DNA of 64,000 nt. Source: Subsaximicrobium wynnwilliamsii. GTDB lineage: Bacteria; Bacteroidota; Bacteroidia; Flavobacteriales; Flavobacteriaceae. This document shows positions 1 through 64,000 of this stretch, piece after piece (position 1 is the stretch's first letter; each line of letters opens with the position of its first letter). Under the pieces are notes generated by a model, which worked only from the letters and a program-made list of their open reading frames with translations, was not told the DNA's origin and did not search any database. The translations under genes were made by a program, and so were the position numbers. Location: NCBI RefSeq assembly GCF_007997225.1, contig NZ_VORM01000019.1:1-64000 (forward strand), in the 5' to 3' direction.

Positions 1-171
1 GATGTTGGTGTTTTCCACCAACATCTTCTCGTTTTACGAAAACCTGACGCTTTTACTTCCCAATATTTGATTCACTTAAACTATTTGATAATTCAATTTC
101 CCATATCCCAACTGGCTTGATCGTAGATAGCAAAAAGACCTCACAGGTTTTGGAAACCTGTGAGGTCTGAT
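1..171. repeat. 170-bp direct repeat, copy 1 (continues off left edge)
   Basis: Nearly the same ~170-bp sequence occurs again at 705-875. It opens with a hairpin (GATGTTGGTG, loop TTTTC, CACCAACATC at 1-25) and ends with the 33-base palindrome at 136-168. The copies differ at scattered single positions. The left end may extend outside the window. No coding signal seen. Confidence 0.85.
136..168. repeat. 33-base perfect palindrome, copy 1
   Basis: AGACCTCACAGGTTT, spacer TGG, AAACCTGTGAGGTCT: a 15-bp stem. The same element is at 840-872 and, with spacer TGA, at 5228-5260. Being intergenic, symmetrical and recurrent, it looks like a dispersed REP-like element. It could act as a bidirectional terminator hairpin, but a T-run is not consistently present. 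Confidence 0.85.
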
Positions 172-511
172 GTAACTGATTTGCGCGGTTTTATGGTAAC
201 GGCAACCCGTTTTTAATCTGCGGGTATCCGCAAAATCTGTGTCATCTGTGTTCCAAAATATTGAACGCTGATAACGCTGATGTAACAGATTTGCGCGGTT
301 TTATGAGAGCGGCACTCCGTTTCAATCTGCGGGAATCAGCAAAATCTGTGTCATCTGTGTTCCAAAAAAAAATTGAACGCTGATGACGCTGATGTAACAG
401 ATCTGCGCAGTTTTATGATAACGGAAACCCGTTTCAATCTGCGGGTATCAGCAAAATCTGTGTCATCTGTGTTCCAAAAAAAATTGAACGCTGATGACGC
501 TGATGTAACAG
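168..511. repeat. ~111-bp tandem repeat, three units plus a partial fourth
   Basis: Units beginning TGATGTAAC start at 168, 278, 390 and 501 (spacings 110, 112, 111). Each contains a TTGCGCGGTTTTAT-like block, an AATCTGCGGG block and AAAATCTGTGTCATCTGTG. The fourth unit stops after about 10 bases. Small open frames crossing it on both strands follow the repeat and do not look like genes. Confidence 0.8.
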
Positions 512-704
512 GTCGTAGATTGTTGGTGGTAAGCCTAAAGAGCTGAAAAAATAGCATTGCCATCTGTTGGTAGACATGACACTTCAATAAAAATGGCAAT
601 ACCAATATTGTTATGTCTAACCGCCGCTGCTGTTGTTTTCCCCAACAGCTTCTTGTTTTATGGAAACTCGATAATTTACTTCAGACTATTTGATTCGCGA
701 CGCC
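512..704. other. intergenic DNA with no recognised gene
   Basis: Between the 111-bp repeat and the second long direct repeat. It contains scattered GTTGGTGG and CTGTTGGTAG fragments resembling damaged copies of the hairpin repeat. I see no coding region or RNA gene. Confidence 0.5.
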
Positions 705-875
705 GATGTTGGTGTTTTCCACCAACATCTTCTCGTTTTACGAAAACCTGACGCTTTTACTGCCCAATATTTGATTCACTTGAACTATTTAATCATTCAA
801 TTTCCCATTTCTTAATTGGCTTGATCGTAGATAACAAAAAGACCTCACAGGTTTTGGAAACCTGTGAGGTCTGAT
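705..875. repeat. 170-bp direct repeat, copy 2
   Basis: Second copy of the 1-171 repeat. It starts with the hairpin GATGTTGGTG-TTTTC-CACCAACATC at 705-729 and ends with the 33-base palindrome at 840-872. It lies about 90 bp past the stop codon of the minus-strand T9SS cargo gene. Confidence 0.85.
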
Positions 876-965
876 TTATTTTGGGCTTTAAACTGCAACG
901 GCTATTGAGTTCCAATGAGCAAGTGGGAAAAGCAATTTCCCAATATTTTTTGATATTCTCGCTGT

Positions 966-3900
966 TTAGTTCATCAATTTGGTCTTGACCACCAAGTCAT
1001 TATCCAAAGTAATCACGGCCAAATAAACGCCTCTTGCAAATTGGAAATTGGCATTGAATGCCCTGTTGTTTGTGTTGGGCTCATAAGTTGCAATCTGTTT
1101 TCCATTCAGATCATAAATTTGGATGCCTGAGATAGCTTGTGATGATCTTACTTGCAACTCACTGTTCTTGATAAACGCAAAAGTTTCCGAAGCGATATTT
1201 TCATTGACTGCAAGCGTCTCGCTTGGCGTATAACGCAGCACAAACCTATCGTTGACTGCCCCTGTAACTGCGGTAAAGCCATAAGGCGCCGCTCTAAGAT
1301 CATGAACCAGGTTGAGGTAGGTATCTTCCAAATAAATGGCTTGGGCTTGATCCACAAACACGTTGCCTTTTAGATTATCAATGGCGATTTTATAAATGCC
1401 GTTTTGTGGGACTGCAATACCTAGGGCAACCGTATCTTCTGTATCAAATGGTAACGGACGGCCTTGTATAACAATTCTCTGATCGGCGAGTTTGGTATAT
1501 AAACAAAAGTCGTTATTGCCCATGTGCGGCGCATCGTATAATATGTCTTTTCCATAAGTGGCCCCTTCAGCATATCCAATTACGGCGACAGTAGCCACAT
1601 TGGCCTCATTGGTTAGTGCCAACCAAAGCAATTGTTTTTCAGTATCGGCAGAAACCGAAGCTACCTCCTCGTTGGTTGTTCTATAAAAATCTGTGTTTTC
1701 GTAAGCTTCCTCAGATCCCTCTGCACCTTTATGACGCATCGCATTGTTGAATATCACATCATCATCATCGAGCGCTTTCACGAAAAACCCTTGACCTGAG
1801 GCGATATTTCCGTTGAAATTATCATCAGTTGATGTTAGACCATTGGTTACCTCATAATCGGCAGCATTATAATTATAACCGAAATTTTCGTAAAATGGAT
1901 TATTGTTTGCAGAAGCAGCAGAGGATTTGTGTGACCATAAGTATACACCTCCTTCAATTGCAGCATTATTCGGATTAGTATTTTCTTGAACAATGCCAAC
2001 ATTAGCAAGTAAAAATTTCTCTGCACTTATGGCTGATGGATAAGGATTGCCTATTAAATTCCAATGTTTATCGCCTTCGGTCATAGCTGAAGACCCAGTT
2101 TCAGAAGTAAGTTTAATAGGTATTGATATAGGCCCATTGGTTGGTATACCAGTAAAAATTGCCCTATCATTAGGAACTGAGCTAGAGCCAACGCGCTTTA
2201 TATAGCCCTTTCCTTGCGTCATAATACCCGAAGCGGACACCCAATTACCCACGGTAGAATTAGTATTCACAAGGGTCGGATTCCACAAATAGGTCGCGTT
2301 GCCAGGGATGGATCCAAGTGTACCGCCAACTACTGGAGAAGACCAATAGACGTAATCATTTGCAGCAAGATCATCAGCTATTCTTTTCACTATAATAGCA
2401 TCAGTGTTTTGATTGGATGTAACTGTTTTAGTTTGGATTAAACTTGCGCTGTCTTCTAGAGTGAATGTTCCGGCCGGGAGAGCTGATATTCCTGCAGCTA
2501 CATCTTCTGCAATTGCAGCACCAACGGTAAGCGAACCATAAAGTTTCAACGTTTTTTCTGGTGGAATAGTCACGCTTACTCCTGAGGCCACCTGACAATC
2601 ACAAGCTTCCAAATCAATATTCGCATCTAAAGCTAATAGATCATCATTGTAATCGGAAGCGAAAACTAATCCTCGTTCCTCGACAGCAACAGTGCCATAT
2701 GATGAGCTCCAACCACTACCATTCCAAGTATACGGTGTACCTCCTTGAGATAGAGTTACAGGTAAGATTATAGTCCCACCATCATTAGAAATCTTAACCT
2801 TGTAAGTAGCTAAGTCCTCGTCTATAACATCTTCAACCAGAAAAGAAGCATTTGTGTTAGCAGGTTCAGGTAAATTATACTTCAGCCATTCATATGATAG
2901 AATTTCATTTGGATCAGCTCCGGTAGCTGGCGTAGCAATTCCTCCACTCCCATTATCTACACCCGCGTTTACCTCAAATAAGACATCAGATGAACCATCA
3001 ATTTTACATACAAATCTTGAAAGCAATGGGTTTGCCACTGGTGATTTAATATCAAAGGTACCTGCATTGTATGCTAGAAAAGCCATATCTGCAGTTCCTC
3101 CCGCCAATAAATTTATATTAATAATATCTTCAATATACCCAGTACTAGAGGGATCATCGTTTATATCAAAATCTTCTAGTTTGAACGCAATCATTCTTAT
3201 GGGTCTATCTTCATTATCGTTACTCGTGAAACCCCTTTTATTCGGCTTTGTTGACACGATTGGTTGAGATCCAGGAAATCTAAAAAGATCCAATCGCCAT
3301 TCAGCTATTTTGGTACTATTGGACTCTGCAATCGATAATTTTATAGGCGTTCCAACGACATTGCCAAATTCATCCGCATAGAAATAAATATCCGTACCGC
3401 CCGCTTGAGCGATCTGAGTAATTAATAAATCTGGTTCGATATCATTAAAAGTTCCTTGCTTACCATTACCACTATAAAATTTTACACTGTTGTCTCTGTT
3501 AAAATTCGAAATGCCTGTGCCCAACTCTAAACCATTTATACCGTCAATGATGACATCAAAAATAGTAAGTCCTGCTATTTCAGTCAAAGTTGCGAGATCA
3601 TTATCCGTATCATCCTCATCAGACCCTACTTTCCCATCAATTAAATCTCCCGTCAATATGTAATGGCCTCCATTTGTTTTCCCCTCAACGCCATTGGTAG
3701 AATAGGCTTTAAATCGCGATAGAACATATCCATCAGGACCATTTTTATCTGCATCTTCTAAATTAGCGGTTAACTCTTCATCATCTACACCTGTTGAAAA
3801 AATGGGGCCATCATGCATTTTGAATCCTAATAGTTCGTGTTTGTCATTTGGCCATGTGTTTTTTATACTGGAGTTGTAATCGTCAGATCTCCAAAAATGA

Positions 3901-4340
3901 GTTCCGTCTCCGTCAAAATCCCAATTTGTATATATCTCTTCAACAAAGTAAGATTTTGAGTTTGTTAAGGACTCGGGTTTAGGTGCTATGTAATTGATAT
4001 TATTATCAGCTCCTGTGGCAAATGTAACAGCCCCACCATTAAAAGTAAGCGACTCTGTAATGTCAGCCCCATTATCTTCACTTATTTCAAAAGTCATTAC
4101 TTCAGGAGTCACTAGAGTTTGCTTGGTAATATCTATTCCTGTTAATCTAATATTATCTTTGGTAGTTGTTGTAAACCCACTACCAGTAATGGTAATTACA
4201 CTTTTTGTCGTAACACGGGTCGGGAAAATATCAGTAACCGTTTGCGCAGCAAGCGAAGCGCTAGCCAACAGAAACACTGCAAAAAAAGAAAAATAAAGCG
4301 GATTTAATTTTAGAAACCTTGGAGTAATTTTCACATTCAT
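966..4340 (-). CDS. T9SS type A sorting domain protein with N-terminal IPT/TIG domain (paralog 1)
   Basis: Predicted secreted or cell-surface protein of 1124 residues. A signal peptide (about residues 1-33, ending ASLAAQ) is followed by an IPT/TIG immunoglobulin-like domain (about 34-85, TDIFPTRVTTKSVITITGSG). The middle is a long beta-rich region with YWSSPV and NLIGNPYPSA motifs common in flavobacterial T9SS cargo. The C-terminal ~70 residues match the type A sorting signal (IQIYDLNGKQIATYE ... GVYLAVITLD), which directs export and anchoring by the T9SS. The protein at 5350-8628 is a full-length paralog, and the two C-termini are nearly identical. No catalytic motif is recognised; adhesin or matrix protein is the likely class, specific role unknown. 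The two genes also share an upstream element. Confidence 0.9.
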   Translation of the reverse strand: MNVKITPRFLKLNPLYFSFFAVFLLASASLAAQTVTDIFPTRVTTKSVITITGSGFTTTTKDNIRLTGIDITKQTLVTPEVMTFEISEDNGADITESLTFNGGAVTFATGADNNINYIAPKPESLTNSKSYFVEEIYTNWDFDGDGTHFWRSDDYNSSIKNTWPNDKHELLGFKMHDGPIFSTGVDDEELTANLEDADKNGPDGYVLSRFKAYSTNGVEGKTNGGHYILTGDLIDGKVGSDEDDTDNDLATLTEIAGLTIFDVIIDGINGLELGTGISNFNRDNSVKFYSGNGKQGTFNDIEPDLLITQIAQAGGTDIYFYADEFGNVVGTPIKLSIAESNSTKIAEWRLDLFRFPGSQPIVSTKPNKRGFTSNDNEDRPIRMIAFKLEDFDINDDPSSTGYIEDIININLLAGGTADMAFLAYNAGTFDIKSPVANPLLSRFVCKIDGSSDVLFEVNAGVDNGSGGIATPATGADPNEILSYEWLKYNLPEPANTNASFLVEDVIDEDLATYKVKISNDGGTIILPVTLSQGGTPYTWNGSGWSSSYGTVAVEERGLVFASDYNDDLLALDANIDLEACDCQVASGVSVTIPPEKTLKLYGSLTVGAAIAEDVAAGISALPAGTFTLEDSASLIQTKTVTSNQNTDAIIVKRIADDLAANDYVYWSSPVVGGTLGSIPGNATYLWNPTLVNTNSTVGNWVSASGIMTQGKGYIKRVGSSSVPNDRAIFTGIPTNGPISIPIKLTSETGSSAMTEGDKHWNLIGNPYPSAISAEKFLLANVGIVQENTNPNNAAIEGGVYLWSHKSSAASANNNPFYENFGYNYNAADYEVTNGLTSTDDNFNGNIASGQGFFVKALDDDDVIFNNAMRHKGAEGSEEAYENTDFYRTTNEEVASVSADTEKQLLWLALTNEANVATVAVIGYAEGATYGKDILYDAPHMGNNDFCLYTKLADQRIVIQGRPLPFDTEDTVALGIAVPQNGIYKIAIDNLKGNVFVDQAQAIYLEDTYLNLVHDLRAAPYGFTAVTGAVNDRFVLRYTPSETLAVNENIASETFAFIKNSELQVRSSQAISGIQIYDLNGKQIATYEPNTNNRAFNANFQFARGVYLAVITLDNDLVVKTKLMN

Positions 4341-4457
4341 AAGTACAAGTTATTCGGTTAATCGCCTTGCTTCGCGCTTTAGATTGCGTTAAGCTATTCA
4401 GCATGCAATAGTAAATTTGGACGAGTGCGCTGCAAAATAATCACTAAATTCCTACAT

Positions 4458-4510
4458 GAAAAAAATATTAGTCCATTGGTGGTTTATCATCGCTAAAATG
4501 CTTTTTTAAA
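4458..4510 (-). promoter_or_regulatory. conserved upstream element of T9SS paralog 1
   Basis: Read on the minus strand, TTTAAAAAAG, TTTAGCG, CACC, ATGGACTAATATTTTT occur in the same order here and at 8746-8796 upstream of the paralog. In both cases the element's near edge lies 118 bases from the ATG. A short imperfect hairpin follows near the start codon (CTTCGCGC/GCGTTAAG, about 4369-4392). Promoter plus structured leader is my inference. The rest of 4341-4790 holds no gene that I can see. Confidence 0.55.
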
Positions 4511-4789
4511 TGCTTGTGAGACAAAGGCTTGTTCCTGTAAATGTGAGCATGTACGGTTTTGAAACCTCAATCCTTTGTGCAAAAAACAACATCGTGTCGA
4601 TTTAAAATGGGACTGCGTCCGGACATGCCCGAAAAAACTGAAATGCCACTGTTGGTGCTTTTTCAACAGCCTTATATGTTACGAAAACTGTTGATGCCGC
4701 TTCCTAACAGTTGGTCCAATTGTCGTATTTGAAAGGATAGGGCTATTTGGTCTTTAGATTTCGGTCAAGAAGATTTTAACTGGATGGTT

Positions 4790-5201
4790 GGTGCAATACC
4801 CACAATGCCGTGAACGCTTAAACATCGTGCTAAGTTGTTGGTGGAAAACACCAACAAGGGCATAAATCCCGAATATCGTAAGCGCTTCAACATTGCGCTA
4901 GGTTGTTGGTGGAAAACACCAACAACGGCAAAATTCCTGAATAGTGGGACCGCTTCAACATTACACTAGGTTGTTGGTGGAAAACACCAACAAGGGCAAA
5001 ATCCCTGAATAGCGTGAACGCATAGACATTGCGATAGGTTGTTGGTGGAAAACACCAACAACGGCAAAATTCCTGAATAGTGGGAACGCTTCAACATCGC
5101 GCTAGGTTGTTGGTGGAGAACACCGACAACGGCAAAATCCCTGAATAGTGGGAACGCATAGACATTGCACTAAGTTGTTGGTGGAAAACACCAACAACGG
5201 C
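4790..5201. repeat. 68-bp tandem hairpin array, six units
   Basis: Hairpins TTGTTGGTG-GAAAA-CACCAACAA start at 4835, 4903, 4971, 5039, 5107 and 5175, exactly 68 bp apart. Between them lie near-identical spacers (CGGCAAAATTCCTGAATAG, GGGAACGC...). The unit at 5107 carries changes (GGAGAA loop, CACCGAC) that keep the stem through a wobble pair. It has the same core hairpin as the array at 11892-14328. The spacers are conserved, so this is not a CRISPR. A decayed relative may lie at 4660-4720. Confidence 0.9.
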
Positions 5202-5227
5202 AACGAACGTCGGCAATGCAATTAAAA

Positions 5228-5260
5228 AGACCTCACAGGTTTTGAAAACCTGTGAGGTCT
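5228..5260. repeat. 33-base palindrome, copy 3
   Basis: AGACCTCACAGGTTT, TGA, AAACCTGTGAGGTCT; the centre differs from copies 1 and 2 and allows a 16-bp stem around a single G. It lies about 90 bp beyond the stop codon of the second T9SS cargo gene, matching the placement of the 840-872 copy relative to the first. Confidence 0.85.
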
Positions 5261-5349
5261 AATGTGTTTTAAATTTTTTAAGATTCAATTGCAATCCAAA
5301 AAACCATTTGGGAGTACAAATCAACAAATGGACTTGAGTTCTATAGCTG

Positions 5350-8300
5350 CTAATTTATCAACTTCTTTTTGACCAGCAAATCAGTATCCAAAGTGATCAC
5401 GGCCAAATAAACGCCTCTTGCAAATTGGAAATTTGCATTGAATGCGCTGTTGTTTCCTTTGAGCTCATAAGTTGCAATCTGTTTTCCGTTGAGATCGTAA
5501 ATCTGGATGGATTCAATATTTTGGGATGATCTTACTTGCAACTCATTGTTCTTGATGAATGCAAAAGTTTCCGAAGCGATACTTTCATTGACCGCTAGGG
5601 TCTCATCTTGTGTGTAACGAAGTACAAACCTATCGTTGACTGCACCTGTAACCGCCGTAAATCCATAAGGTGTTGCTCTCAGGTCATGAACAAGGTTGAG
5701 GTAGGTGTCTTCCAGATATATCGCCTGGGCTTGATCTACAAACACGCTGCCTTGAAGGTTATCGATACCTATTTTGTAGATACCATTTTGTGGGATCTCA
5801 ATTCCTAGAGGTACAGTATCACTGGTTTCAAAGGGTAAGGGACGGCCTTGAATGCTCATTTTATCATTGGCGATCATGGAATAGATTGAAAAATCGTCAC
5901 TATTGGTTTGGGCGTCAAACATGCGATCTCTTGCGTAGGTTGCGTTTTCTGCATAACCTAAAAGCGTGCTTACCGCCACTGCATTGTCTGCAACCAAACT
6001 TAGCCAAATGAGTTGCTTTTCAGTGTTATCAGCTGTATTGTGTTCTGAATCTGTTCTGAAAAAATTGGTATTGTCATAACTATCTTCGTTGGTGTCATGA
6101 CGCAGCTCATTTTTGAAGGTCACATTCCCATCGGAAACGGCTCTGACAAAAAAGCCCTGACCGGCTGCAATGTTTCCATTGAATGTCTCTCCCGTTGGCG
6201 CTGAAGGTGTTTCGCCCAATTCATTAAAAGTCAAATATTGATCCCCATAATTATAGACGAAGTCTTGATAAAACGGACTATCTGCAGGGTTTGGAATGCT
6301 GCTGATAGCGGCATGGTGCGTCCAGAGATATATCGCGCCTTCTATACTGTTGTTTTCAGTTAGGTTTAAGAATTTTACAGCATTGATGGCCGACGGATAT
6401 GGATTACCAATCAAATTCCAATGTTGATCATCCGCAGCTGGCAGAGTTCCGTTGGACATTCTCACCACAGCAGTTACTGGACCATTATTAGGTATGCCAC
6501 TGAAGGTATTTGTAAAAGCAGTAGCAGTTCCTGCAGCAGGAGTTACCTTTTTTATGTAGCCTTTACCTGCAGCCATTATAAGACCAGAAGCAGATACCCA
6601 ATTTCCTGATGAGCCTTCTGGATTCCCTACGGTAGGATCCCACTCATAGGCTGAAGACCCAGGTATGCCATTGATATTGAAACCTGCAACGGGAGACGAC
6701 CAATACACATAATCATTTACGTGGAGATTATCGGCTAATCTTTGCACTCTAATAGAACCGCTGTTTTCATTTCCGATTAAGCTTAGGTCTTTTGTTTGAA
6801 TCAAACTGGCGTTATTTGCAAGTGTAAATTGCCCTGCTGGAATATAGGGATTTACTAAGGGCACAGCAAGGATTTCAGGTTCAACTGTAATAGTATTATA
6901 TAATTTAAGTGTTTGACCCATTGGAATCGTTACTGTTCTACCGGCAACAACCCGGCAATCACAGCCTTCTAAATTTGAGTTTTCACTATAATCTTCACTA
7001 AAAATCAAGTTTCTATCAGCATCTGAAACGTTCACGCCAGCTGCGGTTAGCGCTGCAGGAAGTACCCAGTTAGCGCCATCCCAAAAAGTAGGAGTACCTC
7101 CTTCTGCCAAAGTCACAGGCAAATCCACAGCACCAAAATCATTAAATATTCTCACTTTATAAGTGCCCAAAGAGCCTCCATTGATGGCAGCTAAGTTATA
7201 TGAATCTGAAGTTGCACCTGTGATAGCAGCAAAGTTTTTGTACCATTGATATTGAAGAGTTTCACCACTTGCGCCGGTCCCGCCTCCATCAATAGAGGCT
7301 GCAGCATTGAAGGTAATCCCGTCTGTATTGGGAACTTTACACACATTTCTAGAGACAGGGAATTGATCGACTTTCGGGGATTTTATATCGAAGGCAGCAC
7401 GATTATAAGCCATAAAGGCAAGATCTGCCGTACCTCCTGCCTGCATGTTGATGTTGTTGATTTTGCCAATATAGTTAGGACTAGTAATTGGAGTGGCCAC
7501 AATTTCAAATTCATCTAATTCTAAAGCTATCATTCTAAAAGGTCGATTTTCATTATTTCCAAAAGAAAGTTGGTTTGGCAAGGATTGATCGTAAGGCAAT
7601 GATAGATCCATACGATATAAATCTAAAAACCATTTATAAAGAATCGTGTTGGATTCTTCGGGGATTGACAAATTAATGGGTCTTCCCACAACATTACCTT
7701 CTATATCGGCGTAATAATATATGTCAGAGCCTCCTGCTTGAGCGATTTGAGTTAATAACAAGTCAGGAATCGCATCCCCTAATGCGCCTACTATCGCATT
7801 ACCACTAAAAAAACGAATATTAGCATTTCTATTGAAGTTAGTAATCCCTGTACCCAAATCCAAACCATTATCATTGGAGCCATCTATAATGACATCATAA
7901 ACCGTTGCTTTGACAAGATCATTTAAAATTCGTGAACCCAGAACACCATCAATCTTATCTGCCATTGCCAGAAAATTAGCACCATGAGGATTCCCTTTTA
8001 TCCCATTAGTGGAATAAGCCTTGAAAGTCTGTGGCGTAAATGGTATGCCTTTATCAGTCAATAACTGATCATCAACTCCAGTAGAATAGGTTGTACCGTT
8101 GTAAGTATAGGCCAATAAATCATGTCGGTCATTTGGCCAAGTGCTAGTAGTACCTGATGAATACCAAGATGATTTGTAATATCCATTTCCATTATAATCC
8201 CAATTGGTAAATACCTCTGTAATTCGCGTTACTGGATTAGTCCCTCCACTGGCTTGTAATGTTCTATCCGTAGGCCCAATGTATTCGATAAACACTTGAT

Positions 8301-8628
8301 TATCAGGACTAAAAAAGCCCGTATAAACCAATTGAGATCCAATCATCAGTGGTGTAGGTGCTACATCGCCAGTTGCACTTGTATTAGTGCGAGTTATTTC
8401 AAAAGTAAGTTGGGTGCCTCCATTGCTTGCTGTTTTAGAGCCAAAATCAATCTCAGAAAGTATGACATTTGTAGCATTAGTAAAACTCGTGCCACCAGTT
8501 ATGGTTACCTCCGTTTTGGTTGTAACTCTTCTAGGAAATACGCTACTAACAACAATTTGTGCAAAAAGACTAGTTGAGACTAAAAAAAGACCCAAACATA
8601 GCATGGGCTGTGTAATTTTTAACTTCAT
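5350..8628 (-). CDS. T9SS type A sorting domain protein with N-terminal IPT/TIG domain (paralog 2)
   Basis: Predicted secreted surface protein of 1092 residues, paralogous along its whole length to the protein at 966-4340. It has a signal peptide (about 1-23, ending SLFAQ), an IPT/TIG-like domain (about 24-75, SSVFPRRVTTKTEVTITGG), shared internal blocks (ITQIAQAGGSDIYYYAD-like, YWSSPVAG, NLIGNPYPSAI) and a T9SS type A C-terminal sorting domain (about 1020-1092, IQIYDLNGKQIATYE). The last ~120 residues are much closer to paralog 1 than the middle, suggesting gene conversion or constraint at the C-terminus. No enzyme active site is recognised. A tandem-duplicated pair separated by hairpin repeats suggests a variable surface-protein locus; function unknown. 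Confidence 0.9.
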   Translation of the reverse strand: MKLKITQPMLCLGLFLVSTSLFAQIVVSSVFPRRVTTKTEVTITGGTSFTNATNVILSEIDFGSKTASNGGTQLTFEITRTNTSATGDVAPTPLMIGSQLVYTGFFSPDNQVFIEYIGPTDRTLQASGGTNPVTRITEVFTNWDYNGNGYYKSSWYSSGTTSTWPNDRHDLLAYTYNGTTYSTGVDDQLLTDKGIPFTPQTFKAYSTNGIKGNPHGANFLAMADKIDGVLGSRILNDLVKATVYDVIIDGSNDNGLDLGTGITNFNRNANIRFFSGNAIVGALGDAIPDLLLTQIAQAGGSDIYYYADIEGNVVGRPINLSIPEESNTILYKWFLDLYRMDLSLPYDQSLPNQLSFGNNENRPFRMIALELDEFEIVATPITSPNYIGKINNINMQAGGTADLAFMAYNRAAFDIKSPKVDQFPVSRNVCKVPNTDGITFNAAASIDGGGTGASGETLQYQWYKNFAAITGATSDSYNLAAINGGSLGTYKVRIFNDFGAVDLPVTLAEGGTPTFWDGANWVLPAALTAAGVNVSDADRNLIFSEDYSENSNLEGCDCRVVAGRTVTIPMGQTLKLYNTITVEPEILAVPLVNPYIPAGQFTLANNASLIQTKDLSLIGNENSGSIRVQRLADNLHVNDYVYWSSPVAGFNINGIPGSSAYEWDPTVGNPEGSSGNWVSASGLIMAAGKGYIKKVTPAAGTATAFTNTFSGIPNNGPVTAVVRMSNGTLPAADDQHWNLIGNPYPSAINAVKFLNLTENNSIEGAIYLWTHHAAISSIPNPADSPFYQDFVYNYGDQYLTFNELGETPSAPTGETFNGNIAAGQGFFVRAVSDGNVTFKNELRHDTNEDSYDNTNFFRTDSEHNTADNTEKQLIWLSLVADNAVAVSTLLGYAENATYARDRMFDAQTNSDDFSIYSMIANDKMSIQGRPLPFETSDTVPLGIEIPQNGIYKIGIDNLQGSVFVDQAQAIYLEDTYLNLVHDLRATPYGFTAVTGAVNDRFVLRYTQDETLAVNESIASETFAFIKNNELQVRSSQNIESIQIYDLNGKQIATYELKGNNSAFNANFQFARGVYLAVITLDTDLLVKKKLIN

Positions 8629-8745
8629 AATTAAAGATTTTAAATTAATCCCATGGCCACGCGCAGTAAGCTGTACGTGGCTTGAAGTAAATTGATAGTA
8701 AATTTTGTGGAGCCTATCTAAGATGCAGAAAAAATAGCATCTTAA

Positions 8746-8796
8746 GAAAAATATTAGTCCATAGGTGGGGTATCAACGCTAAATCACTTTTTTAAA
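8746..8796 (-). promoter_or_regulatory. conserved upstream element of T9SS paralog 2
   Basis: Counterpart of 4458-4510. On the minus strand it reads TTTAAAAAAG, TTTAGCG, CCACCTATGGACTAATA. It again begins 118 bases upstream of the ATG. Between it and the start codon is a hairpin, GCCACG ... CGTGGC at about 8653-8678, where the other leader also has an imperfect hairpin. I see no gene in the rest of 8629-9000. Confidence 0.55.
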
Positions 8797-9000
8797 CCGC
8801 TGCTTATCAGTATTTTATTACAAATTACCCAAGCTATAATGCGATTTGCTGCTGTTTATCGAAATTAAGTTGTGATACCGCTCAGCTTAAGCTGAGATTA
8901 TAGGCTTGAATGTTGTAGGACAGGATCAAGTTTTACCATGATTCATTTTGGATTTGAGCCATTGCTTCGGTTTTATTGAATTGACAATCCAATTCAAAAT

Positions 9001-10104
9001 TTACACCAACTCAAACAGTTTTCCGGGAAGTGGTCTGGCAATGCCTTTCAACTCCATAGTGAGCAATAAACCAGCGACCTTAAAGGTGGGAAGTTCACAG
9101 GCTATGGCGATGACGTCTAGCAATTGTTTTTCGTTGTCTTTGAGGAAGTTGTAGATGCGGGTTTCATCAGGGTTCAATTCTACGAACAACTGTTTTTGAA
9201 TGGCAGGTTTTTGGGCGTTCTCCAATTGCCAGTTCAAAATGTAAGGCACATCCATGGGGTCGGAAAGCAAATGGGCTTGCTGGGTTTTGATGAGGTTGAT
9301 GCAACCCGTGCTTTGGCTATCGGTCACGCGACCTGGCACGGCAAATACATCCCTATCGTAGGAATTTGCAATATCGGCGGTGACGAGGCTTCCGCCCTTT
9401 TCGGCAGATTCTATCACAATCGTGGCCTCACTCATGCCCGCAATAATGCGGTTTCGTTTTAAAAAATTATTGCGATCAAAGGCATCGCTGCTCCAAAAAT
9501 CGGTTAGAAAGCCACCGTGCTTTTCAACTTCTACCATGTATTTTTTGTGCGTTTTTGGGTAGATTTGGTCCAGCCCATGCGCCAAACACCCAATAGTTTG
9601 CAACTTGTGTTTGATGGCTGCTTTATGGGCGGTAATATCGGTGCCATAAGCAAATCCCGAAACAATGATGGGGTCAAAAATCGCCAGTTGCTCAATGAGC
9701 TTTTCGCAAAAGGCCACGCCAGAGGTGGTTATTTTACGAGTGCCCACAATACTGATGATGCGCTTATTATTGAGGTTGACTTTCCCGGCTTGAAAAATAA
9801 GGATGGGACTATCAATGCACTGTTTTAAACGTTCGGGATAGTCGGGCGCAGTAAAATAAAGACATTTGATATCGTTTTCCTTGATGAACTGCAGCTCCTG
9901 TTCCGCGTCTTTGAGGTGCTTCCTATCAAAAAGATTTTGAAGAATTGTGGATCCAATACCATCGATCTTTAGTAGATTGTTTTTCCGTTCGGTCAGCACG
10001 CCTTCCGCAGAACCACAATGGGAAATGAGTTTTTTGGCAGTCACATCCCCAATCTTGGGAACGTGCTGCAAGGCTAAAGTATAAAGCAACTCCCGTTCGG
10101 TCAT
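9001..10104 (-). CDS. dprA: DNA-processing protein DprA
   Basis: DprA (Smf) binds incoming single-stranded DNA in the cytoplasm and loads RecA during natural transformation. The 367-residue protein has an N-terminal helix-hairpin-helix region (about 1-60, VPKIGDVTAKKLISHCG and IDGIGSTILQNLFD). The DprA Rossmann core follows (about 105-290), with IVGTRKITTSGVAFCEKL, VSGFAYGTDITAHKAA and FAVPGRVTDSQSTGCINLI. A C-terminal winged-helix DprA domain occupies about 310-367. Length is normal for the family. It is divergent from the HU/SPOR gene with about 100 bp between starts. No other competence gene is in the window. Confidence 0.95.
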   Translation of the reverse strand: MTERELLYTLALQHVPKIGDVTAKKLISHCGSAEGVLTERKNNLLKIDGIGSTILQNLFDRKHLKDAEQELQFIKENDIKCLYFTAPDYPERLKQCIDSPILIFQAGKVNLNNKRIISIVGTRKITTSGVAFCEKLIEQLAIFDPIIVSGFAYGTDITAHKAAIKHKLQTIGCLAHGLDQIYPKTHKKYMVEVEKHGGFLTDFWSSDAFDRNNFLKRNRIIAGMSEATIVIESAEKGGSLVTADIANSYDRDVFAVPGRVTDSQSTGCINLIKTQQAHLLSDPMDVPYILNWQLENAQKPAIQKQLFVELNPDETRIYNFLKDNEKQLLDVIAIACELPTFKVAGLLLTMELKGIARPLPGKLFELV

Positions 10105-10194
10105 TCCACTGCATTGGTTTTGAGACTACAAGAAACGAATTTTCCGCTGTTAATAAATAGTCTCATCAAATAAATATTCGCATTAAAAAAATTT

Positions 10195-10202
10195 TAACTT
10201 TG
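10195..10202 (+). promoter_or_regulatory. TAnnTTTG promoter element, possibly leaderless
   Basis: TAACTTTG matches the Bacteroidota -7 consensus TAnnTTTG and ends only 5 bases before the ATG at 10208. If used, the transcript would start at or near the start codon. No clear -33 TTG was found at the usual distance. Confidence 0.5.
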
Positions 10203-10207
10203 TTTTT

Positions 10208-11146
10208 ATGCAATTAGAAACTTACATCAGCGATTTACTATACAGATACGATTGTGTGATCGTACCACAATTTGGGGCTTTTTTGGCACAGCGCATCTCT
10301 GCGCAAGTGCATGAAACCACCCATTCCTTTCATCCGCCAAAAAAGAAGGTCTCTTTTAATGAGCAACTCCAACAAAACGACGGACTCTTAGCCAATTACA
10401 TTGCTGAAGTTGAGAAAATCCCATATCAGGTTGCTGTCGAGAAAATTGCAAAGAAAATTAAGACCATAAAATCATATCTCACTCAGGGCGAAACCATTGC
10501 CTTGAATAACATTGGGGATTTGACGCTCAATGCTGAAGGCCATATCTCTTTTGAGCCTTCAGAGCATATCAACTATTTGACCGATGCTTTTGGCTTGTCG
10601 CAATTTACCAGTGCCGCCGTTTCAAGAACCACACACAAAGCAACGGTGGAAGCCCTTGAGGAGCGAACGCCCATAGCGATCACGCCCGAAAGACGCCAAT
10701 CACGACCTTACCTAAAATACGCTGCCATTGCCTTGATTGCACTAAGCATCACTGGTTTTGCAGGTTCAAATTGGTACCTCAACAGCATTGAGACCCAAAA
10801 CCAAGTGGCCCAAGAAGAAGCCAATGATCAAATGGATGCGCGCGTACAGCAAGCAACCTTTGTCATTGAAAACCCCTTGCCTGCAGCCACGCTCCAAGTT
10901 GAAAAACCTTCTGGCAATTACCATATTGTAGCTGGCGCCTTTAGAGTTGAGGCCAACTCCGATAAAAAAGTGGAGCAACTCAGGGAAAAAGGCTATAAAG
11001 CCCGAAAGATTGGCAGTAACCGTTACGGCCTCCACGAAGTGGTCTATGCCAGTTATACAGACCGGATTGAAGCACTACAAGCCTTGAGAGCCATCAAACG
11101 CGAGCACAATGCTGCCGCATGGTTGTTGGTAAAAGCTTTGGATTGA
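10208..11146 (+). CDS. HU-CCDC81-type and SPOR domain membrane protein
   Basis: A 312-residue protein with the arrangement known from Bacteroidota HU-CCDC81/SPOR proteins. Residues 1-130 form the two HU-related bacterial CCDC81-type domains (LLYRYDCVIVPQFGAFLA, then LNNIGDLTLNAEGHISF). One transmembrane helix is at about 171-187. A C-terminal SPOR domain (about 232-311, NYHIVAGAFRVEANSDKKVEQL) is of the type that binds denuded peptidoglycan at division sites. Inference: an inner-membrane protein with its HU-like part in the cytoplasm and SPOR in the periplasm. It is divergent from dprA, the thioesterase gene follows on the same strand, and a -7 element sits right at the start codon. Confidence 0.88.
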   Translation: MQLETYISDLLYRYDCVIVPQFGAFLAQRISAQVHETTHSFHPPKKKVSFNEQLQQNDGLLANYIAEVEKIPYQVAVEKIAKKIKTIKSYLTQGETIALNNIGDLTLNAEGHISFEPSEHINYLTDAFGLSQFTSAAVSRTTHKATVEALEERTPIAITPERRQSRPYLKYAAIALIALSITGFAGSNWYLNSIETQNQVAQEEANDQMDARVQQATFVIENPLPAATLQVEKPSGNYHIVAGAFRVEANSDKKVEQLREKGYKARKIGSNRYGLHEVVYASYTDRIEALQALRAIKREHNAAAWLLVKALD

Positions 11147-11246
11147 GTTTTTTCTTCGGAAGTAATTCCAAATTTTCTAAAATTTTCTTCAGTAGACCTA
11201 CTTACGATTTCAAATGGGAAAGGATGGTCTAATCTGAAATTACGCT

Positions 11247-11254
11247 TATCTTTG
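11247..11254 (+). promoter_or_regulatory. TAnnTTTG promoter element of the thioesterase gene
   Basis: TATCTTTG fits the Bacteroidota -7 consensus and lies 49 bases upstream of the ATG at 11304. No convincing -33 element was seen. Confidence 0.5.
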
Positions 11255-11303
11255 CAGCCTTAAATCAGCATTCCGTTTTTTACGGAACACAAAAACCCAT
11301 TTG

Positions 11304-11813
11304 ATGGAACCAAGAACTGCATTTCAATCCAAAACCATCATGACCGATATGGTCTTGCCTAGTGAAACCAACCCGATCAACAACCTTTTTGGTGGTGAGT
11401 TATTGGCGCGTATGGATCGAGCTGCCAGTATTGCTGCGAGACGCCATAGCCGACGTATTGTGGTGACCGCCTCTGTAAATCACGTGGCGTTTAACCGCTC
11501 AGTGCCCTTAGGCAGTGTGGTGACCATTGAGGCGAAAGTCTCTCGGGCCTTCACGAGTTCTATGGAAGTGTATATGGATGTTTGGATAGAAGACCGCGAG
11601 TCTGGAGAGTGCATCAAGGCCAACGAGGCCATCTACACCTTTGTGGCGGTTGATGATACCGGAAGACCTGTGAAAGTGCCAGATTTGCTTCCTGAGACGG
11701 AGCTAGAGAAACAACGCTACGAAGCCGCATTGCGACGCAAGCAGTTGAGCTTGGTGTTGGCGGGTAAAATGAAACCTTCTGAAGCTACGGAATTGAAGGC
11801 CTTGTTTGAGTAA
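11304..11813 (+). CDS. acyl-CoA thioesterase, hotdog fold (YciA/BACH-like)
   Basis: Hydrolyses acyl-CoA to free acid and CoA in the cytoplasm. The 169-residue protein has the family signature ETNPINNLFGGELLARMDRA (about 21-40); the Asp in MDRA (residue 38) is at the usual catalytic position. A single hotdog domain (about 8-130) is followed by a helical tail. The start is placed on the ATG at 11304; a TTG directly before it (11301) is in frame but not needed. The gene is monocistronic between the HU/SPOR gene and the hairpin array. Substrate chain length cannot be read from the sequence. Confidence 0.9.
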   Translation: MEPRTAFQSKTIMTDMVLPSETNPINNLFGGELLARMDRAASIAARRHSRRIVVTASVNHVAFNRSVPLGSVVTIEAKVSRAFTSSMEVYMDVWIEDRESGECIKANEAIYTFVAVDDTGRPVKVPDLLPETELEKQRYEAALRRKQLSLVLAGKMKPSEATELKALFE

Positions 11814-11891
11814 ATTCTGGGTTTTAGAATTAAGACCGTTAGTATTAAGACTGCTGAGCTTTTAGAATTAAGAACAAAGACTATTTCCAGT

Positions 11892-14328
11892 GTTGGTGTT
11901 TTCCACCAACAATCACGTTCGAGTAAGACTGAAGCTCAAGCTGAAACGCGTTTTATCCAGCTTTTGTAATTATGCCATTGTTGGTGTTTTCCACCAACAA
12001 TCACGTTCGAGTTAGGCTGAAGCTCAAGCTGAAACGCGTTTTCAATCGGCTTTAAGAAGAGAAACCTATCTCCATCGGATATCATCAAATTCGGGCTGTT
12101 GGTGGAAAACACCAACATCGGCATTCTGGATCTTTTCAGAATAACGCAGATGCAAAAAAGCGAGACGGCAATCTCCTAATTCTATTGGATTTTAATGGAT
12201 GAACTAAATTGTCATTGTTGGTGTTTTTTACCAACAATGACTTGCGAGTTAGGCTGAAGCTCAAACTGAAACGTGTTTTCAATCGGCTTTGGAAAGTGAA
12301 CCTATGCCCATCGGATATCATCACATTCGGGCTGTTGGTGGAAAACACTAACATCGGCCTTCTGGCAGTTTGCAGAATAACGCAGACGCAAAAAAGCGAG
12401 TCGGTAATCCCTAATTCTATTGAATTCTTATCGTTGAATGCACTGTCATTGTTGGTGTTTTTTACCAACAATGACTTGCGAGTTAGGCTGAAGCTCAAGC
12501 TAAAACGTGTTTTCAATGGGCTTTTTTAATAATAACTTAAGTTAATCGGGTATCATCACATTCGAAGCTGTTGGTGGAAAACACTAACATCGGCCTTCTG
12601 GCAGTTTGCAGAATAATGTAGACGCAAAAAAGCGAGTCGGTAATCCCTAATTCTATTGAATTCTTATCGTTGAATGCACTGTCATTGTTGGTGTTTTTTA
12701 CCAACAATGACTTGCGAGTTAGGCTGAAGCTCAAGCTAAAACGTGTTTTCAATCGGCTTTGGAAAGTGAACCTATGCCCAGCGGATATCATCAAATTCGG
12801 GCTGTTGGTGGAAAACACCAACATCGGCATTCTGGAACTTTTCAGAATAACGCAGATGCAAAAAAGTGAGTCGGCAATCCCCTAATTCTATTGGATTTTA
12901 CTCGATCAACTAAACTGCCATTGTTGGTGTTTTTCACCAACAATCACGTTCGAGTTAGGCTGAAGCTCAAACTGAAGCTCGTTTTTATCCAGCTTTTGCG
13001 TTAATAGCTTAAGTCCATCAGATATCATCAAATTCGAAGCTGTTGGTGGAAAACACCAACATCGGCTTTCTAGAACTTTTCAGAATCACGCAGATGCAAA
13101 AACGCGAGTCGGCAATCCCCTAATTCTATTGGATTTTAATGGATGAATTGAACTGCCATTGTTGGTGTTTTCCACCAACAATCACGCCCGAGTAAGGCTG
13201 AGCTCAAACTGAAGCATGTTTTCAACCAGCTTTTACGTTAATAGCTTAAGTCCATCAGATATCATCAAATTCGAAGCTGTTGGTGGAAAACACCAACATC
13301 GGCATTCTGGAACTTTTCAGAATAATGCAGACGCAAAAAAGCGAGTCGGTAATCCCTAATTCTATTGGATTTTATCGATGAATGAGCTGCCATTGTTGGT
13401 GTTTTCCACCAACAATCACGCTCGAGTAAGACTGAAGCTCAAGCTGAAACGTGTTTTCAATCGGCTTTGGAAAGTGAACCTATGCCCAGCGGATATCATC
13501 AAATTTGGGCTGTTGGTGGAAAACACCAACATCGGCATTCTGGAACTTTTCAGAATAACGCAGATGCAAAAAAGTGAGTCGGCAATCCCCTAACTCTATT
13601 GGATTTTAATGGATGAATTGAACTGCCATTGTTGGTGTTTTCCACCAACAATCACGTTCGAGTTAGGCTGAAGCTCAAGCTGAAACGCGTTTTCAATGGG
13701 CTTTTTTAATAATAACTTAAGTTTATCGGGTATCATCACATTCGAAGCTGTTGGTGGAAAACACCAACATCGGCTTTCTGGAACTTTTCAGAATCACGCA
13801 GATGCAAAAACGCGAGTCGGCAATCCCTTAACCCTATTGGATTTTACTCGATCAACTAAACTGCCATTGTTGGTGTTTTTCACCAACAATCACGCTCGAG
13901 TAAGACTGAAGCTCAAGCTGAAACGTGTTTTCAATCGGCTTTGGAAAGTGAACCTATGCCCAGCGGATATCATCAAATTTGGGCTGTTGGTGGAAAACAC
14001 CAACATCGGCATTCTGGAACTTTTCAGAATAATGCAGACGCAAAAGGTAAGCCGGATATCATCAAATTCGAAGCTGTTGGTGGAAAACACAGCATCGGCA
14101 TTCTGGATCTTTTCAGAATCACGCAGACGCAAAAAAGCGAGTCGGTAATCCCTAATTCTATTGGATTTTTATCGATCAACTAAACTGCCATTGTTGGTGT
14201 TTTCCACCAACAATCACGTTCGAGTAAGGCTGAAGCTCAAACTGAAACGCGTTTTATCCAGCTTTTGTAATAATAGTTTAAGTCCATCGGGTATCATCAA
14301 ATTCGGGCTGTTGGTGGAAAACACCAAC
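11892..14328. repeat. array of 22 alternating hairpins, ~118-bp pitch (~236-bp double unit)
   Basis: Hairpins GTTGGTGTTTTCCACCAAC start at 11892, 11980, 12217, 12451, 12687, 12923, 13161, 13395, 13631, 13869 and 14193. The reverse-complement type, GTTGGTGGAAAACACCAAC, starts at 12098, 12334, 12570, 12804, 13042, 13279, 13512, 13750, 13986, 14076 (damaged) and 14310. From 11980 on they strictly alternate at 116-119 bp, except around the damaged copy, where the step is 90 bp. Two distinct spacer types alternate, and one has several mosaic variants. Stem changes often keep pairing (TTTTTTACCAAC, CACTAAC). Open frames cross it on both strands because the units lack stops; I do not call them genes. 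The surrounding gap 11814-14478 holds nothing else. Confidence 0.93.
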
Positions 14329-14478
14329 ATCGGCTTTCTAGAACTTTTCAGAATAAACGTGTAGAAATCGGTACTTCGCTCAAATTTATCGAATAAGCTC
14401 AATTTTAGTGTTTTATCACTTCCGCAGAAACAAATACAAATCACTTCTCACTCATCCACTTAATTTAATGTAGCACAA

Positions 14479-15699
14479 TCACATCTTATAAATCCAATAC
14501 GCCGGATTTTGAGAATTGGAATCTTTATAAATCCCGAAACCTAACATGCTCTCGCCATTGCTGTCTGTAAAGACCTCGCCAATTTCTTGATTGGTCTCTA
14601 CGATATCCCCTTGCTTGACATAAATTTTTGACAGGTTTTTATAAATGGTCAAATAGTTACCATGTCTCAGCATCACAATGGGATTTGAGTTTTTAATGAG
14701 GATGATTTTAGACACCTCCCCTTTGAAGACCGCACGCACTTTAGCATTTTTTTCGGTAGCGATCCTTACGCCGTTATTTTTGATTTTTACCGTTGGGTCA
14801 ATCGGCGAGGGTTGCGTGCCATAGCCTAACTTAACCACTCCTTTTTCTACTGGCCAAGGTAAATTGCCTTTATTGGCCTCAAATTTCTGGGCTACCAATT
14901 TGGCTTCTGGCGTCAAGGCAAAAGCGCTCGAAGTAGTCGATTTCCCAGCTTTTTTGTTAGATTCGGCAATGGCTTCCTTAATAATGCGATCTATTTCCTG
15001 GTCGATCTTATCGATTTCCTGTTGGGTTTTCTTGATTTTTGAGGCATAGGAACTCATGTTTTTTCTAATGGAAGCCATGAGTTTTTCCTGCTGCTTGAGT
15101 TCTATTTCCAATTCTGCCTTCGCCGTTCTGTTTTCAACAATCAATTGATCCTTATCCTTTTTTTGGCGCAATAGGTCGGTGTTGAGCTCTTGTAGCTTTA
15201 CTGTTTTTACTTTGATGAGTTCGCCCTGTTCCTTTTGGTAATTGGCGTACTGCTTAATGTATTGCAAACGTTTGTAGGCCTGCTTAAAATTATCGGACGA
15301 TAAGAGAAACATCACTTTACTCTGCTCAGATTTGCTCTTATACGATTTGACCACCATGGCGGCATAGGTCGCTTTAAGCTCTTTCAATTGATCCCGTAAG
15401 CTGGAGATCTCATTTTGATTGGCGTTGATTTCACGAGTCAGCAAATTGGCTTGATCGTTGGTCACTCTTATCAAGTTACGTCGCACACTCACTTTGTAGT
15501 TGAGATCCTCAACCGAAGAAAGCATCGACTTCTCTTTTTTCTTATCGGTAAACAGCAAAGTGTTCAATTGTGCCAATTCCTTTTTGAACTTGAGACGCTT
15601 GGCCTCCAAGGCTTGTTGTTTTGGGCTTTGGGCGTTCACAATACAAGTACTTGCCAGTAGGCAAACCATGATAAACAAAAGTCTCGTGTTATTTAACAT
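14479..15699 (-). CDS. EnvC-like murein hydrolase activator, coiled coil plus degenerate LytM/M23 domain
   Basis: Periplasmic protein of 406 residues. A signal peptide (1-23, ending IVNAQ) is followed by a long coiled coil (about 25-255), the layout of EnvC, which activates amidases at the septum. The C-terminal LytM/M23 domain (about 285-406) lacks the zinc ligands of active M23 enzymes: the first His motif reads NNGVRI, HGNYLTIYKNL has lost the second His, and the final HxH position reads MLGFGI. This fits a non-enzymatic activator. Its start overlaps the end of the DUF4292 gene by 11 bp, and a TPR gene lies upstream, so the three probably form one transcript. Amidase partner not in the window. 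Confidence 0.88.
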   Translation of the reverse strand: MLNNTRLLFIMVCLLASTCIVNAQSPKQQALEAKRLKFKKELAQLNTLLFTDKKKEKSMLSSVEDLNYKVSVRRNLIRVTNDQANLLTREINANQNEISSLRDQLKELKATYAAMVVKSYKSKSEQSKVMFLLSSDNFKQAYKRLQYIKQYANYQKEQGELIKVKTVKLQELNTDLLRQKKDKDQLIVENRTAKAELEIELKQQEKLMASIRKNMSSYASKIKKTQQEIDKIDQEIDRIIKEAIAESNKKAGKSTTSSAFALTPEAKLVAQKFEANKGNLPWPVEKGVVKLGYGTQPSPIDPTVKIKNNGVRIATEKNAKVRAVFKGEVSKIILIKNSNPIVMLRHGNYLTIYKNLSKIYVKQGDIVETNQEIGEVFTDSNGESMLGFGIYKDSNSQNPAYWIYKM

Positions 15700-16471
15700 C
15701 GTCTAAATTGATTTCTTTGAACCCAGAAGGGATATTGAACGGAAACCTGACTTCCTCATTTACTGAAACTGATTTATACTCCAATTCAATGATCAACTCC
15801 TCAGTGTCTTCCACCGCATAGATTTTGATCTGCTGCGGAAGGGTTTCCTTGTCCACCTTTTGATAATCGGTATAATCAATTTGCAGGATACGCTTTTTAA
15901 GTTTTTGTGCCAGTTGCTGAGAATCCATTTTGAAATGCGAAGGGTTAAACAGCAAAAACAGCTCTAACAAAGGATCTTGTGATTTGGGCTGAAGGATATA
16001 GGAACTCTCGTTATTTGAAATTTCCCAAGTATCATTCTTCAAATTAAATAGAGGTTGGCCTAACAATAGATTCTGTACTTTTTCGAAATTGAGTTCCACA
16101 CCCAATAAATCGCTCAATAAGGCGTAATCACCATCAAAATATTGGTTGTTGAGACGGTCGTAAAACTGAACCTTATTAGGTGTAATCATCGCTCTTGCCA
16201 AGCCCAATGACGCATTGATCCAAATGGTTTTATCCTTTTCGATTCTGAGATTTACGGTATAACCAGATTCGTTGAGATTATCTATAATATTGATTTTAAC
16301 CTTCGCTTGTAGCGTGTTGAATTTAGCTTCCTGCCTGCCATTTTCTTTGATGAGTTGTTTAGCGGTAATCTCAGGATTGACCTTACCATCACCGCTGACT
16401 AGACTTGGAGACTTACAGGCTACAAGCATCATCATCAATATACCTAAACTTAAGATTTTGTTTTTTTTCAT
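15689..16471 (-). CDS. DUF4292 family lipoprotein
   Basis: 260-residue protein with a lipoprotein signal (1-20, LMMMLVAC with the lipid-modified Cys at about residue 19). The remainder is a beta-rich domain resembling DUF4292 (KVKINIIDNLNESGYTVNLRIEKD, IWINASLGLARAMITPNKV), reminiscent of the LolA/LolB-type fold, so a lipid- or lipoprotein-handling role in the envelope is possible but unproven. It overlaps the EnvC-like gene by 11 bp and lies 5 bp after the TPR gene, indicating translational coupling. The order TPR-DUF4292-EnvC appears typical of this family of bacteria. Confidence 0.8.
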   Translation of the reverse strand: MKKNKILSLGILMMMLVACKSPSLVSGDGKVNPEITAKQLIKENGRQEAKFNTLQAKVKINIIDNLNESGYTVNLRIEKDKTIWINASLGLARAMITPNKVQFYDRLNNQYFDGDYALLSDLLGVELNFEKVQNLLLGQPLFNLKNDTWEISNNESSYILQPKSQDPLLELFLLFNPSHFKMDSQQLAQKLKKRILQIDYTDYQKVDKETLPQQIKIYAVEDTEELIIELEYKSVSVNEEVRFPFNIPSGFKEINLDDVK

Positions 16472-16476
16472 ATACT

Positions 16477-17844
16477 TTATTCGCCTGTAGATAGCGCCTC
16501 TGCTTTTTGTGCAAAGCTTTTGGACTTGCTCACATTGTTGGTTTGCTCATAGGCCTCACTCAATTGAAGGTAAAAATCTCTGAGCATGTTTGGGTTTTCA
16601 ATCACGTAATCGATGCCTGTTTCCAAGCTCTCAATCGCCTTTTTCGGGTTTTTGAGCTTATTGTTGGCCACAGCATTGACTAAATACAAGATGGGTTGGG
16701 CGGGGAACAAATCAATCGCTTCTTCACTCATTTGCACGGCTTCCTCGTTTTTATCCAAATCGACTTTCAGCAACAGCACATCCTTGATGATGGCATAATT
16801 TTTAGGCTCTTGTTTCAGGGCTTCCAAAAAATACGGGAGCGCCTTGGCTTTTTCTTTGGCCTGCAAATGATATTGGCCAAGCTCCAACAAGGTCTTGACA
16901 CTTTTCTCCTCGCTGATCATTGCTGTAATTTCAATTAAATCGGTCTCATACTCTTGATGTACTGCCACGAATTTCACAAAATCATTGAGTACTTTCGCTT
17001 TGCTTTCAGGCTTTATTATTGGGCTCGTTAAAACGATCTTCATGGAGGCGATGGCATCTTGCACTTGATTGTCATCCAGATAAAATTTATAGAGTGCCAA
17101 GTGCACCATTTGCGACTCTGGATTTAATGTTTGCAAGCGATTTGCGGCATCAAAGGCCTTCTTGCTTTCCCCAAGTTCAGAATATCTATAAATAAGCCGA
17201 AGGTAATTGGCTTCGTTTTCGGGATTGGTTTTAACGCGCTCTTCCAAATTTTCAATGCGGTCTTCGTCGTTTCCAGTGAGATTATAGATTTGGTTGCGCA
17301 TGTAATCGCGATCTTCATTGAATCCGAAGTTTTTATCCATGTCATCTAGAATTTTCAAAGCATCTTTATACTTTTCCATACGAATATAGAGCGAAGCGAG
17401 ATCCTGCTTATAATCTGGATGGAATTGCACCAGTTGCTTTACCGTTTTGAGTGCCCTTCTTATATCATCCTGCTGAATGTAAACACCATACAGCTCGTCT
17501 AAAAACCACTCGTTTTCAGGTTCCATGGAAACGGCTTCGTCAAAAGCTTCTTCGGCAGCCCCAAAATTTTTGAGTTGCATGTAGTTTTTTCCCAGTTCGT
17601 AATAAAGCACGGCCTTAGTATCATCCAAATCAATGCATTTTAATAATGCATCTACAGATTTTTGATAATTTTCAATGCCTTTCTGCTTTAGGGCTTCAAA
17701 GAAATATTCCTGAAATTGATCCTCAACGTTACCCAAATCATCCGTTGGGCGTTTATTGAAATCCACTTGCGCATGAGTGCTCTGCGGAAGGCAAATACTT
17801 CCGAAGAGCAATAGCAACATGTATCCTCTAATCTTCATAATCAT
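16477..17844 (-). CDS. tetratricopeptide repeat protein, exported
   Basis: 455-residue protein with a signal peptide (about 1-25, ending STHAQ) and repeated TPR helices through about 40-450 (ALLKCIDLDDTKAVLYYELG, AFDEAVSMEPENEWFLDEL, FLEALKQEPKNYAIIKDVL). TPRs act as protein-binding scaffolds. It is first in an apparent three-gene operon with the DUF4292 lipoprotein and the EnvC-like protein, so a role in envelope or peptidoglycan assembly is likely by context. Start: two in-frame ATGs lie two codons apart (17844 and 17838); the second may be the true one. Specific partner unknown. Confidence 0.85.
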   Translation of the reverse strand: MIMKIRGYMLLLLFGSICLPQSTHAQVDFNKRPTDDLGNVEDQFQEYFFEALKQKGIENYQKSVDALLKCIDLDDTKAVLYYELGKNYMQLKNFGAAEEAFDEAVSMEPENEWFLDELYGVYIQQDDIRRALKTVKQLVQFHPDYKQDLASLYIRMEKYKDALKILDDMDKNFGFNEDRDYMRNQIYNLTGNDEDRIENLEERVKTNPENEANYLRLIYRYSELGESKKAFDAANRLQTLNPESQMVHLALYKFYLDDNQVQDAIASMKIVLTSPIIKPESKAKVLNDFVKFVAVHQEYETDLIEITAMISEEKSVKTLLELGQYHLQAKEKAKALPYFLEALKQEPKNYAIIKDVLLLKVDLDKNEEAVQMSEEAIDLFPAQPILYLVNAVANNKLKNPKKAIESLETGIDYVIENPNMLRDFYLQLSEAYEQTNNVSKSKSFAQKAEALSTGE

Positions 17845-17979
17845 TTCCCTTTAAAAAGGGAATTTTAGATAGTTTGATAGCCTTCTTTAGCAACAGTTCT
17901 TGTGCAGTCCTAAAAAATCTGCAACTAAGACCAATGCCATTCCTGCCCCAAACCATTGTTAGGCAAGTGCACAGGAATT

Positions 17980-18999
17980 TTACTCCAAAACTGAATAATC
18001 GCCAATACTTACCGCTTTGAAATTACCATCATAACGCACGTGGTTGCCAATCATGGCCTGATCTAAATGCGCATTTTTAATTGTGGTATGGGTTTGGATC
18101 AAGCTGTTTTTAATAGTACAATTTTCAATCACACAGTGCTTACCTACGGAAACGTTTGGACCGAGGGTTGTATTGTTCAAAACCACATTATCCCCTACAA
18201 AACAAGGTTCAATGATTGTTGAATTATTCAAAGTAACCGAATCAGAAATCAACTGCTCCTCGCCATCAGCCTTCAAAAAGCCCAACATTTTTGCATTGGT
18301 GTCCAGGGTAACGGCTTTGTTGCCACAGTCCATCCATTCATCAACCGTACCGGTTTTGAAGACCTTGCCTTCCGCCATCATACGTTTGATGCCATCGTTG
18401 ATTTGATACTCACCACCGTTCATGACGTTTTCATCCAAGACCTCCTGTAATTTATTTTTCAGGACTTCAATATCCTTGAAATAATAAATCCCAATCACTG
18501 CTTGATCACTCACAAAGCTTTCAGGCTTTTCAACCAATTCAACAATTTCTTGTTTGTCATTGAGTTTCACGACACCGTAAGCCTCAGGGTTTTTGACATT
18601 CTTGGTCCAGATCACACTGTCGGCCTCTGGGTCCAGGTCAAATTCTGCTCGAATCAAGGTATCAGCATAAGCGACCACCGCAGGCCCAGATAAGGACGGC
18701 TCGGCACACATAATGGCATGACCGGTTCCCAAAGGTTGATCTTGGCGGTAAATGGAAGGCTTGGCACCCAAGCTTCGTGCTAATGCTTTAAGATTTTCAA
18801 CCACATCGTCTCCAAACCAAGCAGGATCGCCTAAAATAAAGGCAATCTCTTCGATAGGTTGCTTTAATACTTTTGCAATGTCTTTGACCAATCTATTCAC
18901 AATGGGTTCGCCAGCCACTGGAATCAGTGGTTTTGGCACGGTCAAACTATGTGGACGCAATCGAGAACCCCGACCCGCCATGGGTACAATTATTTTCAT
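17980..18999 (-). CDS. sugar-1-phosphate nucleotidyltransferase (NDP-sugar pyrophosphorylase)
   Basis: 339-residue cytoplasmic enzyme joining a sugar-1-phosphate to a nucleoside triphosphate to give an NDP-sugar. The N-terminal Rossmann-like domain carries the signature VPMAGRGSRLRPHSLTVPKP (about 5-24). Residues 250-339 form a left-handed beta-helix of hexapeptide repeats (SVTLNNSTIIEPCFVGDNVV). I place the start at the ATG at 18999, which puts the signature at the N-terminus as usual; the frame is open for 26 more codons upstream, but that DNA belongs to the GIY-YIG remnant. RmlA-like and mannose-1-phosphate guanylyltransferase-like enzymes both fit, so the substrate is left open. Confidence 0.85.
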   Translation of the reverse strand: MKIIVPMAGRGSRLRPHSLTVPKPLIPVAGEPIVNRLVKDIAKVLKQPIEEIAFILGDPAWFGDDVVENLKALARSLGAKPSIYRQDQPLGTGHAIMCAEPSLSGPAVVAYADTLIRAEFDLDPEADSVIWTKNVKNPEAYGVVKLNDKQEIVELVEKPESFVSDQAVIGIYYFKDIEVLKNKLQEVLDENVMNGGEYQINDGIKRMMAEGKVFKTGTVDEWMDCGNKAVTLDTNAKMLGFLKADGEEQLISDSVTLNNSTIIEPCFVGDNVVLNNTTLGPNVSVGKHCVIENCTIKNSLIQTHTTIKNAHLDQAMIGNHVRYDGNFKAVSIGDYSVLE

Positions 19000-19005
19000 T
19001 CTTTT

Positions 19006-19028
19006 ATGCCACGCCTTGAGCGTGGTAT
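19006..19028. repeat. hairpin just upstream of the nucleotidyltransferase start
   Basis: ATGCCACGC, loop CTTGA, GCGTGGTAT: a 9-bp stem with one wobble pair, 6 bases upstream of the ATG at 18999 (minus strand). It could block the ribosome site, end transcription coming from dut, or simply be a dispersed palindrome. Confidence 0.55.
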
Positions 19029-19043
19029 CTTTTGATGTTATAC

Positions 19044-19390
19044 TTATTTTCTTATGGTATTGAGATTTAAATTCCAATTGGTGCTTAAATCAAACCAATT
19101 TGGATTCATATCTTCAATGCATTTCAATTTCCAATCTCTTTTCCAGCCTTTACGGTTTCTCTCACGCTTTACGGCTAGATCTCACTTTTCAAATTCTTCA
19201 AAATAAATTAATTTGTCGCAATTGTATGTGCAGTAAAGCATTTGGGATAAATCTTTAATTTATGCTCCTTGACGCGTTCCTCTATATCGTCTGTTACACC
19301 AGTATACAATACGCCGTGTTTTTTTATTGGTCGTAATGTAAACCTACCAATGCTCATTTTTTCTGTATGTACTGAAGCTAATTTTAACTA
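19044..19390 (-). pseudogene. decayed GIY-YIG nuclease family gene
   Basis: On the minus strand, pieces of a small GIY-YIG endonuclease can be read in order but in different frames. VYITTNKK follows a TAG where a Tyr codon is expected; then, after a shift at an A-run, HGVLYTGVTDDIEERVKEHK; then in another frame CDKLIYFEEFEK and a stop; then AVKRERNRKGWKRDWKLKC, IEDMNPNWFDLS, ending at TAA (19044-19046). The GVLYTGVT core and the KGW...NPxWxDL tail are typical of the family. At least two frameshifts and two stops make it non-functional. Its 5' part is duplicated upstream. Confidence 0.8.
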
Positions 19391-19656
19391 ATTAATTTAG
19401 GATCACGCTTTACCGTTTTTGCTAAGTTAATGGATTTGATAAGGTTTTGGTTTTTCGATTATGAGATTCCTGCCTGCGCAGGGAACGTCATGTTTTTTAT
19501 TGGTCGTAATGTAAACCTACCATTGCTCATTTTTTCTGTATGTACTGAAGCTAATTTTAACTAATTCATTAGGATCACGCTTTGCCGTTTTTACTAAGAT
19601 AATGGATTTGATAAGGTTTTGGTTTTTCGATTATGAGATTCCTGCCTGCGCAGGAA
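19317..19656. repeat. ~166-bp tandem duplication of the GIY-YIG 5' region
   Basis: 19317-19482 and 19491-19656 are nearly identical: TTATTGGTCGTAATG, CTCATTTTTTCTGTATG, TTTTGGTTTTTCGATTATG, then TTCCTGCCTGCGCAGG. The T-run (A-run on the gene strand) is 7 in the copy joined to the pseudogene and 6 in the other, and the shorter run would restore the reading frame. Confidence 0.88.
19639..19656. repeat. palindrome directly after the dut stop codon
   Basis: TTCCTGC, loop CTGC, GCAGGAA abuts the dut stop (19657-19659). A copy with one extra G is at about 19467-19484. Related CTGCC/GGCAG hairpins occur at 32420-32680. It may serve as the dut transcription end, though no T-run follows on the minus strand. 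Confidence 0.6.
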
Positions 19657-20088
19657 TTAAAGACCTGTACTCCCAAAACCACCCTCGCCACGATCGGTTT
19701 CAGACAATTCATCTACGTTATCCCATTGGGCACGCTCGTGTTTTGCGATGACCATTTGAGCGATACGCTCGCCATTTTGTATGGTAAACGCATCGTTGGA
19801 TAGATTGACTAAGATCACGCCAATTTCGCCCCTGTAATCGGCATCAATGGTGCCTGGAGCATTCAATACCGTAATGCCATTTTTGGCAGCCAAACCGCTT
19901 CTTGGTCTTACTTGGGCCTCGTAACCCAAAGGCAGCTCTATAAACAAACCCGTACCTACAATGCTCCGTTCCAAAGGCTTTAATGTTCTTGATTCCGATA
20001 GGTTGGCGCGTAAATCCATGCCTGCTGAAGCTGCCGTTTCATATTTGGGCAACTCGTGGTTGGACTTGTTGATGATTTTGATCTTCAT
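19657..20088 (-). CDS. dut: dUTP diphosphatase (dUTPase)
   Basis: Converts dUTP to dUMP and pyrophosphate, keeping uracil out of DNA and supplying dUMP for thymidylate synthesis; trimeric, cytoplasmic. 143 residues, normal length. The conserved motifs are present in order: AGMDLRAN (motif 1), [11 protein letters not shown] (2), [17 protein letters not shown] (3), NGERIAQMV (4) and the C-terminal [10 protein letters not shown] arm (5). The start is set at the ATG at 20088; a TTG two codons earlier is also in frame. The flippase gene lies 45 bp upstream on the same strand. Confidence 0.97.
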
Positions 20089-20133
20089 TTTCAATTTTTT
20101 TAGAGGTCTCAGTAAAAAACGTTCTTCCTTCGC

Positions 20134-21597
20134 TTAAGTTTTTCTCAATAAACGCTGAATTTGCTGCTTTTCATTATAGGCAACGATGCCCAAAAATACA
20201 ATTAACATAGTGATTCCGACAAAAATTTGAGTTCTAAAATAATAAAAGGAAATGACTGATAAGCTAATAGACAGCGTTAAATACAAGCCAATTTTTTTAA
20301 GGTTGTATGGAATGGGGTAGTATTTTCTTCCGAAGTAATAAGACAGGAACATCATTAAAGCATAAGCCACCAATGTCGCTATTGCGGAAGCTCTATAACC
20401 ATAAGACTTGATAAACATAAAATTAATGGCGAGTGTAACCACAGCTCCAAAAACCGAAATATAAGCTCCAAATTTAGTGCGATCGGTTATTTTATACCAC
20501 ACCGATAAGTTGTGGTAAATGCCCAAACAGAAATTAGCGATCAAAATAATTGGTACAATCCACATGGCCTCCCAATAGTCTTCACTACGAATGATAAACG
20601 GCTTGATGACATCGGCAAATACTACAACCGATAAAAGAATGACCGATCCAAAGGCCACGAAAAACTCCAAAATAAGTGCATAATTTTTCTGCGGATTCTC
20701 GCTTTTGGAATGGCTGAAGAAAAAAGGCTCTATCCCTAAGCGATAAGCGGTTGCAAAAAGCGTCATGAACAAGGCCAACTTATAACAGGCCGAATACATA
20801 CCAATCTGCGTTTCAGCAACATCGGGTGGCAGCAGGTAATCCAATAAAATACGGTCAAAAGTCTCGTTTATGGAAAATGCAACCCCAGCGACCAAAACCG
20901 GTAAAGCATAGCGCAGCATTTTTTTCCAAAGCAGCTTGTCAAACTTAAACTTGAGCTTGGTATAAAATGGAACGAGCAAAAGTAAGGTGACCGCACTTGC
21001 GACTAAATTCGCGATAAAAATATAGCTGACCTCAAAATTGGGCTTGTAGATGGCCTCAAAAACAACATTTTGATGCGCGATTTTTTTTAGGCTCAGTAAA
21101 AAGAATAAGTTCAAACCAATATTGATGCATACGTTTATAATCTTGATAACCGCGTAACGCATGGGTTTTTGGGTAGCCCGCAACCAAGCAAATGGGATGA
21201 TGACCAAGGCATCCAACAACAAAATCCAAATGACTAAGTTGATATACTTGGCATCTATGGAAATGAAATTGGCGATTTGATTTTGAAACACTAAGCCCAG
21301 TGCAAAAAAGCCGAAAGAGGATACCAATAAGGAAATGCTGGAGGTTCCCAAAACCTTGGCCTCATCATCCTCCTTATTGAAAAACCTGAAAAAGGCGGTT
21401 TCCATACCGTAGGCTAAAATGACGTTGAACATTACAAAATACGAGAATATGATGTTGACCTTGCCATATTCCGCCACCGAGGATAGCACGCCCTTTGTAG
21501 TGTAAAGTGGAACCAAAAAGAAACTCAACATTCTTGGCAAGACCGTAGCCAAACCGTAAAAGAAAGTCTGTTTGAAAAGAGATTTTAGTACGCTCAA
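20134..21597 (-). CDS. polysaccharide/lipid flippase of the MOP superfamily
   Basis: Integral membrane protein of 487 residues with many hydrophobic helices along its length (about 12-14), as in Wzx/oligosaccharidyl-lipid flippases. The N-terminus (FKQTFFYGLATVLPRMLSFFLVPLYT) is typical of this group, which flips lipid-linked sugars across the inner membrane. It stands alone near dut rather than in the polysaccharide locus, and a well-formed promoter lies just upstream. MurJ-like lipid II flipping is possible but cannot be told from sequence. The glycan substrate is unknown. Confidence 0.85.
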   Translation of the reverse strand: MSVLKSLFKQTFFYGLATVLPRMLSFFLVPLYTTKGVLSSVAEYGKVNIIFSYFVMFNVILAYGMETAFFRFFNKEDDEAKVLGTSSISLLVSSFGFFALGLVFQNQIANFISIDAKYINLVIWILLLDALVIIPFAWLRATQKPMRYAVIKIINVCINIGLNLFFLLSLKKIAHQNVVFEAIYKPNFEVSYIFIANLVASAVTLLLLVPFYTKLKFKFDKLLWKKMLRYALPVLVAGVAFSINETFDRILLDYLLPPDVAETQIGMYSACYKLALFMTLFATAYRLGIEPFFFSHSKSENPQKNYALILEFFVAFGSVILLSVVVFADVIKPFIIRSEDYWEAMWIVPIILIANFCLGIYHNLSVWYKITDRTKFGAYISVFGAVVTLAINFMFIKSYGYRASAIATLVAYALMMFLSYYFGRKYYPIPYNLKKIGLYLTLSISLSVISFYYFRTQIFVGITMLIVFLGIVAYNEKQQIQRLLRKT

Positions 21598-21616
21598 GAA
21601 GTTGTTTTTAAAGGCT

Positions 21617-21647
21617 CAAAAGTACACTTTATTGCGTGATTCCCAAA
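21617..21647 (-). promoter_or_regulatory. Bacteroidota-type promoter for the flippase gene
   Basis: On the minus strand TTTG (21644-21647), a 19-base spacer, then TACTTTTG (21617-21624). Both boxes and the spacing match the TTTG-N19-TAnnTTTG consensus. The ATG is 20 bases downstream at 21597. Confidence 0.75.
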
Positions 21648-21676
21648 AAAAACGAATTACTGAGATTTTGCCGTCA

Positions 21677-22183
21677 TCAGTTATTTGGTGCGGTACTTGG
21701 GTAGTTGATTTGTTGCGCTTCCTCAAGGTTCGAGATTTTGTAATATACGGTTTTGGATTCCTTTTTATAGCTTACCACACATTGATCATCGTCCAATTTA
21801 AACCGCGAATTCATTGCGGCCGATGGGAGTTTGTTCTCGCGCTCCTTATTAGGATCATCACTCATAATGAGGTCTTTGGGCGCATTGATTGCCGTTTTGA
21901 AGGAACCAATGAAAAGCAATTCGTTATTTGGATTTTGTTTCAATGCTGAAACTTGACCTCTAAAATAAACGCTGTCCAATGTTACCGAAGCCTCTTCCAC
22001 AGGAATATAAATATGAAGCCCCGATCCGCCACCTTGTACACCAGAGTTCCATTTTTGGAAATAGACCTTACCGAAATTGGTAGGTGCGTTCTCCTGAAGT
22101 TTTTGGGCGCTGGTACAGGCAGACAAACTGATCAGGATGATGGTCATAAAAAAACAAGCGACTGTTGAGAACTCTAGTTTCAT
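21677..22183 (-). CDS. small exported protein of unknown function (paralog A), probable lipoprotein
   Basis: 168 residues with a hydrophobic signal and lipobox-like ILISLSAC (Cys at about 22). I do not recognise the family. It shares a pattern with the next gene: a VYFQKWNSGVQGGGSGLHIYI block (about 40-58), then a VYFRG block (about 72), and a Cys followed by VVSYKKE near the end. Tandem duplication is likely. The first block suggests a short beta-sheet domain. Nothing indicates enzyme activity. It lies about 100 bp from the paralog on the same strand. Confidence 0.7.
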   Translation of the reverse strand: MKLEFSTVACFFMTIILISLSACTSAQKLQENAPTNFGKVYFQKWNSGVQGGGSGLHIYIPVEEASVTLDSVYFRGQVSALKQNPNNELLFIGSFKTAINAPKDLIMSDDPNKERENKLPSAAMNSRFKLDDDQCVVSYKKESKTVYYKISNLEEAQQINYPSTAPNN

Positions 22184-22286
22184 TTGAAGCGATTTGAGCC
22201 TTCAAGTTACGACTTCAAATTGAACGAAATAAAAAAAGCCCTATGCTATTGCAAGGACTTTATTGATTATGATGGTTGGTTTGATA

Positions 22287-22808
22287 CTAATCGGTCTCAT
22301 CAACAGTAGCCATACGGGTGGTTGCATCATATTGGTATATGGACGGTGGCCCGTTTTCATAATAGGTGCCCGCACGCTCATCAAGCACTTTAACTTTCAT
22401 GAATTTGGTCTGGCCGTTTTCATTGTAGCTGATGACACATTCAGAGTCCTTTAGATCAAAAGGATAGCCTTCTGGCTTATCGGCTTTTTTGAATGTATAA
22501 TGTTTCGAAGGATTTTTTAAGGTCGCCACATATTTATCTTTTACTTTAGAAAGCTTCCCTTTGAGATTTCTGAAGTAAACGTCCTGAAGTTCGATACGAT
22601 CATCTTTGTCAACGTTTGGAAAGAAAATATTAAAACCTGTACCGCCAACTTTGATGCCAGCAAACCATTCCTGGAAATAGACTGAATCAAATTTAATGGC
22701 AGATTGTGCTTGCAGTGACATACTGCTCTGGGCATGTGAAGTTTGACATAGACCTAACAATCCAATGGCAAAAACCGTGACGTAAAACGTCCTTGTGATT
22801 AATTTCAT
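22287..22808 (-). CDS. small exported protein of unknown function (paralog B)
   Basis: 173 residues with a signal peptide ending SHAQ (about 1-27). The start is placed on the ATG at 22808; the open frame continues upstream without a signal-like start. It is related to the protein at 21677-22183: DSVYFQEWFAGIKVGGTGF, then VYFRNLKGKL, and SECVISYNENG near the end. Unlike its neighbour it has no lipobox Cys, so it may be soluble in the periplasm or secreted. Family not recognised. It is the first gene downstream of the ATP synthase terminator. Confidence 0.7.
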   Translation of the reverse strand: MKLITRTFYVTVFAIGLLGLCQTSHAQSSMSLQAQSAIKFDSVYFQEWFAGIKVGGTGFNIFFPNVDKDDRIELQDVYFRNLKGKLSKVKDKYVATLKNPSKHYTFKKADKPEGYPFDLKDSECVISYNENGQTKFMKVKVLDERAGTYYENGPPSIYQYDATTRMATVDETD

Positions 22809-22914
22809 AATATGTAGGTTAAGATTTGGACTGTAAATATATGAAAAAAAACCAAATAGCGCTACCAATCGATAAAATTAACAGTTCATCGATGTTTTCC
22901 TACGGAAACAAAAA

Positions 22915-22942
22915 AATACCTGACAATTTTGCGTCAGGTATT
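22915..22942 (-). terminator. intrinsic terminator downstream of the ATP synthase operon
   Basis: A perfect 10-bp stem AATACCTGAC/GTCAGGTATT with an 8-base loop. On the minus strand the stem is followed by a run of T (TATTTTTTTG). The plus side also has a T-rich tail. It lies about 510 bp past the atpG stop, so the operon transcript would include the 55-bp repeat array. Confidence 0.75.
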
Positions 22943-23029
22943 TATTTGGTTTTTTTACGTATCTCTTTTCAAATATTGATCAGAGCGGCTGTTGCTGCGA
23001 TTGAAAAATTTGCTCTTAGCCAATTGTCG

Positions 23030-23480
23030 CATCTGCGCGGTTGAGAAATTTGGCTCCGCTCCCGCTGCGCCTAATCACTCAACGCATCTGCGCGGTTGAG
23101 AAATTTGGCTCCGCTCACGCTGCGCCTAATCACTCAGCGCATCTGCGCGGTTGAGAAATTTGGCTCCGCTCACGCTGCGCCCAATCACTCAGCGCATCTG
23201 CGCGGTTGAGAAATTTGGCTCCGCTCACGCTGCGCCCAATCACTCAGCGCATCTGCGCGGTTGAGAAATTTGGCTCCGCTCCCGCTGCGCCTAATCACTC
23301 AGCGCATCTGCGCGGTTTAGAAATTTGGCTCCGCTCCCGCTGCGCCTAATCACTCAGCGCATCTGCGCGGTTGAGAAATTTGGCTCCGCTCCCGCTGCGC
23401 CTAATCACTCAGCGCATCTGCGCGGTTTAGAAATTTGGCTCCGCTCCCGCTGCGCCTAATCACTCAGCGCATCTGCGCCT
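23030..23480. repeat. 55-bp tandem array derived from the 3' end of atpG
   Basis: Units starting CATCTGCGC begin at 23030, 23085, 23140, 23195, 23250, 23305, 23360 and 23415, exactly 55 bp apart. The ninth start, 23470, lies inside the atpG coding end. On the minus strand each unit repeats GCGCAGATGCGCTGAGTGAT, the last codons of atpG, then TAG and about 30 bases of downstream DNA. Single-base variants distinguish units (CCCGC/CACGC, CCTAAT/CCCAAT, GTTGAG/GTTTAG). A decayed copy precedes at about 22985-23029. Confidence 0.95.
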
Positions 23481-24316
23481 CCTACAATTTCTAAAATCTC
23501 GTTGGTAATGGATGCTTGACGGGCTTTGTTGTAAGTGAGTTTCAATTGATCACGAAGCTCGGTAGCGTTGTCGGTTGCTTTGTGCATCGCCGTCATTCTT
23601 GCACCATGTTCTGATGCAAAACTATCTCTTATGGCCTTGTAGAGTTGTGTTTTTAAGGATTTGGGAATCAATTCCTCAACGATCTCCAGTTTTGATGGTT
23701 CAAAAATGTAATCTGTAGATAAATTGGCATCGCCTTCCAAAGGAACAATCGGCAAAAATTGCTCGATCATTAACTCTTGCGTTGCAGCGTTCTTAAAGCT
23801 GTTGTAAATGATTTCGACTCTATCATATTCGCCAGAGACGAATTTTTCCATGAGCATTTCAGCAATTTCAGCAACGTGATCAAAAGTTAAATCATCGTAA
23901 ACCTCACTCTTATTCGCGATAACCTGTTTGGTTTTCTTAAACGCGTCGTAGGCTTTTTTGCCAATCGCCACATACGACACTTCTTGATTGGCGTATGCTG
24001 TGGTAGCCCGCTTGGAAACTGCTTTGATGATGTTGGAATTAAAAGCACCACACAATCCTCTATTTGAGGTAATGGCAACCAACAATACTTTATTGACCTC
24101 ACGCTGTTCTGCCAACTCGCTACCTGCATCTTCTTTTAAAGTTGCGCTCAGGTTTTGCAAAAGTTCTGTAAGCTTATCTGAATAAGGTCGCATTGCCGTA
24201 ATAGCATCTTGGGCTTTTTTCAGTTTTGCAGCCGATACCATTTTCATGGCACTGGTAATCTGCATCGTTGAAGACACCGATGATATTCTATTACGTATTT
24301 CTTTTAGATTTGCCAT
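23456..24316 (-). CDS. atpG: ATP synthase F1 subunit gamma
   Basis: 286-residue central stalk subunit, which rotates inside the alpha-beta hexamer and couples proton flow to ATP synthesis. N-terminal helix MANLKEIRNRISSVSSTMQI and the C-terminal helix (TELRDQLKLTYNKARQASIT, ending GGADALSD) are family-typical. Last gene of the atpB-E-F-H-A-G order; beta and epsilon (atpD, atpC) are not in the window, as is usual in this group. The final codons are also the seed of the tandem array downstream. Confidence 0.97.
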   Translation of the reverse strand: MANLKEIRNRISSVSSTMQITSAMKMVSAAKLKKAQDAITAMRPYSDKLTELLQNLSATLKEDAGSELAEQREVNKVLLVAITSNRGLCGAFNSNIIKAVSKRATTAYANQEVSYVAIGKKAYDAFKKTKQVIANKSEVYDDLTFDHVAEIAEMLMEKFVSGEYDRVEIIYNSFKNAATQELMIEQFLPIVPLEGDANLSTDYIFEPSKLEIVEELIPKSLKTQLYKAIRDSFASEHGARMTAMHKATDNATELRDQLKLTYNKARQASITNEILEIVGGADALSD

Positions 24317-24399
24317 CTTGTTTTGGTATTAAGTTTTAAGCTTTGTGTATTAAGGTTGATTAGCAATAGCTCTTAATGCGTTATACTCAAAACTTCGTA

Positions 24400-25986
24400 C
24401 TAAATTTTATTTCTATATTTCGCTGAAAGATCCTTAGCCACATCGGTCAAGGTATCGGTCACCTCATCTGTTAATTTTCCAGCTTTCAAAGTACTCAATA
24501 CATCACCGTGCTTAGTTCTAAGAAACTCTAAATATTCTTGCTCAAATTCCTTGACTTTATTCACAGGAACATCTCTCAACAAGTTTTTAGAACCTGCATA
24601 AATGATAGCCACTTGATCTTCGACAGGGTATGGATCATTTTGGGCTTGTTTTAGTATTTCAACGTTACGTCTACCCTTTTCAATCACATTCAAGGTTACG
24701 GCATCCAAATCGGAACCAAACTTGGCGAAGGCTTCCAATTCACGAAACTGGGCTTGATCCAATTTCAAGGTACCTGCAACTTTCTTCATCGACTTGATTT
24801 GAGCGTTACCACCAACACGAGATACAGAAATACCAACGTTGATTGCTGGGCGAACACCAGAATTGAACAAATCACCATCCAAGAAAATCTGTCCATCTGT
24901 AATGGAAATCACGTTGGTTGGGATATATGCCGAAACATCGCCCGCCTGCGTTTCAATGATTGGCAAAGCGGTTAAAGAACCACCTCCTTTTACCATGGGT
25001 TTTAGAATGTCTGGCAAATCATTCATTTCTCTCGCAATCGCATCGTTGTTGATTATTTTAGCAGAACGCTCCAACAATCTGGAGTGCAAGTAAAAAACGT
25101 CACCTGGATAGGCCTCACGTCCTGGTGGACGACGCAATAACAAAGACACCTCACGATACGCGACCGCTTGTTTTGATAAATCATCAAATACAATCAATGC
25201 AGGACGACCAGTATCTCTAAAGTACTCACCAATCGAAGCCCCTGTAAAAGGCGCATAAACCTGCATTGCAGCAGGATCTGATGCGTTTGCAGCGACGATG
25301 ACTGTATAGGCCAAAGCGCCTTTCTCTTCTAATGTTTTTGCGATATTCGCTACGGTTGAAGCCTTTTGGCCAATTGCAACATAAATACAATATACAGGGT
25401 TACCTGCATCGTAAAATTCTTTCTGATTTAAGATGGCATCAATACAAACCGTCGTTTTACCAGTTTGACGGTCACCAATGACCAATTCACGTTGCCCTCT
25501 TCCCACGGGAATCATGGCATCAATTGCCTTAATCCCTGTTTGCAATGGCTCGGTAACTGGCTCTCTATAAATAACACCCGGTGCTTTACGCTCCAATGGC
25601 ATGCGATAAGTTTCTCCTGCTATGGCACCTTTGCCATCAATGGGGTTCCCCAAAGTATCCACAACACGACCAACAATACCTTCACCAACATTCACGGAGG
25701 CGATACGGCCAGTACGCTTAACTGTTGAGCCTTCTTGCACACCTACAGAGGTGCCTAGCAAAACGATACCAACGTTGTCTTCTTCCAAGTTGAGTACGAT
25801 GCCTTCAAGACCGCCGTCAAACTCCACCAATTCTCCGTATTGAACGTTTGAAAGACCGTAAGCGCGCACAATACCGTCACCTACTGTTAATACTGTTCCA
25901 ACTTCATCCAATGAAGCACCTGCTTCAAAACCGGAAAGTTGTTGTTTCAAGATTGCTGAAATTTCAGCTGGATTTACTTCTGCCAT
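24400..25986 (-). CDS. atpA: ATP synthase F1 subunit alpha
   Basis: 528-residue non-catalytic nucleotide-binding subunit of the F1 head. Walker [10 protein letters not shown] at about 171-179, the beta-barrel domain before it, and the [20 protein letters not shown] stretch are all present; [13 protein letters not shown] is characteristic. The start is placed on the ATG at 25986 ([10 protein letters not shown]); a TTG two codons before is in frame. It lies about 80 bp upstream of atpG and about 50 bp downstream of atpH. Normal length. Confidence 0.98.
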
Positions 25987-26038
25987 TTTCAAAAAAGTAT
26001 TAGATATCCAGTATTAAAAAACTACTGAATCTGTATAT

Positions 26039-26575
26039 TTAATTTAATGTAAACTCTCGTTTTAATTTGTTCAATTTATTGGCAACACTAGCATCATACT
26101 GCGTATCACCCACACGTAGGATAAAACCCCCAAGGATACTCTCGTCTATTTTGTTTGTCACCTCTGCCTGTTTGCCAGTAAGTTCCTTCACTTTCGCTAA
26201 GACCTTGGCTCTCATAACATCATCCAGAGCCACCGCAGTGGTCACTGTAGCCACTTGAATGCCTTTTAGCTCATCATACAATCGCATGTATTGGCTGGCG
26301 ACCTCTCCAAGAATCGGAATACGCTTATTGGTATTCAAGATATCAACCAAATTTACAGTGAGTGCATTTGCATCTTTAAAAATCGCTAATATAGCCCCCT
26401 GTTTTTTGGACGATTGCAGCACCGGACTCTCAAGAACAAATCTTAAGTCCTTACTTTTAGAGATGGTTTCTGCCATCAAGGCCATGTCTTTATTGATGTC
26501 TTCGGAAGCATTTTTCTCCTCAGACAAACTCAATAATGCTTTAGCGTATCGTATTGCTGCTCTTTCTCCTGCCAT
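26039..26575 (-). CDS. atpH: ATP synthase F1 subunit delta
   Basis: 178-residue peripheral stalk protein linking F1 to subunit b. N-terminal MAGERAAIRYAKALLSLSEE and the C-terminal signature ESILGGFILRVGDTQYDASV match the OSCP/delta family. The start is set at the ATG at 26575, where the family consensus begins; an in-frame GTG four codons earlier is less likely. Between atpF (37 bp) and atpA. Confidence 0.95.
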   Translation of the reverse strand: MAGERAAIRYAKALLSLSEEKNASEDINKDMALMAETISKSKDLRFVLESPVLQSSKKQGAILAIFKDANALTVNLVDILNTNKRIPILGEVASQYMRLYDELKGIQVATVTTAVALDDVMRAKVLAKVKELTGKQAEVTNKIDESILGGFILRVGDTQYDASVANKLNKLKREFTLN

Positions 26576-26612
26576 TATAATGCCCACGGAAGCGGGTGTC
26601 TTTTAATTCAAC

Positions 26613-27113
26613 TTAGTTGAGCCTTGCTTCTCCCAACATTTTATCCACCAATTCCAATTGCTTGCTTTTGTTGGATAGTTCTTCACGAATAACCTTCTCT
26701 GCTATATCCACAGAAAGCACTGCCACCTGGTTTTTAAGCTCGGCCATGGCATTTCGCTTTTCGCTTTCTATAGCCTCTTGCGCTTGTTTGATCATGCTAT
26801 TGGCTTGTTCTTGTGCCTCTCCTTTTGCATCTTCAATCATTTTGGCTTTGATCTCGCGCGCTTCCTTAAACATAGTATCACGCTCTAGTCTAGCTTCCTG
26901 CAATAACCTTTGGTTATCTGCCTGAAGGTTCTCCATTTCTCTTCTAGCCTTGTCGGCTGCATCCAATGCACCTTGAATCCCTTCCTCTCTTTCGGTTAAA
27001 GAATTCATGATTGGTTTCCAAGCGAACTTGGCCATTAATAATATTAGCACTATGAGTAATACCGTTTGTATTGCAAATAGGCCTATCGAAAAGTCATTAA
27101 ATAAATCTCCCAT
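26613..27113 (-). CDS. atpF: ATP synthase Fo subunit b
   Basis: 166 residues: one N-terminal transmembrane helix (about 10-30, IGLFAIQTVLLIVLILLMAK), then a long charged helix rich in A, E, K and R (about 35-150) that forms the outer stalk as a dimer. Typical length. It lies between atpE and atpH in the operon. Confidence 0.96.
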   Translation of the reverse strand: MGDLFNDFSIGLFAIQTVLLIVLILLMAKFAWKPIMNSLTEREEGIQGALDAADKARREMENLQADNQRLLQEARLERDTMFKEAREIKAKMIEDAKGEAQEQANSMIKQAQEAIESEKRNAMAELKNQVAVLSVDIAEKVIREELSNKSKQLELVDKMLGEARLN

Positions 27114-27204
27114 CGTTAAAAATAGTAAAATGTTTTTTTAATTTGAAAATGGCTCTGCAACCAACCGTTGCAGAAGCCAATTTCTTTTTTAAAATTTAGG
27201 CAAA

Positions 27205-27396
27205 TTAACCTTGTCCTAAGATCAATGCACCAAATGCAAGACCTTCTAAAAGTGCTGCCACGATAATCATCGCTGTTTGGATTTTTCCTGATGCTTCTGG
27301 TTGACGTGCAATACCATCCATTGCTTTTCCACCAATTTGACCAAGTCCAATACCTGCTCCGATTACGATTAATCCTGCTCCAATTAAATTGTACAT
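27205..27396 (-). CDS. atpE: ATP synthase Fo subunit c
   Basis: 63-residue hairpin of two transmembrane helices forming the rotor ring. The polar loop RQPE is at 31-34 and the ion-binding Glu at 51 (ALLEGLAFGAL). The residue after Glu is Gly rather than the Ser/Thr of the sodium type, suggesting proton coupling. Glycine-rich first helix (GAGLIVIGAGIGLGQIGG). Confidence 0.97.
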   Translation of the reverse strand: MYNLIGAGLIVIGAGIGLGQIGGKAMDGIARQPEASGKIQTAMIIVAALLEGLAFGALILGQG

Positions 27397-27432
27397 AATA
27401 AATAGATTTATATTAAATTAAAAAAACACTCT

Positions 27433-28605
27433 TTATATAAAATCGCCCCTTACATCTTCCACATCACTCCCGTCATGACCTTTTTTATCGTGATCATGAT
27501 CGTGCTCTGCAACCGCCATTCCGATAAACAAGGCACTCAACATAGTGAAAATATAAGCCTGCAAAAAGGCCACTAAAAGTTCAATGAAAAACAACAATAA
27601 AGACAAAGCGACAGATAATACGCTTGATCCAACAACACCCAGTTCTGCTCTAAGCACAAACATGATCGCTATCAAGCTCATCATCACGATATGCCCCGCG
27701 GTAATGTTAGCAAACAAACGAACCATTAACGAAAAAGGTTTGATTATGAATGCGCCCACCAATTCTATAATTGCCAAAATAGGACGAATCAAAATTGGCA
27801 CACCTGGCATCCATAAAATATGCATCCAGTAATCTCTATTACCACTTATGGTATAAATGATCAAGGTAAAGATAGCCAATGCTGCAGTTACGGCGATTTG
27901 GCCAGTCACATTAAAACCTAGTGGTGTTAAGCCTGCCATGTTAAGCAACCAAATAAAGAAAAATACGGTAAGCAAATAGCCTGTGAATTTTCTATAATGC
28001 TTCTCGCCAATATTTGGTCTTGCAAGCTCGTCTCTTACATATAATACCAAAGGTTCTAAAACACGACCAAAACCCGTAGGGATTTTTTTGTTTTTATACT
28101 GTCTTGCCAAGCCAAAGAACCAAACAAACATCAACAGGCCAATCAACAAAATACCAACCACACTTTTGGTAATGGAGAAATCAATGACTTTATCGCCATT
28201 AGTAGCGTGCTGCTCCTCATCAAGATTAACTGCGGTAGCTCCACCTTCCAATTCATAAATACTTCCATGGATCTTTGCAAAGCTCAAGCCCTCTTCTTCA
28301 ACGATGACCTCACCATTGTCATTATGATCAAATTGAGACGACATAAAAGTCACCAAACCTTCCGAAGTCCAAACAATCACTGGCAACGGGAAGCCAAAAT
28401 GCTTACGCTCACCGGCATCATTGCTGTAAGAGAATATAGTGAAATCATGAGAATCCTGTATGTGGTGCTGTATGTAATCGTCCACCTCTTTTTTAGTGTC
28501 GACTATGCCTTCTGCCTGCTCAGCATCTTGAGCAAATAAAGCACTGCCGCACAGCAAAAAAGACACTAAAAACAAAAACCTAAACCTGTATTGAAATATT
28601 CCCAT
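27433..28605 (-). CDS. atpB: ATP synthase Fo subunit a
   Basis: 390-residue membrane subunit forming the proton half-channels. It is longer than the E. coli protein because of an N-terminal signal-like helix and a ~120-residue extracytoplasmic domain (about 25-145, with YIQHHIQDSHDF and HKFGFPLPV-like patches), which is usual in Bacteroidota. The essential Arg is in KPFSLMVRLFANITAGH (about residue 293). The C-terminus is His/Asp-rich (AEHDHDHDKKGHDG), possibly metal-binding. First ATP synthase structural gene, with its own promoter at 28642-28671. Confidence 0.96.
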   Translation of the reverse strand: MGIFQYRFRFLFLVSFLLCGSALFAQDAEQAEGIVDTKKEVDDYIQHHIQDSHDFTIFSYSNDAGERKHFGFPLPVIVWTSEGLVTFMSSQFDHNDNGEVIVEEEGLSFAKIHGSIYELEGGATAVNLDEEQHATNGDKVIDFSITKSVVGILLIGLLMFVWFFGLARQYKNKKIPTGFGRVLEPLVLYVRDELARPNIGEKHYRKFTGYLLTVFFFIWLLNMAGLTPLGFNVTGQIAVTAALAIFTLIIYTISGNRDYWMHILWMPGVPILIRPILAIIELVGAFIIKPFSLMVRLFANITAGHIVMMSLIAIMFVLRAELGVVGSSVLSVALSLLLFFIELLVAFLQAYIFTMLSALFIGMAVAEHDHDHDKKGHDGSDVEDVRGDFI

Positions 28606-28641
28606 TATTTAAAGTCTAAAAACAGTGTTTTAAATTCCGTG

Positions 28642-28671
28642 CAAAAGTACATAATTTTTAAAAATAAACAA
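28642..28671 (-). promoter_or_regulatory. promoter for the atpB-atpG operon
   Basis: On the minus strand TTG (28669-28671), a 19-base spacer, then TACTTTTG (28642-28649), matching the Bacteroidota -33/-7 consensus. The atpB ATG is 37 bases downstream, so the structural genes can be transcribed independently of the bactofilin/AtpI genes. Confidence 0.75.
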
Positions 28672-28692
28672 TTGCTTTTTTTGGCTTAAAAT

Positions 28693-29085
28693 TTAGTTGT
28701 TGTTTTTAGCTAAAATTCTAGCCATTAGAATGACTTCCAAAATTAGGAAAAGGAATAGCGGAATCAATAGATTGAGACGCTCAATCAAGGTTAAATTCGC
28801 CAGCTCAAAAATGCTGTTTTTGAATAGTAAGTAGAATAAACCCACCTTAACAAAAAGGGTCGGCAAGTAAGCATAGCCCAACTGTTGCTTTAAGATTTTT
28901 TTTCCAGACAGCACATCGAATAAAACACAAATCACATAAGATGTAAGCGCAAAAAAAGCATTTACGCTAAGATAGTCATAGCGCATCGCCTCGGGGTTAT
29001 CGCGCATAACTATTTTCTGGAAGGTGTAGACCACCGCAAAAGCCAATGTAAAGTAAAGTGCATATTTAAGGACGGCATTAATCAT
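28693..29085 (-). CDS. small membrane protein upstream of ATP synthase genes
   Basis: 130 residues with four hydrophobic helices (YALYFTLAFAVVYTF, FFALTSYVICVLFDVL, LPTLFVKVGLFYLLF, LIPLFLFLILEVILM). Its start overlaps the AtpI-like gene by 8 bp and it precedes atpB, the position where an AtpI/UncI-type assembly factor is often found. The family is not recognised with certainty. A role in Fo assembly or ion supply is inferred only from position. Confidence 0.7.
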   Translation of the reverse strand: MINAVLKYALYFTLAFAVVYTFQKIVMRDNPEAMRYDYLSVNAFFALTSYVICVLFDVLSGKKILKQQLGYAYLPTLFVKVGLFYLLFKNSIFELANLTLIERLNLLIPLFLFLILEVILMARILAKNNN

Positions 29086-29278
29086 CTTCCTTTGACATTT
29101 TTAAGACTTGTGATATCACCAAATACATGGCTATAAAAACCGCGAGCAAAGTGATGGTAGGTGCCCAAAAATCTTTTTCAAATTTGAAGTCCAGCCATTT
29201 CCCCAACTCGTTTCCAAGCCAGATGGTAACGCCCATTTGAATGGCGACCGAAGTAAATTTTATGTATTTATTAGACAA
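29078..29278 (-). CDS. AtpZ/AtpI family protein
   Basis: 66 residues with two transmembrane helices (about 8-27 and 43-60). IQMGVTIWLGNELGKWLD and the following PTITLLAVFIAMYLVI resemble AtpZ/AtpI proteins, which assist assembly of the c ring or magnesium transport in other bacteria. It overlaps the bactofilin gene by 8 bp upstream and the next membrane protein gene by 8 bp downstream, so all three are probably co-translated. Confidence 0.8.
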   Translation of the reverse strand: MSNKYIKFTSVAIQMGVTIWLGNELGKWLDFKFEKDFWAPTITLLAVFIAMYLVISQVLKMSKEDD

Positions 29279-29708
29279 CTTGTCCTTTTTCTACAGTTTT
29301 CTCTTTTCCTTTTTGGTTGTTGTTAGTAGCGCTATTAGATTCTTTCAATGCACCTTTCATCTGGCAGGTCGCGTTGAAATTTGCACCGGGCTCCACAGCG
29401 ATTTTACCAACTTCCACTTCGCCTTCAACATGTGCCGTGGCTTTTAGGGATAGGGTGTCTGTTAGGAACAACTTGCCAGAGAAATAGCCTTCGATATCGG
29501 CATTAGCTGCCTTCAAAGTCCCGTTGACAACACCTGTTTTACCAATTACCACTTTACCAGGGGTTTGGATGTTGCCTTCGATCTTACCTTCTATTCTAAA
29601 ATCCCCTTCACTAACGATGTCGCCAGTGATTTGGGTGCCTTTGGCTATGGTGTTTTGTTGAGAGTTGGAGTTTTCTGCCATTTTTGTTGATTTTTTTTCT
29701 GAAAACAT
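29271..29708 (-). CDS. bactofilin (polymer-forming cytoskeletal protein)
   Basis: 145 residues. The central beta-helical bactofilin domain is at about 22-125 (GDIVSEGDFRIEGKIEGNI, VVIGKTGVVNGTLKAANADI), with a short hydrophilic tail rich in Asn and Lys. Bactofilins self-assemble into filaments and organise envelope or polysaccharide machinery. It sits between the sprE-like gene and the AtpI-like gene, overlapping the latter by 8 bp. An alternative start at the internal Met (29681) is possible. Confidence 0.9.
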   Translation of the reverse strand: MFSEKKSTKMAENSNSQQNTIAKGTQITGDIVSEGDFRIEGKIEGNIQTPGKVVIGKTGVVNGTLKAANADIEGYFSGKLFLTDTLSLKATAHVEGEVEVGKIAVEPGANFNATCQMKGALKESNSATNNNQKGKEKTVEKGQVV

Positions 29709-29719
29709 AAGTTGGAATT

Positions 29720-32272
29720 TTATTGAAATTCTAAATAGTTGCTTAAATTTTTATGTCGCTGAACGATTTCGTAGTTTGGGGACGAGATAGCACAAAATTG
29801 ACGTTTGATCTTTTGTTTATTTTCCTTTAGTAATTCTGCAAAACCCGAAGCACCTTGGGCGCTTGTTAGCCCATGCACTACAACAAAAATTGTGTTTTGA
29901 TCATACACATCGATTGATGTGGTCAAGTCGAAATAATCAACCTTAGCCACAGCCTCTTCAAGCTTTTTGATAAATTCGGGGATGTTTTCCTTTTCATCGC
30001 TGGAAAACGGATAAAGCACATTAAAGTGCTTAGCCTCATCATTAGGCTTAAATTCCTTCATTGCCAAGATTGGAATGGCTGTTTTTAAAATTTCGTCTGC
30101 CTTTTTGCCTTCTTCAGTATTGGGATAAGTCAAGGCAATGTAGTTGACCCCTGTCTTATAGGCCTCGAATCCAAAAAGCCTGCCTTTGGCCGATGCTTTT
30201 AAAATTTCAAATTTTGGAACCATAGGGTCGCCTGCGAAGCGATTGATATACTCCTCTGTTTTTGCGATGACCTCTTCATAATCTTGATCGCCGAATTTTT
30301 TGTAGAGCCCATCATACAAACGTTCGGGGCTGTTTTCATCTTGATCTAAACCAGAATTGGGGTTTAGCAATATCTGGGCATATCTTGAATCGGGGTAATT
30401 ATTGATGATGTCGGTTTTGGTCATTTCTGCTTTTTGGGCAAGTCCCAGTTCCATGTAGATTTTATAGAGATTGTATTTAGACGGAAGGATTAAGCGCTCC
30501 TCAGGATCATTTTTCAGTAATTGCTCAAGCCTTTCCCTTGCCAATTGATATTCACTGAATTTTTCTTTATAAATGGCACCTAGTTGATAATAGGCAAAAT
30601 TGCGTTCTCTCGCCAAACTATCCAATACTTTTTGATCGGAAGGAATCTGCGCTATATAAAATTCGGGGTCAAAACGCTTATCTTCCGAAGCATTGGTTGT
30701 TATTTCTTGCTCTTCAATGGCTTGAAAAGTGCTGCTCTTAGTATCTGATAATCTCCAATTATCCTTCAACTCACGATCGCCCCAAATTTTGACAAATTCG
30801 TTTTTGCCATAGGCCACAGTGGTGGGATTATAAAAATAAAAGGTTTGTTTCCCTGGTGCTCCTCCCCTTGTGCTAGGCTCGATCCTCGCGGTTTGGATGG
30901 TATTTGAAGCAGACTGCAAGCCGGTGTTTCGACGTACTTCGGCTTCCGCTTTTTCGGCTTCAGCTGCTGCTATCGCTTTCAACTCATTGGTGTGTTCCGT
31001 AAAAAAAGCGAGCTGATCTGCTTCCGATAAACTGACCAGATTGAGAATGCTGTCATTAGCTCTTGCAATATCCTCATAGCGAATCACATCCTCCAGGTTT
31101 TCACGTTTCCGCTCAATCACACGAAAGGGCTTAGAGTTTATCGTTAAATTGGTCATGGTGCTATCATAATAGGCACCTGCCAACTTGTACTCGGCTATGT
31201 CAAAATTCATATTGCCCAAAGTTTCGTAATCTCTGGATCTAAGCTCTTTATCCCCCAAATTGGTGCGTAAGGATTTATTGTAATAAGCAACCGCAAGGGA
31301 ATCGTGTTTGTTGCCTCTGTGGTATTCGGCAATGCGGTAAAAGATTTTATCCAAAAACGGACGGTTCTCACGATCTTCTTCCAAATCGGCGAGGTACTCC
31401 TCAAACGCCATTCTATCGCCACCGATGGTGTCAAAATTGGCGGCTTTTGCCAAATGGGCATTGATATAATATGGTCTTGGGATTTTACGGTGCATATCAA
31501 TGATTTTGTCAAAAGCGATATTGGCACTATCGATTTTTCCAAACTCATTGTAGAGTTGCCCAATGATGTAATTAAACCGTGCCTGTTCTCTGTTTTTCTT
31601 GGTAAATTCTGCGGCAATCACCAATTTGGTTAGGGCACTATCCTTAGATTTTGTATTGATGTAAGCTTGGGCCAAAATGGCATTGGCATCTGCCATATCC
31701 TGATCTTCCAGCACCTCGTCTTCAATAAGCTCTTTAAGATTTTGAATGGCTAGTGCATTATTTTCTAAGCGAATATTGGTTTTTTCACGCCAAACTTTTG
31801 CAGTATTGATCTTGTCGCTGGCTGGATATTTATAAAGAATGTAGTTGAAAGCCTCTAAGGCAGGCACGAAACGCTGGTCAAAATAGCGGGATTTACCCAA
31901 AAGCAAGTAAGCTTCATCAATTTGCGGATTGAACTCTTTGCCCTTGATATTCATCCCGTGTTTTTGTACCGCTTTTATGGCCTTTTCCTCAGCGCGCTCA
32001 AAATCCTGATTTTTGGCTTGTCCTGGCATAAAGGCATCCTCCTTAACCTGCATGCGCTCTATGGGAAGCAGTTCCCAATAGTTGTCTGTAGCGGCATTGT
32101 CAACGGTTTCTCGACCATTTTCTAAAGCGATGTTACCGTTGTAGAGAATGTTGTAATAGGTGCCCATTGCATGGAAATTTCTATTGATGAAGGTGTCCTT
32201 TTTACGGGAGCAACTCGCCAATAAAATCGCGACGCAACAAAATGATAGTATGGGTTTTAAAGTGGTTTTCAA
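29720..32272 (-). CDS. sprE: SprE/PorW-like T9SS gliding lipoprotein with TPRs
   Basis: About 850 residues. A lipoprotein signal (LKPILSFCCVAILLASCSRK) is followed by a long TPR array through most of the protein. Matches the flavobacterial SprE/PorW type by features (NRNFHAMGTYYNILYNGNIA after the lipid Cys, C-terminal region VKRQFCAISSPNYEIV-like). SprE is needed for T9SS secretion and gliding, consistent with the T9SS cargo in this window. No ATG precedes the signal closely: the frame is open to an ATG at 32398, but that would put 42 unlikely residues in front, so I place the start at a TTG (32272). Confidence 0.82.
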   Translation of the reverse strand: MKTTLKPILSFCCVAILLASCSRKKDTFINRNFHAMGTYYNILYNGNIALENGRETVDNAATDNYWELLPIERMQVKEDAFMPGQAKNQDFERAEEKAIKAVQKHGMNIKGKEFNPQIDEAYLLLGKSRYFDQRFVPALEAFNYILYKYPASDKINTAKVWREKTNIRLENNALAIQNLKELIEDEVLEDQDMADANAILAQAYINTKSKDSALTKLVIAAEFTKKNREQARFNYIIGQLYNEFGKIDSANIAFDKIIDMHRKIPRPYYINAHLAKAANFDTIGGDRMAFEEYLADLEEDRENRPFLDKIFYRIAEYHRGNKHDSLAVAYYNKSLRTNLGDKELRSRDYETLGNMNFDIAEYKLAGAYYDSTMTNLTINSKPFRVIERKRENLEDVIRYEDIARANDSILNLVSLSEADQLAFFTEHTNELKAIAAAEAEKAEAEVRRNTGLQSASNTIQTARIEPSTRGGAPGKQTFYFYNPTTVAYGKNEFVKIWGDRELKDNWRLSDTKSSTFQAIEEQEITTNASEDKRFDPEFYIAQIPSDQKVLDSLARERNFAYYQLGAIYKEKFSEYQLARERLEQLLKNDPEERLILPSKYNLYKIYMELGLAQKAEMTKTDIINNYPDSRYAQILLNPNSGLDQDENSPERLYDGLYKKFGDQDYEEVIAKTEEYINRFAGDPMVPKFEILKASAKGRLFGFEAYKTGVNYIALTYPNTEEGKKADEILKTAIPILAMKEFKPNDEAKHFNVLYPFSSDEKENIPEFIKKLEEAVAKVDYFDLTTSIDVYDQNTIFVVVHGLTSAQGASGFAELLKENKQKIKRQFCAISSPNYEIVQRHKNLSNYLEFQ

Positions 32273-32419
32273 GGATTGGGATTTTGTAATACCTAAACTA
32301 AAACAGACTGAATTTATTATGTAATGCTGTAAAAATAAGCATCTTTTTGAATTTAAGGTCGGTTTTTGGGGATTTCTGGGGTTATGCCACGAATTCACGA
32401 ATGCTTGTGTTTAATTTTC

Positions 32420-32745
32420 TCACAGACCTGCCTGCCGATAGGTAGGGACACAAACCTGCCTAACGGCAGGCAGAGGGGCAGAGACCTTGGATTGCTTTAA
32501 TGTTTTCTCGCAAAGACGCAAAGATCAATGATTGGAGCATTGCTCCTCACAAACCTACCCAACGGCGGGCAGGGGGGCAGAGACCTAGGATTGCCTTAAT
32601 GTTTTCTCGCAAAGTCGCAAAGATCAATGATTGGAGCATAGCTCCTCACAAACCTACCCAAGGGCAGGCAGGGGGGCAGCGCCCAATTCCTAATTTCAAA
32701 CTACCTACTACCTACTACCCACTACCAACTGAGGACTGAGGACTG
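32420..32745. repeat. ~99-bp duplicated segment with CTGCC/GGCAG hairpins and microsatellite
   Basis: AATGTTTTCTCGCAAAG starts at 32499 and 32598, within two nearly identical ~99-bp segments; a third partial copy begins at about 32647. Each carries an ACCTGCCTAACGGCAGGCAG-like hairpin (variants CCCAACGGCGGG, CCCAAGGGCAGG). The end (about 32700-32745) is a short simple repeat of CTACTACC and GAGGACTGA. No gene is seen in 32399-32749. Confidence 0.75.
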
Positions 32746-32749
32746 AAAA

Positions 32750-33457
32750 TCAAACAAGCGTCTCGCCTGAGAAATGCACTTCCAATTCTTTTAGGGTGGC
32801 TTCGTTGGTTGCTAAATCCTTTATGACTTCTCCTTTTTCCAAGACGACGATGCGCTCGCAAACATCGGTTACGTGGAGTAAGTCGTGGCTGGAAACCAAG
32901 ACAGTTACCCCTTGTTTTTCGGCTAGATCCTTGATAATGCCTTTAAGTCTTATTTGGGTGGTGGGGTCGAGGTTGGCAAATGGCTCATCGAGAATGATGA
33001 CTTCAGGATTACCAATCAAAGCGGCAACGATGCCCACCTTTTTCTGGTTGCCTTTACTCAAGTCACGCAAATATTTTTTCTGGTTTAAAATCTCTCCGTG
33101 GAAAAAATCGGCAAACTGTGCCACCAAAGCGTCAACATCGGCTTTGTTTTGATTGCGCAATTCACCAATAAAATAGAAGTACTCCTCAGGTGTTAAATAG
33201 CCAATCAAGAAACTTTCATCTATAAATGCCGATGTAAAGGGTTTCCAATCTTCGCTTTCACTTACAATGATGCCATTGTTGGTAATTTGACCGGTTGTAG
33301 GTTTTATTAAATCCAACAAGAGACTGAAATAAGTGGTTTTTCCCGCTCCGTTGTTTCCAACCAATCCAAAACTTTGTCCTTTTGGGATGTGAAGCTCATT
33401 GATTGTTAACACGGTTTTTGAACCGTAAGATTTAGAAAGTGCTGTGGTTTGAATCAT
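32750..33457 (-). CDS. ABC transporter ATP-binding protein
   Basis: 235-residue ATPase. Walker A GNNGAGKTT at about 34-42, a signature LSKGNQKKVG (a variant of LSGGQ), Walker B VIILDEPFANLDP, and the switch His in SSHDLLH. The start is set at the ATG at 33457, 10 bp after the permease stop; the open frame runs 12 codons further into that gene. It pairs with the DUF5687 permease just upstream. Substrate unknown. Confidence 0.92.
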   Translation of the reverse strand: MIQTTALSKSYGSKTVLTINELHIPKGQSFGLVGNNGAGKTTYFSLLLDLIKPTTGQITNNGIIVSESEDWKPFTSAFIDESFLIGYLTPEEYFYFIGELRNQNKADVDALVAQFADFFHGEILNQKKYLRDLSKGNQKKVGIVAALIGNPEVIILDEPFANLDPTTQIRLKGIIKDLAEKQGVTVLVSSHDLLHVTDVCERIVVLEKGEVIKDLATNEATLKELEVHFSGETLV

Positions 33458-33467
33458 GGTGAGTTTA

Positions 33468-34946
33468 TTAAGTGTCTTGACTAAAAGCGTCAATCATTTT
33501 GTATTTGGAGTTGGTATATCTTTGGGTGATGTAAGTCATTAATTTGGGATGCAATACAATGCCTATAATGCCGAAGGCAGCCAATGTTGCGCAGGCAAAC
33601 TCAAAATTCGCCAGGTAATAGACACCAGCAAAAATAGCCAATGGCAACAGCATCAGCGGAATCCCAATCAACCACTGCACCGCACCGGTACCCTGATAAT
33701 TAAAAGCAGCCCTCTGGTTAAGGTCTATCTTTTTTCGGTTATAGGAACCTCCAATTAAAATCACATGGGTATTGACACCAATATTATAAATGGCTGCCGC
33801 AAAATGCGCCACTAGAATTTCCCATCCAAAATACACGTATGGAATACTCAACACAAAAAGCAGAATAACACTCATCGCCATTAAGGTGAATTTTGATTTC
33901 AAGTACTGCTCATATTTGATGTTCTGGCTCATGAGCATTTTGTAGTAGCCACTATCCCAAGCTGGGATGAATTGGCCAAAATTTATCAAGAAAATACCCG
34001 TCACGAAAATACCAACAAAAGCATAAAATGGGGGTGAGCTCATTTGTTCTTGCGGATAAAAAAACAGGCCGTACAGCAGCCCCAGAACCAACATCCAAAC
34101 AGAGGATTTGGTACGTTTGTTACGCCATATCAATTTAAGATCCAGCTGCAAAAAAGGTGCAATGTCGCCAAAACGTTTGGTCCATTCCATTGCTGAAGCA
34201 TTTACGGTCTCAACCTTGCTTTTTAAAGAACTGTCTAAATAAAGTTTGCTCTTGAGCAAGCGATGATTTAGCAGGTAAACGCCTATCAAAAGCGCCAAGG
34301 GTACTAATAGAAAAATGGGATTGTTGAAGATGGATGCATAAGCTTCCGCCACCAATCCGGAAATGGAAACTATGTTAAAAAAATCCAAGGCATATAAACC
34401 TCCCGCTATTACAATAATGGGCAAAAAAGACAGCTCTGTTTCCGAAGAAAAACTTTCAATGATAAAATTGAGAAAGTTAATGGTCAAACTCATCAAAATC
34501 GTGAGAAAAAACCAAGCTAATACCGAGCCCGTCGGATATCCATTAACCAATAACATGATGCTAAAGGGCACAAAAGCGAACAAAGGCAAAAAATTGAAAA
34601 ATGAGAAAACCGATTTACGCAACACATAATGCACAACCCGGCTTCGTTTTACGGGTAGCGTAAGCAAGGGCTTAACACTCATTACCGGTAATTTTTGAAA
34701 AAAGAAGCGCAGAACAAGGTCAATAAGGATGTAATAAAACATGTAGCTGTTGACAATATTGAGCGGATCCTGATCGGGAAAAGCCTCTTTTAAGCCAGGA
34801 TAGAGGGCAATCCCTAAAAATAAGAACATGACTATAAAATACAGTGCAAAAAACACCAATAAAATGTTGATCGCAATACTTTTTTGCCAATAAGACGATC
34901 TAAAATATTGTTTCCATTCTAGGTTTAAAAACTGTTTTAGAGTCAT
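33468..34946 (-). CDS. DUF5687-family ABC-type membrane protein
   Basis: 492-residue membrane protein with about twelve hydrophobic segments. It has the N-terminal start typical of the family (LKQFLNLEWKQYFRSSYWQKS) and is followed by its ATPase 10 bp later. It probably forms an ABC-2 type exporter or a transporter-like complex. DUF5687 proteins are known mainly from Bacteroidota and have no established substrate. Confidence 0.82.
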   Translation of the reverse strand: MTLKQFLNLEWKQYFRSSYWQKSIAINILLVFFALYFIVMFLFLGIALYPGLKEAFPDQDPLNIVNSYMFYYILIDLVLRFFFQKLPVMSVKPLLTLPVKRSRVVHYVLRKSVFSFFNFLPLFAFVPFSIMLLVNGYPTGSVLAWFFLTILMSLTINFLNFIIESFSSETELSFLPIIVIAGGLYALDFFNIVSISGLVAEAYASIFNNPIFLLVPLALLIGVYLLNHRLLKSKLYLDSSLKSKVETVNASAMEWTKRFGDIAPFLQLDLKLIWRNKRTKSSVWMLVLGLLYGLFFYPQEQMSSPPFYAFVGIFVTGIFLINFGQFIPAWDSGYYKMLMSQNIKYEQYLKSKFTLMAMSVILLFVLSIPYVYFGWEILVAHFAAAIYNIGVNTHVILIGGSYNRKKIDLNQRAAFNYQGTGAVQWLIGIPLMLLPLAIFAGVYYLANFEFACATLAAFGIIGIVLHPKLMTYITQRYTNSKYKMIDAFSQDT

Positions 34947-34969
34947 GTTCCTTTGAGATTTGGTAGTGA

Positions 34970-35377
34970 TTAATTAGCGTACTTTTGGGCAATTTGTCCC
35001 ACTTTCATGCCCCAAGTTTGGCCAACCATCATCGCCGATTGGGTCAATGTGGTTTGTTTGGATGCTAATTTTTCTCCTAAATCTGTTTTGTAGAAAACCA
35101 CCAACTCTGCGATATCCTCTTCGGTGAATTCCTTCATGTACAAATCGGCGATTTTAGAGTACAATTCATCAAGTGTACCGTTCGCTTCTTTTTTAAAGTC
35201 AGCCATTTTAGCTTCTGGCACCTGGGCGCCAATTTGGGCAATGGCATTATCAAACGCATCGGCGGTACCGGTTAACTTGATAAACTCAATGGTTTGGTTT
35301 TTGAATACGGAATTTTCTTCCTGCGCCTGAACCGAGAAGGCACAAACAAAAGCAATGGCAACTAATAGTTTTTTCAT
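34970..35377 (-). CDS. DUF2059-like exported protein
   Basis: 135 residues. The signal peptide is at 1-18 (MKKLLVAIAFVCAFSVQA). The rest resembles DUF2059: IADLYMKEFTEEDIAELVVF, then YKTDLGEKLASKQTTL. The start is set at the ATG at 35377, directly before the signal peptide; the upstream open frame lacks signal features. Function unknown. A TATATTTG element lies about 40 bases upstream. Confidence 0.78.
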   Translation of the reverse strand: MKKLLVAIAFVCAFSVQAQEENSVFKNQTIEFIKLTGTADAFDNAIAQIGAQVPEAKMADFKKEANGTLDELYSKIADLYMKEFTEEDIAELVVFYKTDLGEKLASKQTTLTQSAMMVGQTWGMKVGQIAQKYAN

Positions 35378-35413
35378 GTTAAGTGTTTTTAGGTTATTTG
35401 AAATGTTAGTAGG

Positions 35414-35421
35414 CAAATATA
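35414..35421 (-). promoter_or_regulatory. TAnnTTTG element upstream of the DUF2059-like gene
   Basis: Minus-strand TATATTTG, 37 bases before the ATG at 35377. No clear -33 partner. Confidence 0.45.
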
Positions 35422-35429
35422 AAGAATTG

Positions 35430-36122
35430 TTACATACTGTATTCTGGATAGGTTTGATTTAGGAGTTCTTCTGCTTTATTTGGAAGAAGCTCAAAACTTA
35501 CGTACATATAAATACTGAAAACGGTAGTAAATAAAGATATCCCTATTACGAGCGTGGGATTTGACAGGTAAGCACCTGATAAATTATACCAAGTTGGTAA
35601 TTGTGACATTAAGAGCAATGCAGCACCGCCAGCTTGCTTGAAGATCATTTCCTCCAGCATCCATTTTTTAGACGTATTTTCTCGACGACTCTTAAACCGT
35701 TTTCTCAAAATCACCGATTTGTAAATGCTCCATACAGCGTGATATCCAAACACAAGCACCAAAAATAATGGGACAAAAGGAGAAGAAAATGCGGTATAGA
35801 ATACCAAAAATAGGCATAGCGTTATGGCTAATTTTGGTAGTGTAAGCCATTGTCTAAATTCTTGCCAAAGATAGGTCATGTACCGTTTTGTCATCGCCTT
35901 TTGACGTTCTCCCACCACATCCATAAAGCCAAAAACACCAAATTTTTTAAAGGAAGCGTCTCGCGCCTGCTCAAAACTAAGCTTTGGCTGTTTTTGCCAG
36001 ATCACCTCCATATCATTCGCCAGATGGTCCACCAACTCGGTCTGTAAATCATAATATTCCACAAAATGGGCTCTTGTGAATTGGTAAAGTTGTGCGATCT
36101 CTTGGGGGTTTACTGTCCTCAT
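35430..36122 (-). CDS. membrane protein paired with a PadR regulator
   Basis: 230 residues. The N-terminal helical part (about 1-85: YQFTRAHFVEYYDLQTELVDHL, FEQARDASFKKFG) resembles the permease-prefix/HAAS-type domains found with PadR regulators. Three or four transmembrane helices follow (about 100-220). I place the start at 36122 because it overlaps the PadR stop as ATGA, a sign of translational coupling; an ATG at 36137 is the alternative. Probable partner of the PadR protein; function unknown. Confidence 0.75.
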   Translation of the reverse strand: MRTVNPQEIAQLYQFTRAHFVEYYDLQTELVDHLANDMEVIWQKQPKLSFEQARDASFKKFGVFGFMDVVGERQKAMTKRYMTYLWQEFRQWLTLPKLAITLCLFLVFYTAFSSPFVPLFLVLVFGYHAVWSIYKSVILRKRFKSRRENTSKKWMLEEMIFKQAGGAALLLMSQLPTWYNLSGAYLSNPTLVIGISLFTTVFSIYMYVSFELLPNKAEELLNQTYPEYSM

Positions 36123-36460
36123 GATTCCAAACTCCATTTAGGGTTTACCAATACTTGCATGGTTTTGATATACGCTTGCAGCTCTTGCAGTTTGCTGTGT
36201 GTTTCTTTCTGGCCTTGTGGGGTCAATTTGTAGTATTTTCGCAGGCGGTTACCCACTTTTTGTACATCAACATCCAATAAGCCTTGGGCTTCCAATTTAT
36301 GAAGTGCAGGATATAGCGCGCCTTCCGTGATTTGCAACTCGCCTTGTGTGATTTGCTTCACTTTTTGCGTAATTTCGTAACCATACATTTTTTCGTTCTC
36401 TTTTAACAAACGCAAAATGATGGTCACCAAACTTCCCTTATACAATTTAGAGTTCGCCAT
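36119..36460 (-). CDS. PadR family transcriptional regulator
   Basis: 113 residues: winged-helix DNA-binding domain (about 10-85) with the PadR signature GYEITQKVKQIT and LQITEGALYPALHKLEAQG. It likely represses its own operon, made up of itself and the membrane protein at 35430. A TATATTTG element is 5 bases upstream of the ATG, suggesting a leaderless or very short leader. Confidence 0.92.
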   Translation of the reverse strand: MANSKLYKGSLVTIILRLLKENEKMYGYEITQKVKQITQGELQITEGALYPALHKLEAQGLLDVDVQKVGNRLRKYYKLTPQGQKETHSKLQELQAYIKTMQVLVNPKWSLES

Positions 36461-36464
36461 AAAT

Positions 36465-36472
36465 CAAATATA
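36465..36472 (-). promoter_or_regulatory. TAnnTTTG element directly upstream of padR-like gene
   Basis: Minus-strand TATATTTG ending 5 bases from the ATG at 36460, the same tight spacing as at 10195-10202. Confidence 0.45.
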
Positions 36473-36570
36473 CATAAAATTCTTAGGCATGGTGTTTTTC
36501 GCAGTAATTTTTCCGCAGAAATAAAAGTAGAAACCAACATCTTCCTTATTTTTACATAAAATTAATTTAC

Positions 36571-37626
36571 ATGTCACATTTCCATAAGCTTTCCATAGCG
36601 AAAGTCACTCGCGAAACCTCCAATGCAGTAACCCTAAATTTTGACGTACCTGCCCATTTAAAAGCAGACTATGCCTATAAAGCCGGACAATACATCACAC
36701 TAAAAACCCATATCAATGGCATTGAAGTAAGACGTGATTATTCGCTGTGCTCTTCGCCAAAAAGCGGCCTCCTGCAGGTTGCTGTTAAAGAAGTGGCCGA
36801 AGGTATATTCTCTGCACATGCCAATACGCACCTGCAAGTAGGAGATGAATTGGAGGTGGCACCGCCTAAAGGTAGGTTTGTATTTGAGCCCAATGACAAT
36901 AAAACGAAAAATATAGCACTCTTTGCAGCTGGAAGCGGGATTACTCCAATCTTGAGCATCATCAAATGTGCTTTGGAAGAAGAAGTGCTCAGTAAAGTCA
37001 TCTTGGTTTATGGCAATAAAACGACCGAAGATACCATGTTCTTGAAATCGCTTTTAGCGTTGCAAAAACAATATCACGAGCGGTTTTCCATACAGTTTGT
37101 ATTTAGCCAGGCCGATGAAGACAACGCCATTTTTGGACGTATTGAAAAGAGCACCGTCAATTATGTGATGAAGAACAAGCACAAGCATATTGATGTGGAT
37201 GCCTACTATCTCTGCGGTCCCGAAGGCATGATTTTCGCAGTGAAAGATGTTTTGCTCGCCAACGATGTGGACGAGAATCGCGTACATTTTGAACTCTTCA
37301 AAGCGGCGAAACCCATCGAAACCAATGATACAGGCATAACCGATGGCAAAACCAAGGTCAAAGTAATGTTAGACGATGAGACTTTTGATTTCGAAATGTC
37401 GCAAAATCAAACCATTTTGGAGGCTGCCTTAGATGAGGATCTTGATGCACCCTACTCTTGCCAAGGTGGCATTTGCAGCAGTTGCATCGCCCGAATTACT
37501 GAAGGTGAAGCTACCATGCGCCAAAACAACATACTTACCGATGCCGAGTTGAAGGAAGGCCTTATTTTGACTTGCCAAGCGCAACCCACTACAGAGACGA
37601 TCACGGTGGATTATGATGACGTGTGA
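36571..37626 (+). CDS. PaaE-like FAD/NAD(P)H oxidoreductase with 2Fe-2S ferredoxin domain
   Basis: 351 residues in three parts. The FAD-binding barrel is at about 1-105 (RRDYSLCSSP), the NAD(P)H-binding domain at about 105-240 (FAAGSGITPILSI, YLCGPEGMI), and a plant-type ferredoxin at about 260-351 with ligands in APYSCQGGICSSC and LTCQAQ (Cys-x4-Cys-x2-Cys...Cys). It passes electrons from NAD(P)H to an oxygenase or other partner. The subunits of phenylacetyl-CoA oxygenase are not next to it, so the partner is unknown. Directly followed by a G-rich repeat. Confidence 0.9.
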   Translation: MSHFHKLSIAKVTRETSNAVTLNFDVPAHLKADYAYKAGQYITLKTHINGIEVRRDYSLCSSPKSGLLQVAVKEVAEGIFSAHANTHLQVGDELEVAPPKGRFVFEPNDNKTKNIALFAAGSGITPILSIIKCALEEEVLSKVILVYGNKTTEDTMFLKSLLALQKQYHERFSIQFVFSQADEDNAIFGRIEKSTVNYVMKNKHKHIDVDAYYLCGPEGMIFAVKDVLLANDVDENRVHFELFKAAKPIETNDTGITDGKTKVKVMLDDETFDFEMSQNQTILEAALDEDLDAPYSCQGGICSSCIARITEGEATMRQNNILTDAELKEGLILTCQAQPTTETITVDYDDV

Positions 37627-37634
37627 GGTTGGGA

Positions 37635-37686
37635 GTTGTGGGTTGTGGGTTGTGGGTTGTGGGTTGTGGGTTGTGGGTTGTGGGTT
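37635..37686. repeat. GTTGTGG heptamer microsatellite, G-quadruplex-like
   Basis: Seven GTTGTGG copies plus GTT (37635-37686), starting 9 bases after the stop of the oxidoreductase gene. On the plus strand there are at least six GGG runs separated by TTGT, a pattern able to form a G-quadruplex. The rest of 37687-37879 is AT-rich with no gene seen. Confidence 0.85.
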
Positions 37687-37879
37687 AATTTATATTCGCA
37701 AGAATCATTCGCATTGCAATTATATTTACTGGTTTTTTTTAAGTGCTCTTCTACTTAAATCATACAACGAAGATCTAATTGCCTGTTTTAAACTGAAGGG
37801 TTTTTTTGCTAAATGAAGACTTTGTACTCATGAAGTTGGATGAGTCCCCAATTTTTAAAACCCTTTTTTTTTAACCGCG

Positions 37880-38917
37880 CTATTTGAAAGCTGAGTTCTC
37901 TAAAATAGAATTGATTTTCGAAACCACCTGCTCTGGCGAGATGTTTCTCATGGCCTTATCGTAGCCTTTAGGATAGTCCTTGCCATAAATGGAGGTAGGA
38001 ATCTGCGGAAACTGTTTTCGATCGGCTAAAATGGCGTTGTTTTTACTTTGATTAAAAGGATAAAAGCCCGCAAACGGGTGTGTGACGCCCCAAATAGTAA
38101 CCACCTCAACGCCCAACATGGCCGCGATATGTGCGTTTCCAGAGTCCATCGCAAGCATGACGTCTAAATTTGAGATCACATCCAATTCTTCACTAAAAGC
38201 CAATTGGCCCGCAAGATTTATGCTGTTTGCTTTGCCTTTGAGAAGTTTTTTTATGAGCAAGATTTCATCCTTTCCTGCACCAAAAAGAATCACTTTATAA
38301 GTTTTGGAAAGTATTTCAATCACTTTTTCAATAAGATCTATGGGATACATCTTGCCTGAAAATGCGGCAAAAGGGGCGATCCCAATCCATTTTTTGGTAT
38401 CCGTGCCGAGAATTTCTAATAGTTCGGGACTTAATCTTGCCCGTTCAGGAAAACTTGGATTCGAGAGATCCAGTGGAAACCCTAGTTTTTCAAAAACATC
38501 GGCATAGCGTTCGTGCGTTGTTTTTAACTGTTCAAATTTTTGGCCAGTAACCAGCGCCTTTTTTTCGGCTCTGCCTTTATCTATTTGCACGACCTTCCTT
38601 CCGAAGAAAAAACATTTCAGAATCTTGGTTCGCAAAACGTTGTGTAAATCGGCAACTGCATCAAAACCCAAAGCCCTGAGTTCTTGTGAGAGTTTCCAGA
38701 GACCAAAGAGGCCTTTGTGCCTTCCTTTTAAATCGGCTTCAAAAACGCTCACATTTGGCAGATCCCTAAAAAAGGGTTTAAAAAATGCCCTGGTCAAAAC
38801 GCTTAGTCTCACTTCGGGATATTGTGCCACCAATGCCCGCAACACAGGTACGGTCATGGCGACGTCTCCCATGGCAGAGAGACGGATGATGAGGATGTGT
38901 TTTTTTTGAGTTGGCAT
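37880..38917 (-). CDS. glycosyltransferase family 9 (heptosyltransferase-like)
   Basis: 345-residue GT-B enzyme. ILIIRLSAMGDVAMTVPVLR at the N-terminus and LDVMLAMDSGNAHIAAMLG near residue 260 are GT9 hallmarks. GT9 enzymes add heptose or related sugars to the lipopolysaccharide core at the inner face of the membrane. It neighbours a DUF4254 gene, an association seen in Bacteroidota LPS genes. Donor sugar unknown. Confidence 0.88.
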   Translation of the reverse strand: MPTQKKHILIIRLSAMGDVAMTVPVLRALVAQYPEVRLSVLTRAFFKPFFRDLPNVSVFEADLKGRHKGLFGLWKLSQELRALGFDAVADLHNVLRTKILKCFFFGRKVVQIDKGRAEKKALVTGQKFEQLKTTHERYADVFEKLGFPLDLSNPSFPERARLSPELLEILGTDTKKWIGIAPFAAFSGKMYPIDLIEKVIEILSKTYKVILFGAGKDEILLIKKLLKGKANSINLAGQLAFSEELDVISNLDVMLAMDSGNAHIAAMLGVEVVTIWGVTHPFAGFYPFNQSKNNAILADRKQFPQIPTSIYGKDYPKGYDKAMRNISPEQVVSKINSILENSAFK

Positions 38918-38997
38918 TATTTATCTAAGACTGCTAAAAACAATTCTATTTAAACTGTTATGCATCCGTACAAACCGGTATTTAAAAAAAATGCTGT

Positions 38998-39606
38998 CTA
39001 TTTCCCCGACCGCAAGACAGGATTGAGTTCATCGTCGTTGTACATCTTCATTTGCTTATAGACTTTCATGTACTTATCACCTTTACCAATATCTTCCAAT
39101 AAGGTATCAATTGCTGTGGATAAATCTTTGCGTTGCTCCAACAAAATGTCCAATTTTGTTTTACAAGCAGTGCGGTGTGCATCAGAAGCATCCTCACGAA
39201 TGGCCTCATCATTCATGTGGTAAATCTTGAGTGCCAAAATTGAAAGGCGATCGATGCCCCAAGCCGGGCTTTCCGTATTGATCGTGGCATCTGGTTTTGG
39301 GGTAACATCTTTATATTTTTCAAGAAAATAGCTGTCAATATACTCAACCATATCTGTACGGTCTTGGTTGGAGGCGTCTATTTGGCGTTTCAGTTTTAGA
39401 GCGGCGTCAGGATCAATTTGTGGATCGCGAATAATATCCTCGTAATGCCATTGCACGGTATCGATCCAAGATTTTCTGTAGAGTAAATGTTCAATCAATT
39501 GCTTATCCTTGTCATATAAATTAGTAAAGGGTTGCCCTACATTGTTCAATTTATGATAGGTTAAAATAACGTCTTGAAAAATGGTATTGGCTTTGTCTGA
39601 AAACAT
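38998..39606 (-). CDS. DUF4254 domain-containing protein
   Basis: 202 residues, mostly helical and charged, starting MFSDKANTIFQDVILTYH; SPAWGIDRLSILALKIYHM is a typical DUF4254 stretch. No catalytic residue or export signal is seen. The start is set at the ATG at 39606; the open frame extends 36 codons further without support. It is about 80 bp upstream of the GT9 gene, same strand, suggesting a shared role in lipopolysaccharide synthesis. Biochemical function unknown. Confidence 0.8.
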   Translation of the reverse strand: MFSDKANTIFQDVILTYHKLNNVGQPFTNLYDKDKQLIEHLLYRKSWIDTVQWHYEDIIRDPQIDPDAALKLKRQIDASNQDRTDMVEYIDSYFLEKYKDVTPKPDATINTESPAWGIDRLSILALKIYHMNDEAIREDASDAHRTACKTKLDILLEQRKDLSTAIDTLLEDIGKGDKYMKVYKQMKMYNDDELNPVLRSGK

Positions 39607-39626
39607 AATTTCTAAATTTTGTATCA

Positions 39627-39634
39627 CAAATATA
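39627..39634 (-). promoter_or_regulatory. TAnnTTTG element upstream of the DUF4254 gene
   Basis: Minus-strand TATATTTG, 21 bases before the ATG at 39606. No convincing -33 box. Confidence 0.4.
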
Positions 39635-39804
39635 GTGGGAATAAATAAAACAGATTGAGGCAAAGACGGGGAAGTGTAAAATTTCAATGGCTGAAACTTA
39701 GGACCAAATTGCAAAGCGCAACAAAAACCATAAAACCAAGGCTCGCTTTAAGGAATTAAGTCTGAAAAAGTTTAACTTTAGCATCTACAAAAGCAAGTCC
39801 ACAG

Positions 39805-40464
39805 ATGCACATTCACGATCTATCAAAACACAATTCCATACTTAACTCTTTCATTGCCGACCTTAGAGACGTCAACATCCAGAAAGACCGCATGCGCTTT
39901 AGACGCAACATAGAACGCATTGGTGAGGTGTTGGGTTATGAGATGAGCAAAACGCTTCAGTACAAAGACAAAACCGTTGTGAGCCCTTTGGGAGAAAAGC
40001 AAACTTCCCTATATCAAAACGAAATTGTGCTTTGTTCCATCTTAAGAGCTGGGGTGCCTTTACACAATGGGTTGCTCAATTATTTTGACGATGCCGAAAA
40101 CGCCTTTATTTCAGCATATAGACATCACAAACAAACCCCTGAAACCTTCGAAATCATTGTAGAATATTTGGCCTGCCCAAGTTTGGAAGGCAAAACCTTG
40201 ATTTTGGCAGACCCAATGTTAGCCACAGGCCAATCTATGGTGGCCACCTTTGAAGCCTTAAGACCCTTTGGGAAGCCCAAGAACATTCATATAGTAAGTG
40301 TTATTGGCGCACAGCCTGGTGTTGATTTGATAAGTAAGCATTTTTCCCAAGACACTCATTTATGGATCGCCGCAGTGGATGAAGACTTGAGCGACAAAGG
40401 GTATATCGTCCCTGGTTTGGGCGACGCTGGGGATTTGGCGTTTGGGAATAAGTTACAACAGTGA
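39805..40464 (+). CDS. upp: uracil phosphoribosyltransferase
   Basis: 219 residues; forms UMP from uracil and PRPP in pyrimidine salvage. PRPP-binding loop ILADPMLATGQSMV at about 133-146; the C-terminal YIVPGLGDAGDLAFG is the uracil-binding signature. A TAACTTTA element (39773) may be its promoter. Its end overlaps the convergent DUF6427 gene by 12 bp. Confidence 0.93.
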   Translation: MHIHDLSKHNSILNSFIADLRDVNIQKDRMRFRRNIERIGEVLGYEMSKTLQYKDKTVVSPLGEKQTSLYQNEIVLCSILRAGVPLHNGLLNYFDDAENAFISAYRHHKQTPETFEIIVEYLACPSLEGKTLILADPMLATGQSMVATFEALRPFGKPKNIHIVSVIGAQPGVDLISKHFSQDTHLWIAAVDEDLSDKGYIVPGLGDAGDLAFGNKLQQ

Positions 40465-41376
40465 GATAAAAATTGGTGTGAGCACCAAAATCCATAGAAA
40501 GGTTTCCTTAAACCATTTTTCTGAAATAAGCTCCAAATAGTTCGTCATGATAATGGCCAAAGGCGCAAACAGGAATATAAACTCACTGCCATCCTTTGAA
40601 GGCGCCAAAACGATGATGACCACAGCCAACAACGCGGTAACCACAATCAATTTAAAGGTGGGCCTGTAACTTTTCGTTTTCGATTTGATATTTCTCAAAT
40701 AATAGAACAAGGACCATAGGCCGAAAGAGAACAAAAGGGTGGCTCCAATAATTAGGCGCTTGGAATTTAAGGCTGTAAAATCAAAACTGAAGTCGGTTTG
40801 ACTTTCATAATACGCACTCAAATCGTAACCCAAAACAAGCTGATAAGAAACAGCTAAAATCGCTACGGTGGCGATACCTGTTAGGGGAATGATGTAGTTC
40901 TTAATATCTGTGAAACTATAAACCAAAAGTGCGGTAAACAGCAATATAAAAAACAGAATACACCAGAAATAAAACAAGGTGGCCACTGCAATCCAAAATG
41001 CAGCATCAAACAATTTTTTTTTGACCATTTTGTGCGTTCTCAAACTCAACATGCGACGCAAGGCCAAAATCAAGAAAAAATTAGCCAGTAAGATTCTGGT
41101 ATTTAAGATCGTCTCTGGCAAAACAGCGATAAACAGCACAAATAATAGCATCTTAAAACTATTTTTCTGTGTGAGTTTGTTTTTGGTCACAAAAAAGTCG
41201 AAAATGAAAACCGATCCCAAGCACACCAGAAATAAGCCCAATTGTTTTGATACCATTAGCAAGCTAAGGTTGGGCTCAAGCACGCTAAACTTGGCCGCTG
41301 CAAAAATAAACAACAGCGAGAACCCTAGAATTAGGTAATGAATGGGTTTTGATTTACTGAAAAAATTGGAAAGCAT
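40453..41376 (-). CDS. DUF6427 family membrane protein
   Basis: 307 residues with about nine hydrophobic helices, beginning MLSNFFSKSKPIHYLILGFS. Known in flavobacteria beside upp. Function unknown; no catalytic motif is visible. The last 12 bp overlap the 3' end of upp on the opposite strand. Confidence 0.75.
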   Translation of the reverse strand: MLSNFFSKSKPIHYLILGFSLLFIFAAAKFSVLEPNLSLLMVSKQLGLFLVCLGSVFIFDFFVTKNKLTQKNSFKMLLFVLFIAVLPETILNTRILLANFFLILALRRMLSLRTHKMVKKKLFDAAFWIAVATLFYFWCILFFILLFTALLVYSFTDIKNYIIPLTGIATVAILAVSYQLVLGYDLSAYYESQTDFSFDFTALNSKRLIIGATLLFSFGLWSLFYYLRNIKSKTKSYRPTFKLIVVTALLAVVIIVLAPSKDGSEFIFLFAPLAIIMTNYLELISEKWFKETFLWILVLTPIFISLL

Positions 41377-41475
41377 GTTTAATTCAAAAATTGGTTTTTA
41401 TTATTCGGCTCAAAAACAAATGGTTCATTTGGGGTGTTTCATCTAATATTTACAATAAAAAAGCAAAAATTTATG

Positions 41476-41483
41476 TAAATTTG
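41476..41483 (+). promoter_or_regulatory. TAnnTTTG promoter element of the DUF6341 gene
   Basis: TAAATTTG, 53 bases upstream of the ATG at 41537. The -33 position is only a weak match (TTTA). Confidence 0.45.
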
Positions 41484-41536
41484 TGCTGTAAATATAGGGT
41501 TATACCCGTGAAGCGATTATTGCTTTCTAAAATAAT

Positions 41537-41770
41537 ATGATCATGACAGATTTTTTTTACGGTATTGAAGACTTGTTCGTTAACGTACTTTTTGCACCTT
41601 ATGATTGGCTTAGAGCTTTACAATTGGACAGTTGGTGGTTGGCCAACATTTTTTCTTGGCTTTTTATCCTTGTTGGTTTTGCAGCTTTTGTCTATTGGAT
41701 GTTACAGCTTAAAAAATACACAGATAGTGGTGAGGAAAACAAGAGCATCACTTCACATTCATACCTATAA
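41537..41770 (+). CDS. DUF6341 family small membrane protein
   Basis: 77 residues with one strong transmembrane helix (about 35-58, NIFSWLFILVGFAAFVYWML). The amphipathic start (FFYGIEDLFVNVLFAPYDWLRAL) is conserved in this flavobacterial family, which in databases is sometimes mislabelled as uracil phosphoribosyltransferase because of its neighbourhood. Function unknown. A second in-frame ATG at 41543 is an alternative start. Confidence 0.78.
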   Translation: MIMTDFFYGIEDLFVNVLFAPYDWLRALQLDSWWLANIFSWLFILVGFAAFVYWMLQLKKYTDSGEENKSITSHSYL

Positions 41771-41792
41771 ATAAGGGTTCGGGTTTGGCCTG

Positions 41793-43064
41793 CTAAAGGT
41801 CAAAACCAATATCTTTGCGGTAATACATCTTATCAAAATGTAGTTTTTCTATATTTTGATAAGATTTTTTTATGGCCGCCTGGTAACTGTCTCCAAAAGA
41901 AGTTATCGCCATAACGCGCCCTCCAGCGGTTACAATCTTGCCCTCCTTTGAGTTGGCTCCTGCATGAAAAGCGATAGAACCTGATAGCTCATCCAATCCT
42001 GTGATTTCCTTATCTTTTTCATAAGCTTCAGGATAACCACCAGAAACCAGCATCACCGTTGCGGCAGTGCGTTCATCAATTTGAAGCTCAATCTCATGGA
42101 GACGTTCATTTGCAATGGCTTCAAAAATCTCAACCAAATCATTTTTAAGTCTAGGCAGCACCACTTCGGTCTCTGGATCGCCCATTCTTACGTTGTATTC
42201 AATCACCTTCGGCTCATCGCCAACTTTGATGATGCCGATAAAAATAAATCCTTTATAAGGCAAATTGTCTTTTTGTAAACCTAGAACTGTGGGTTTAACA
42301 ATGCGTTCTTCAATTTTATTCAAAAACGATTCCGTCGCAAAAGGCACTGGTGAGATGGCACCCATTCCGCCGGTGTTCAATCCGGTGTCACCTTCGCCAA
42401 TACGCTTATAATCTTTGGCCGTAGGAAGAATTTTATAGTGTTCGCCATCAGTAAGCACAAAGCAACTCAATTCAATACCATCAAGAAATTCTTCAATAAC
42501 CACTTTTGAGCTCGCGGCGCCAAACTTGGCATCCACTAGCATGTTTTTGAGTTCTACTTTGGCTTCTTCAAGATCCTGAAGTATTAAAACGCCCTTTCCG
42601 CCTGCCAAACCATCGGCTTTTAAAACATAAGGTGGCTTAAGCGTTTCCAGAAACTCATAGCCATTGGCAACTGTGCTGGCATCAAAACTTTGATAAGCTG
42701 CTGTTGGGATTTTATGTTTGATCAAAAACTCTTTGGCAAATTCCTTACTGCCTTCCAACTGGGCTGCAGCTTTTTGCGGACCAATAACCGCCACATTTTT
42801 GAGTTGCTCATCGTTGAGAAAAAAATCGTGGATTCCTTGTACCAAAGGATCTTCTGGACCAACAACCACCATGTTGATCTGTTTCTCGATGACCAGTTTT
42901 TTTATGGCTTCAAAATCGGTCACCTTGAGATCCACATTGGTCGCAATTTGTGCAGTACCTGAGTTTCCCGGGGCAACATATAGTTTTTCACAGCTTGTGC
43001 TTTGAACGATTTTCCAAGCGAAAGTGTGCTCCCTTCCGCCGGAACCAAGAATAAGAATGGTCAT
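41793..43064 (-). CDS. purD: phosphoribosylamine-glycine ligase (GAR synthetase)
   Basis: 423 residues; ligates glycine to phosphoribosylamine with ATP in purine synthesis. N-terminal ILGSGGREHTFAWKI; ATP-grasp domain with VLKADGLAGGKGVLI (about 140) and IEYNVRMGDPETEVVLPRL (about 285). Full length. Stands alone, convergent with the DUF6341 gene. Confidence 0.96.
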   Translation of the reverse strand: MTILILGSGGREHTFAWKIVQSTSCEKLYVAPGNSGTAQIATNVDLKVTDFEAIKKLVIEKQINMVVVGPEDPLVQGIHDFFLNDEQLKNVAVIGPQKAAAQLEGSKEFAKEFLIKHKIPTAAYQSFDASTVANGYEFLETLKPPYVLKADGLAGGKGVLILQDLEEAKVELKNMLVDAKFGAASSKVVIEEFLDGIELSCFVLTDGEHYKILPTAKDYKRIGEGDTGLNTGGMGAISPVPFATESFLNKIEERIVKPTVLGLQKDNLPYKGFIFIGIIKVGDEPKVIEYNVRMGDPETEVVLPRLKNDLVEIFEAIANERLHEIELQIDERTAATVMLVSGGYPEAYEKDKEITGLDELSGSIAFHAGANSKEGKIVTAGGRVMAITSFGDSYQAAIKKSYQNIEKLHFDKMYYRKDIGFDL

Positions 43065-43173
43065 GCTAGTTATTTAATTTGTGTAAAAATAGTCGTTTTA
43101 AGTGGCTAAGGAAAGTTCGTGAGGCGACTTTTTTTTCTTTACTTTACAACTCATTTTATAGACTTTTTATTTT

Positions 43174-44496
43174 TTGAACCTTTTTGACCTCACTTTAAAA
43201 CTCAATGGTTTTCCGCTCAAGGCAGCGAAAGAAGCCCTTGTTGCCATACACCAAAAAAATGAGATCGATTTTGCAGCATCGCTTAAAGCCAAAAAAAAAG
43301 CAATCCTTGCACATCACTTGAAATACAATGCCTACTATAGAGATTTTGTGAGCGATGCAAATGTTTCGACTTGGGAACAACTTCCCGTGATGACCAAACG
43401 CGATCTGCAAGTCCCTTTAAAGCAGCGACTTTCCGAGGGTTATTCCACAGCATCGGTTTACGTCAATAAAACCTCTGGCTCCTCTGGAGATCCATTTGTG
43501 TTTGCCAAGGATAAATTTTGCCATGCGTTGACTTGGGCTGTGATTCAAGACCGTTTTAGTTGGTATGGGCTGGATTTCAATCACTCCAAACAAGCGCGCT
43601 TCTATGGAATTCCCCTAGATAAAAAAGGCTATTATAAGGAACGTATCAAGGATTATTTTGGCAATAGGTTTCGGTTTTCGGTATTTGATTTGAGTGATGC
43701 GGCTTTTGAAAAATGTCTGCACCAATTTAGAACCACTGCATTTGACTACATCAATGGCTACACAAGCGCTATTGTACAATTTGCTAAGTATTTACAGCGA
43801 AGAGACATCATTTTGAAAGATCTATGCCCGAGTTTGAACGTGTGTGTGGTCACTTCGGAAATGCTTTTCGAACAGGACAAAATACTTTTAGAATCCCAAT
43901 TGGGACTCCCCATTGTCAATGAATACGGTGCTTCGGAATTGGACCTGATTGCCTTTCAAAACCCCAATGACCAATGGCAGGTCAACAGTGAAAGTCTGTT
44001 TGTCGAGATCCTAGACCCCAATAATCAGGTGTTACCCTACGGCGAAGAAGGGCGCATCGTGATTAGCTCACTTTATAACAAAGCACATCCTTTTATACGC
44101 TATGACATTGGAGACCTAGGAAGCCTCTCAAAAGATAGCAGTACCAAAAAACCAATCCTCCAAAAATTAGTGGGTCGCAGCAACGACATTGTGCTATTGC
44201 CTAGCGGAAAGCAGGCTGCCGGCCTTACCTTTTATTACATTACCAAGAGCATTATTGAAAACGACGGAAAAGTAAAGGAATTTGTGATTGAACAACATCA
44301 AATTGATCAATTTAAGGTAGCTTATGTGGGCACCGAAATACTTTCCGAAGCACAACAACAAAACATCATCAAAGCCATGACGCGCTACCTAGAACCTGGT
44401 TTGACCGTGATATTTGAGCGACAAGAACAATTACAACGCAGCAAAAGTGGCAAACTGAAGCAATTCACTTCGTTGTTAAATCAAGATAAGGCATGA
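43174..44496 (+). CDS. phenylacetate-CoA ligase/CoF synthetase-like adenylate-forming protein
   Basis: 440 residues of the PaaK-like adenylate-forming family (NKTSGSSGDPF phosphate loop at about 97-108, EYGASELDLIAF, GEEGRIVISSLYN, IRYDIGDLG). In polysaccharide loci such proteins are thought to activate acids for sugar decoration; the substrate is not known. The frame begins with TTG at 43174, as a TAG lies five codons upstream and no ATG is suitable. It overlaps the following glycosyltransferase gene by ATGA (4 bp), so the two are coupled. Confidence 0.85.
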   Translation: MNLFDLTLKLNGFPLKAAKEALVAIHQKNEIDFAASLKAKKKAILAHHLKYNAYYRDFVSDANVSTWEQLPVMTKRDLQVPLKQRLSEGYSTASVYVNKTSGSSGDPFVFAKDKFCHALTWAVIQDRFSWYGLDFNHSKQARFYGIPLDKKGYYKERIKDYFGNRFRFSVFDLSDAAFEKCLHQFRTTAFDYINGYTSAIVQFAKYLQRRDIILKDLCPSLNVCVVTSEMLFEQDKILLESQLGLPIVNEYGASELDLIAFQNPNDQWQVNSESLFVEILDPNNQVLPYGEEGRIVISSLYNKAHPFIRYDIGDLGSLSKDSSTKKPILQKLVGRSNDIVLLPSGKQAAGLTFYYITKSIIENDGKVKEFVIEQHQIDQFKVAYVGTEILSEAQQQNIIKAMTRYLEPGLTVIFERQEQLQRSKSGKLKQFTSLLNQDKA

Positions 44497-45698
44497 AAGA
44501 AATTGCCATCATTACCAGTTACTTTCCACCAGAGCCGGGCGCTGCATCCAATCGAATCCATCATCTTGCCGAAGGGTTGCAGCATTTGGACTATAAGGTT
44601 TCAGTGATAACCCCTTTGCCCAATTATCCAACAGGTCGCATTTTTGAGGGTTATCGAAGCCGTTTCAAACAAGTTTCCGAAGAAAACGGGGTCACAATAC
44701 ATCGCTTGTGGATCTTTGCAAGTAACTCCAAAAATAAGTTCTTTCGGCTATTTGCCATGCTGTCTTACAGTTTCAGTTTAATCTGGTTTTTTCTTTGGAA
44801 CAAATTACCCAAAACCGTTATTGTACAATCGCCTCCGCTTTTGGTCGCTTTTACCTGTATGCTGTTTTTACGCTCCAAAAAACGAAAACTCATCCTAAAT
44901 GTAAGCGACCTGTGGCCAATTGCAGGCTTGGAACTGGGTGCTTTTAAAAAGAATTTTAGCTATCGTATTTTAGAGCGTATTGAGAAATTCAATTACGCCA
45001 ATGCCGATTTGGCCATGGGTCAAAGTATGGAAATCTTAGAGCACATTGGCTCAATTTGCCCCAAGAAAGCCCTGTTTCTTTATCGGAATTTCCCAAATTT
45101 CAATTTACCCGAATTGCCCAAACAGCATTCTGAAACCCGAAAACTTAGCATAGTCTATGCAGGTCTTTTAGGCATTGCACAAGGTATTTACAGTATGTGT
45201 GAACAATTGAACTTTGAAGGCATTGAGTTGCACATTTATGGCTCTGGCGCCGAACAGTCAAAATTAGAAGCATTTATCGCCGATCACGCCTATCTCCCAA
45301 TCGTGTATCACGGGCAAGTTTCGAGGCAGGAATTGCATCGTGTGCTACAAGCCTACGACGTAACCGTGATCCCATTGCTCAACCGTATCTATGGCTCAGT
45401 ACCTTCCAAAATCTTCGAATACGCCAGATTGGGATTGCCCATGCTCTATTTTGGAGGTGGTGAGGGCGAAACGCTCATCAAAAAACATGAATTGGGTTGG
45501 GTTGCGAAGGCAGGAAACTATGCCCATTTAAACACTGTGATTTCAACAATACAAAAAGAGCAGATTACTGGTCAAATGAGAACAGAAATCCAAGAGACAG
45601 CGCGCATTCATTTTGATTTTGATAAACAGTTGCTTGAGCTTGAACGTGTGATTTTAGAAAAAAGCATCAAGAACCAAGAATCAAGAACAGAGACTTGA
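44493..45698 (+). CDS. WbuB-like family 4 glycosyltransferase
   Basis: 401-residue GT-B glycosyltransferase. N-terminal AIITSYFPPEPGAASNRIHH and NYPTGRIFEGYR are typical of WbuB-like enzymes, which transfer aminosugars such as L-fucosamine in O-antigen synthesis. The C-terminal half contains YGSVPSKIFEYARLGLPMLY, the donor-binding region. It follows the adenylate-forming gene by a 4-bp overlap and converges on the priming transferase. Confidence 0.87.
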   Translation: MKEIAIITSYFPPEPGAASNRIHHLAEGLQHLDYKVSVITPLPNYPTGRIFEGYRSRFKQVSEENGVTIHRLWIFASNSKNKFFRLFAMLSYSFSLIWFFLWNKLPKTVIVQSPPLLVAFTCMLFLRSKKRKLILNVSDLWPIAGLELGAFKKNFSYRILERIEKFNYANADLAMGQSMEILEHIGSICPKKALFLYRNFPNFNLPELPKQHSETRKLSIVYAGLLGIAQGIYSMCEQLNFEGIELHIYGSGAEQSKLEAFIADHAYLPIVYHGQVSRQELHRVLQAYDVTVIPLLNRIYGSVPSKIFEYARLGLPMLYFGGGEGETLIKKHELGWVAKAGNYAHLNTVISTIQKEQITGQMRTEIQETARIHFDFDKQLLELERVILEKSIKNQESRTET

Positions 45699-45814
45699 TT
45701 GTGACCAAGAGATTGGCAGTTCAATAATTTATTAGGGATTCACAGGACTTATTTGAAAACATTCAGTTTTTGATTGCGCTTGAAATCTATACTAAAAACG
45801 AGCATCTTGCGTGA

Positions 45815-47173
45815 TTAATACGCTTTATCATCGCCTTTTACTGCGCTTAGGAAGGTTCTTGTAATGATTTTGAGATCTAGAAATAGCGACCAGTTTTCAA
45901 CGTAAAAAATATCGTATTTAACCCGACCTATGATGTCTTTATCGGTTTCTATCTCTCCTCTAAAGCCACTAATTTGTGCCAGACCGGTAATGCCCGGTTT
46001 TACAAAATGCCTTACCATGAATTTATCGATTCTCTTGGCGTAGATGTTGGTATGGCTTACCATGTGTGGTCTTGGACCAACAACCGACATGTCGCCAAAC
46101 AGTACGTTGTAAAACTGTGGCAGCTCATCAATACTGGTCTTTCTAATAAACCCACCTATCTTGGTAATGCGTTGATCGCCTCGTGTGGCTTGATATAAAT
46201 GCGCGTCTTTGTTAGGCATCATGGACCGAAACTTATAACAGTCAAACTCCCTAAAATTGAATCCATTTCTGGATTGCTTAAAAAACACAGGCCCTTTGGA
46301 TTCCAGCTTTATGAAAATGGCAATGATAGGTGTGAGCCATGAAAGTATAAAGACAATGACCATACTGGCAAAAAAGATGTCAAAACTGCGTTTGATCACC
46401 ATGTTGAAGGAATCTTCCAAAGCGATATTGCGCAAAGATAAAATTGGGATATAATCGTAATACTCATACTTGAGCTTTTTGGAATAGATTTCCTTATTGT
46501 CTGGCAAGAACTTGAGAATCTTTAAATTGTTATCGGCAAAACTAACGATCTCACTAATCTGCAGGTTGGTCAATTCTGAAATGGAACAGTAAATCTCATC
46601 CACGTCATTTTCTTTTATAAACCGAAAACATTCCTGTAGATTGACCAATTTTTTCTCCTTGAAATTGAAAGTTTTGCTATGCACATAGCCGTATTCTGGA
46701 TTTTTATTGAAAAAATGCTCAAGTGCCATTGTTTTTTTATTGACTCCAAAAATGACGGTTCTTCTGTAATTTCCGCCGAAGGATACCCGATATTTTTGAA
46801 GCAGATAATACACCGCGAACTTGAAAAATGAAATCAACACGAAGACCAGCAGAATGTACTTGAGCACCGTGACCGGATAAATATTAAGCTCTTGGTAGAA
46901 ACCTGAAAACGCAAAAATAATGAGCGCAAAGAGTATCATTTGCCTAAATGTGAGAGATAAGATCTTTATCTCCCTTGTAAAGCGATACACCTCGTAAAAA
47001 CTGGAGTAGATGGACAAGATGATCCAAGAGATAGAAGCGAATGCAATAAACACCACAGGATCTATGGTTTTGAAAAAATATAGAATGGCAAACCCATTCA
47101 AGATACTTAAATCGATTAAGTATGAAATGGGTCTTAAATATCCTGAATACCGGCCTTGTTTAAATAAACTCAA
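45815..47173 (-). CDS. polyprenyl glycosylphosphotransferase (WcaJ-type priming enzyme)
   Basis: 452 residues. Four N-terminal transmembrane helices (about 15-130), a soluble middle domain, and a C-terminal bacterial sugar transferase domain (about 255-452) with KRSFDIFFASM, CYKFRSM, KIGGFIRKTSIDELPQFYNV and SVVGPRPHM. It moves a phosphosugar onto undecaprenyl phosphate to start polysaccharide assembly. The start is TTG (47173); the frame has no nearby in-frame ATG. Sugar not determined. Confidence 0.9.
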   Translation of the reverse strand: MSLFKQGRYSGYLRPISYLIDLSILNGFAILYFFKTIDPVVFIAFASISWIILSIYSSFYEVYRFTREIKILSLTFRQMILFALIIFAFSGFYQELNIYPVTVLKYILLVFVLISFFKFAVYYLLQKYRVSFGGNYRRTVIFGVNKKTMALEHFFNKNPEYGYVHSKTFNFKEKKLVNLQECFRFIKENDVDEIYCSISELTNLQISEIVSFADNNLKILKFLPDNKEIYSKKLKYEYYDYIPILSLRNIALEDSFNMVIKRSFDIFFASMVIVFILSWLTPIIAIFIKLESKGPVFFKQSRNGFNFREFDCYKFRSMMPNKDAHLYQATRGDQRITKIGGFIRKTSIDELPQFYNVLFGDMSVVGPRPHMVSHTNIYAKRIDKFMVRHFVKPGITGLAQISGFRGEIETDKDIIGRVKYDIFYVENWSLFLDLKIITRTFLSAVKGDDKAY

Positions 47174-47286
47174 TGTTTTGCTTTGTAATTGTTTGATTAG
47201 TATAACACAAAATAGCCATTAGTTTCGTCTCCACATAAAAAACAGCTCACTTTTAGAGGAAATCGTTTTGAAGTTAGGCAGGCCAC

Positions 47287-47663
47287 TTAACTCGCGACCG
47301 CTTTCTCAATGCTGCTGTAACAAAATCCTTCACCACTAATATAAGTAGTTCTGTATAATTTTCTCACATTAAAAATGACTTGTGGTTAGCAGAGCCATCT
47401 CTAGCTTCAGGTCTGGGTAGCGCAAAGAAAATGATTTCAGCATGCTCTAAACCTTCATTAAACGAGGTGGACAATTTTAATCGGCCAGCTTTAATAGTTC
47501 TTGCGGACAAAAGATGCAAGTGTGGCTCATCGATTGATCCTTCGTTTGTATTTTTGACCTTTTGCTCTTCAATAGCGATGCAAAGCACTTCGTTGCCAGT
47601 TTCTGCCAAAGCTGCTACTGTGACCAAATTTCCCTAGCCGGTGCCGATTACTGCTGTTTTCAT
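47287..47663 (-). pseudogene. ugd: broken UDP-glucose 6-dehydrogenase remnant
   Basis: On the minus strand it reads MKTAVIGTG, then TAG in place of the Tyr codon of GTGYVGLV, then GNLVTVAALAETGNEVLCIA, DEPHLHLLSARTIKAGRLKL, and HAEIIFFALPRPEARDGSA, matching about the first 95 residues of Ugd. After a stop, another frame gives SGEGFCYSSIEK, resembling the C-terminal end (GFxYYSIGR) of the family. The middle ~300 residues are missing. So a ugd gene has lost its centre by deletion and is dead. Confidence 0.8.
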
Positions 47664-47676
47664 GGATTACTATGTA

Positions 47677-48789
47677 TTATAGTTCTTTAAATTCTTTGTA
47701 TTTGGTTTCTATAAACGCTTTCATCTCACGTTCAAATCTTTCCGTAGAAAAGCGTAAGGCATTTTCTCTTATAGTGTTGGCGTCAAAGGTTAAAGACTCA
47801 AACTTCTCTACGGCCGCCTTTATGGCTTCCGTTGTTTGAGAATCGAAAAACACCCCTGTTTCACCATCCTTTACGGTTTCTCTTAAGCCACCTGCATTAT
47901 AGCCGATAACGGGAGTTCCGCAGGCTTGGGCCTCGACTGGGACAATTCCGAAGTCTTCCTTCGCAGCGAAAACAAAAGCTTTTGCTTCCTGCATATATAC
48001 TTTTAAATCGTCCGCTTCCATAAATCCCTTTAACTCAATATTGGACTTAGCAATTTTTTTAATATGCTTATAATCTGGCCCATCACCTAAAACAATGAGT
48101 TTTTTATTTGGCATTTCATTAAAGGTCTCAACAATAAGTTTTAACTTTTTGTAGGGTACCATTCTCGATACAGTGAGGTAATACTCTTTTTTAGTTTCCT
48201 GTAGTGTGAATCTATTGACATCAACAGGAGGGTAAATCACTGTACTCTCTCTATTATAGATCTTTTTAATGCGCCTGGCGATATATTTTGAATTAGCGAC
48301 AAAAAAATCAACGCGATTTACAGTAGAAATATCCCACTGTCTCATTTTATGCAATACTTGCTTGGCGTAAAAGCCTTTAAGTCCTTTTTTAAGGTTGGAA
48401 TCTTCCAGATACTGATGGTATAGATCCCAGGCATAACGCATAGGCGAATGGCAATAACAGATATGCAGCTGGTCTTGGGTTGTCAAAACACCTTTGGCAA
48501 TGGAAGCTGAAGAAGACAACACTAAATCATAGTCTTGCAGATCAAATTGCTCTATGGCATATGGGAATAACTGCAAAAATTTTCTGTGATTGGACTTTGC
48601 TGTTGGTAAATTTTGTATAAAACTGGTATGAACCGAAGCTCCGTTTAAAATGAATTGCCTGTCCTTTTCATCTAAAAAATCAACCAAGGCATAGTGCTCA
48701 AAATCGTCGTACACACTATTGAAAGAATGGATTACCTTTTCTGCACCACCACTAATATAATACCAATCATGTACTAATGCTTTTTTCAT
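47677..48789 (-). CDS. family 4 glycosyltransferase
   Basis: 370-residue GT-B enzyme. MKKALVHDWYYISGGAEKVI at the N-terminus and EDFGIVPVEAQACGTPVIGY (E-x7-E type motif, about 290) near the C-terminus are GT4 hallmarks; the N-terminal half resembles WbaZ-like mannosyltransferases. It overlaps the upstream polymerase gene by 23 bp. Acceptor unknown. Confidence 0.85.
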   Translation of the reverse strand: MKKALVHDWYYISGGAEKVIHSFNSVYDDFEHYALVDFLDEKDRQFILNGASVHTSFIQNLPTAKSNHRKFLQLFPYAIEQFDLQDYDLVLSSSASIAKGVLTTQDQLHICYCHSPMRYAWDLYHQYLEDSNLKKGLKGFYAKQVLHKMRQWDISTVNRVDFFVANSKYIARRIKKIYNRESTVIYPPVDVNRFTLQETKKEYYLTVSRMVPYKKLKLIVETFNEMPNKKLIVLGDGPDYKHIKKIAKSNIELKGFMEADDLKVYMQEAKAFVFAAKEDFGIVPVEAQACGTPVIGYNAGGLRETVKDGETGVFFDSQTTEAIKAAVEKFESLTFDANTIRENALRFSTERFEREMKAFIETKYKEFKEL

Positions 48790-50035
48790 TTAACGCCTTT
48801 CCTAACAACTTTAATATGAGGAGCAACACAGCTGCACTTAAAATAGCATAAATACCTGAGCCTCCAATGTAATTTAGTATGGGCAAAAATACATTAATTA
48901 TAGAAAAGTAGATTAAAATGGGCGCGTAAAAGACGTTCTCTCTTGATTTAAAGGTTACAAATTTTTGAAGGCAACCTAAAAGGAACATAAACATTAAGGT
49001 AAACCATCTAAAATCTATGTACATGGCTCCAAAAGAAGATAAATAAACGTATTCTCTAGGTGAGGGGTTTTCAATTTTGGTATTATTCAAAATGCCTATT
49101 TTATTAAAGAACCTAGTTACAGGTGAAAAACTATAACCTCCATAAGTAATAGGAAGTGCTTTAAACTTAATGATATGATTAAACTCAAAAACACCGTGTG
49201 CAATGTATTGTCCTATTTGCATGGCCGCCATTGCGTAAAATTTTGTGACCTGAGAGGTTTGCTTATCTTCAAAAAAACTGATGACTGACGGTTTTGGCTC
49301 CAAAATTTCATTATATCTGCTCTCTAATAATTTCTCATAAAAAACAGTATCAAAGGCGTGTGATAAATTTTCTCTTTGGAAAACAACTAGCATTGATATA
49401 CTCATTAATAGTATAACAATAACAGCAGTAATGGCAATTCTGAGTTTGGTGATTATTTTCCTGTTGTAAACCAGTGTCGTCAAAAGGATTATGAAAAATA
49501 TTTCAAATAATGGTTTTCTTGTGCCCTTTAATACCGCTTCTAAAAGTGGCAAAAACAAACATAAATAAGCTAAAATAGTTGTAATTCGCTGCCGGTGTTG
49601 CTTCGTCTTTATAGAAATCACATAAGGAAAAAAATACAAGCTCTTAAGTACAGATAGCAAAATAAGTAAGAGATTGCTATTAGCAGAATTCATTTCGTTA
49701 AGCGCTCTGTTGTATTTTGGCTCGTTTGTAAAAGAGAGGTCTCTGAGGTAAAAAAGATCAATCCACCGAAATAAATAACTTATAATTATAATCCCTATCA
49801 AAATGTTTAGAATCTTGTGTACATGGCCAACCATCAGCTCCTTTGAGTTTAGTCTTGGTTTAAGTACGCTAAACCCTAGGATTAGCATTCCGTAGGATGA
49901 GATAACGAAAAAGATTGTTTCGGCATGGAAAGGTTCATTCACATAAAATGGAAGACAAACATAGCTCAAAATCCAAATTAGAATCCCAAACCCAAGGCTT
50001 CCAAAGAAAAGTGCATGATTTTTTAAATATATCAT
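48767..50035 (-). CDS. polysaccharide polymerase-like membrane protein
   Basis: 422 residues with about ten transmembrane helices and a large loop (about 205-300, KPSVISFFEDKQTSQVTKF, then PITYGGYSFSPVTRFFNKI), like oligosaccharide-repeat polymerases (Wzy). It would join repeat units at the periplasmic face. It sits between the flippase and a glycosyltransferase, which supports this. Sequence families of Wzy are very divergent, so the assignment is by topology and context. Confidence 0.7.
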   Translation of the reverse strand: MIYLKNHALFFGSLGFGILIWILSYVCLPFYVNEPFHAETIFFVISSYGMLILGFSVLKPRLNSKELMVGHVHKILNILIGIIIISYLFRWIDLFYLRDLSFTNEPKYNRALNEMNSANSNLLLILLSVLKSLYFFPYVISIKTKQHRQRITTILAYLCLFLPLLEAVLKGTRKPLFEIFFIILLTTLVYNRKIITKLRIAITAVIVILLMSISMLVVFQRENLSHAFDTVFYEKLLESRYNEILEPKPSVISFFEDKQTSQVTKFYAMAAMQIGQYIAHGVFEFNHIIKFKALPITYGGYSFSPVTRFFNKIGILNNTKIENPSPREYVYLSSFGAMYIDFRWFTLMFMFLLGCLQKFVTFKSRENVFYAPILIYFSIINVFLPILNYIGGSGIYAILSAAVLLLILKLLGKALNEKSIST

Positions 50036-50038
50036 TAA

Positions 50039-51307
50039 TTAGAAATTGATAAAATAATAAATGCTAGTCAGCATATAAATGACAGCTAAAGATAAGGCTG
50101 ACTTTTGAAAATAGATACTTTTTCGGCTTAAACTAAAATACTGAATCATGCAGGCTAGAAAGATAATTGAATAGACAACATAGGTCAGCATAGAAAGCGT
50201 AATTGATGATTTTATAGTATATAACACACCCGCGCCTACGACGACTAAGACGAGAAACTTGCTATTGTTTTTCGAGGCCAAATTTTCTCTGTCTATGATA
50301 TTTGAATTTAATGCTGAAGCTATCCACATGACCATTTGGGCAGATAGAATAAAGTAAATGGCTTTATGTTCTTTAAAGGTTTCGTTGAAATATCCAGAGA
50401 AATGTCCAACTACAAAAGGCGCTATAAAATAGATAATTATAGAAAGACAGAAAATGAAAATGAAAAACAAGAAATAGTATTTATCTAATATTTTTGGTTC
50501 GAACGTATAGATTTTTTTAAAAAACGCAATATTGATCACCTGATGGATCATAACCACAATAGCTGCTAGCCTAAAATAGAAGGCATAGATCCCAACCGAT
50601 TCAAAATCAAAAAAGAGTTCTACCAAAATACGTCCGGAACTTGTAATTAAATAGATTAAGAAGGTAGATATTAGTAGGTGTATACTAAATTTTAATATGG
50701 TTTTATAATGCTGAAAGGAAACTTCAGTCTTATGTTTTAAGTACCTCTGTATCGCAAAAAAGACATAGATAATCGCATAAGCCAAGATGAACTTATTGAT
50801 CAACTCCAAACTCGAAGTTATTATTTTGAGTTGATAAGCGATATAATAGAAGAGTAAAAAAAAATAAATTCCAGAATCTATAATTACAGCAACCGTAGAC
50901 CGCTCATGAGATTTTAACTGTGTGGAGTAAAATACTTGGTTAGCGATGATATAAGATACGTTGAAGGCTAGGTAGAACGAAGCATCCAGTCCAAAACCAA
51001 AAAACAGAATTTGGTTGATCACTAACGGTATTATAAGTACAATCGCGTGAAGTCTAAAAGTTGGGGTTAAATGATCCTGACTATCTTTTAACACAAAATA
51101 AGGATAGGCTCCTGGCACACCAAGATTGATGAGCGTATTTACAATCATTCCCAATCCTGCCAAGGCATATTCTAAGATTCCAAAATCAGATTTTGACAAC
51201 ACATCCGCTAGCAACAACGGTACAAAATACACAGTCGCTTTCGCTAACGAAAACACCATGCCAAAGATGGCGTACTTTTTAGTATATAGCGTAAGTTTTT
51301 GTATCAT
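50039..51307 (-). CDS. Wzx-like repeat-unit flippase
   Basis: About 422 residues with around twelve transmembrane helices; MIQKLTLYTKKYAIFGMVFS and SKSDFGILEYALAGLGMIV are typical for the flippase superfamily. It moves lipid-linked repeat units across the inner membrane. The start is set at the ATG at 51307; a TTG eleven codons earlier is in frame. The stop is 3 bp before the polymerase gene start. Confidence 0.82.
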   Translation of the reverse strand: MIQKLTLYTKKYAIFGMVFSLAKATVYFVPLLLADVLSKSDFGILEYALAGLGMIVNTLINLGVPGAYPYFVLKDSQDHLTPTFRLHAIVLIIPLVINQILFFGFGLDASFYLAFNVSYIIANQVFYSTQLKSHERSTVAVIIDSGIYFFLLFYYIAYQLKIITSSLELINKFILAYAIIYVFFAIQRYLKHKTEVSFQHYKTILKFSIHLLISTFLIYLITSSGRILVELFFDFESVGIYAFYFRLAAIVVMIHQVINIAFFKKIYTFEPKILDKYYFLFFIFIFCLSIIIYFIAPFVVGHFSGYFNETFKEHKAIYFILSAQMVMWIASALNSNIIDRENLASKNNSKFLVLVVVGAGVLYTIKSSITLSMLTYVVYSIIFLACMIQYFSLSRKSIYFQKSALSLAVIYMLTSIYYFINF

Positions 51308-51480
51308 ATAAGTACATTCTTTATGTACACTCGAATTCAATAAGTTCTCTTTCCAAATTAATCTAAAAATCGCAAATTATAAATTCTTATTGACAGAGAT
51401 ACATCTACATCTTTAGAATCTACGTAATTAAAAGTTTTCTCTTTGTAACCGCTTGAAACATATTTTCGACTCAATAAAAG

Positions 51481-52752
51481 CTAACTAATATCTAGCTCAT
51501 TGCTTATCGGTTCTTTTGATACTCTCAGCTGCTCATCATACTTTAAAAATAGAGGAATCATGAAACTGAAAATAATAATCCCGTGCTGCCTAAATAAATA
51601 GGATTCAAAAAGACAAGAAAAGGCAAAGAAAATTGTTATAAAAGAATAAAATTGATCCCTAACAGAGCCTAGTTTAATAAGGCTAAACATGAGAAATAAA
51701 AAATAGAACCCTCCAAAAATTCCCGATTTTAGAAACTCGTCTATGTATTGATTATGATTGTTGAAATTATTCCTAATGCCTTGTTTGAAATTAATTTTCT
51801 TGTAGTTTGAAAATAAAACATCTTGAGTATCGCCAATACCCACACCAAAAGGGAAGCTTTTTTTAATCTCGCTTATAGCAATATAATTAATTAATAAGCG
51901 ATGCTCCAGTGTGTTTTTGGTAAAGGTTACGCTATTTTTAGTAATAATGGTTTCAATATCGAAGTCAACAGTTTTGATCATGACATCGATTCTCTTTTTC
52001 AAGTTTGGCGTCATGTAGATTACACCAACAAGAATTGTAATAATTGCAACTGCACTGAGAGACACTGTTATTTTATTGTATTGTTTTAAAGCGTTAAAAG
52101 TTTTGAATATAGTAAATGCCAACAATATCACTAATGCAGTTTTATTGGCCAATAAGAGGATGCAAAACGTAAAAAAACAACAACATGCTATATTCAAAAT
52201 CAATCGTTTTCTTTGGAAAATATCATTAATACTTTTAAGAAATGGAATCAAAACAATAAACAGTATGTAAAATTGGCTAATTCCCAATCTATCATTCATT
52301 ACGTAAGGAACAAAAGTGCTTAACACTCTTTCATCTATAAAAACATGTAAAATGATATAATAAGAGAATACTGCAATAACCCAATATTTAAGAATATTGA
52401 GGACGCTTTGTATCATTTTATTATTTAATTTTTCAGAAAGGATTACGGCTGGCAAGAAACTAACTGGTAGAAAAACATTTATTCTTTTTAGTCCAAATAC
52501 CAAATTTTCGGAATAGGCCAAACTTATACATTGGATTAAAAAAAAAAGAAAATATAAGATGACGATTTTATTAGATTTTAACGAATTTAGCTTGCGTTTT
52601 ATGTTGGTGGGTCTATCTAAAAAAAAGAATAGAAAGAATAAAAACACACAAATTGAACTTATCGCGAAAGACACCAAAAAGCTAATGAGAAGCAAAAGTA
52701 TCAATGTGCTATAAACGTGCTCTCTATATTTAAAAAAAAGTTTAATCAACAA
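51481..52752 (-). CDS. O-antigen ligase/polymerase-like membrane protein 1
   Basis: 423 residues, about eleven hydrophobic helices, with a large loop (about 255-345: FPFGVGIGDTQDVL, then NHNQYIDEFLKSGIFGGFYF), resembling the WaaL/Wzy_C family (HNxYL-like motif). It overlaps the lipoprotein gene upstream by 11 bp. It may be a ligase or a second polymerase. Confidence 0.75.
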   Translation of the reverse strand: MLIKLFFKYREHVYSTLILLLLISFLVSFAISSICVFLFFLFFFLDRPTNIKRKLNSLKSNKIVILYFLFFLIQCISLAYSENLVFGLKRINVFLPVSFLPAVILSEKLNNKMIQSVLNILKYWVIAVFSYYIILHVFIDERVLSTFVPYVMNDRLGISQFYILFIVLIPFLKSINDIFQRKRLILNIACCCFFTFCILLLANKTALVILLAFTIFKTFNALKQYNKITVSLSAVAIITILVGVIYMTPNLKKRIDVMIKTVDFDIETIITKNSVTFTKNTLEHRLLINYIAISEIKKSFPFGVGIGDTQDVLFSNYKKINFKQGIRNNFNNHNQYIDEFLKSGIFGGFYFLFLMFSLIKLGSVRDQFYSFITIFFAFSCLFESYLFRQHGIIIFSFMIPLFLKYDEQLRVSKEPISNELDIS

Positions 52753-53776
52753 GTTCTATTTTTTTGACCAATACGTTAGTTAAGATATCATCTAGAATAA
52801 GCTCATCTTTATAGGGAACATCCATTTTTAATAGCTTGATAAATGTTGGACGACTTGCATCTCCTTCATCGAGTTTCAAAGGAAACCCTTTAGAGTTTTT
52901 AGTGTGAATTTCAACCTCATCAAACTGGCAATCGTTACATCTATTAATCCATAGACCAGATAAAACACGTTCTTCCCCACGATCTGAATCTTGCATTCCA
53001 GACATGTAAACTGTGGTGCCTTGTCCGTAGGAATTAATTTTCAGTTTCTTGATGCTATTCTGACTTCCTGTAATATAAACACCATGTCTATCTGAAGACT
53101 CAATTATTGCTTCGTCAATAGTAATATAGGTAGGGTTTTCTCTTAAACCGTCAATAGCGAGAGCAGCATGATTATTTTCATAAACCTCTGATCCTGAAGC
53201 TAAATTTTGAATCTTTAAATAATTGATGTGCAAATTATTGGTTCCTTTATAGATATGACAACCTCTACTCTTTCTTCCTTCAAGGCTCTTCCTTGTGCTT
53301 GTTTTAATAATCAAGCTATCTACAGTAATATGGTCGCTATAATAACTGCCAAAACTATCACTAAGAATCAATTTACCTTTAAAATTGATATGTTCAGATC
53401 TTGCCCCCTTTTCATTAGTGATATGGGCAAGCTTAAATTCTGAATTATTAAATTTGAAACTTAAGTTTTTTCTTGAATCCAGAATTAAATTTAAGTCATA
53501 AAAACCTTCAATAAACTCAATTTCAAATTGATTTTTCTCTGCACAATCCAATAAACTCGTTAATAAAGGCTTATTGGTTTTTGGGTTTAAGCGGTTATTG
53601 AGAGAATCTGGGAAAATCCCATACCGTCGTGAATCTCCAACTTTAAATTCCAAGTTTAGTGCAATATCCTTTTCACATTTAGCAATCTTATTATTTTTCT
53701 TTACGGATACTTTGCCATCTCCGGTTTGACAAGAACTCTGAAAAACGAAAACTAGAAGAAAGAAGATCCTAAGCAT
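52742..53776 (-). CDS. lipoprotein with probable right-handed beta-helix
   Basis: 344 residues with a lipoprotein-type signal (LLVFVFQSSC, Cys at about 16). The rest alternates short beta strands with turns (NFKGKLILSDS, DHITVDSLIIKTST, NNLHINYLKIQNLA, SIKKLKINSYGQ), as in pectate-lyase-like beta-helices. No catalytic residues can be assigned. Translationally coupled to membrane proteins on both sides (11-bp and 8-bp overlaps), suggesting a role in handling the polysaccharide made here. Family not recognised. Confidence 0.65.
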   Translation of the reverse strand: MLRIFFLLVFVFQSSCQTGDGKVSVKKNNKIAKCEKDIALNLEFKVGDSRRYGIFPDSLNNRLNPKTNKPLLTSLLDCAEKNQFEIEFIEGFYDLNLILDSRKNLSFKFNNSEFKLAHITNEKGARSEHINFKGKLILSDSFGSYYSDHITVDSLIIKTSTRKSLEGRKSRGCHIYKGTNNLHINYLKIQNLASGSEVYENNHAALAIDGLRENPTYITIDEAIIESSDRHGVYITGSQNSIKKLKINSYGQGTTVYMSGMQDSDRGEERVLSGLWINRCNDCQFDEVEIHTKNSKGFPLKLDEGDASRPTFIKLLKMDVPYKDELILDDILTNVLVKKIELVD

Positions 53777-54953
53777 TATTTGTTTGATTTAATTCTAAGT
53801 AAAACGTATAAATTATGACCCAATATAATAAATTGGCCGATGCACCGAGATGAAAGGTTTGAATGAACATCGCAAAAATAATGAGCAAAACGAATAAGTA
53901 ATGTCCTGTTTTTTTCGTTATACTCATAACAAAAATCAAAACTATTGGAATAAAATAGTATAAAAAACCCAACAGGCCATTATTTAACAATAGCATTAAC
54001 CAGCCATTTTCCGCACTATTTCCAGTAATATGTCTATATAATCCACTATCGCCAAAAATCTTGTGAATGATATCATAATTCCAATAAACGTCAACAGCTT
54101 GAGCCCAATAATCTAATCGTGCACTATTTCCTGAATCTCCGGTTGTATCAAAGATATCTTTAAAACGTTTTATAGACTTTTCGGTAACAAAATAGTTGAA
54201 AGCTAAAATTAGGGATACAAATCCTAAGAGTAAAAACTTTAATCCTTTTGCACTAAAAAGAAACTTAAGAAGACTATACTTTTCAATAAAGTGAAATATT
54301 AAAACTGAAGCGCAAATAATGATGCCTAACCTACCATTTGCCAAAATCGCAAGTAGAAAAGTTAGAATTAAGATTTTGAGATCCTTTCTAAAAATTAATG
54401 CACAGCCAATCGCAAATTGTGCCAGTGCCAATGGCCCTTCAAAAAGGCCTTTGGCCCTAATAATTTTAGCATAACCTCCAAAGAATTTTGGGTCCATTGG
54501 CAATAAACCCCATTCTGTATTGCGGTAAACGATAAATAAATAAGTCTTAGTAATGTACTCATAAAGCGCAATAATCAAAATTATCAGGATGAGCCATTTG
54601 AGACCTTTTTTAAAAAACTCAAATCCTGAAATGATAACCAATGATAATGTTACTAAAGTAAAGTAAACATTAATTTCTGCAAGCGAATACCAAAACCAAC
54701 AGGATATTCCAGCAACAATGAGACCGCAAAGAATGTAAGCAAAAAAATCACTTCTTATTTTAAGTCGAGGATAGAGCGCTATTTTGATAAAAAAAAACAC
54801 AAAACTGCAAAGCATCATAATGTTTCTAAAACTCGTGTTTCCTGTATATCCTTCGACTAGAAACGATAAATAGAAACCTAAGAGAATCAACAAAATCGCT
54901 ATTTTTCCAAAACCATCAGAAAAAGCCTCTACTGATATCCTTTTTTTAATCAT
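53769..54953 (-). CDS. O-antigen ligase/polymerase-like membrane protein 2
   Basis: 394 residues with about ten transmembrane helices and an extracytoplasmic loop near about 265-320 (DYWAQAVDVYWNYDIIHKIF, TGNSAENGWLMLLLNNG), a Wzy/WaaL-like arrangement. It overlaps the lipoprotein gene by 8 bp and the acyltransferase gene by 4 bp. Third polymerase/ligase-like protein of the locus. Confidence 0.72.
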   Translation of the reverse strand: MIKKRISVEAFSDGFGKIAILLILLGFYLSFLVEGYTGNTSFRNIMMLCSFVFFFIKIALYPRLKIRSDFFAYILCGLIVAGISCWFWYSLAEINVYFTLVTLSLVIISGFEFFKKGLKWLILIILIIALYEYITKTYLFIVYRNTEWGLLPMDPKFFGGYAKIIRAKGLFEGPLALAQFAIGCALIFRKDLKILILTFLLAILANGRLGIIICASVLIFHFIEKYSLLKFLFSAKGLKFLLLGFVSLILAFNYFVTEKSIKRFKDIFDTTGDSGNSARLDYWAQAVDVYWNYDIIHKIFGDSGLYRHITGNSAENGWLMLLLNNGLLGFLYYFIPIVLIFVMSITKKTGHYLFVLLIIFAMFIQTFHLGASANLLYWVIIYTFYLELNQTNNA

Positions 54954-55699
54954 TTGGGATTTGCTTTTTTGGAATAAACCTCCTCTATCAAATCGCTATC
55001 TTCTATTCTATCTAATTTAAGTTTTATAGTTTCTAAATTGTTTTCTAAATACCTCAACCCTTGACCAACATACATCCCAGGTTGATCTAAATCTTTTGAT
55101 ATTACTGAACCGCCACCAATGTGCACGGCATTCGCCACGTTAACTCCAGGATTAAAAATACATCCAGAGCCTATGTAAACATTGTGGCCAATATTAATTT
55201 GCCCATCAATTCTCACACGATCTTTACCCTGGTCTGCATGATAATAACCATGCGTCCATAGTTGTGATCTAATGCCCGCTAAAATCGAAAAATCGCCAAA
55301 ACGTATAGACCTCGTCAAATCTAAATGATGACCTGTGGTTACTTTTGTAAGCTCGCCTAAGCTCAAATTACTCTCTCCATAAGTAATCCCTAGCCTGGCT
55401 CTGGTTAAATAGTTTTTATTCCCAATGGCAGCTTTTTCACTTAGTATCAAACCAAAGGGGCCTTTAAAGATGTTTAAATACCCTATAATCACATTGGATT
55501 GCAACGTTATACGGTCATTTAGAAACAAATTAAAATGACCAATGCGCACGTGATCGCCCAATTCAATTTTTTTGATTACTAAAAAACTGAATCCTACTTT
55601 AACGTTTTTACCAATCTTATGACCCATACATCTTAATAAAAAACGCATTAAGAAGCTTGGGCAAAAAAAAGTTATAATGCCTGTTAGGATTTTTTTCAT
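54950..55699 (-). CDS. hexapeptide-repeat (left-handed beta-helix) acyltransferase
   Basis: 249 residues. Imperfect hexapeptide repeats (GKNVKVGFSFLVI, GDHVRIGHFNLFL, GHNVYIGSGCIFNPGVNV, VHIGGGSVIS) form a left-handed beta-helix, typical of sugar O- or N-acyltransferases. The His in TTGHHLDL and in WTHGYYHAD are candidate catalytic residues. The target is probably a sugar of the repeat unit. Coupled to the neighbouring membrane protein gene by a 4-bp overlap. Confidence 0.8.
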   Translation of the reverse strand: MKKILTGIITFFCPSFLMRFLLRCMGHKIGKNVKVGFSFLVIKKIELGDHVRIGHFNLFLNDRITLQSNVIIGYLNIFKGPFGLILSEKAAIGNKNYLTRARLGITYGESNLSLGELTKVTTGHHLDLTRSIRFGDFSILAGIRSQLWTHGYYHADQGKDRVRIDGQINIGHNVYIGSGCIFNPGVNVANAVHIGGGSVISKDLDQPGMYVGQGLRYLENNLETIKLKLDRIEDSDLIEEVYSKKANPK

Positions 55700-57010
55700 C
55701 TAAGCAATACTAATTACAGACTCGAAAGCATTTTTAATACTATTAATATTTTCTTGAGAAACACAATTCGGGTTATGATAAGGATCTGAAATCACACCGG
55801 CAAAACTAAGCCTATTAAGCATGTTTAAAAATTCTATTTTTTCATCTTCACATATACTTGGAAAACTCTTAGTCTCTATAAGTTTAAAAACAGCTTTTAA
55901 ATCATCAAAGCTTTCAATATACAAACAATTCGCTGCCTTGTTGTTAATAGTACGCACAAAGGTCACAACCGGCTTATTTGCTAAAATACATTCAATGGCT
56001 ATGGTACCGGTAATCGTTGTTACCAGATCAATATCCTCAAAAATTTCGACCATAGATACATCATGTCTTAATGCGGTTACATTTTCATGAGCTTCTATAA
56101 AATCCATTAACTCAGTGGAAAGCTCGTATTTGGATTTTGGATTTGGTTTTACATACAAAATTTGACCGTTCAATAAGTTTGAATGAATTTGCTTTACCGT
56201 ATCAAATTGATCTCTATAGTCTCTACCCCAAACATCGATGTTAGATTCTGGTTGCATGTGCATTGGAAACAGAATAGCAGTTTTTGAAGCATCAATGGAT
56301 GGTTTAGCAAAAGTGTACCATCTTTTGATACTGTCATTACGGAAGCGTTCCAACTTCAATTTTACGATTGGAGATGGCGTATTAAACCGTTCTCCTACAT
56401 AATAGGATTTCATGATTTTAAGCTTATCCTTGAAGCTTCCCTCCTTACTAATCGCAGCATTTTTCATGTAATCTGGCTTTATAGTCCGTGTTGTAATAGA
56501 CTTAATAAGCTCTAAAGCAGTTGCTCTTTCTAGAGATTCATCGCTGCCTTTGTATGGATCTAAGGATGCGTAATTATAAAATGAAAAACGTCCGGTTGGA
56601 TATCTACATGTTGTAGGATTTAGATACTGAATGTCAAATTTTTTGCACAATTCTATTGTCAAAAGCTCGTGAAAGGCAGTGGCCTCACCAAAAACAAAGT
56701 CTGGTTTTAATTTTAAAAGCTGTTCTCCTATTTGATTCGCATAGTAGTAAAGATAGCTCGTATCTGTTTTTTCGAAGAAATTTATTTGACGGTCCGATTG
56801 GATGATTTGATCATAATCAATATCATAATTAATATGAACCCTTTTCAGTTGCTTAGCAGAAGGGTATGGAAGAATATAGCTGTCTCCATAACTCGGTTTG
56901 AATGAATGATTTTGAACCAGCCAATAGATATCATGCGTTTGCGACAACTCTTTTGCCACTGCATCAAGTAGAAACGTTTTATATCTGTTTTCTATAAAAA
57001 GTAATTTCAT
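55700..57010 (-). CDS. GT-B-like capsule/surface carbohydrate protein, candidate Pse transferase
   Basis: 436 residues. It looks like a two-domain GT-B protein: N-terminal MKLLFIENRYKTFLLDAVAK, and a C-terminal part with MVEIFEDIDLVTTITGTIAI and ECILANKPVVTFV, as in capsule polysaccharide biosynthesis (KpsS/LipB-like) proteins. It starts one base after pseI ends, so it may transfer pseudaminic acid or a related nonulosonate; this is inferred from position only. The family is not firmly recognised. Confidence 0.65.
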   Translation of the reverse strand: MKLLFIENRYKTFLLDAVAKELSQTHDIYWLVQNHSFKPSYGDSYILPYPSAKQLKRVHINYDIDYDQIIQSDRQINFFEKTDTSYLYYYANQIGEQLLKLKPDFVFGEATAFHELLTIELCKKFDIQYLNPTTCRYPTGRFSFYNYASLDPYKGSDESLERATALELIKSITTRTIKPDYMKNAAISKEGSFKDKLKIMKSYYVGERFNTPSPIVKLKLERFRNDSIKRWYTFAKPSIDASKTAILFPMHMQPESNIDVWGRDYRDQFDTVKQIHSNLLNGQILYVKPNPKSKYELSTELMDFIEAHENVTALRHDVSMVEIFEDIDLVTTITGTIAIECILANKPVVTFVRTINNKAANCLYIESFDDLKAVFKLIETKSFPSICEDEKIEFLNMLNRLSFAGVISDPYHNPNCVSQENINSIKNAFESVISIA

Positions 57011-57011
57011 A

Positions 57012-58058
57012 TTAGCTCTTTTCTATCATTTTGTGGCTTAGCGGCGCTCCTTTCTCAACATCAATACAAAAAACCTTTCCAATGACCGCTTCAAAATGCT
57101 TTGGATGCATCCCATAACCAGGTCTAATAGACCGCACATTCTCTTTAGTTATTGACTCTCCTGCTTTTGCGTCTTTTACCACAAAAAGAGACCTTGCAAA
57201 CTTTCTGTTTTTTTCCACTTTCTCTGAAACCTCGTAAGATACTTGGCCCAAAAGTCTTTCAGTGTCCCTAACCTTGTTTACCATCTCTGTAAATTCTTCG
57301 ACATCTAATGAAAAATCAGCATCTGGACCTCCAACGGATTTGTCTAATATAAAATGCTTTTCTATCACTTTTGCGCCCAAAGCGGTGGCAACAGTTGGTG
57401 CTAAAGAGCCATAGGTGTGATCACTAAAGCCTGCAGTTACGCCAAAACGTTCCTTAAGGTCTGGAATGGTATTTAAATTGGCCAATTCCAACGGTGCAGG
57501 ATAAGATGAGGTGCACTTTAATAAAATTATTTCCTTGTTGCCAGCATTCCTGCAGGTTTCCACAGCTAATTTTATATCTTCCTCTTGTGCAATCCCTGTG
57601 GATATAATGATAGGTTTCCCTTTTGAAGCAGCATATTCTATCAATGGAATATCTTGAATCTCAAAAGATGCAATTTTATATGCGGGTACATTTAAAGTTT
57701 CTAAAAAATCGACTGCTGTAGCATCAAAAGGAGAGGAAAAGCAAATAAGGCCTTCCTCTTTTGCTACTTCAAATAAACGCTGATGCCATTCCCATGGTGT
57801 ATAAGCTTCGCCATAAAGCTCGTAAAGGGTTTTTCCATCCCAAAGTGTGCCACCATCGATTTTAAAATGCGCATTGTCACAATCAATGGTTAAGGTATCT
57901 GGCGTGTAGGTTTGAAGTTTAATCGCATCTGCTCCAGCTTTTTTAGCAGCTCTTATGGTCTCAATGGCCACATTAAGGTCGCCATTGTGGTTGGCAGATA
58001 ATTCTGCAATTATAAAACATGGATGATTCTCTCCAATGCTCTTAGTACCTATTTTCAT
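57012..58058 (-). CDS. pseI: pseudaminic acid synthase (NeuB family)
   Basis: About 348 residues. Condenses 2,4-diamido-2,4,6-trideoxyaltrose with phosphoenolpyruvate to give a pseudaminic acid. N-terminal NeuB barrel with FIIAELSANHNGDLNVAIET and KLQTYTPDTLTID; VIEKHFILDKSVGGPDADFS is diagnostic of the PseI branch. A C-terminal antifreeze/SAF domain begins at about 285 (ARSLFVVKDAKAGESIT). The start is set at the ATG at 58058; the frame overlaps the formyltransferase gene by 17 bp. Confidence 0.92.
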   Translation of the reverse strand: MKIGTKSIGENHPCFIIAELSANHNGDLNVAIETIRAAKKAGADAIKLQTYTPDTLTIDCDNAHFKIDGGTLWDGKTLYELYGEAYTPWEWHQRLFEVAKEEGLICFSSPFDATAVDFLETLNVPAYKIASFEIQDIPLIEYAASKGKPIIISTGIAQEEDIKLAVETCRNAGNKEIILLKCTSSYPAPLELANLNTIPDLKERFGVTAGFSDHTYGSLAPTVATALGAKVIEKHFILDKSVGGPDADFSLDVEEFTEMVNKVRDTERLLGQVSYEVSEKVEKNRKFARSLFVVKDAKAGESITKENVRSIRPGYGMHPKHFEAVIGKVFCIDVEKGAPLSHKMIEKS

Positions 58059-58923
58059 TGCTAAATAATTTTCCTTCGGCAAAAGTACAATTTTCTGGCC
58101 TTATCGTCTCTAATTGTACTGCTCCATTTTTAGTCTTTACAAGGGTCTTAGGTTTCACTTTAACAAGCGTTCCATTAGGTTGGGAATTATCAATTATTTC
58201 TTCGGAAAAGGATATTTTATCAATAATAATCTTGTCTCGGCCATAAAATGTAAATGCGCCTGGATAAGGATAGGCTTGGGCTCTTACCCAATTCCGAATA
58301 GTCTCTTTGGGCCAATTCCAATCAATCTCCCCATCGGCTGGCGTTCGTTTTCCATAAAAACTGGCCTCATCTTCATCTTGTGTTATCAGTTTTAACTGAT
58401 TTGACGATAAATCTTCTAAAACTCTTTCCACCAAAGGATAATAAAGTTCTGCATATTTTAAAAGCATATTTGCTCCTGTATCTTCTATTTCAATAGGGAC
58501 TTCAATTTGATGAATGATCTTCCCAGTATCGCAGCCTGCATCTATTACATGCGCAGTTATGCCAGCTTTAGTCTCTCCATTGATGATGGCCCAAACATGT
58601 GGCGTTCGCCCTCTATACTTTGGTAATAGCGATCCATGGATGTTAAATGTGAGCAAGTTGGCATGTTGAATAATATCTGCTTCGATCAAGAATAAATAAT
58701 TGATAGAGGCAATAACATCAACACTGAATGTTTTAATAAAATCGGAGGCTTTTCCGTTTCTCGGGTTACCAGCATAATAAGGAATGTTATGGGTCTCACA
58801 AAATTCAATGATATCGCTAGAGTTATTGTCGGTCAATACAAAGGAAACAGACTGTTCTTTGACGATTTTAGATAATGTATCTAACCCCAAATTGCCACTA
58901 CAAAGCACTCCTATTCGCAACAT
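58042..58923 (-). CDS. formyltransferase, probable sugar N-formyltransferase in place of PseH
   Basis: 293 residues of the formyltransferase family. The catalytic triad is visible as Asn94 and His96 in NIHGSLLPKYRG and Asp132 in DAGCDTGKI; it would use N10-formyltetrahydrofolate. A C-terminal domain (about 205-290) is like that of methionyl-tRNA formyltransferase, but the gene is embedded between pseG (13-bp overlap) and pseI (17-bp overlap). This indicates a sugar amine as substrate, probably the 4-amine made by PseC. A PseH acetyltransferase is absent from the cluster. Confidence 0.82.
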   Translation of the reverse strand: MLRIGVLCSGNLGLDTLSKIVKEQSVSFVLTDNNSSDIIEFCETHNIPYYAGNPRNGKASDFIKTFSVDVIASINYLFLIEADIIQHANLLTFNIHGSLLPKYRGRTPHVWAIINGETKAGITAHVIDAGCDTGKIIHQIEVPIEIEDTGANMLLKYAELYYPLVERVLEDLSSNQLKLITQDEDEASFYGKRTPADGEIDWNWPKETIRNWVRAQAYPYPGAFTFYGRDKIIIDKISFSEEIIDNSQPNGTLVKVKPKTLVKTKNGAVQLETIRPENCTFAEGKLFSNENRY

Positions 58924-59930
58924 AATGGTCCAATTAATTTTAAATGTCGAGATGCAATTTGATCGTCAAACATGTTCTGTTGTGCTCTTATCTGTTCTTC
59001 AAATTGGCCTGAATTAAGAATTGAATGCATCAGTTCAGAAAAATCTGATTCTTGGTAGTTTGTCATATTTCCCCCTTTAAAAATCGCCTTCTTACATAAA
59101 AAACCTTTATAGATCAATTCTTGGTTATCCACATAATAACCACTCAAAATAAGCATTTTAATACAGGATAACTCATATAAAATAGTGCTCGAGGGAGCAA
59201 TTGCAAAATTACAGCTTTGCATCACTTTGGCTAGTGCTTCTGCCGAAAGGTTTTTGTGTATTTTGAGCCTATCGGGATGGCTTTCCTTCAACATCAATAT
59301 ATTTTCATGTTGATAAGCAGCACCCAAAACAACGTGCACTATTGTAAATAGAGACATGCCTAATAATGCTTTCGTAGCTTTACCGGTTAGGTCAAACAGA
59401 TCTGCACCACCAAAACAAACGAAAGCAGTATCAATTTTTTCAATACTTCGGCTTTGCTTGGCAAGTTTCAAAAAGATTGGTCTTAGCAGGGCATACTTGG
59501 TGCCTAGCGCAAAGTTTGTGTAAGTTTCGCATTTATAGTTGCTTTGAGCAATGTTTGGCGAGTGATTTACCACAACATCGGCATACATGTGCTCTGAAGC
59601 CAAATCGTCTATATATACTAGTTTATAGCCTTTACTCTTAATGGCTTTTTGATAGGCCGCATTGAACTGATAGCCATCTGCAATGATTATATGATTTTCT
59701 GCTGAAAAATTTTCTGATAACCAATTGGCTTCTTCTGAAAGACTACTATTTTCAGGTATAACTCCTAAATTATAACTTTCAGGTATTACGGAATGTGTAG
59801 AGCTCGCTTTTGTAAGAAAGACAAACTCGTAATGATCTCTCACGGTTTCCACCAAACTAAACAATCTATAAAGATGCCCCAAACCAGTTTCTCCATTTCC
59901 GTCGGCTCTAAAAATGATTTTTTTAGTCAT
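58911..59930 (-). CDS. pseG: UDP-diamidotrideoxyaltrose hydrolase (PseG)
   Basis: 339 residues; a GT-B-like hydrolase that removes UDP from the altrose derivative before condensation with PEP. N-terminal FRADGNGETGLGHLYRLFSL carries the expected His (residue 19) equivalent to the catalytic His of the family. The start is set at the ATG at 59930; 18 extra open codons upstream lie within pseF. Overlaps pseF by 8 bp and the formyltransferase gene by 13 bp. Confidence 0.9.
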   Translation of the reverse strand: MTKKIIFRADGNGETGLGHLYRLFSLVETVRDHYEFVFLTKASSTHSVIPESYNLGVIPENSSLSEEANWLSENFSAENHIIIADGYQFNAAYQKAIKSKGYKLVYIDDLASEHMYADVVVNHSPNIAQSNYKCETYTNFALGTKYALLRPIFLKLAKQSRSIEKIDTAFVCFGGADLFDLTGKATKALLGMSLFTIVHVVLGAAYQHENILMLKESHPDRLKIHKNLSAEALAKVMQSCNFAIAPSSTILYELSCIKMLILSGYYVDNQELIYKGFLCKKAIFKGGNMTNYQESDFSELMHSILNSGQFEEQIRAQQNMFDDQIASRHLKLIGPLCCE

Positions 59931-60612
59931 TCTGTTGGAGTTTGAACTTAATTTCGGCCAGTCTCCAATCGGTTTCGGTGTCAATGTCTTGTGCCTCTAA
60001 TTCAGAAATGATAATCGCTCCAGAGTTTTGGGTAAATAGTTTTTTGTTTGATTTAAAGGCATCTGATTTCAGCCAGTAAAACTGCCCAGCATCATGATAT
60101 CGCGACTCCAAATCTTGGGATCTGGTATTCAAATGCTCCTCCCAGACCATAGAGATTTTATTGTGCTCAATTTTAAGAGCACGTTGGATAGGGAACGAAA
60201 ATTCCAAAACTGGAAATACACTGTCAAAATCAAATTTCATTAATTTCTCATGCGCCTCTAGCAGGGCTTGAGCTGTTAGTAAAGGCGCTGTGGGCAAAAT
60301 GCAGCAAATAGTGTTGAATGTTTTGCCAATTTTAAGATACTCGGCAATTACCTCCACAATTACATCAGCCAAGACCGCATGATCATTCGCATTGTGATCA
60401 CTTCGTAAAAAAGGAACGGAAGCACCAAAATGAGTAGCTATATTGGCGATAGCCTCATCGTCAGTAGAAACCATGACTTCATCAAATAAATCACTATTTA
60501 ATGCTGCCTCTATTGAATATGCGATAATGGGCTTTCCTAAAAAAGCCTTGATGTTTTTCCTTGGTATTCGCTTACTTCCTCCTCTTGCCGGTATGATTGC
60601 TAAATTAGCCAT
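59923..60612 (-). CDS. pseF: pseudaminic acid cytidylyltransferase
   Basis: 229 residues; activates pseudaminic acid as CMP-Pse for transfer. N-terminal signature IPARGGSKRIPRKNIKAFLG, and CCILPTAPLLTAQALLEAHE, are those of CMP-sialate/Pse synthetases. Overlaps pseC by 8 bp upstream and pseG by 8 bp downstream. Confidence 0.92.
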   Translation of the reverse strand: MANLAIIPARGGSKRIPRKNIKAFLGKPIIAYSIEAALNSDLFDEVMVSTDDEAIANIATHFGASVPFLRSDHNANDHAVLADVIVEVIAEYLKIGKTFNTICCILPTAPLLTAQALLEAHEKLMKFDFDSVFPVLEFSFPIQRALKIEHNKISMVWEEHLNTRSQDLESRYHDAGQFYWLKSDAFKSNKKLFTQNSGAIIISELEAQDIDTETDWRLAEIKFKLQQND

Positions 60613-61750
60613 TGACGAAAGTTAAGACTTTTTCAATTACAAACCGTTGCTCATCATCGGTTAAACTTGGGTACATTGGTAAGCTGATACATTTAGAGTA
60701 ATAGGTTTCTGAATTGCTTAAATCAGCACTTTCATAGCCAATTTTTTTATAATACGGAAGTGTGTGCACCGGTATATAATGAATTTGGGCAAAAATTTGT
60801 TGCGCCTTCAAAAAGTCGTAGAGTCCTTTGCGATCGTCCACCTCGATTATAAATAGATGGTGCGCATTGTAACTACCGTTTGGCAGACTTTGGTATTTTA
60901 TCTTTCCTCGGAAGGCATTTTTGTACGCTTCAGCAATGTCGATTCTTCTTTTAACGCCAGCATCATTTTTCGCCAATTGTGAAATGCCCAATGCCGATTG
61001 GATATCGGTCAGCCTGTAATTATAGCCCAGCTCCTGCATCTCGTAAAACCAGCCCCCATGATTTTCGGCCATGTTCTCTTTGGTAATGCCATGGGTTCTT
61101 AGGGATGCCAATTTTTTATAAAGTGCTTCAGAATTTGTGGTCAGCATGCCACCTTCACCACAAGCGATATGTTTAACAGGATGAAAGGAAAAGATTCCCA
61201 TATCGGCATAAACGCCATTTCCGCACCGTTGCTTTTGGTCTTTAGAATCTGTGAAATAAGCGCCTGGTGCATGACAGGCATCTTCAATGATCCAGAGCCC
61301 ATGTGCTTCCGCCAGATCTCTAAAAGCTTCCATATTTAAAGGAAGTCCTGCAAAATCCACCGGGATGATGCCTTTGAAAAAACCCTTCGGATAACTTTCA
61401 ATAAGTTCACGGGTTTTTTCAAGAGATAATAGATAAGTATCTGGATCAATATCGGCAAACCAGACCTCAGCGCCTGCATACCTAATGCAATTGGCAGAAG
61501 CCGCGAAGGTAATTGGTGTCGTAATGACCCGGTCTCCGGGTTTCAAATCTAAAGCCAAAACCGCTAAATGCAAACCGGATGTGGCATTATTCACTGCCAC
61601 TGCATAGTTTGCGCCTATATAATTTGCAAAGGCGTCTTCAAACTCCTGCACTTTTGGGCCTTGAGTCAAAAAATCAGATTTTAACGCCGCAACTACTGCA
61701 TCGATATCGTCCTGTTCAATATGTTGCCTTCCGTAGGGTATTGCTTTCAT
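60605..61750 (-). CDS. pseC: UDP-4-amino-4,6-dideoxy-N-acetyl-beta-L-altrosamine transaminase
   Basis: 381-residue PLP-dependent aminotransferase of the DegT family. PLP Lys193 is in SFHPVKHIACGEGG and Asp157 in IIEDACHAPGA. It aminates C4 of the keto sugar made by PseB with glutamate. Its start codon shares one base with the pseB stop. Full length. Confidence 0.94.
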   Translation of the reverse strand: MKAIPYGRQHIEQDDIDAVVAALKSDFLTQGPKVQEFEDAFANYIGANYAVAVNNATSGLHLAVLALDLKPGDRVITTPITFAASANCIRYAGAEVWFADIDPDTYLLSLEKTRELIESYPKGFFKGIIPVDFAGLPLNMEAFRDLAEAHGLWIIEDACHAPGAYFTDSKDQKQRCGNGVYADMGIFSFHPVKHIACGEGGMLTTNSEALYKKLASLRTHGITKENMAENHGGWFYEMQELGYNYRLTDIQSALGISQLAKNDAGVKRRIDIAEAYKNAFRGKIKYQSLPNGSYNAHHLFIIEVDDRKGLYDFLKAQQIFAQIHYIPVHTLPYYKKIGYESADLSNSETYYSKCISLPMYPSLTDDEQRFVIEKVLTFVNG

Positions 61751-62769
61751 TACACCTCAAAATTTGGATCTACATGTTTTTTGATGAGTTCTCGTAGACC
61801 TTCAACAGTTTCCAAGTTCTCATTATCGCCAGAATTATAGCTAAAACCCATTGGTACCTTTTTCGCGTTGAAGGTCGCAATGAACTCTTCTATGCTCCAC
61901 TTATGGGTTGCTGGCAGAATCGTATAATATTTTCCCAGATCATAAGTATAAAACGAATCGGAAGCCGTGATCATTTCCTCATGCACCTTTTCTCCCGGCC
62001 GAATACCAACAACTGGCTTTTCGCAGTTGGGCCCAATGGCTTCTGCGACATCGGTAATTCTATAGGATGGGATTTTTGGCACAAACAATTCGCCTCCCCA
62101 AGCATGCTCCAATGCATGCATAACCATATCAACACCACCTTGAAGCGAAATGTTGAAACGCGTCATGTTGGGATCTGTAATGGGCAAGGTATTGGATTCT
62201 TTCTTCTTATTGATAAAGAATGGAATCACTGAGCCATTCGACCCCATAACATTGCCATAGCGCACCACCGAGAATCGAATGGGATTTTCGCCTTTTATGT
62301 TATTTGCCGCAACAAAGAGTTTATCTGATGTGAGTTTGGTGGCGCCATATAAATTTATAGGTGCACAGGCCTTATCGGTAGAAAGTGCGACTACGCGTTC
62401 CACCTTGGTTTTAAAACAGGCTGCGACCACATTCTCTGCACCTCCAATGTTGGTCTTTATGCACTCATCGGGATTGTATTCAGCAATATGCACGTGTTTC
62501 ATAGCGGCTGCATGAATCACGAAATCTACACCTTGAAAGGCACGCTCCAATCGATCTTTATCTCTTACATCACCAATAAAATAACGTATTTGAGGATAGG
62601 TTTCAGACGGATACTCTTGCGCCATTTGAAACTGTTTTTGCTCATCTCTTGAGTAGATGACCAAACGTCTAATATCAGGGTACTTATTTAGGATGTGCTC
62701 TGTAAGTGCCTTTCCTAAGGACCCAGTTCCACCTGTTATAAGTAGGGATTTCCCTTTTAAATTCAGCAT
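61750..62769 (-). CDS. pseB: UDP-N-acetylglucosamine 4,6-dehydratase (inverting)
   Basis: 339 residues, extended SDR family. NADP site LLITGGTGSLGKALTEHIL (about 9-27) and catalytic STDKACAPINLYGATKLTSD with Tyr141 and Lys145. It converts UDP-GlcNAc to the 4-keto-6-deoxy-L-arabino sugar, the first step of Pse synthesis. First gene of the cluster, with a TACTTTTG element upstream at 62795. Confidence 0.95.
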   Translation of the reverse strand: MLNLKGKSLLITGGTGSLGKALTEHILNKYPDIRRLVIYSRDEQKQFQMAQEYPSETYPQIRYFIGDVRDKDRLERAFQGVDFVIHAAAMKHVHIAEYNPDECIKTNIGGAENVVAACFKTKVERVVALSTDKACAPINLYGATKLTSDKLFVAANNIKGENPIRFSVVRYGNVMGSNGSVIPFFINKKKESNTLPITDPNMTRFNISLQGGVDMVMHALEHAWGGELFVPKIPSYRITDVAEAIGPNCEKPVVGIRPGEKVHEEMITASDSFYTYDLGKYYTILPATHKWSIEEFIATFNAKKVPMGFSYNSGDNENLETVEGLRELIKKHVDPNFEV

Positions 62770-62794
62770 TTTATATTTTTTTGATTTGTTCTTG

Positions 62795-62802
62795 CAAAAG
62801 TA
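62795..62802 (-). promoter_or_regulatory. TAnnTTTG promoter element of the pse cluster
   Basis: Minus-strand TACTTTTG, 25 bases before the pseB ATG at 62769. The -33 box is weak. It is probably the main promoter for pseB and the coupled genes downstream. Confidence 0.5.
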
Positions 62803-62889
62803 AGATAAATCTAGTATTTCAGGCTCATTAACTCAGATAGTTCATGGCGAGAACAGTAATCTCAATCTTTGGATGTCACCAACCTGTGA

Positions 62890-64000
62890 TTACACAATCA
62901 TCCCAGCGGCAACGGTTTCATTGGTAGCATCATCGACTAAAATCACGCTGCCCGTTGTTCTATTTTCCCTGTAAGAATCGACTATCAAGGGTTTGGTGGT
63001 TCTAATCTTTACCTTAGAAATATCGTTCATCGTCAAGGTCTTATCGTCGTTGACACGGTCTAAAGTTTCAATATTAATCTTATAGATAACCTCCTTGATC
63101 ATTGCTGTTTGCACATTACTGGTATGATGGATGCTGTACTTCGCTCTTGGTTTTGAAGGCTCGTTGTTTAACCAACATAACATGACTTCAATATCTTGAA
63201 GCGGCTCTGGCTTGTTGTTGGAGCGCACAATCATATCGCCTCTACTCACGTCTATATCGTCTTCCAAAGTGATTGAGACAGACATTGGAGCATGCGCTTC
63301 GTCCAGCACTTTGTCCATGGTATCGATGCTCTTGATTTTTGAGGTAAACCCTGAAGGCATGACCGTAACCTCATCACCTGTTCTAAACACTCCACTGGCC
63401 ACGCGACCTGCATAACCTCTATAATCGCGATGGGCTTCATTTTGAGGTCTAATAACGATTTGAACCGGGAATCGGGCATCTACTTTGTTGATATCGCTAC
63501 TAATGTGCATGGTCTCTAAAGTATGCAGCAAAGGTGCGCCTTGGTACCATTCCATATTCTTGGAGCGATTAACTACATTGTCGCCATTTAAGGCGCTTAT
63601 GGGAATAAATCGAACATCCCTAACCAACAGTTTGGACGAAAAGTCTTCAAATTGCTCAATAACCTTATTGTAAGCGTCTTCTTTATGATCTACAAGATCC
63701 ATTTTGTTGACGCACACAATGAGATGTGGGATCTGCAACAAGGATGCGATAAACGAATGGCGTTTGGTCTGTTCTATCACACCATGTCTGGCATCTACCA
63801 AAATGATGGCAGCATTTGCGGTTGAAGCTCCGGTAACCATATTACGCGTGTATTGGATATGGCCTGGTGTATCTGCAATGATGAATTTACGCTTTGGGGT
63901 TGTAAAATACCGATAGGCAACATCAATGGTGATGCCTTGCTCTCGTTCATCTCTCAAACCATCGGTAAACAAGGCCAAATCAACTCCGTCATGGCCCTTC
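62890..64000 (-). CDS. cysN: sulfate adenylyltransferase subunit 1 (CysN), partial
   Basis: C-terminal ~370 residues; the N-terminus lies outside the window. GTPase motifs visible: LRDEREQGITIDVAYRYF (switch I), DTPGHIQYTRNM (G3) and NKMDL (G4). Beta-barrel domains follow. With CysD, it makes APS from sulfate and ATP, the first step of sulfate assimilation. The frame continues unbroken to the window edge. Confidence 0.92.
   Translation of the reverse strand, partial: KGHDGVDLALFTDGLRDEREQGITIDVAYRYFTTPKRKFIIADTPGHIQYTRNMVTGASTANAAIILVDARHGVIEQTKRHSFIASLLQIPHLIVCVNKMDLVDHKEDAYNKVIEQFEDFSSKLLVRDVRFIPISALNGDNVVNRSKNMEWYQGAPLLHTLETMHISSDINKVDARFPVQIVIRPQNEAHRDYRGYAGRVASGVFRTGDEVTVMPSGFTSKIKSIDTMDKVLDEAHAPMSVSITLEDDIDVSRGDMIVRSNNKPEPLQDIEVMLCWLNNEPSKPRAKYSIHHTSNVQTAMIKEVIYKINIETLDRVNDDKTLTMNDISKVKIRTTKPLIVDSYRENRTTGSVILVDDATNETVAAGMIV

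Follow-up and report, generated by a model that had tools for sequence, protein, structure and literature searches.

The 22 hairpins at positions 11892–14328 of the window, by which we mean the whole 64,000-nucleotide stretch of Subsaximicrobium wynnwilliamsii DNA analysed here, very probably form a BIME-type cluster of non-autonomous REPs, whose most likely history is mobilisation by a RAYT acting in trans, followed by local amplification and recombination. The alternation of the hairpins is in itself not new. The preliminary description knew of no element of this kind, but BIMEs have been described as regularly spaced REPs in alternating orientation, including those of Xanthomonas campestris (PMC2817692), and ordered arrays are known from P. 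fluorescens (PMC3116915). What the present analysis adds is the REP family with a GCC foot, the RAYT clade which accompanies it, the long arrays, and the series of arrays found at lptB.

A search of the 64-kb window for GTTGGTG-N5-CACCAAC with up to two mismatches gave 29 matches, compared to 0.15 expected from 100 shuffles, and 21 of these fall at 11892–14328 (Table 1). The 22nd site, GTTGGTGGAAAACACAGC, starts at 14076 and is a broken copy recognised by eye. The count of 22 hairpins in 2.4 kb given in the preliminary description is thus borne out as 21 clear sites and one degenerate one, and is far above chance. The array is composed of 11 type A hairpins (+ strand) and 11 type B hairpins (− strand), and both orientations, like both of the conserved spacer types that had been reported, were found. 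Orientation alternates in 19 of the 21 steps between neighbours, all of them 116–119 bp long (10 A-to-B and 9 B-to-A), and the step following the degenerate hairpin measures 117 bp. The alternation is however not strict as had been stated, since the steps 11892–11980 (+,+; 88 bp) and 13986–14076 (−,−; 90 bp) depart from it in both orientation and length. The spacers of these two steps look like the start of one spacer type fused to the final part of the other, which is what the loss of one hairpin along with its surroundings would leave. Tandem Repeats Finder describes 11973–14045 as a 236-bp unit repeated 8.8 times or a 470-bp unit repeated 4.4 times, which makes the alternation a property of the repeated two-hairpin unit. 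The mosaic nature of the spacers was confirmed by the four-gamete test, which 117 of 378 informative-site pairs fail for the A–B spacers and 44 of 190 for the B–A spacers. Left and right spacer halves are also swapped between units (12451 compared with 13631, for instance, or 12687 with 13395), and together these results point to recombination between the units of the array. Both of the features by which BIMEs are recognised, regular spacing with alternating orientation (in 19 of 21 steps) and mosaic spacers, are hence present.

Apart from the broken copy at 14076, five copies carry one stem substitution each; in two of them the resulting stem, GTTAGTG/CACCAAC, has a G-T pair on one strand and an A-C mismatch on the other. 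Type A copies read GCCATT-hairpin-AAT, with GTCATT in three copies and TCCAGT in the first one, and type B copies read GCCGAT-hairpin-AGC on the − strand.

Table 1 Features of the array and of its surroundings in the window.
Feature	Position	Strand	Remark
BIME-like array, 22 REP hairpins	11892..14328	both	two-hairpin unit of ~236 bp
REP type A, first of array	11886..11913	+	foot TCC, outer stem AGT/AAT
REP type A	11974..12001	+	GCC foot
REP type B	12095..12122	−	GCC foot
REP type A	12211..12238	+	foot GTC
REP type B	12331..12358	−	stem GTTAGTG/CACCAAC
REP type A	12445..12472	+	foot GTC
REP type B	12567..12594	−	stem GTTAGTG/CACCAAC
REP type A	12681..12708	+	foot GTC
REP type B	12801..12828	−	
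REP type A	12917..12944	+	
REP type B	13039..13066	−	
REP type A	13155..13182	+	
REP type B	13276..13303	−	
REP type A	13389..13416	+	
REP type B	13509..13536	−	
REP type A	13625..13652	+	ssDNA fold: 10-bp stem with free 5' GCC
REP type B	13747..13774	−	
REP type A	13863..13890	+	
REP type B	13983..14010	−	
Degenerate REP type B, 22nd site	14073..14099	−	hairpin from 14076; by eye
REP type A	14187..14214	+	
REP type B, last of array	14307..14334	−	
Second cluster, same REP family	4812..5203	−	6 hairpins, one orientation, 68-bp period
Single type B REP	4..22	+	contig start
Single type B REP	708..726	+	
Thioesterase-like flanking gene (PF03061)	11301..11813	+	converging on array
M23 peptidase flanking gene (PF01551)	14479..15699	−	converging on array

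The full element reads GCC + NNTGTTGGTG-TTTTY-CACCAACANN; its stem of 10 bp closes a loop of 5 nt and is preceded by a GCC foot which stays unpaired on the 5' side. It occurs as two subtypes, A (GCCATT...AAT) and B (GCCGAT...ATC or AGC). Conservation was surveyed over 226 copies from 10 genomes, taken from the fetched stretches with at most three mismatches in the 19-nt core and leaving aside copies near locus ends or containing N. Outside the 7-bp core, the first three pairs are Watson–Crick in 213, 202 and 208 of these copies, compared to just 24 and 17 for the next two positions outward (4 and 5), and the three nucleotides of the foot are GCC in 200. The copies were gathered by their resemblance to the 19-nt core, which skews the inner seven pairs towards pairing in this survey; the foot and the three outer pairs are free of this bias. 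The letters of the outer stem change together (ATT/AAT, GAT/ATC, TTT/AAA, GTT/AAC, AAT/ATT, ACT/AGT). Among 70 distinct 25-mers, 60 two-sided changes were counted as opposed to 20.8 in shuffled sets, none of 500 of which reaches 60, and slid registers give at most 21. The changes are concentrated in the two outermost pairs (54 of the 60), and the number of pairs with a change on both sides is unexceptional (5 compared with 3.6, a value of 5 being reached by 84 of 500 shuffles). The earlier proposal that stem substitutions preserve pairing stands for the family as a whole, the stem of which covaries, and does not for the GTTAGTG/CACCAAC copies of the array, which are mismatched on one strand; the palindrome is constrained, as had been suggested, with its stem both retained and covarying across family copies. 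In folding predictions for single-stranded DNA, type A reaches −9.3 kcal/mol (z −4.3) and type B −8.9 kcal/mol (z −5.3), while a whole A-to-B unit forms a single long hairpin (z −5.2).

These properties are those of a REP, that is a multicopy palindrome of 20–50 nt with a conserved unpaired motif at its 5' foot and a mostly extragenic location. The hairpin is 25 nt long, its exact core occurs 119 times in the S. wynnwilliamsii genome, the foot motif is GCC, and the clusters lie between larger genes according to simple ORF calls. ORFs of up to 248 aa overlap some of the arrays, and one of 107 aa overlaps a single copy on contig C41; the ones inside arrays are judged to be spurious since they are built from the repeats themselves. 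When compared with the GTAG and CGTC foot motifs that define the two REP super-families (Di Nocera 2013), the GCC foot agrees with neither, and the family was therefore placed in neither of them. Rfam covariance models gave no match at gathering scores in the 64-kb window, and a search of viral contigs with the 21-bp pattern gave none either.

The 119 exact cores are evenly distributed between the strands (59 + and 60 −), and 116 of them could be located, 100 in the places listed and 16 on contig C96. Clusters and single hairpins are found on contigs C20, C25, C30, C41, C44, C47, C52, C66, C88 and C96. Spacing differs between clusters: 116–119 bp in the array of the window, 68 bp at 4812–5203, mainly 116, 255, 297 and 370 bp on C25, 112 and 128 bp on C47, 133 and 178 with 81 or 86 bp on C66, C96 and C52, and about 134 and 203 with 84 bp on C88. 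Irregular spacing, or stems varying freely without compensation, had been named beforehand as what would reduce the array to ordinary slippage repeats; spacing does vary between clusters and between genomes, while the stem does not vary freely and is kept. Among the BLAST matches listed, most clusters share the hairpin and 10–30 bp beside it only. The units of C88 and C96 are about 70–72% alike over 264–343 bp, which indicates that whole units have been moved or copied too. In the stretches of this genome that were surveyed, neighbouring hairpins up to 260 bp apart have their feet outside in 46 pairs, inside in 44, and are in direct orientation in 25. At 4.9 Mb, this genome is also larger than the 22 listed relatives of the genus (3.1–4.2 Mb). 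Outside of it, the exact core was found in three more genomes out of a set of 57 drawn from the genus, the family and the order (the own genome making four), with 33 copies in G017, 2 in G009 and 1 in G015. The 21-bp form of the hairpin was found in 7 of 397 sampled Flavobacteriaceae genomes, each from a different genus (the sample spans 237 genera). Two of these, G058 and G182, have 15 and 21 copies, of which 10 each are among the matches listed, so that part of their clusters was surveyed.

In the window, the array occupies the gap between convergent thioesterase-like and M23 peptidase genes, the latter of which has its closest named relatives mostly in Psychroserpens (68–77% identity). The order of the two genes is conserved, both being present in 48 of 57 relative loci with gaps of 7–1392 bp, and the hairpin (up to one mismatch) is absent from all 57 loci, including the 48 syntenic gaps. 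The orthologous gap of P. algicola (L070:9200–10600) carries 12 REPs of the CGTC type, which lie in both orientations and are separated by repeated spacers, as counted with a pattern of our own allowing up to four mismatches, and this gap has therefore acquired unrelated REP arrays at least twice. The same gap contains one CGTC-type pair in L071 and one copy in L072. Convergent gaps also house most of the large clusters of the S. wynnwilliamsii genome, namely four of the five with at least nine hairpins, one of them by way of the proposed contig order; gene context was here taken from simple ORF calls.

A candidate for the transposase was found in other genera. Genomes G362, G132 and G182 carry inverted hairpins on either side of a gene coding for a protein of 175–182 aa with an HxH and a YIHxNP motif. 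All three have hairpins on both sides, one of the six with one mismatch, so that the arrangement which defines a REPtron, the same REP flanking its cognate RAYT, is seen in three of three genomes; the S. wynnwilliamsii genome shows the 3' end of the gene only. RAYTs of this clade (E < 1e-50) were found in just these 3 of the 397 Flavobacteriaceae genomes, and all 3 are among the 7 positive for the hairpin, for which we calculate a chance of about 3e-6. The hairpin-flanked proteins form a 100/100 clade in a tree of 15 RAYTs. No hairpin was found at 12 of 13 more distant RAYT loci, and the remaining one (L179) has a two-mismatch hairpin about 0.9 kb away. Scores against family profiles are below cut-off, at 66.8 and 71.0 bits for NCBIfam NF047646 (REP-associated tyrosine transposase; cut-off 80) and 14.2 and 16.4 for Pfam PF01797 (cut-off 23). 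A fold model based on eight RAYTs (pLDDT 81.7) has as its best PDB match 4er8 (E 2.7e-8), a structure of the E. coli REP-associated tyrosine transposase in complex with a REP hairpin, and residues H60, H62 and Y136 are invariant across the eight aligned sequences. The hairpin-flanked protein is thus predicted to have the fold of a Y1 HUH transposase, with the HxH motif and a putative catalytic tyrosine.

RAYT group 5, or TnpA_Y1 subclass 2.6, is described for Bacteroidetes with an apparent length of 179 and the signature NH[LIV]H, WQ and YIH[QN]NP, its genes having 'atypical secondary structures' on their flanks, copies of which occur at other places in the genome (PMC6006769). The G132 protein (NHIH, WQ, YIHNNP, 179 aa) fits this description in length, motifs and flanking structures, while those of G362 (HHIH, WK, YIHQNP, 175 aa) and G182 (NHIH, WK, YIHENP, 182 aa) deviate at signature residues. 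Signature and length point tentatively to this subclass, two of the three proteins deviating from it at signature residues. The text of PMC6006769 gives the flanking structures without sequence, foot motif or arrays, and the family described here provides a concrete REP, with its sequence, foot, two subtypes and arrays, for a Bacteroidetes RAYT clade of the kind whose flanks were called atypical. Three of the 7 hairpin-positive family genomes, G058, G212 and G069, have no RAYT of the clade at E 1e-25, a threshold at which fragments as small as those of S. wynnwilliamsii would escape notice, and in G017, G009 and G015 a search at E 0.001 found none. Hairpin copies can accordingly persist without the RAYT. 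Two further frames were observed: locus L002 (C88:318159-321359 of the S. wynnwilliamsii genome) has a Y1 transposase domain in one open frame with a protein resembling, by eye, a DNA methylase/restriction enzyme, and with many in-frame REHAPLAEEEG-like repeats, and L003 has a RAYT-like frame with two NPVGTGRDLS repeats.

The part of the RAYT seen in S. wynnwilliamsii lies next to lptB, where tblastn aligned 35 C-terminal residues (60% identity) at the ends of both C66 and C96, each time at a distance of about 70 bp past a hairpin of type A. The body of the gene was not found in the assembly, nor was any RAYT found near the array of the window. The final 127 bases of C66 and C96 are identical, as are the first 127 bases of C96 and C52, both of which carry a type B hairpin. 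Since the contig ends share 127 bases, we infer that a segment repeated at least twice was dropped by an assembler working with k=127. The order of the locus would then be lptB – array (16) – RAYT – array (25) – RAYT – array (12) – DUF808, with A as the REP on the 3' side of the RAYT and B as the one on its 5' side. On this reading, the A–B unit of the array is a REPtron with a spacer in place of the gene.

Six genomes from three genera have a hairpin beside lptB, namely G362 (together with the RAYT), G058, S. wynnwilliamsii, G017, G009 and G015. DUF808 is on the other side in G362, G058, G009 and G017, and on C52 in S. wynnwilliamsii; none was seen in G015, the locus of which shows lptB and a scramblase-like gene. 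The number of hairpins at this place is 1 in G009, 1 in G015, 20 in G017, and 53 over three contigs in S. wynnwilliamsii. In G009 and G015, the single hairpin is located 25 bp behind the stop codon of the scramblase-like gene, and the first of the 20 copies of G017 is located 24 bp behind it (up to three mismatches, in a stretch containing 181 N). At this gene the hairpin is absent from the six other genomes of the genus in which the gene was found. The DNA around the hairpin differs among G009, G015 and G017 (L038, L039 and L061), and the hairpin on the scramblase side is either an old insertion under constraint or marks a preferred target. The simplest account of the series is an old resident copy, with arrays grown in two lineages and the RAYT lost in several, though repeated insertion at one target may alternatively have produced it. 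The locus offers a natural series (none, 1, 1, 20 and 53 hairpins) which is useful for asking how REP arrays grow.

By our preferred explanation, a RAYT encoded beside lptB in the same genome, between A and B hairpins, would mobilise the elements in trans. The candidate would be an HUH tyrosine transposase acting on single-stranded DNA. By analogy with the E. coli system (PMC8266576), it would bind the hairpin and foot motif on one strand, and its tyrosine would cut beside the hairpin and join the ends, by which REPs, singly and in pairs, would spread into intergenic DNA. Cutting and movement of the hairpins by this RAYT, with A and B as its two ends, are proposed here from sequence data. One A–B pair would have been seeded where the thioesterase and M23 peptidase genes converge, and would then, together with its spacers, have been multiplied in head-to-tail copies and shuffled by recombination, which would account for both the alternating hairpins and the mosaic spacers. 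Array growth, which probably took such a course, requires no transposase. It is rather unlikely, but conceivable, that the RAYT itself catalyses growth, working between an A and a B end and copying A–B pairs beside themselves in a peel-and-paste or rolling-circle style, with the arrays as the direct product of transposition rather than leftovers of recombination. Were this true, the REPtron would have been duplicated inside its own array at lptB, where the shared 127-base contig ends suggest at least two RAYT copies, and this would contrast with the usual single-copy, house-keeping behaviour of RAYTs.

Amplification without any transposase at all, by slippage or unequal exchange of a stretch that happens to bear a hairpin, would make the array a plain satellite. 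The tandem periods of 236 and 470 bp and the mosaic spacers agree with this, as do the different spacers of most clusters and the arrays of G017, a genome without detectable RAYT, and the account is probably correct for the final step, the local growth of the array. As an explanation for the whole it is improbable, because it fails to account for the occurrence of a single 21-bp hairpin in 7 of 237 genera and at many unlinked loci whose spacers are mostly unrelated, for the conservation of the unpaired GCC foot, and for the RAYT which this hairpin flanks in three of three genomes.

The location between convergent genes, shared by four of the five clusters with at least nine hairpins, could also suggest an array selected by the host for stopping convergent transcription, for protecting mRNA 3' ends, or as a nucleoid or gyrase site, and the hairpin which in G009, G015 and G017 follows one stop codon at 24–25 bp, amid differing surroundings, speaks in the same direction. 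We nevertheless consider this very unlikely given that all 48 syntenic gaps of relatives lack the hairpin. Terminator-like sites, moreover, number 1 in 11800–14480 compared to 2.7 expected, a count that does not support intrinsic terminators (G+C-rich hairpin followed by a T run). The nucleoid or replication-associated structure and the RNA source proposed in the preliminary description likewise found no support. Mobilisation by another Y1 transposase of the genome in place of the hairpin-flanked clade is hardly credible: six PF01797 loci do exist in S. wynnwilliamsii, but no hairpin (up to three mismatches) was found in the 8–12 kb around these genes (L055–L060), and G017 carries 33 hairpins with no PF01797 match. 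G009 and G015 have no such match either.

The elements treated here as BIME-forming REPs have much in common with those of E. coli, where BIMEs and REPs (y, z1 and z2) are associated with TnpA_REP and likewise form intergenic, inverted and often tandem mosaics of subtypes, with one cognate tnpA_REP adjoining REPs as the hairpin-flanked RAYT does here (PMC8266576, PMC2817692). They differ in the foot, which is GTAG in E. coli and GCC here, in the stem, which is bulged in E. coli and a perfect 10 bp in type A, and in the scale of the arrays, a single one of which holds 22 hairpins here, while those at lptB hold 53, spread over three contigs. In P. fluorescens SBW25, inverted REP pairs (REPINs) are the unit as they are here, ordered tandem arrays with fixed spacings of 112 and 72 bp resemble the array of the window, and some clusters adjoin RAYT genes (PMC3116915). 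Both the sequence and the RAYT are different in that strain, and the largest of its ordered GI–GIII tandem arrays contain up to 12 REPs according to the same source. CGTC REPs, which are palindromes with an 8–9 bp stem and a 4–5 nt loop, found mostly as tag-outside dimers and in Bacteroidetes among others (PMC3733652), resemble the present family as short-stem, small-loop palindromes of Bacteroidetes; their foot and sequence are different, and PMC3733652, as far as its description of them goes, reports no dedicated transposase, for which the family described here has a candidate. No published description of this hairpin family was found in the open-licence PubMed Central literature. The mode by which REPs spread has been called unresolved (PMC8266576), and a REP with a short perfect stem and a foot other than GTAG, co-occurring with a small RAYT, makes a good test pair for this question.

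Other repeats were also observed in the window. The second cluster of the family (4812–5203) sits between two large genes with weak, below-cut-off matches to Por secretion tails. At 167–511, a 112-bp unit is repeated 3.1 times and includes AATCTGTGTCATCTGTG, which we take to be a motif common in Bacteroidetes intergenic repeats. A 55-bp unit is repeated 8.2 times at 23028–23478 with 97% matches, and the heptamer TGTGGGT is repeated 9 times at 37622–37686, at the 3' end of the ORF 36571–37626.
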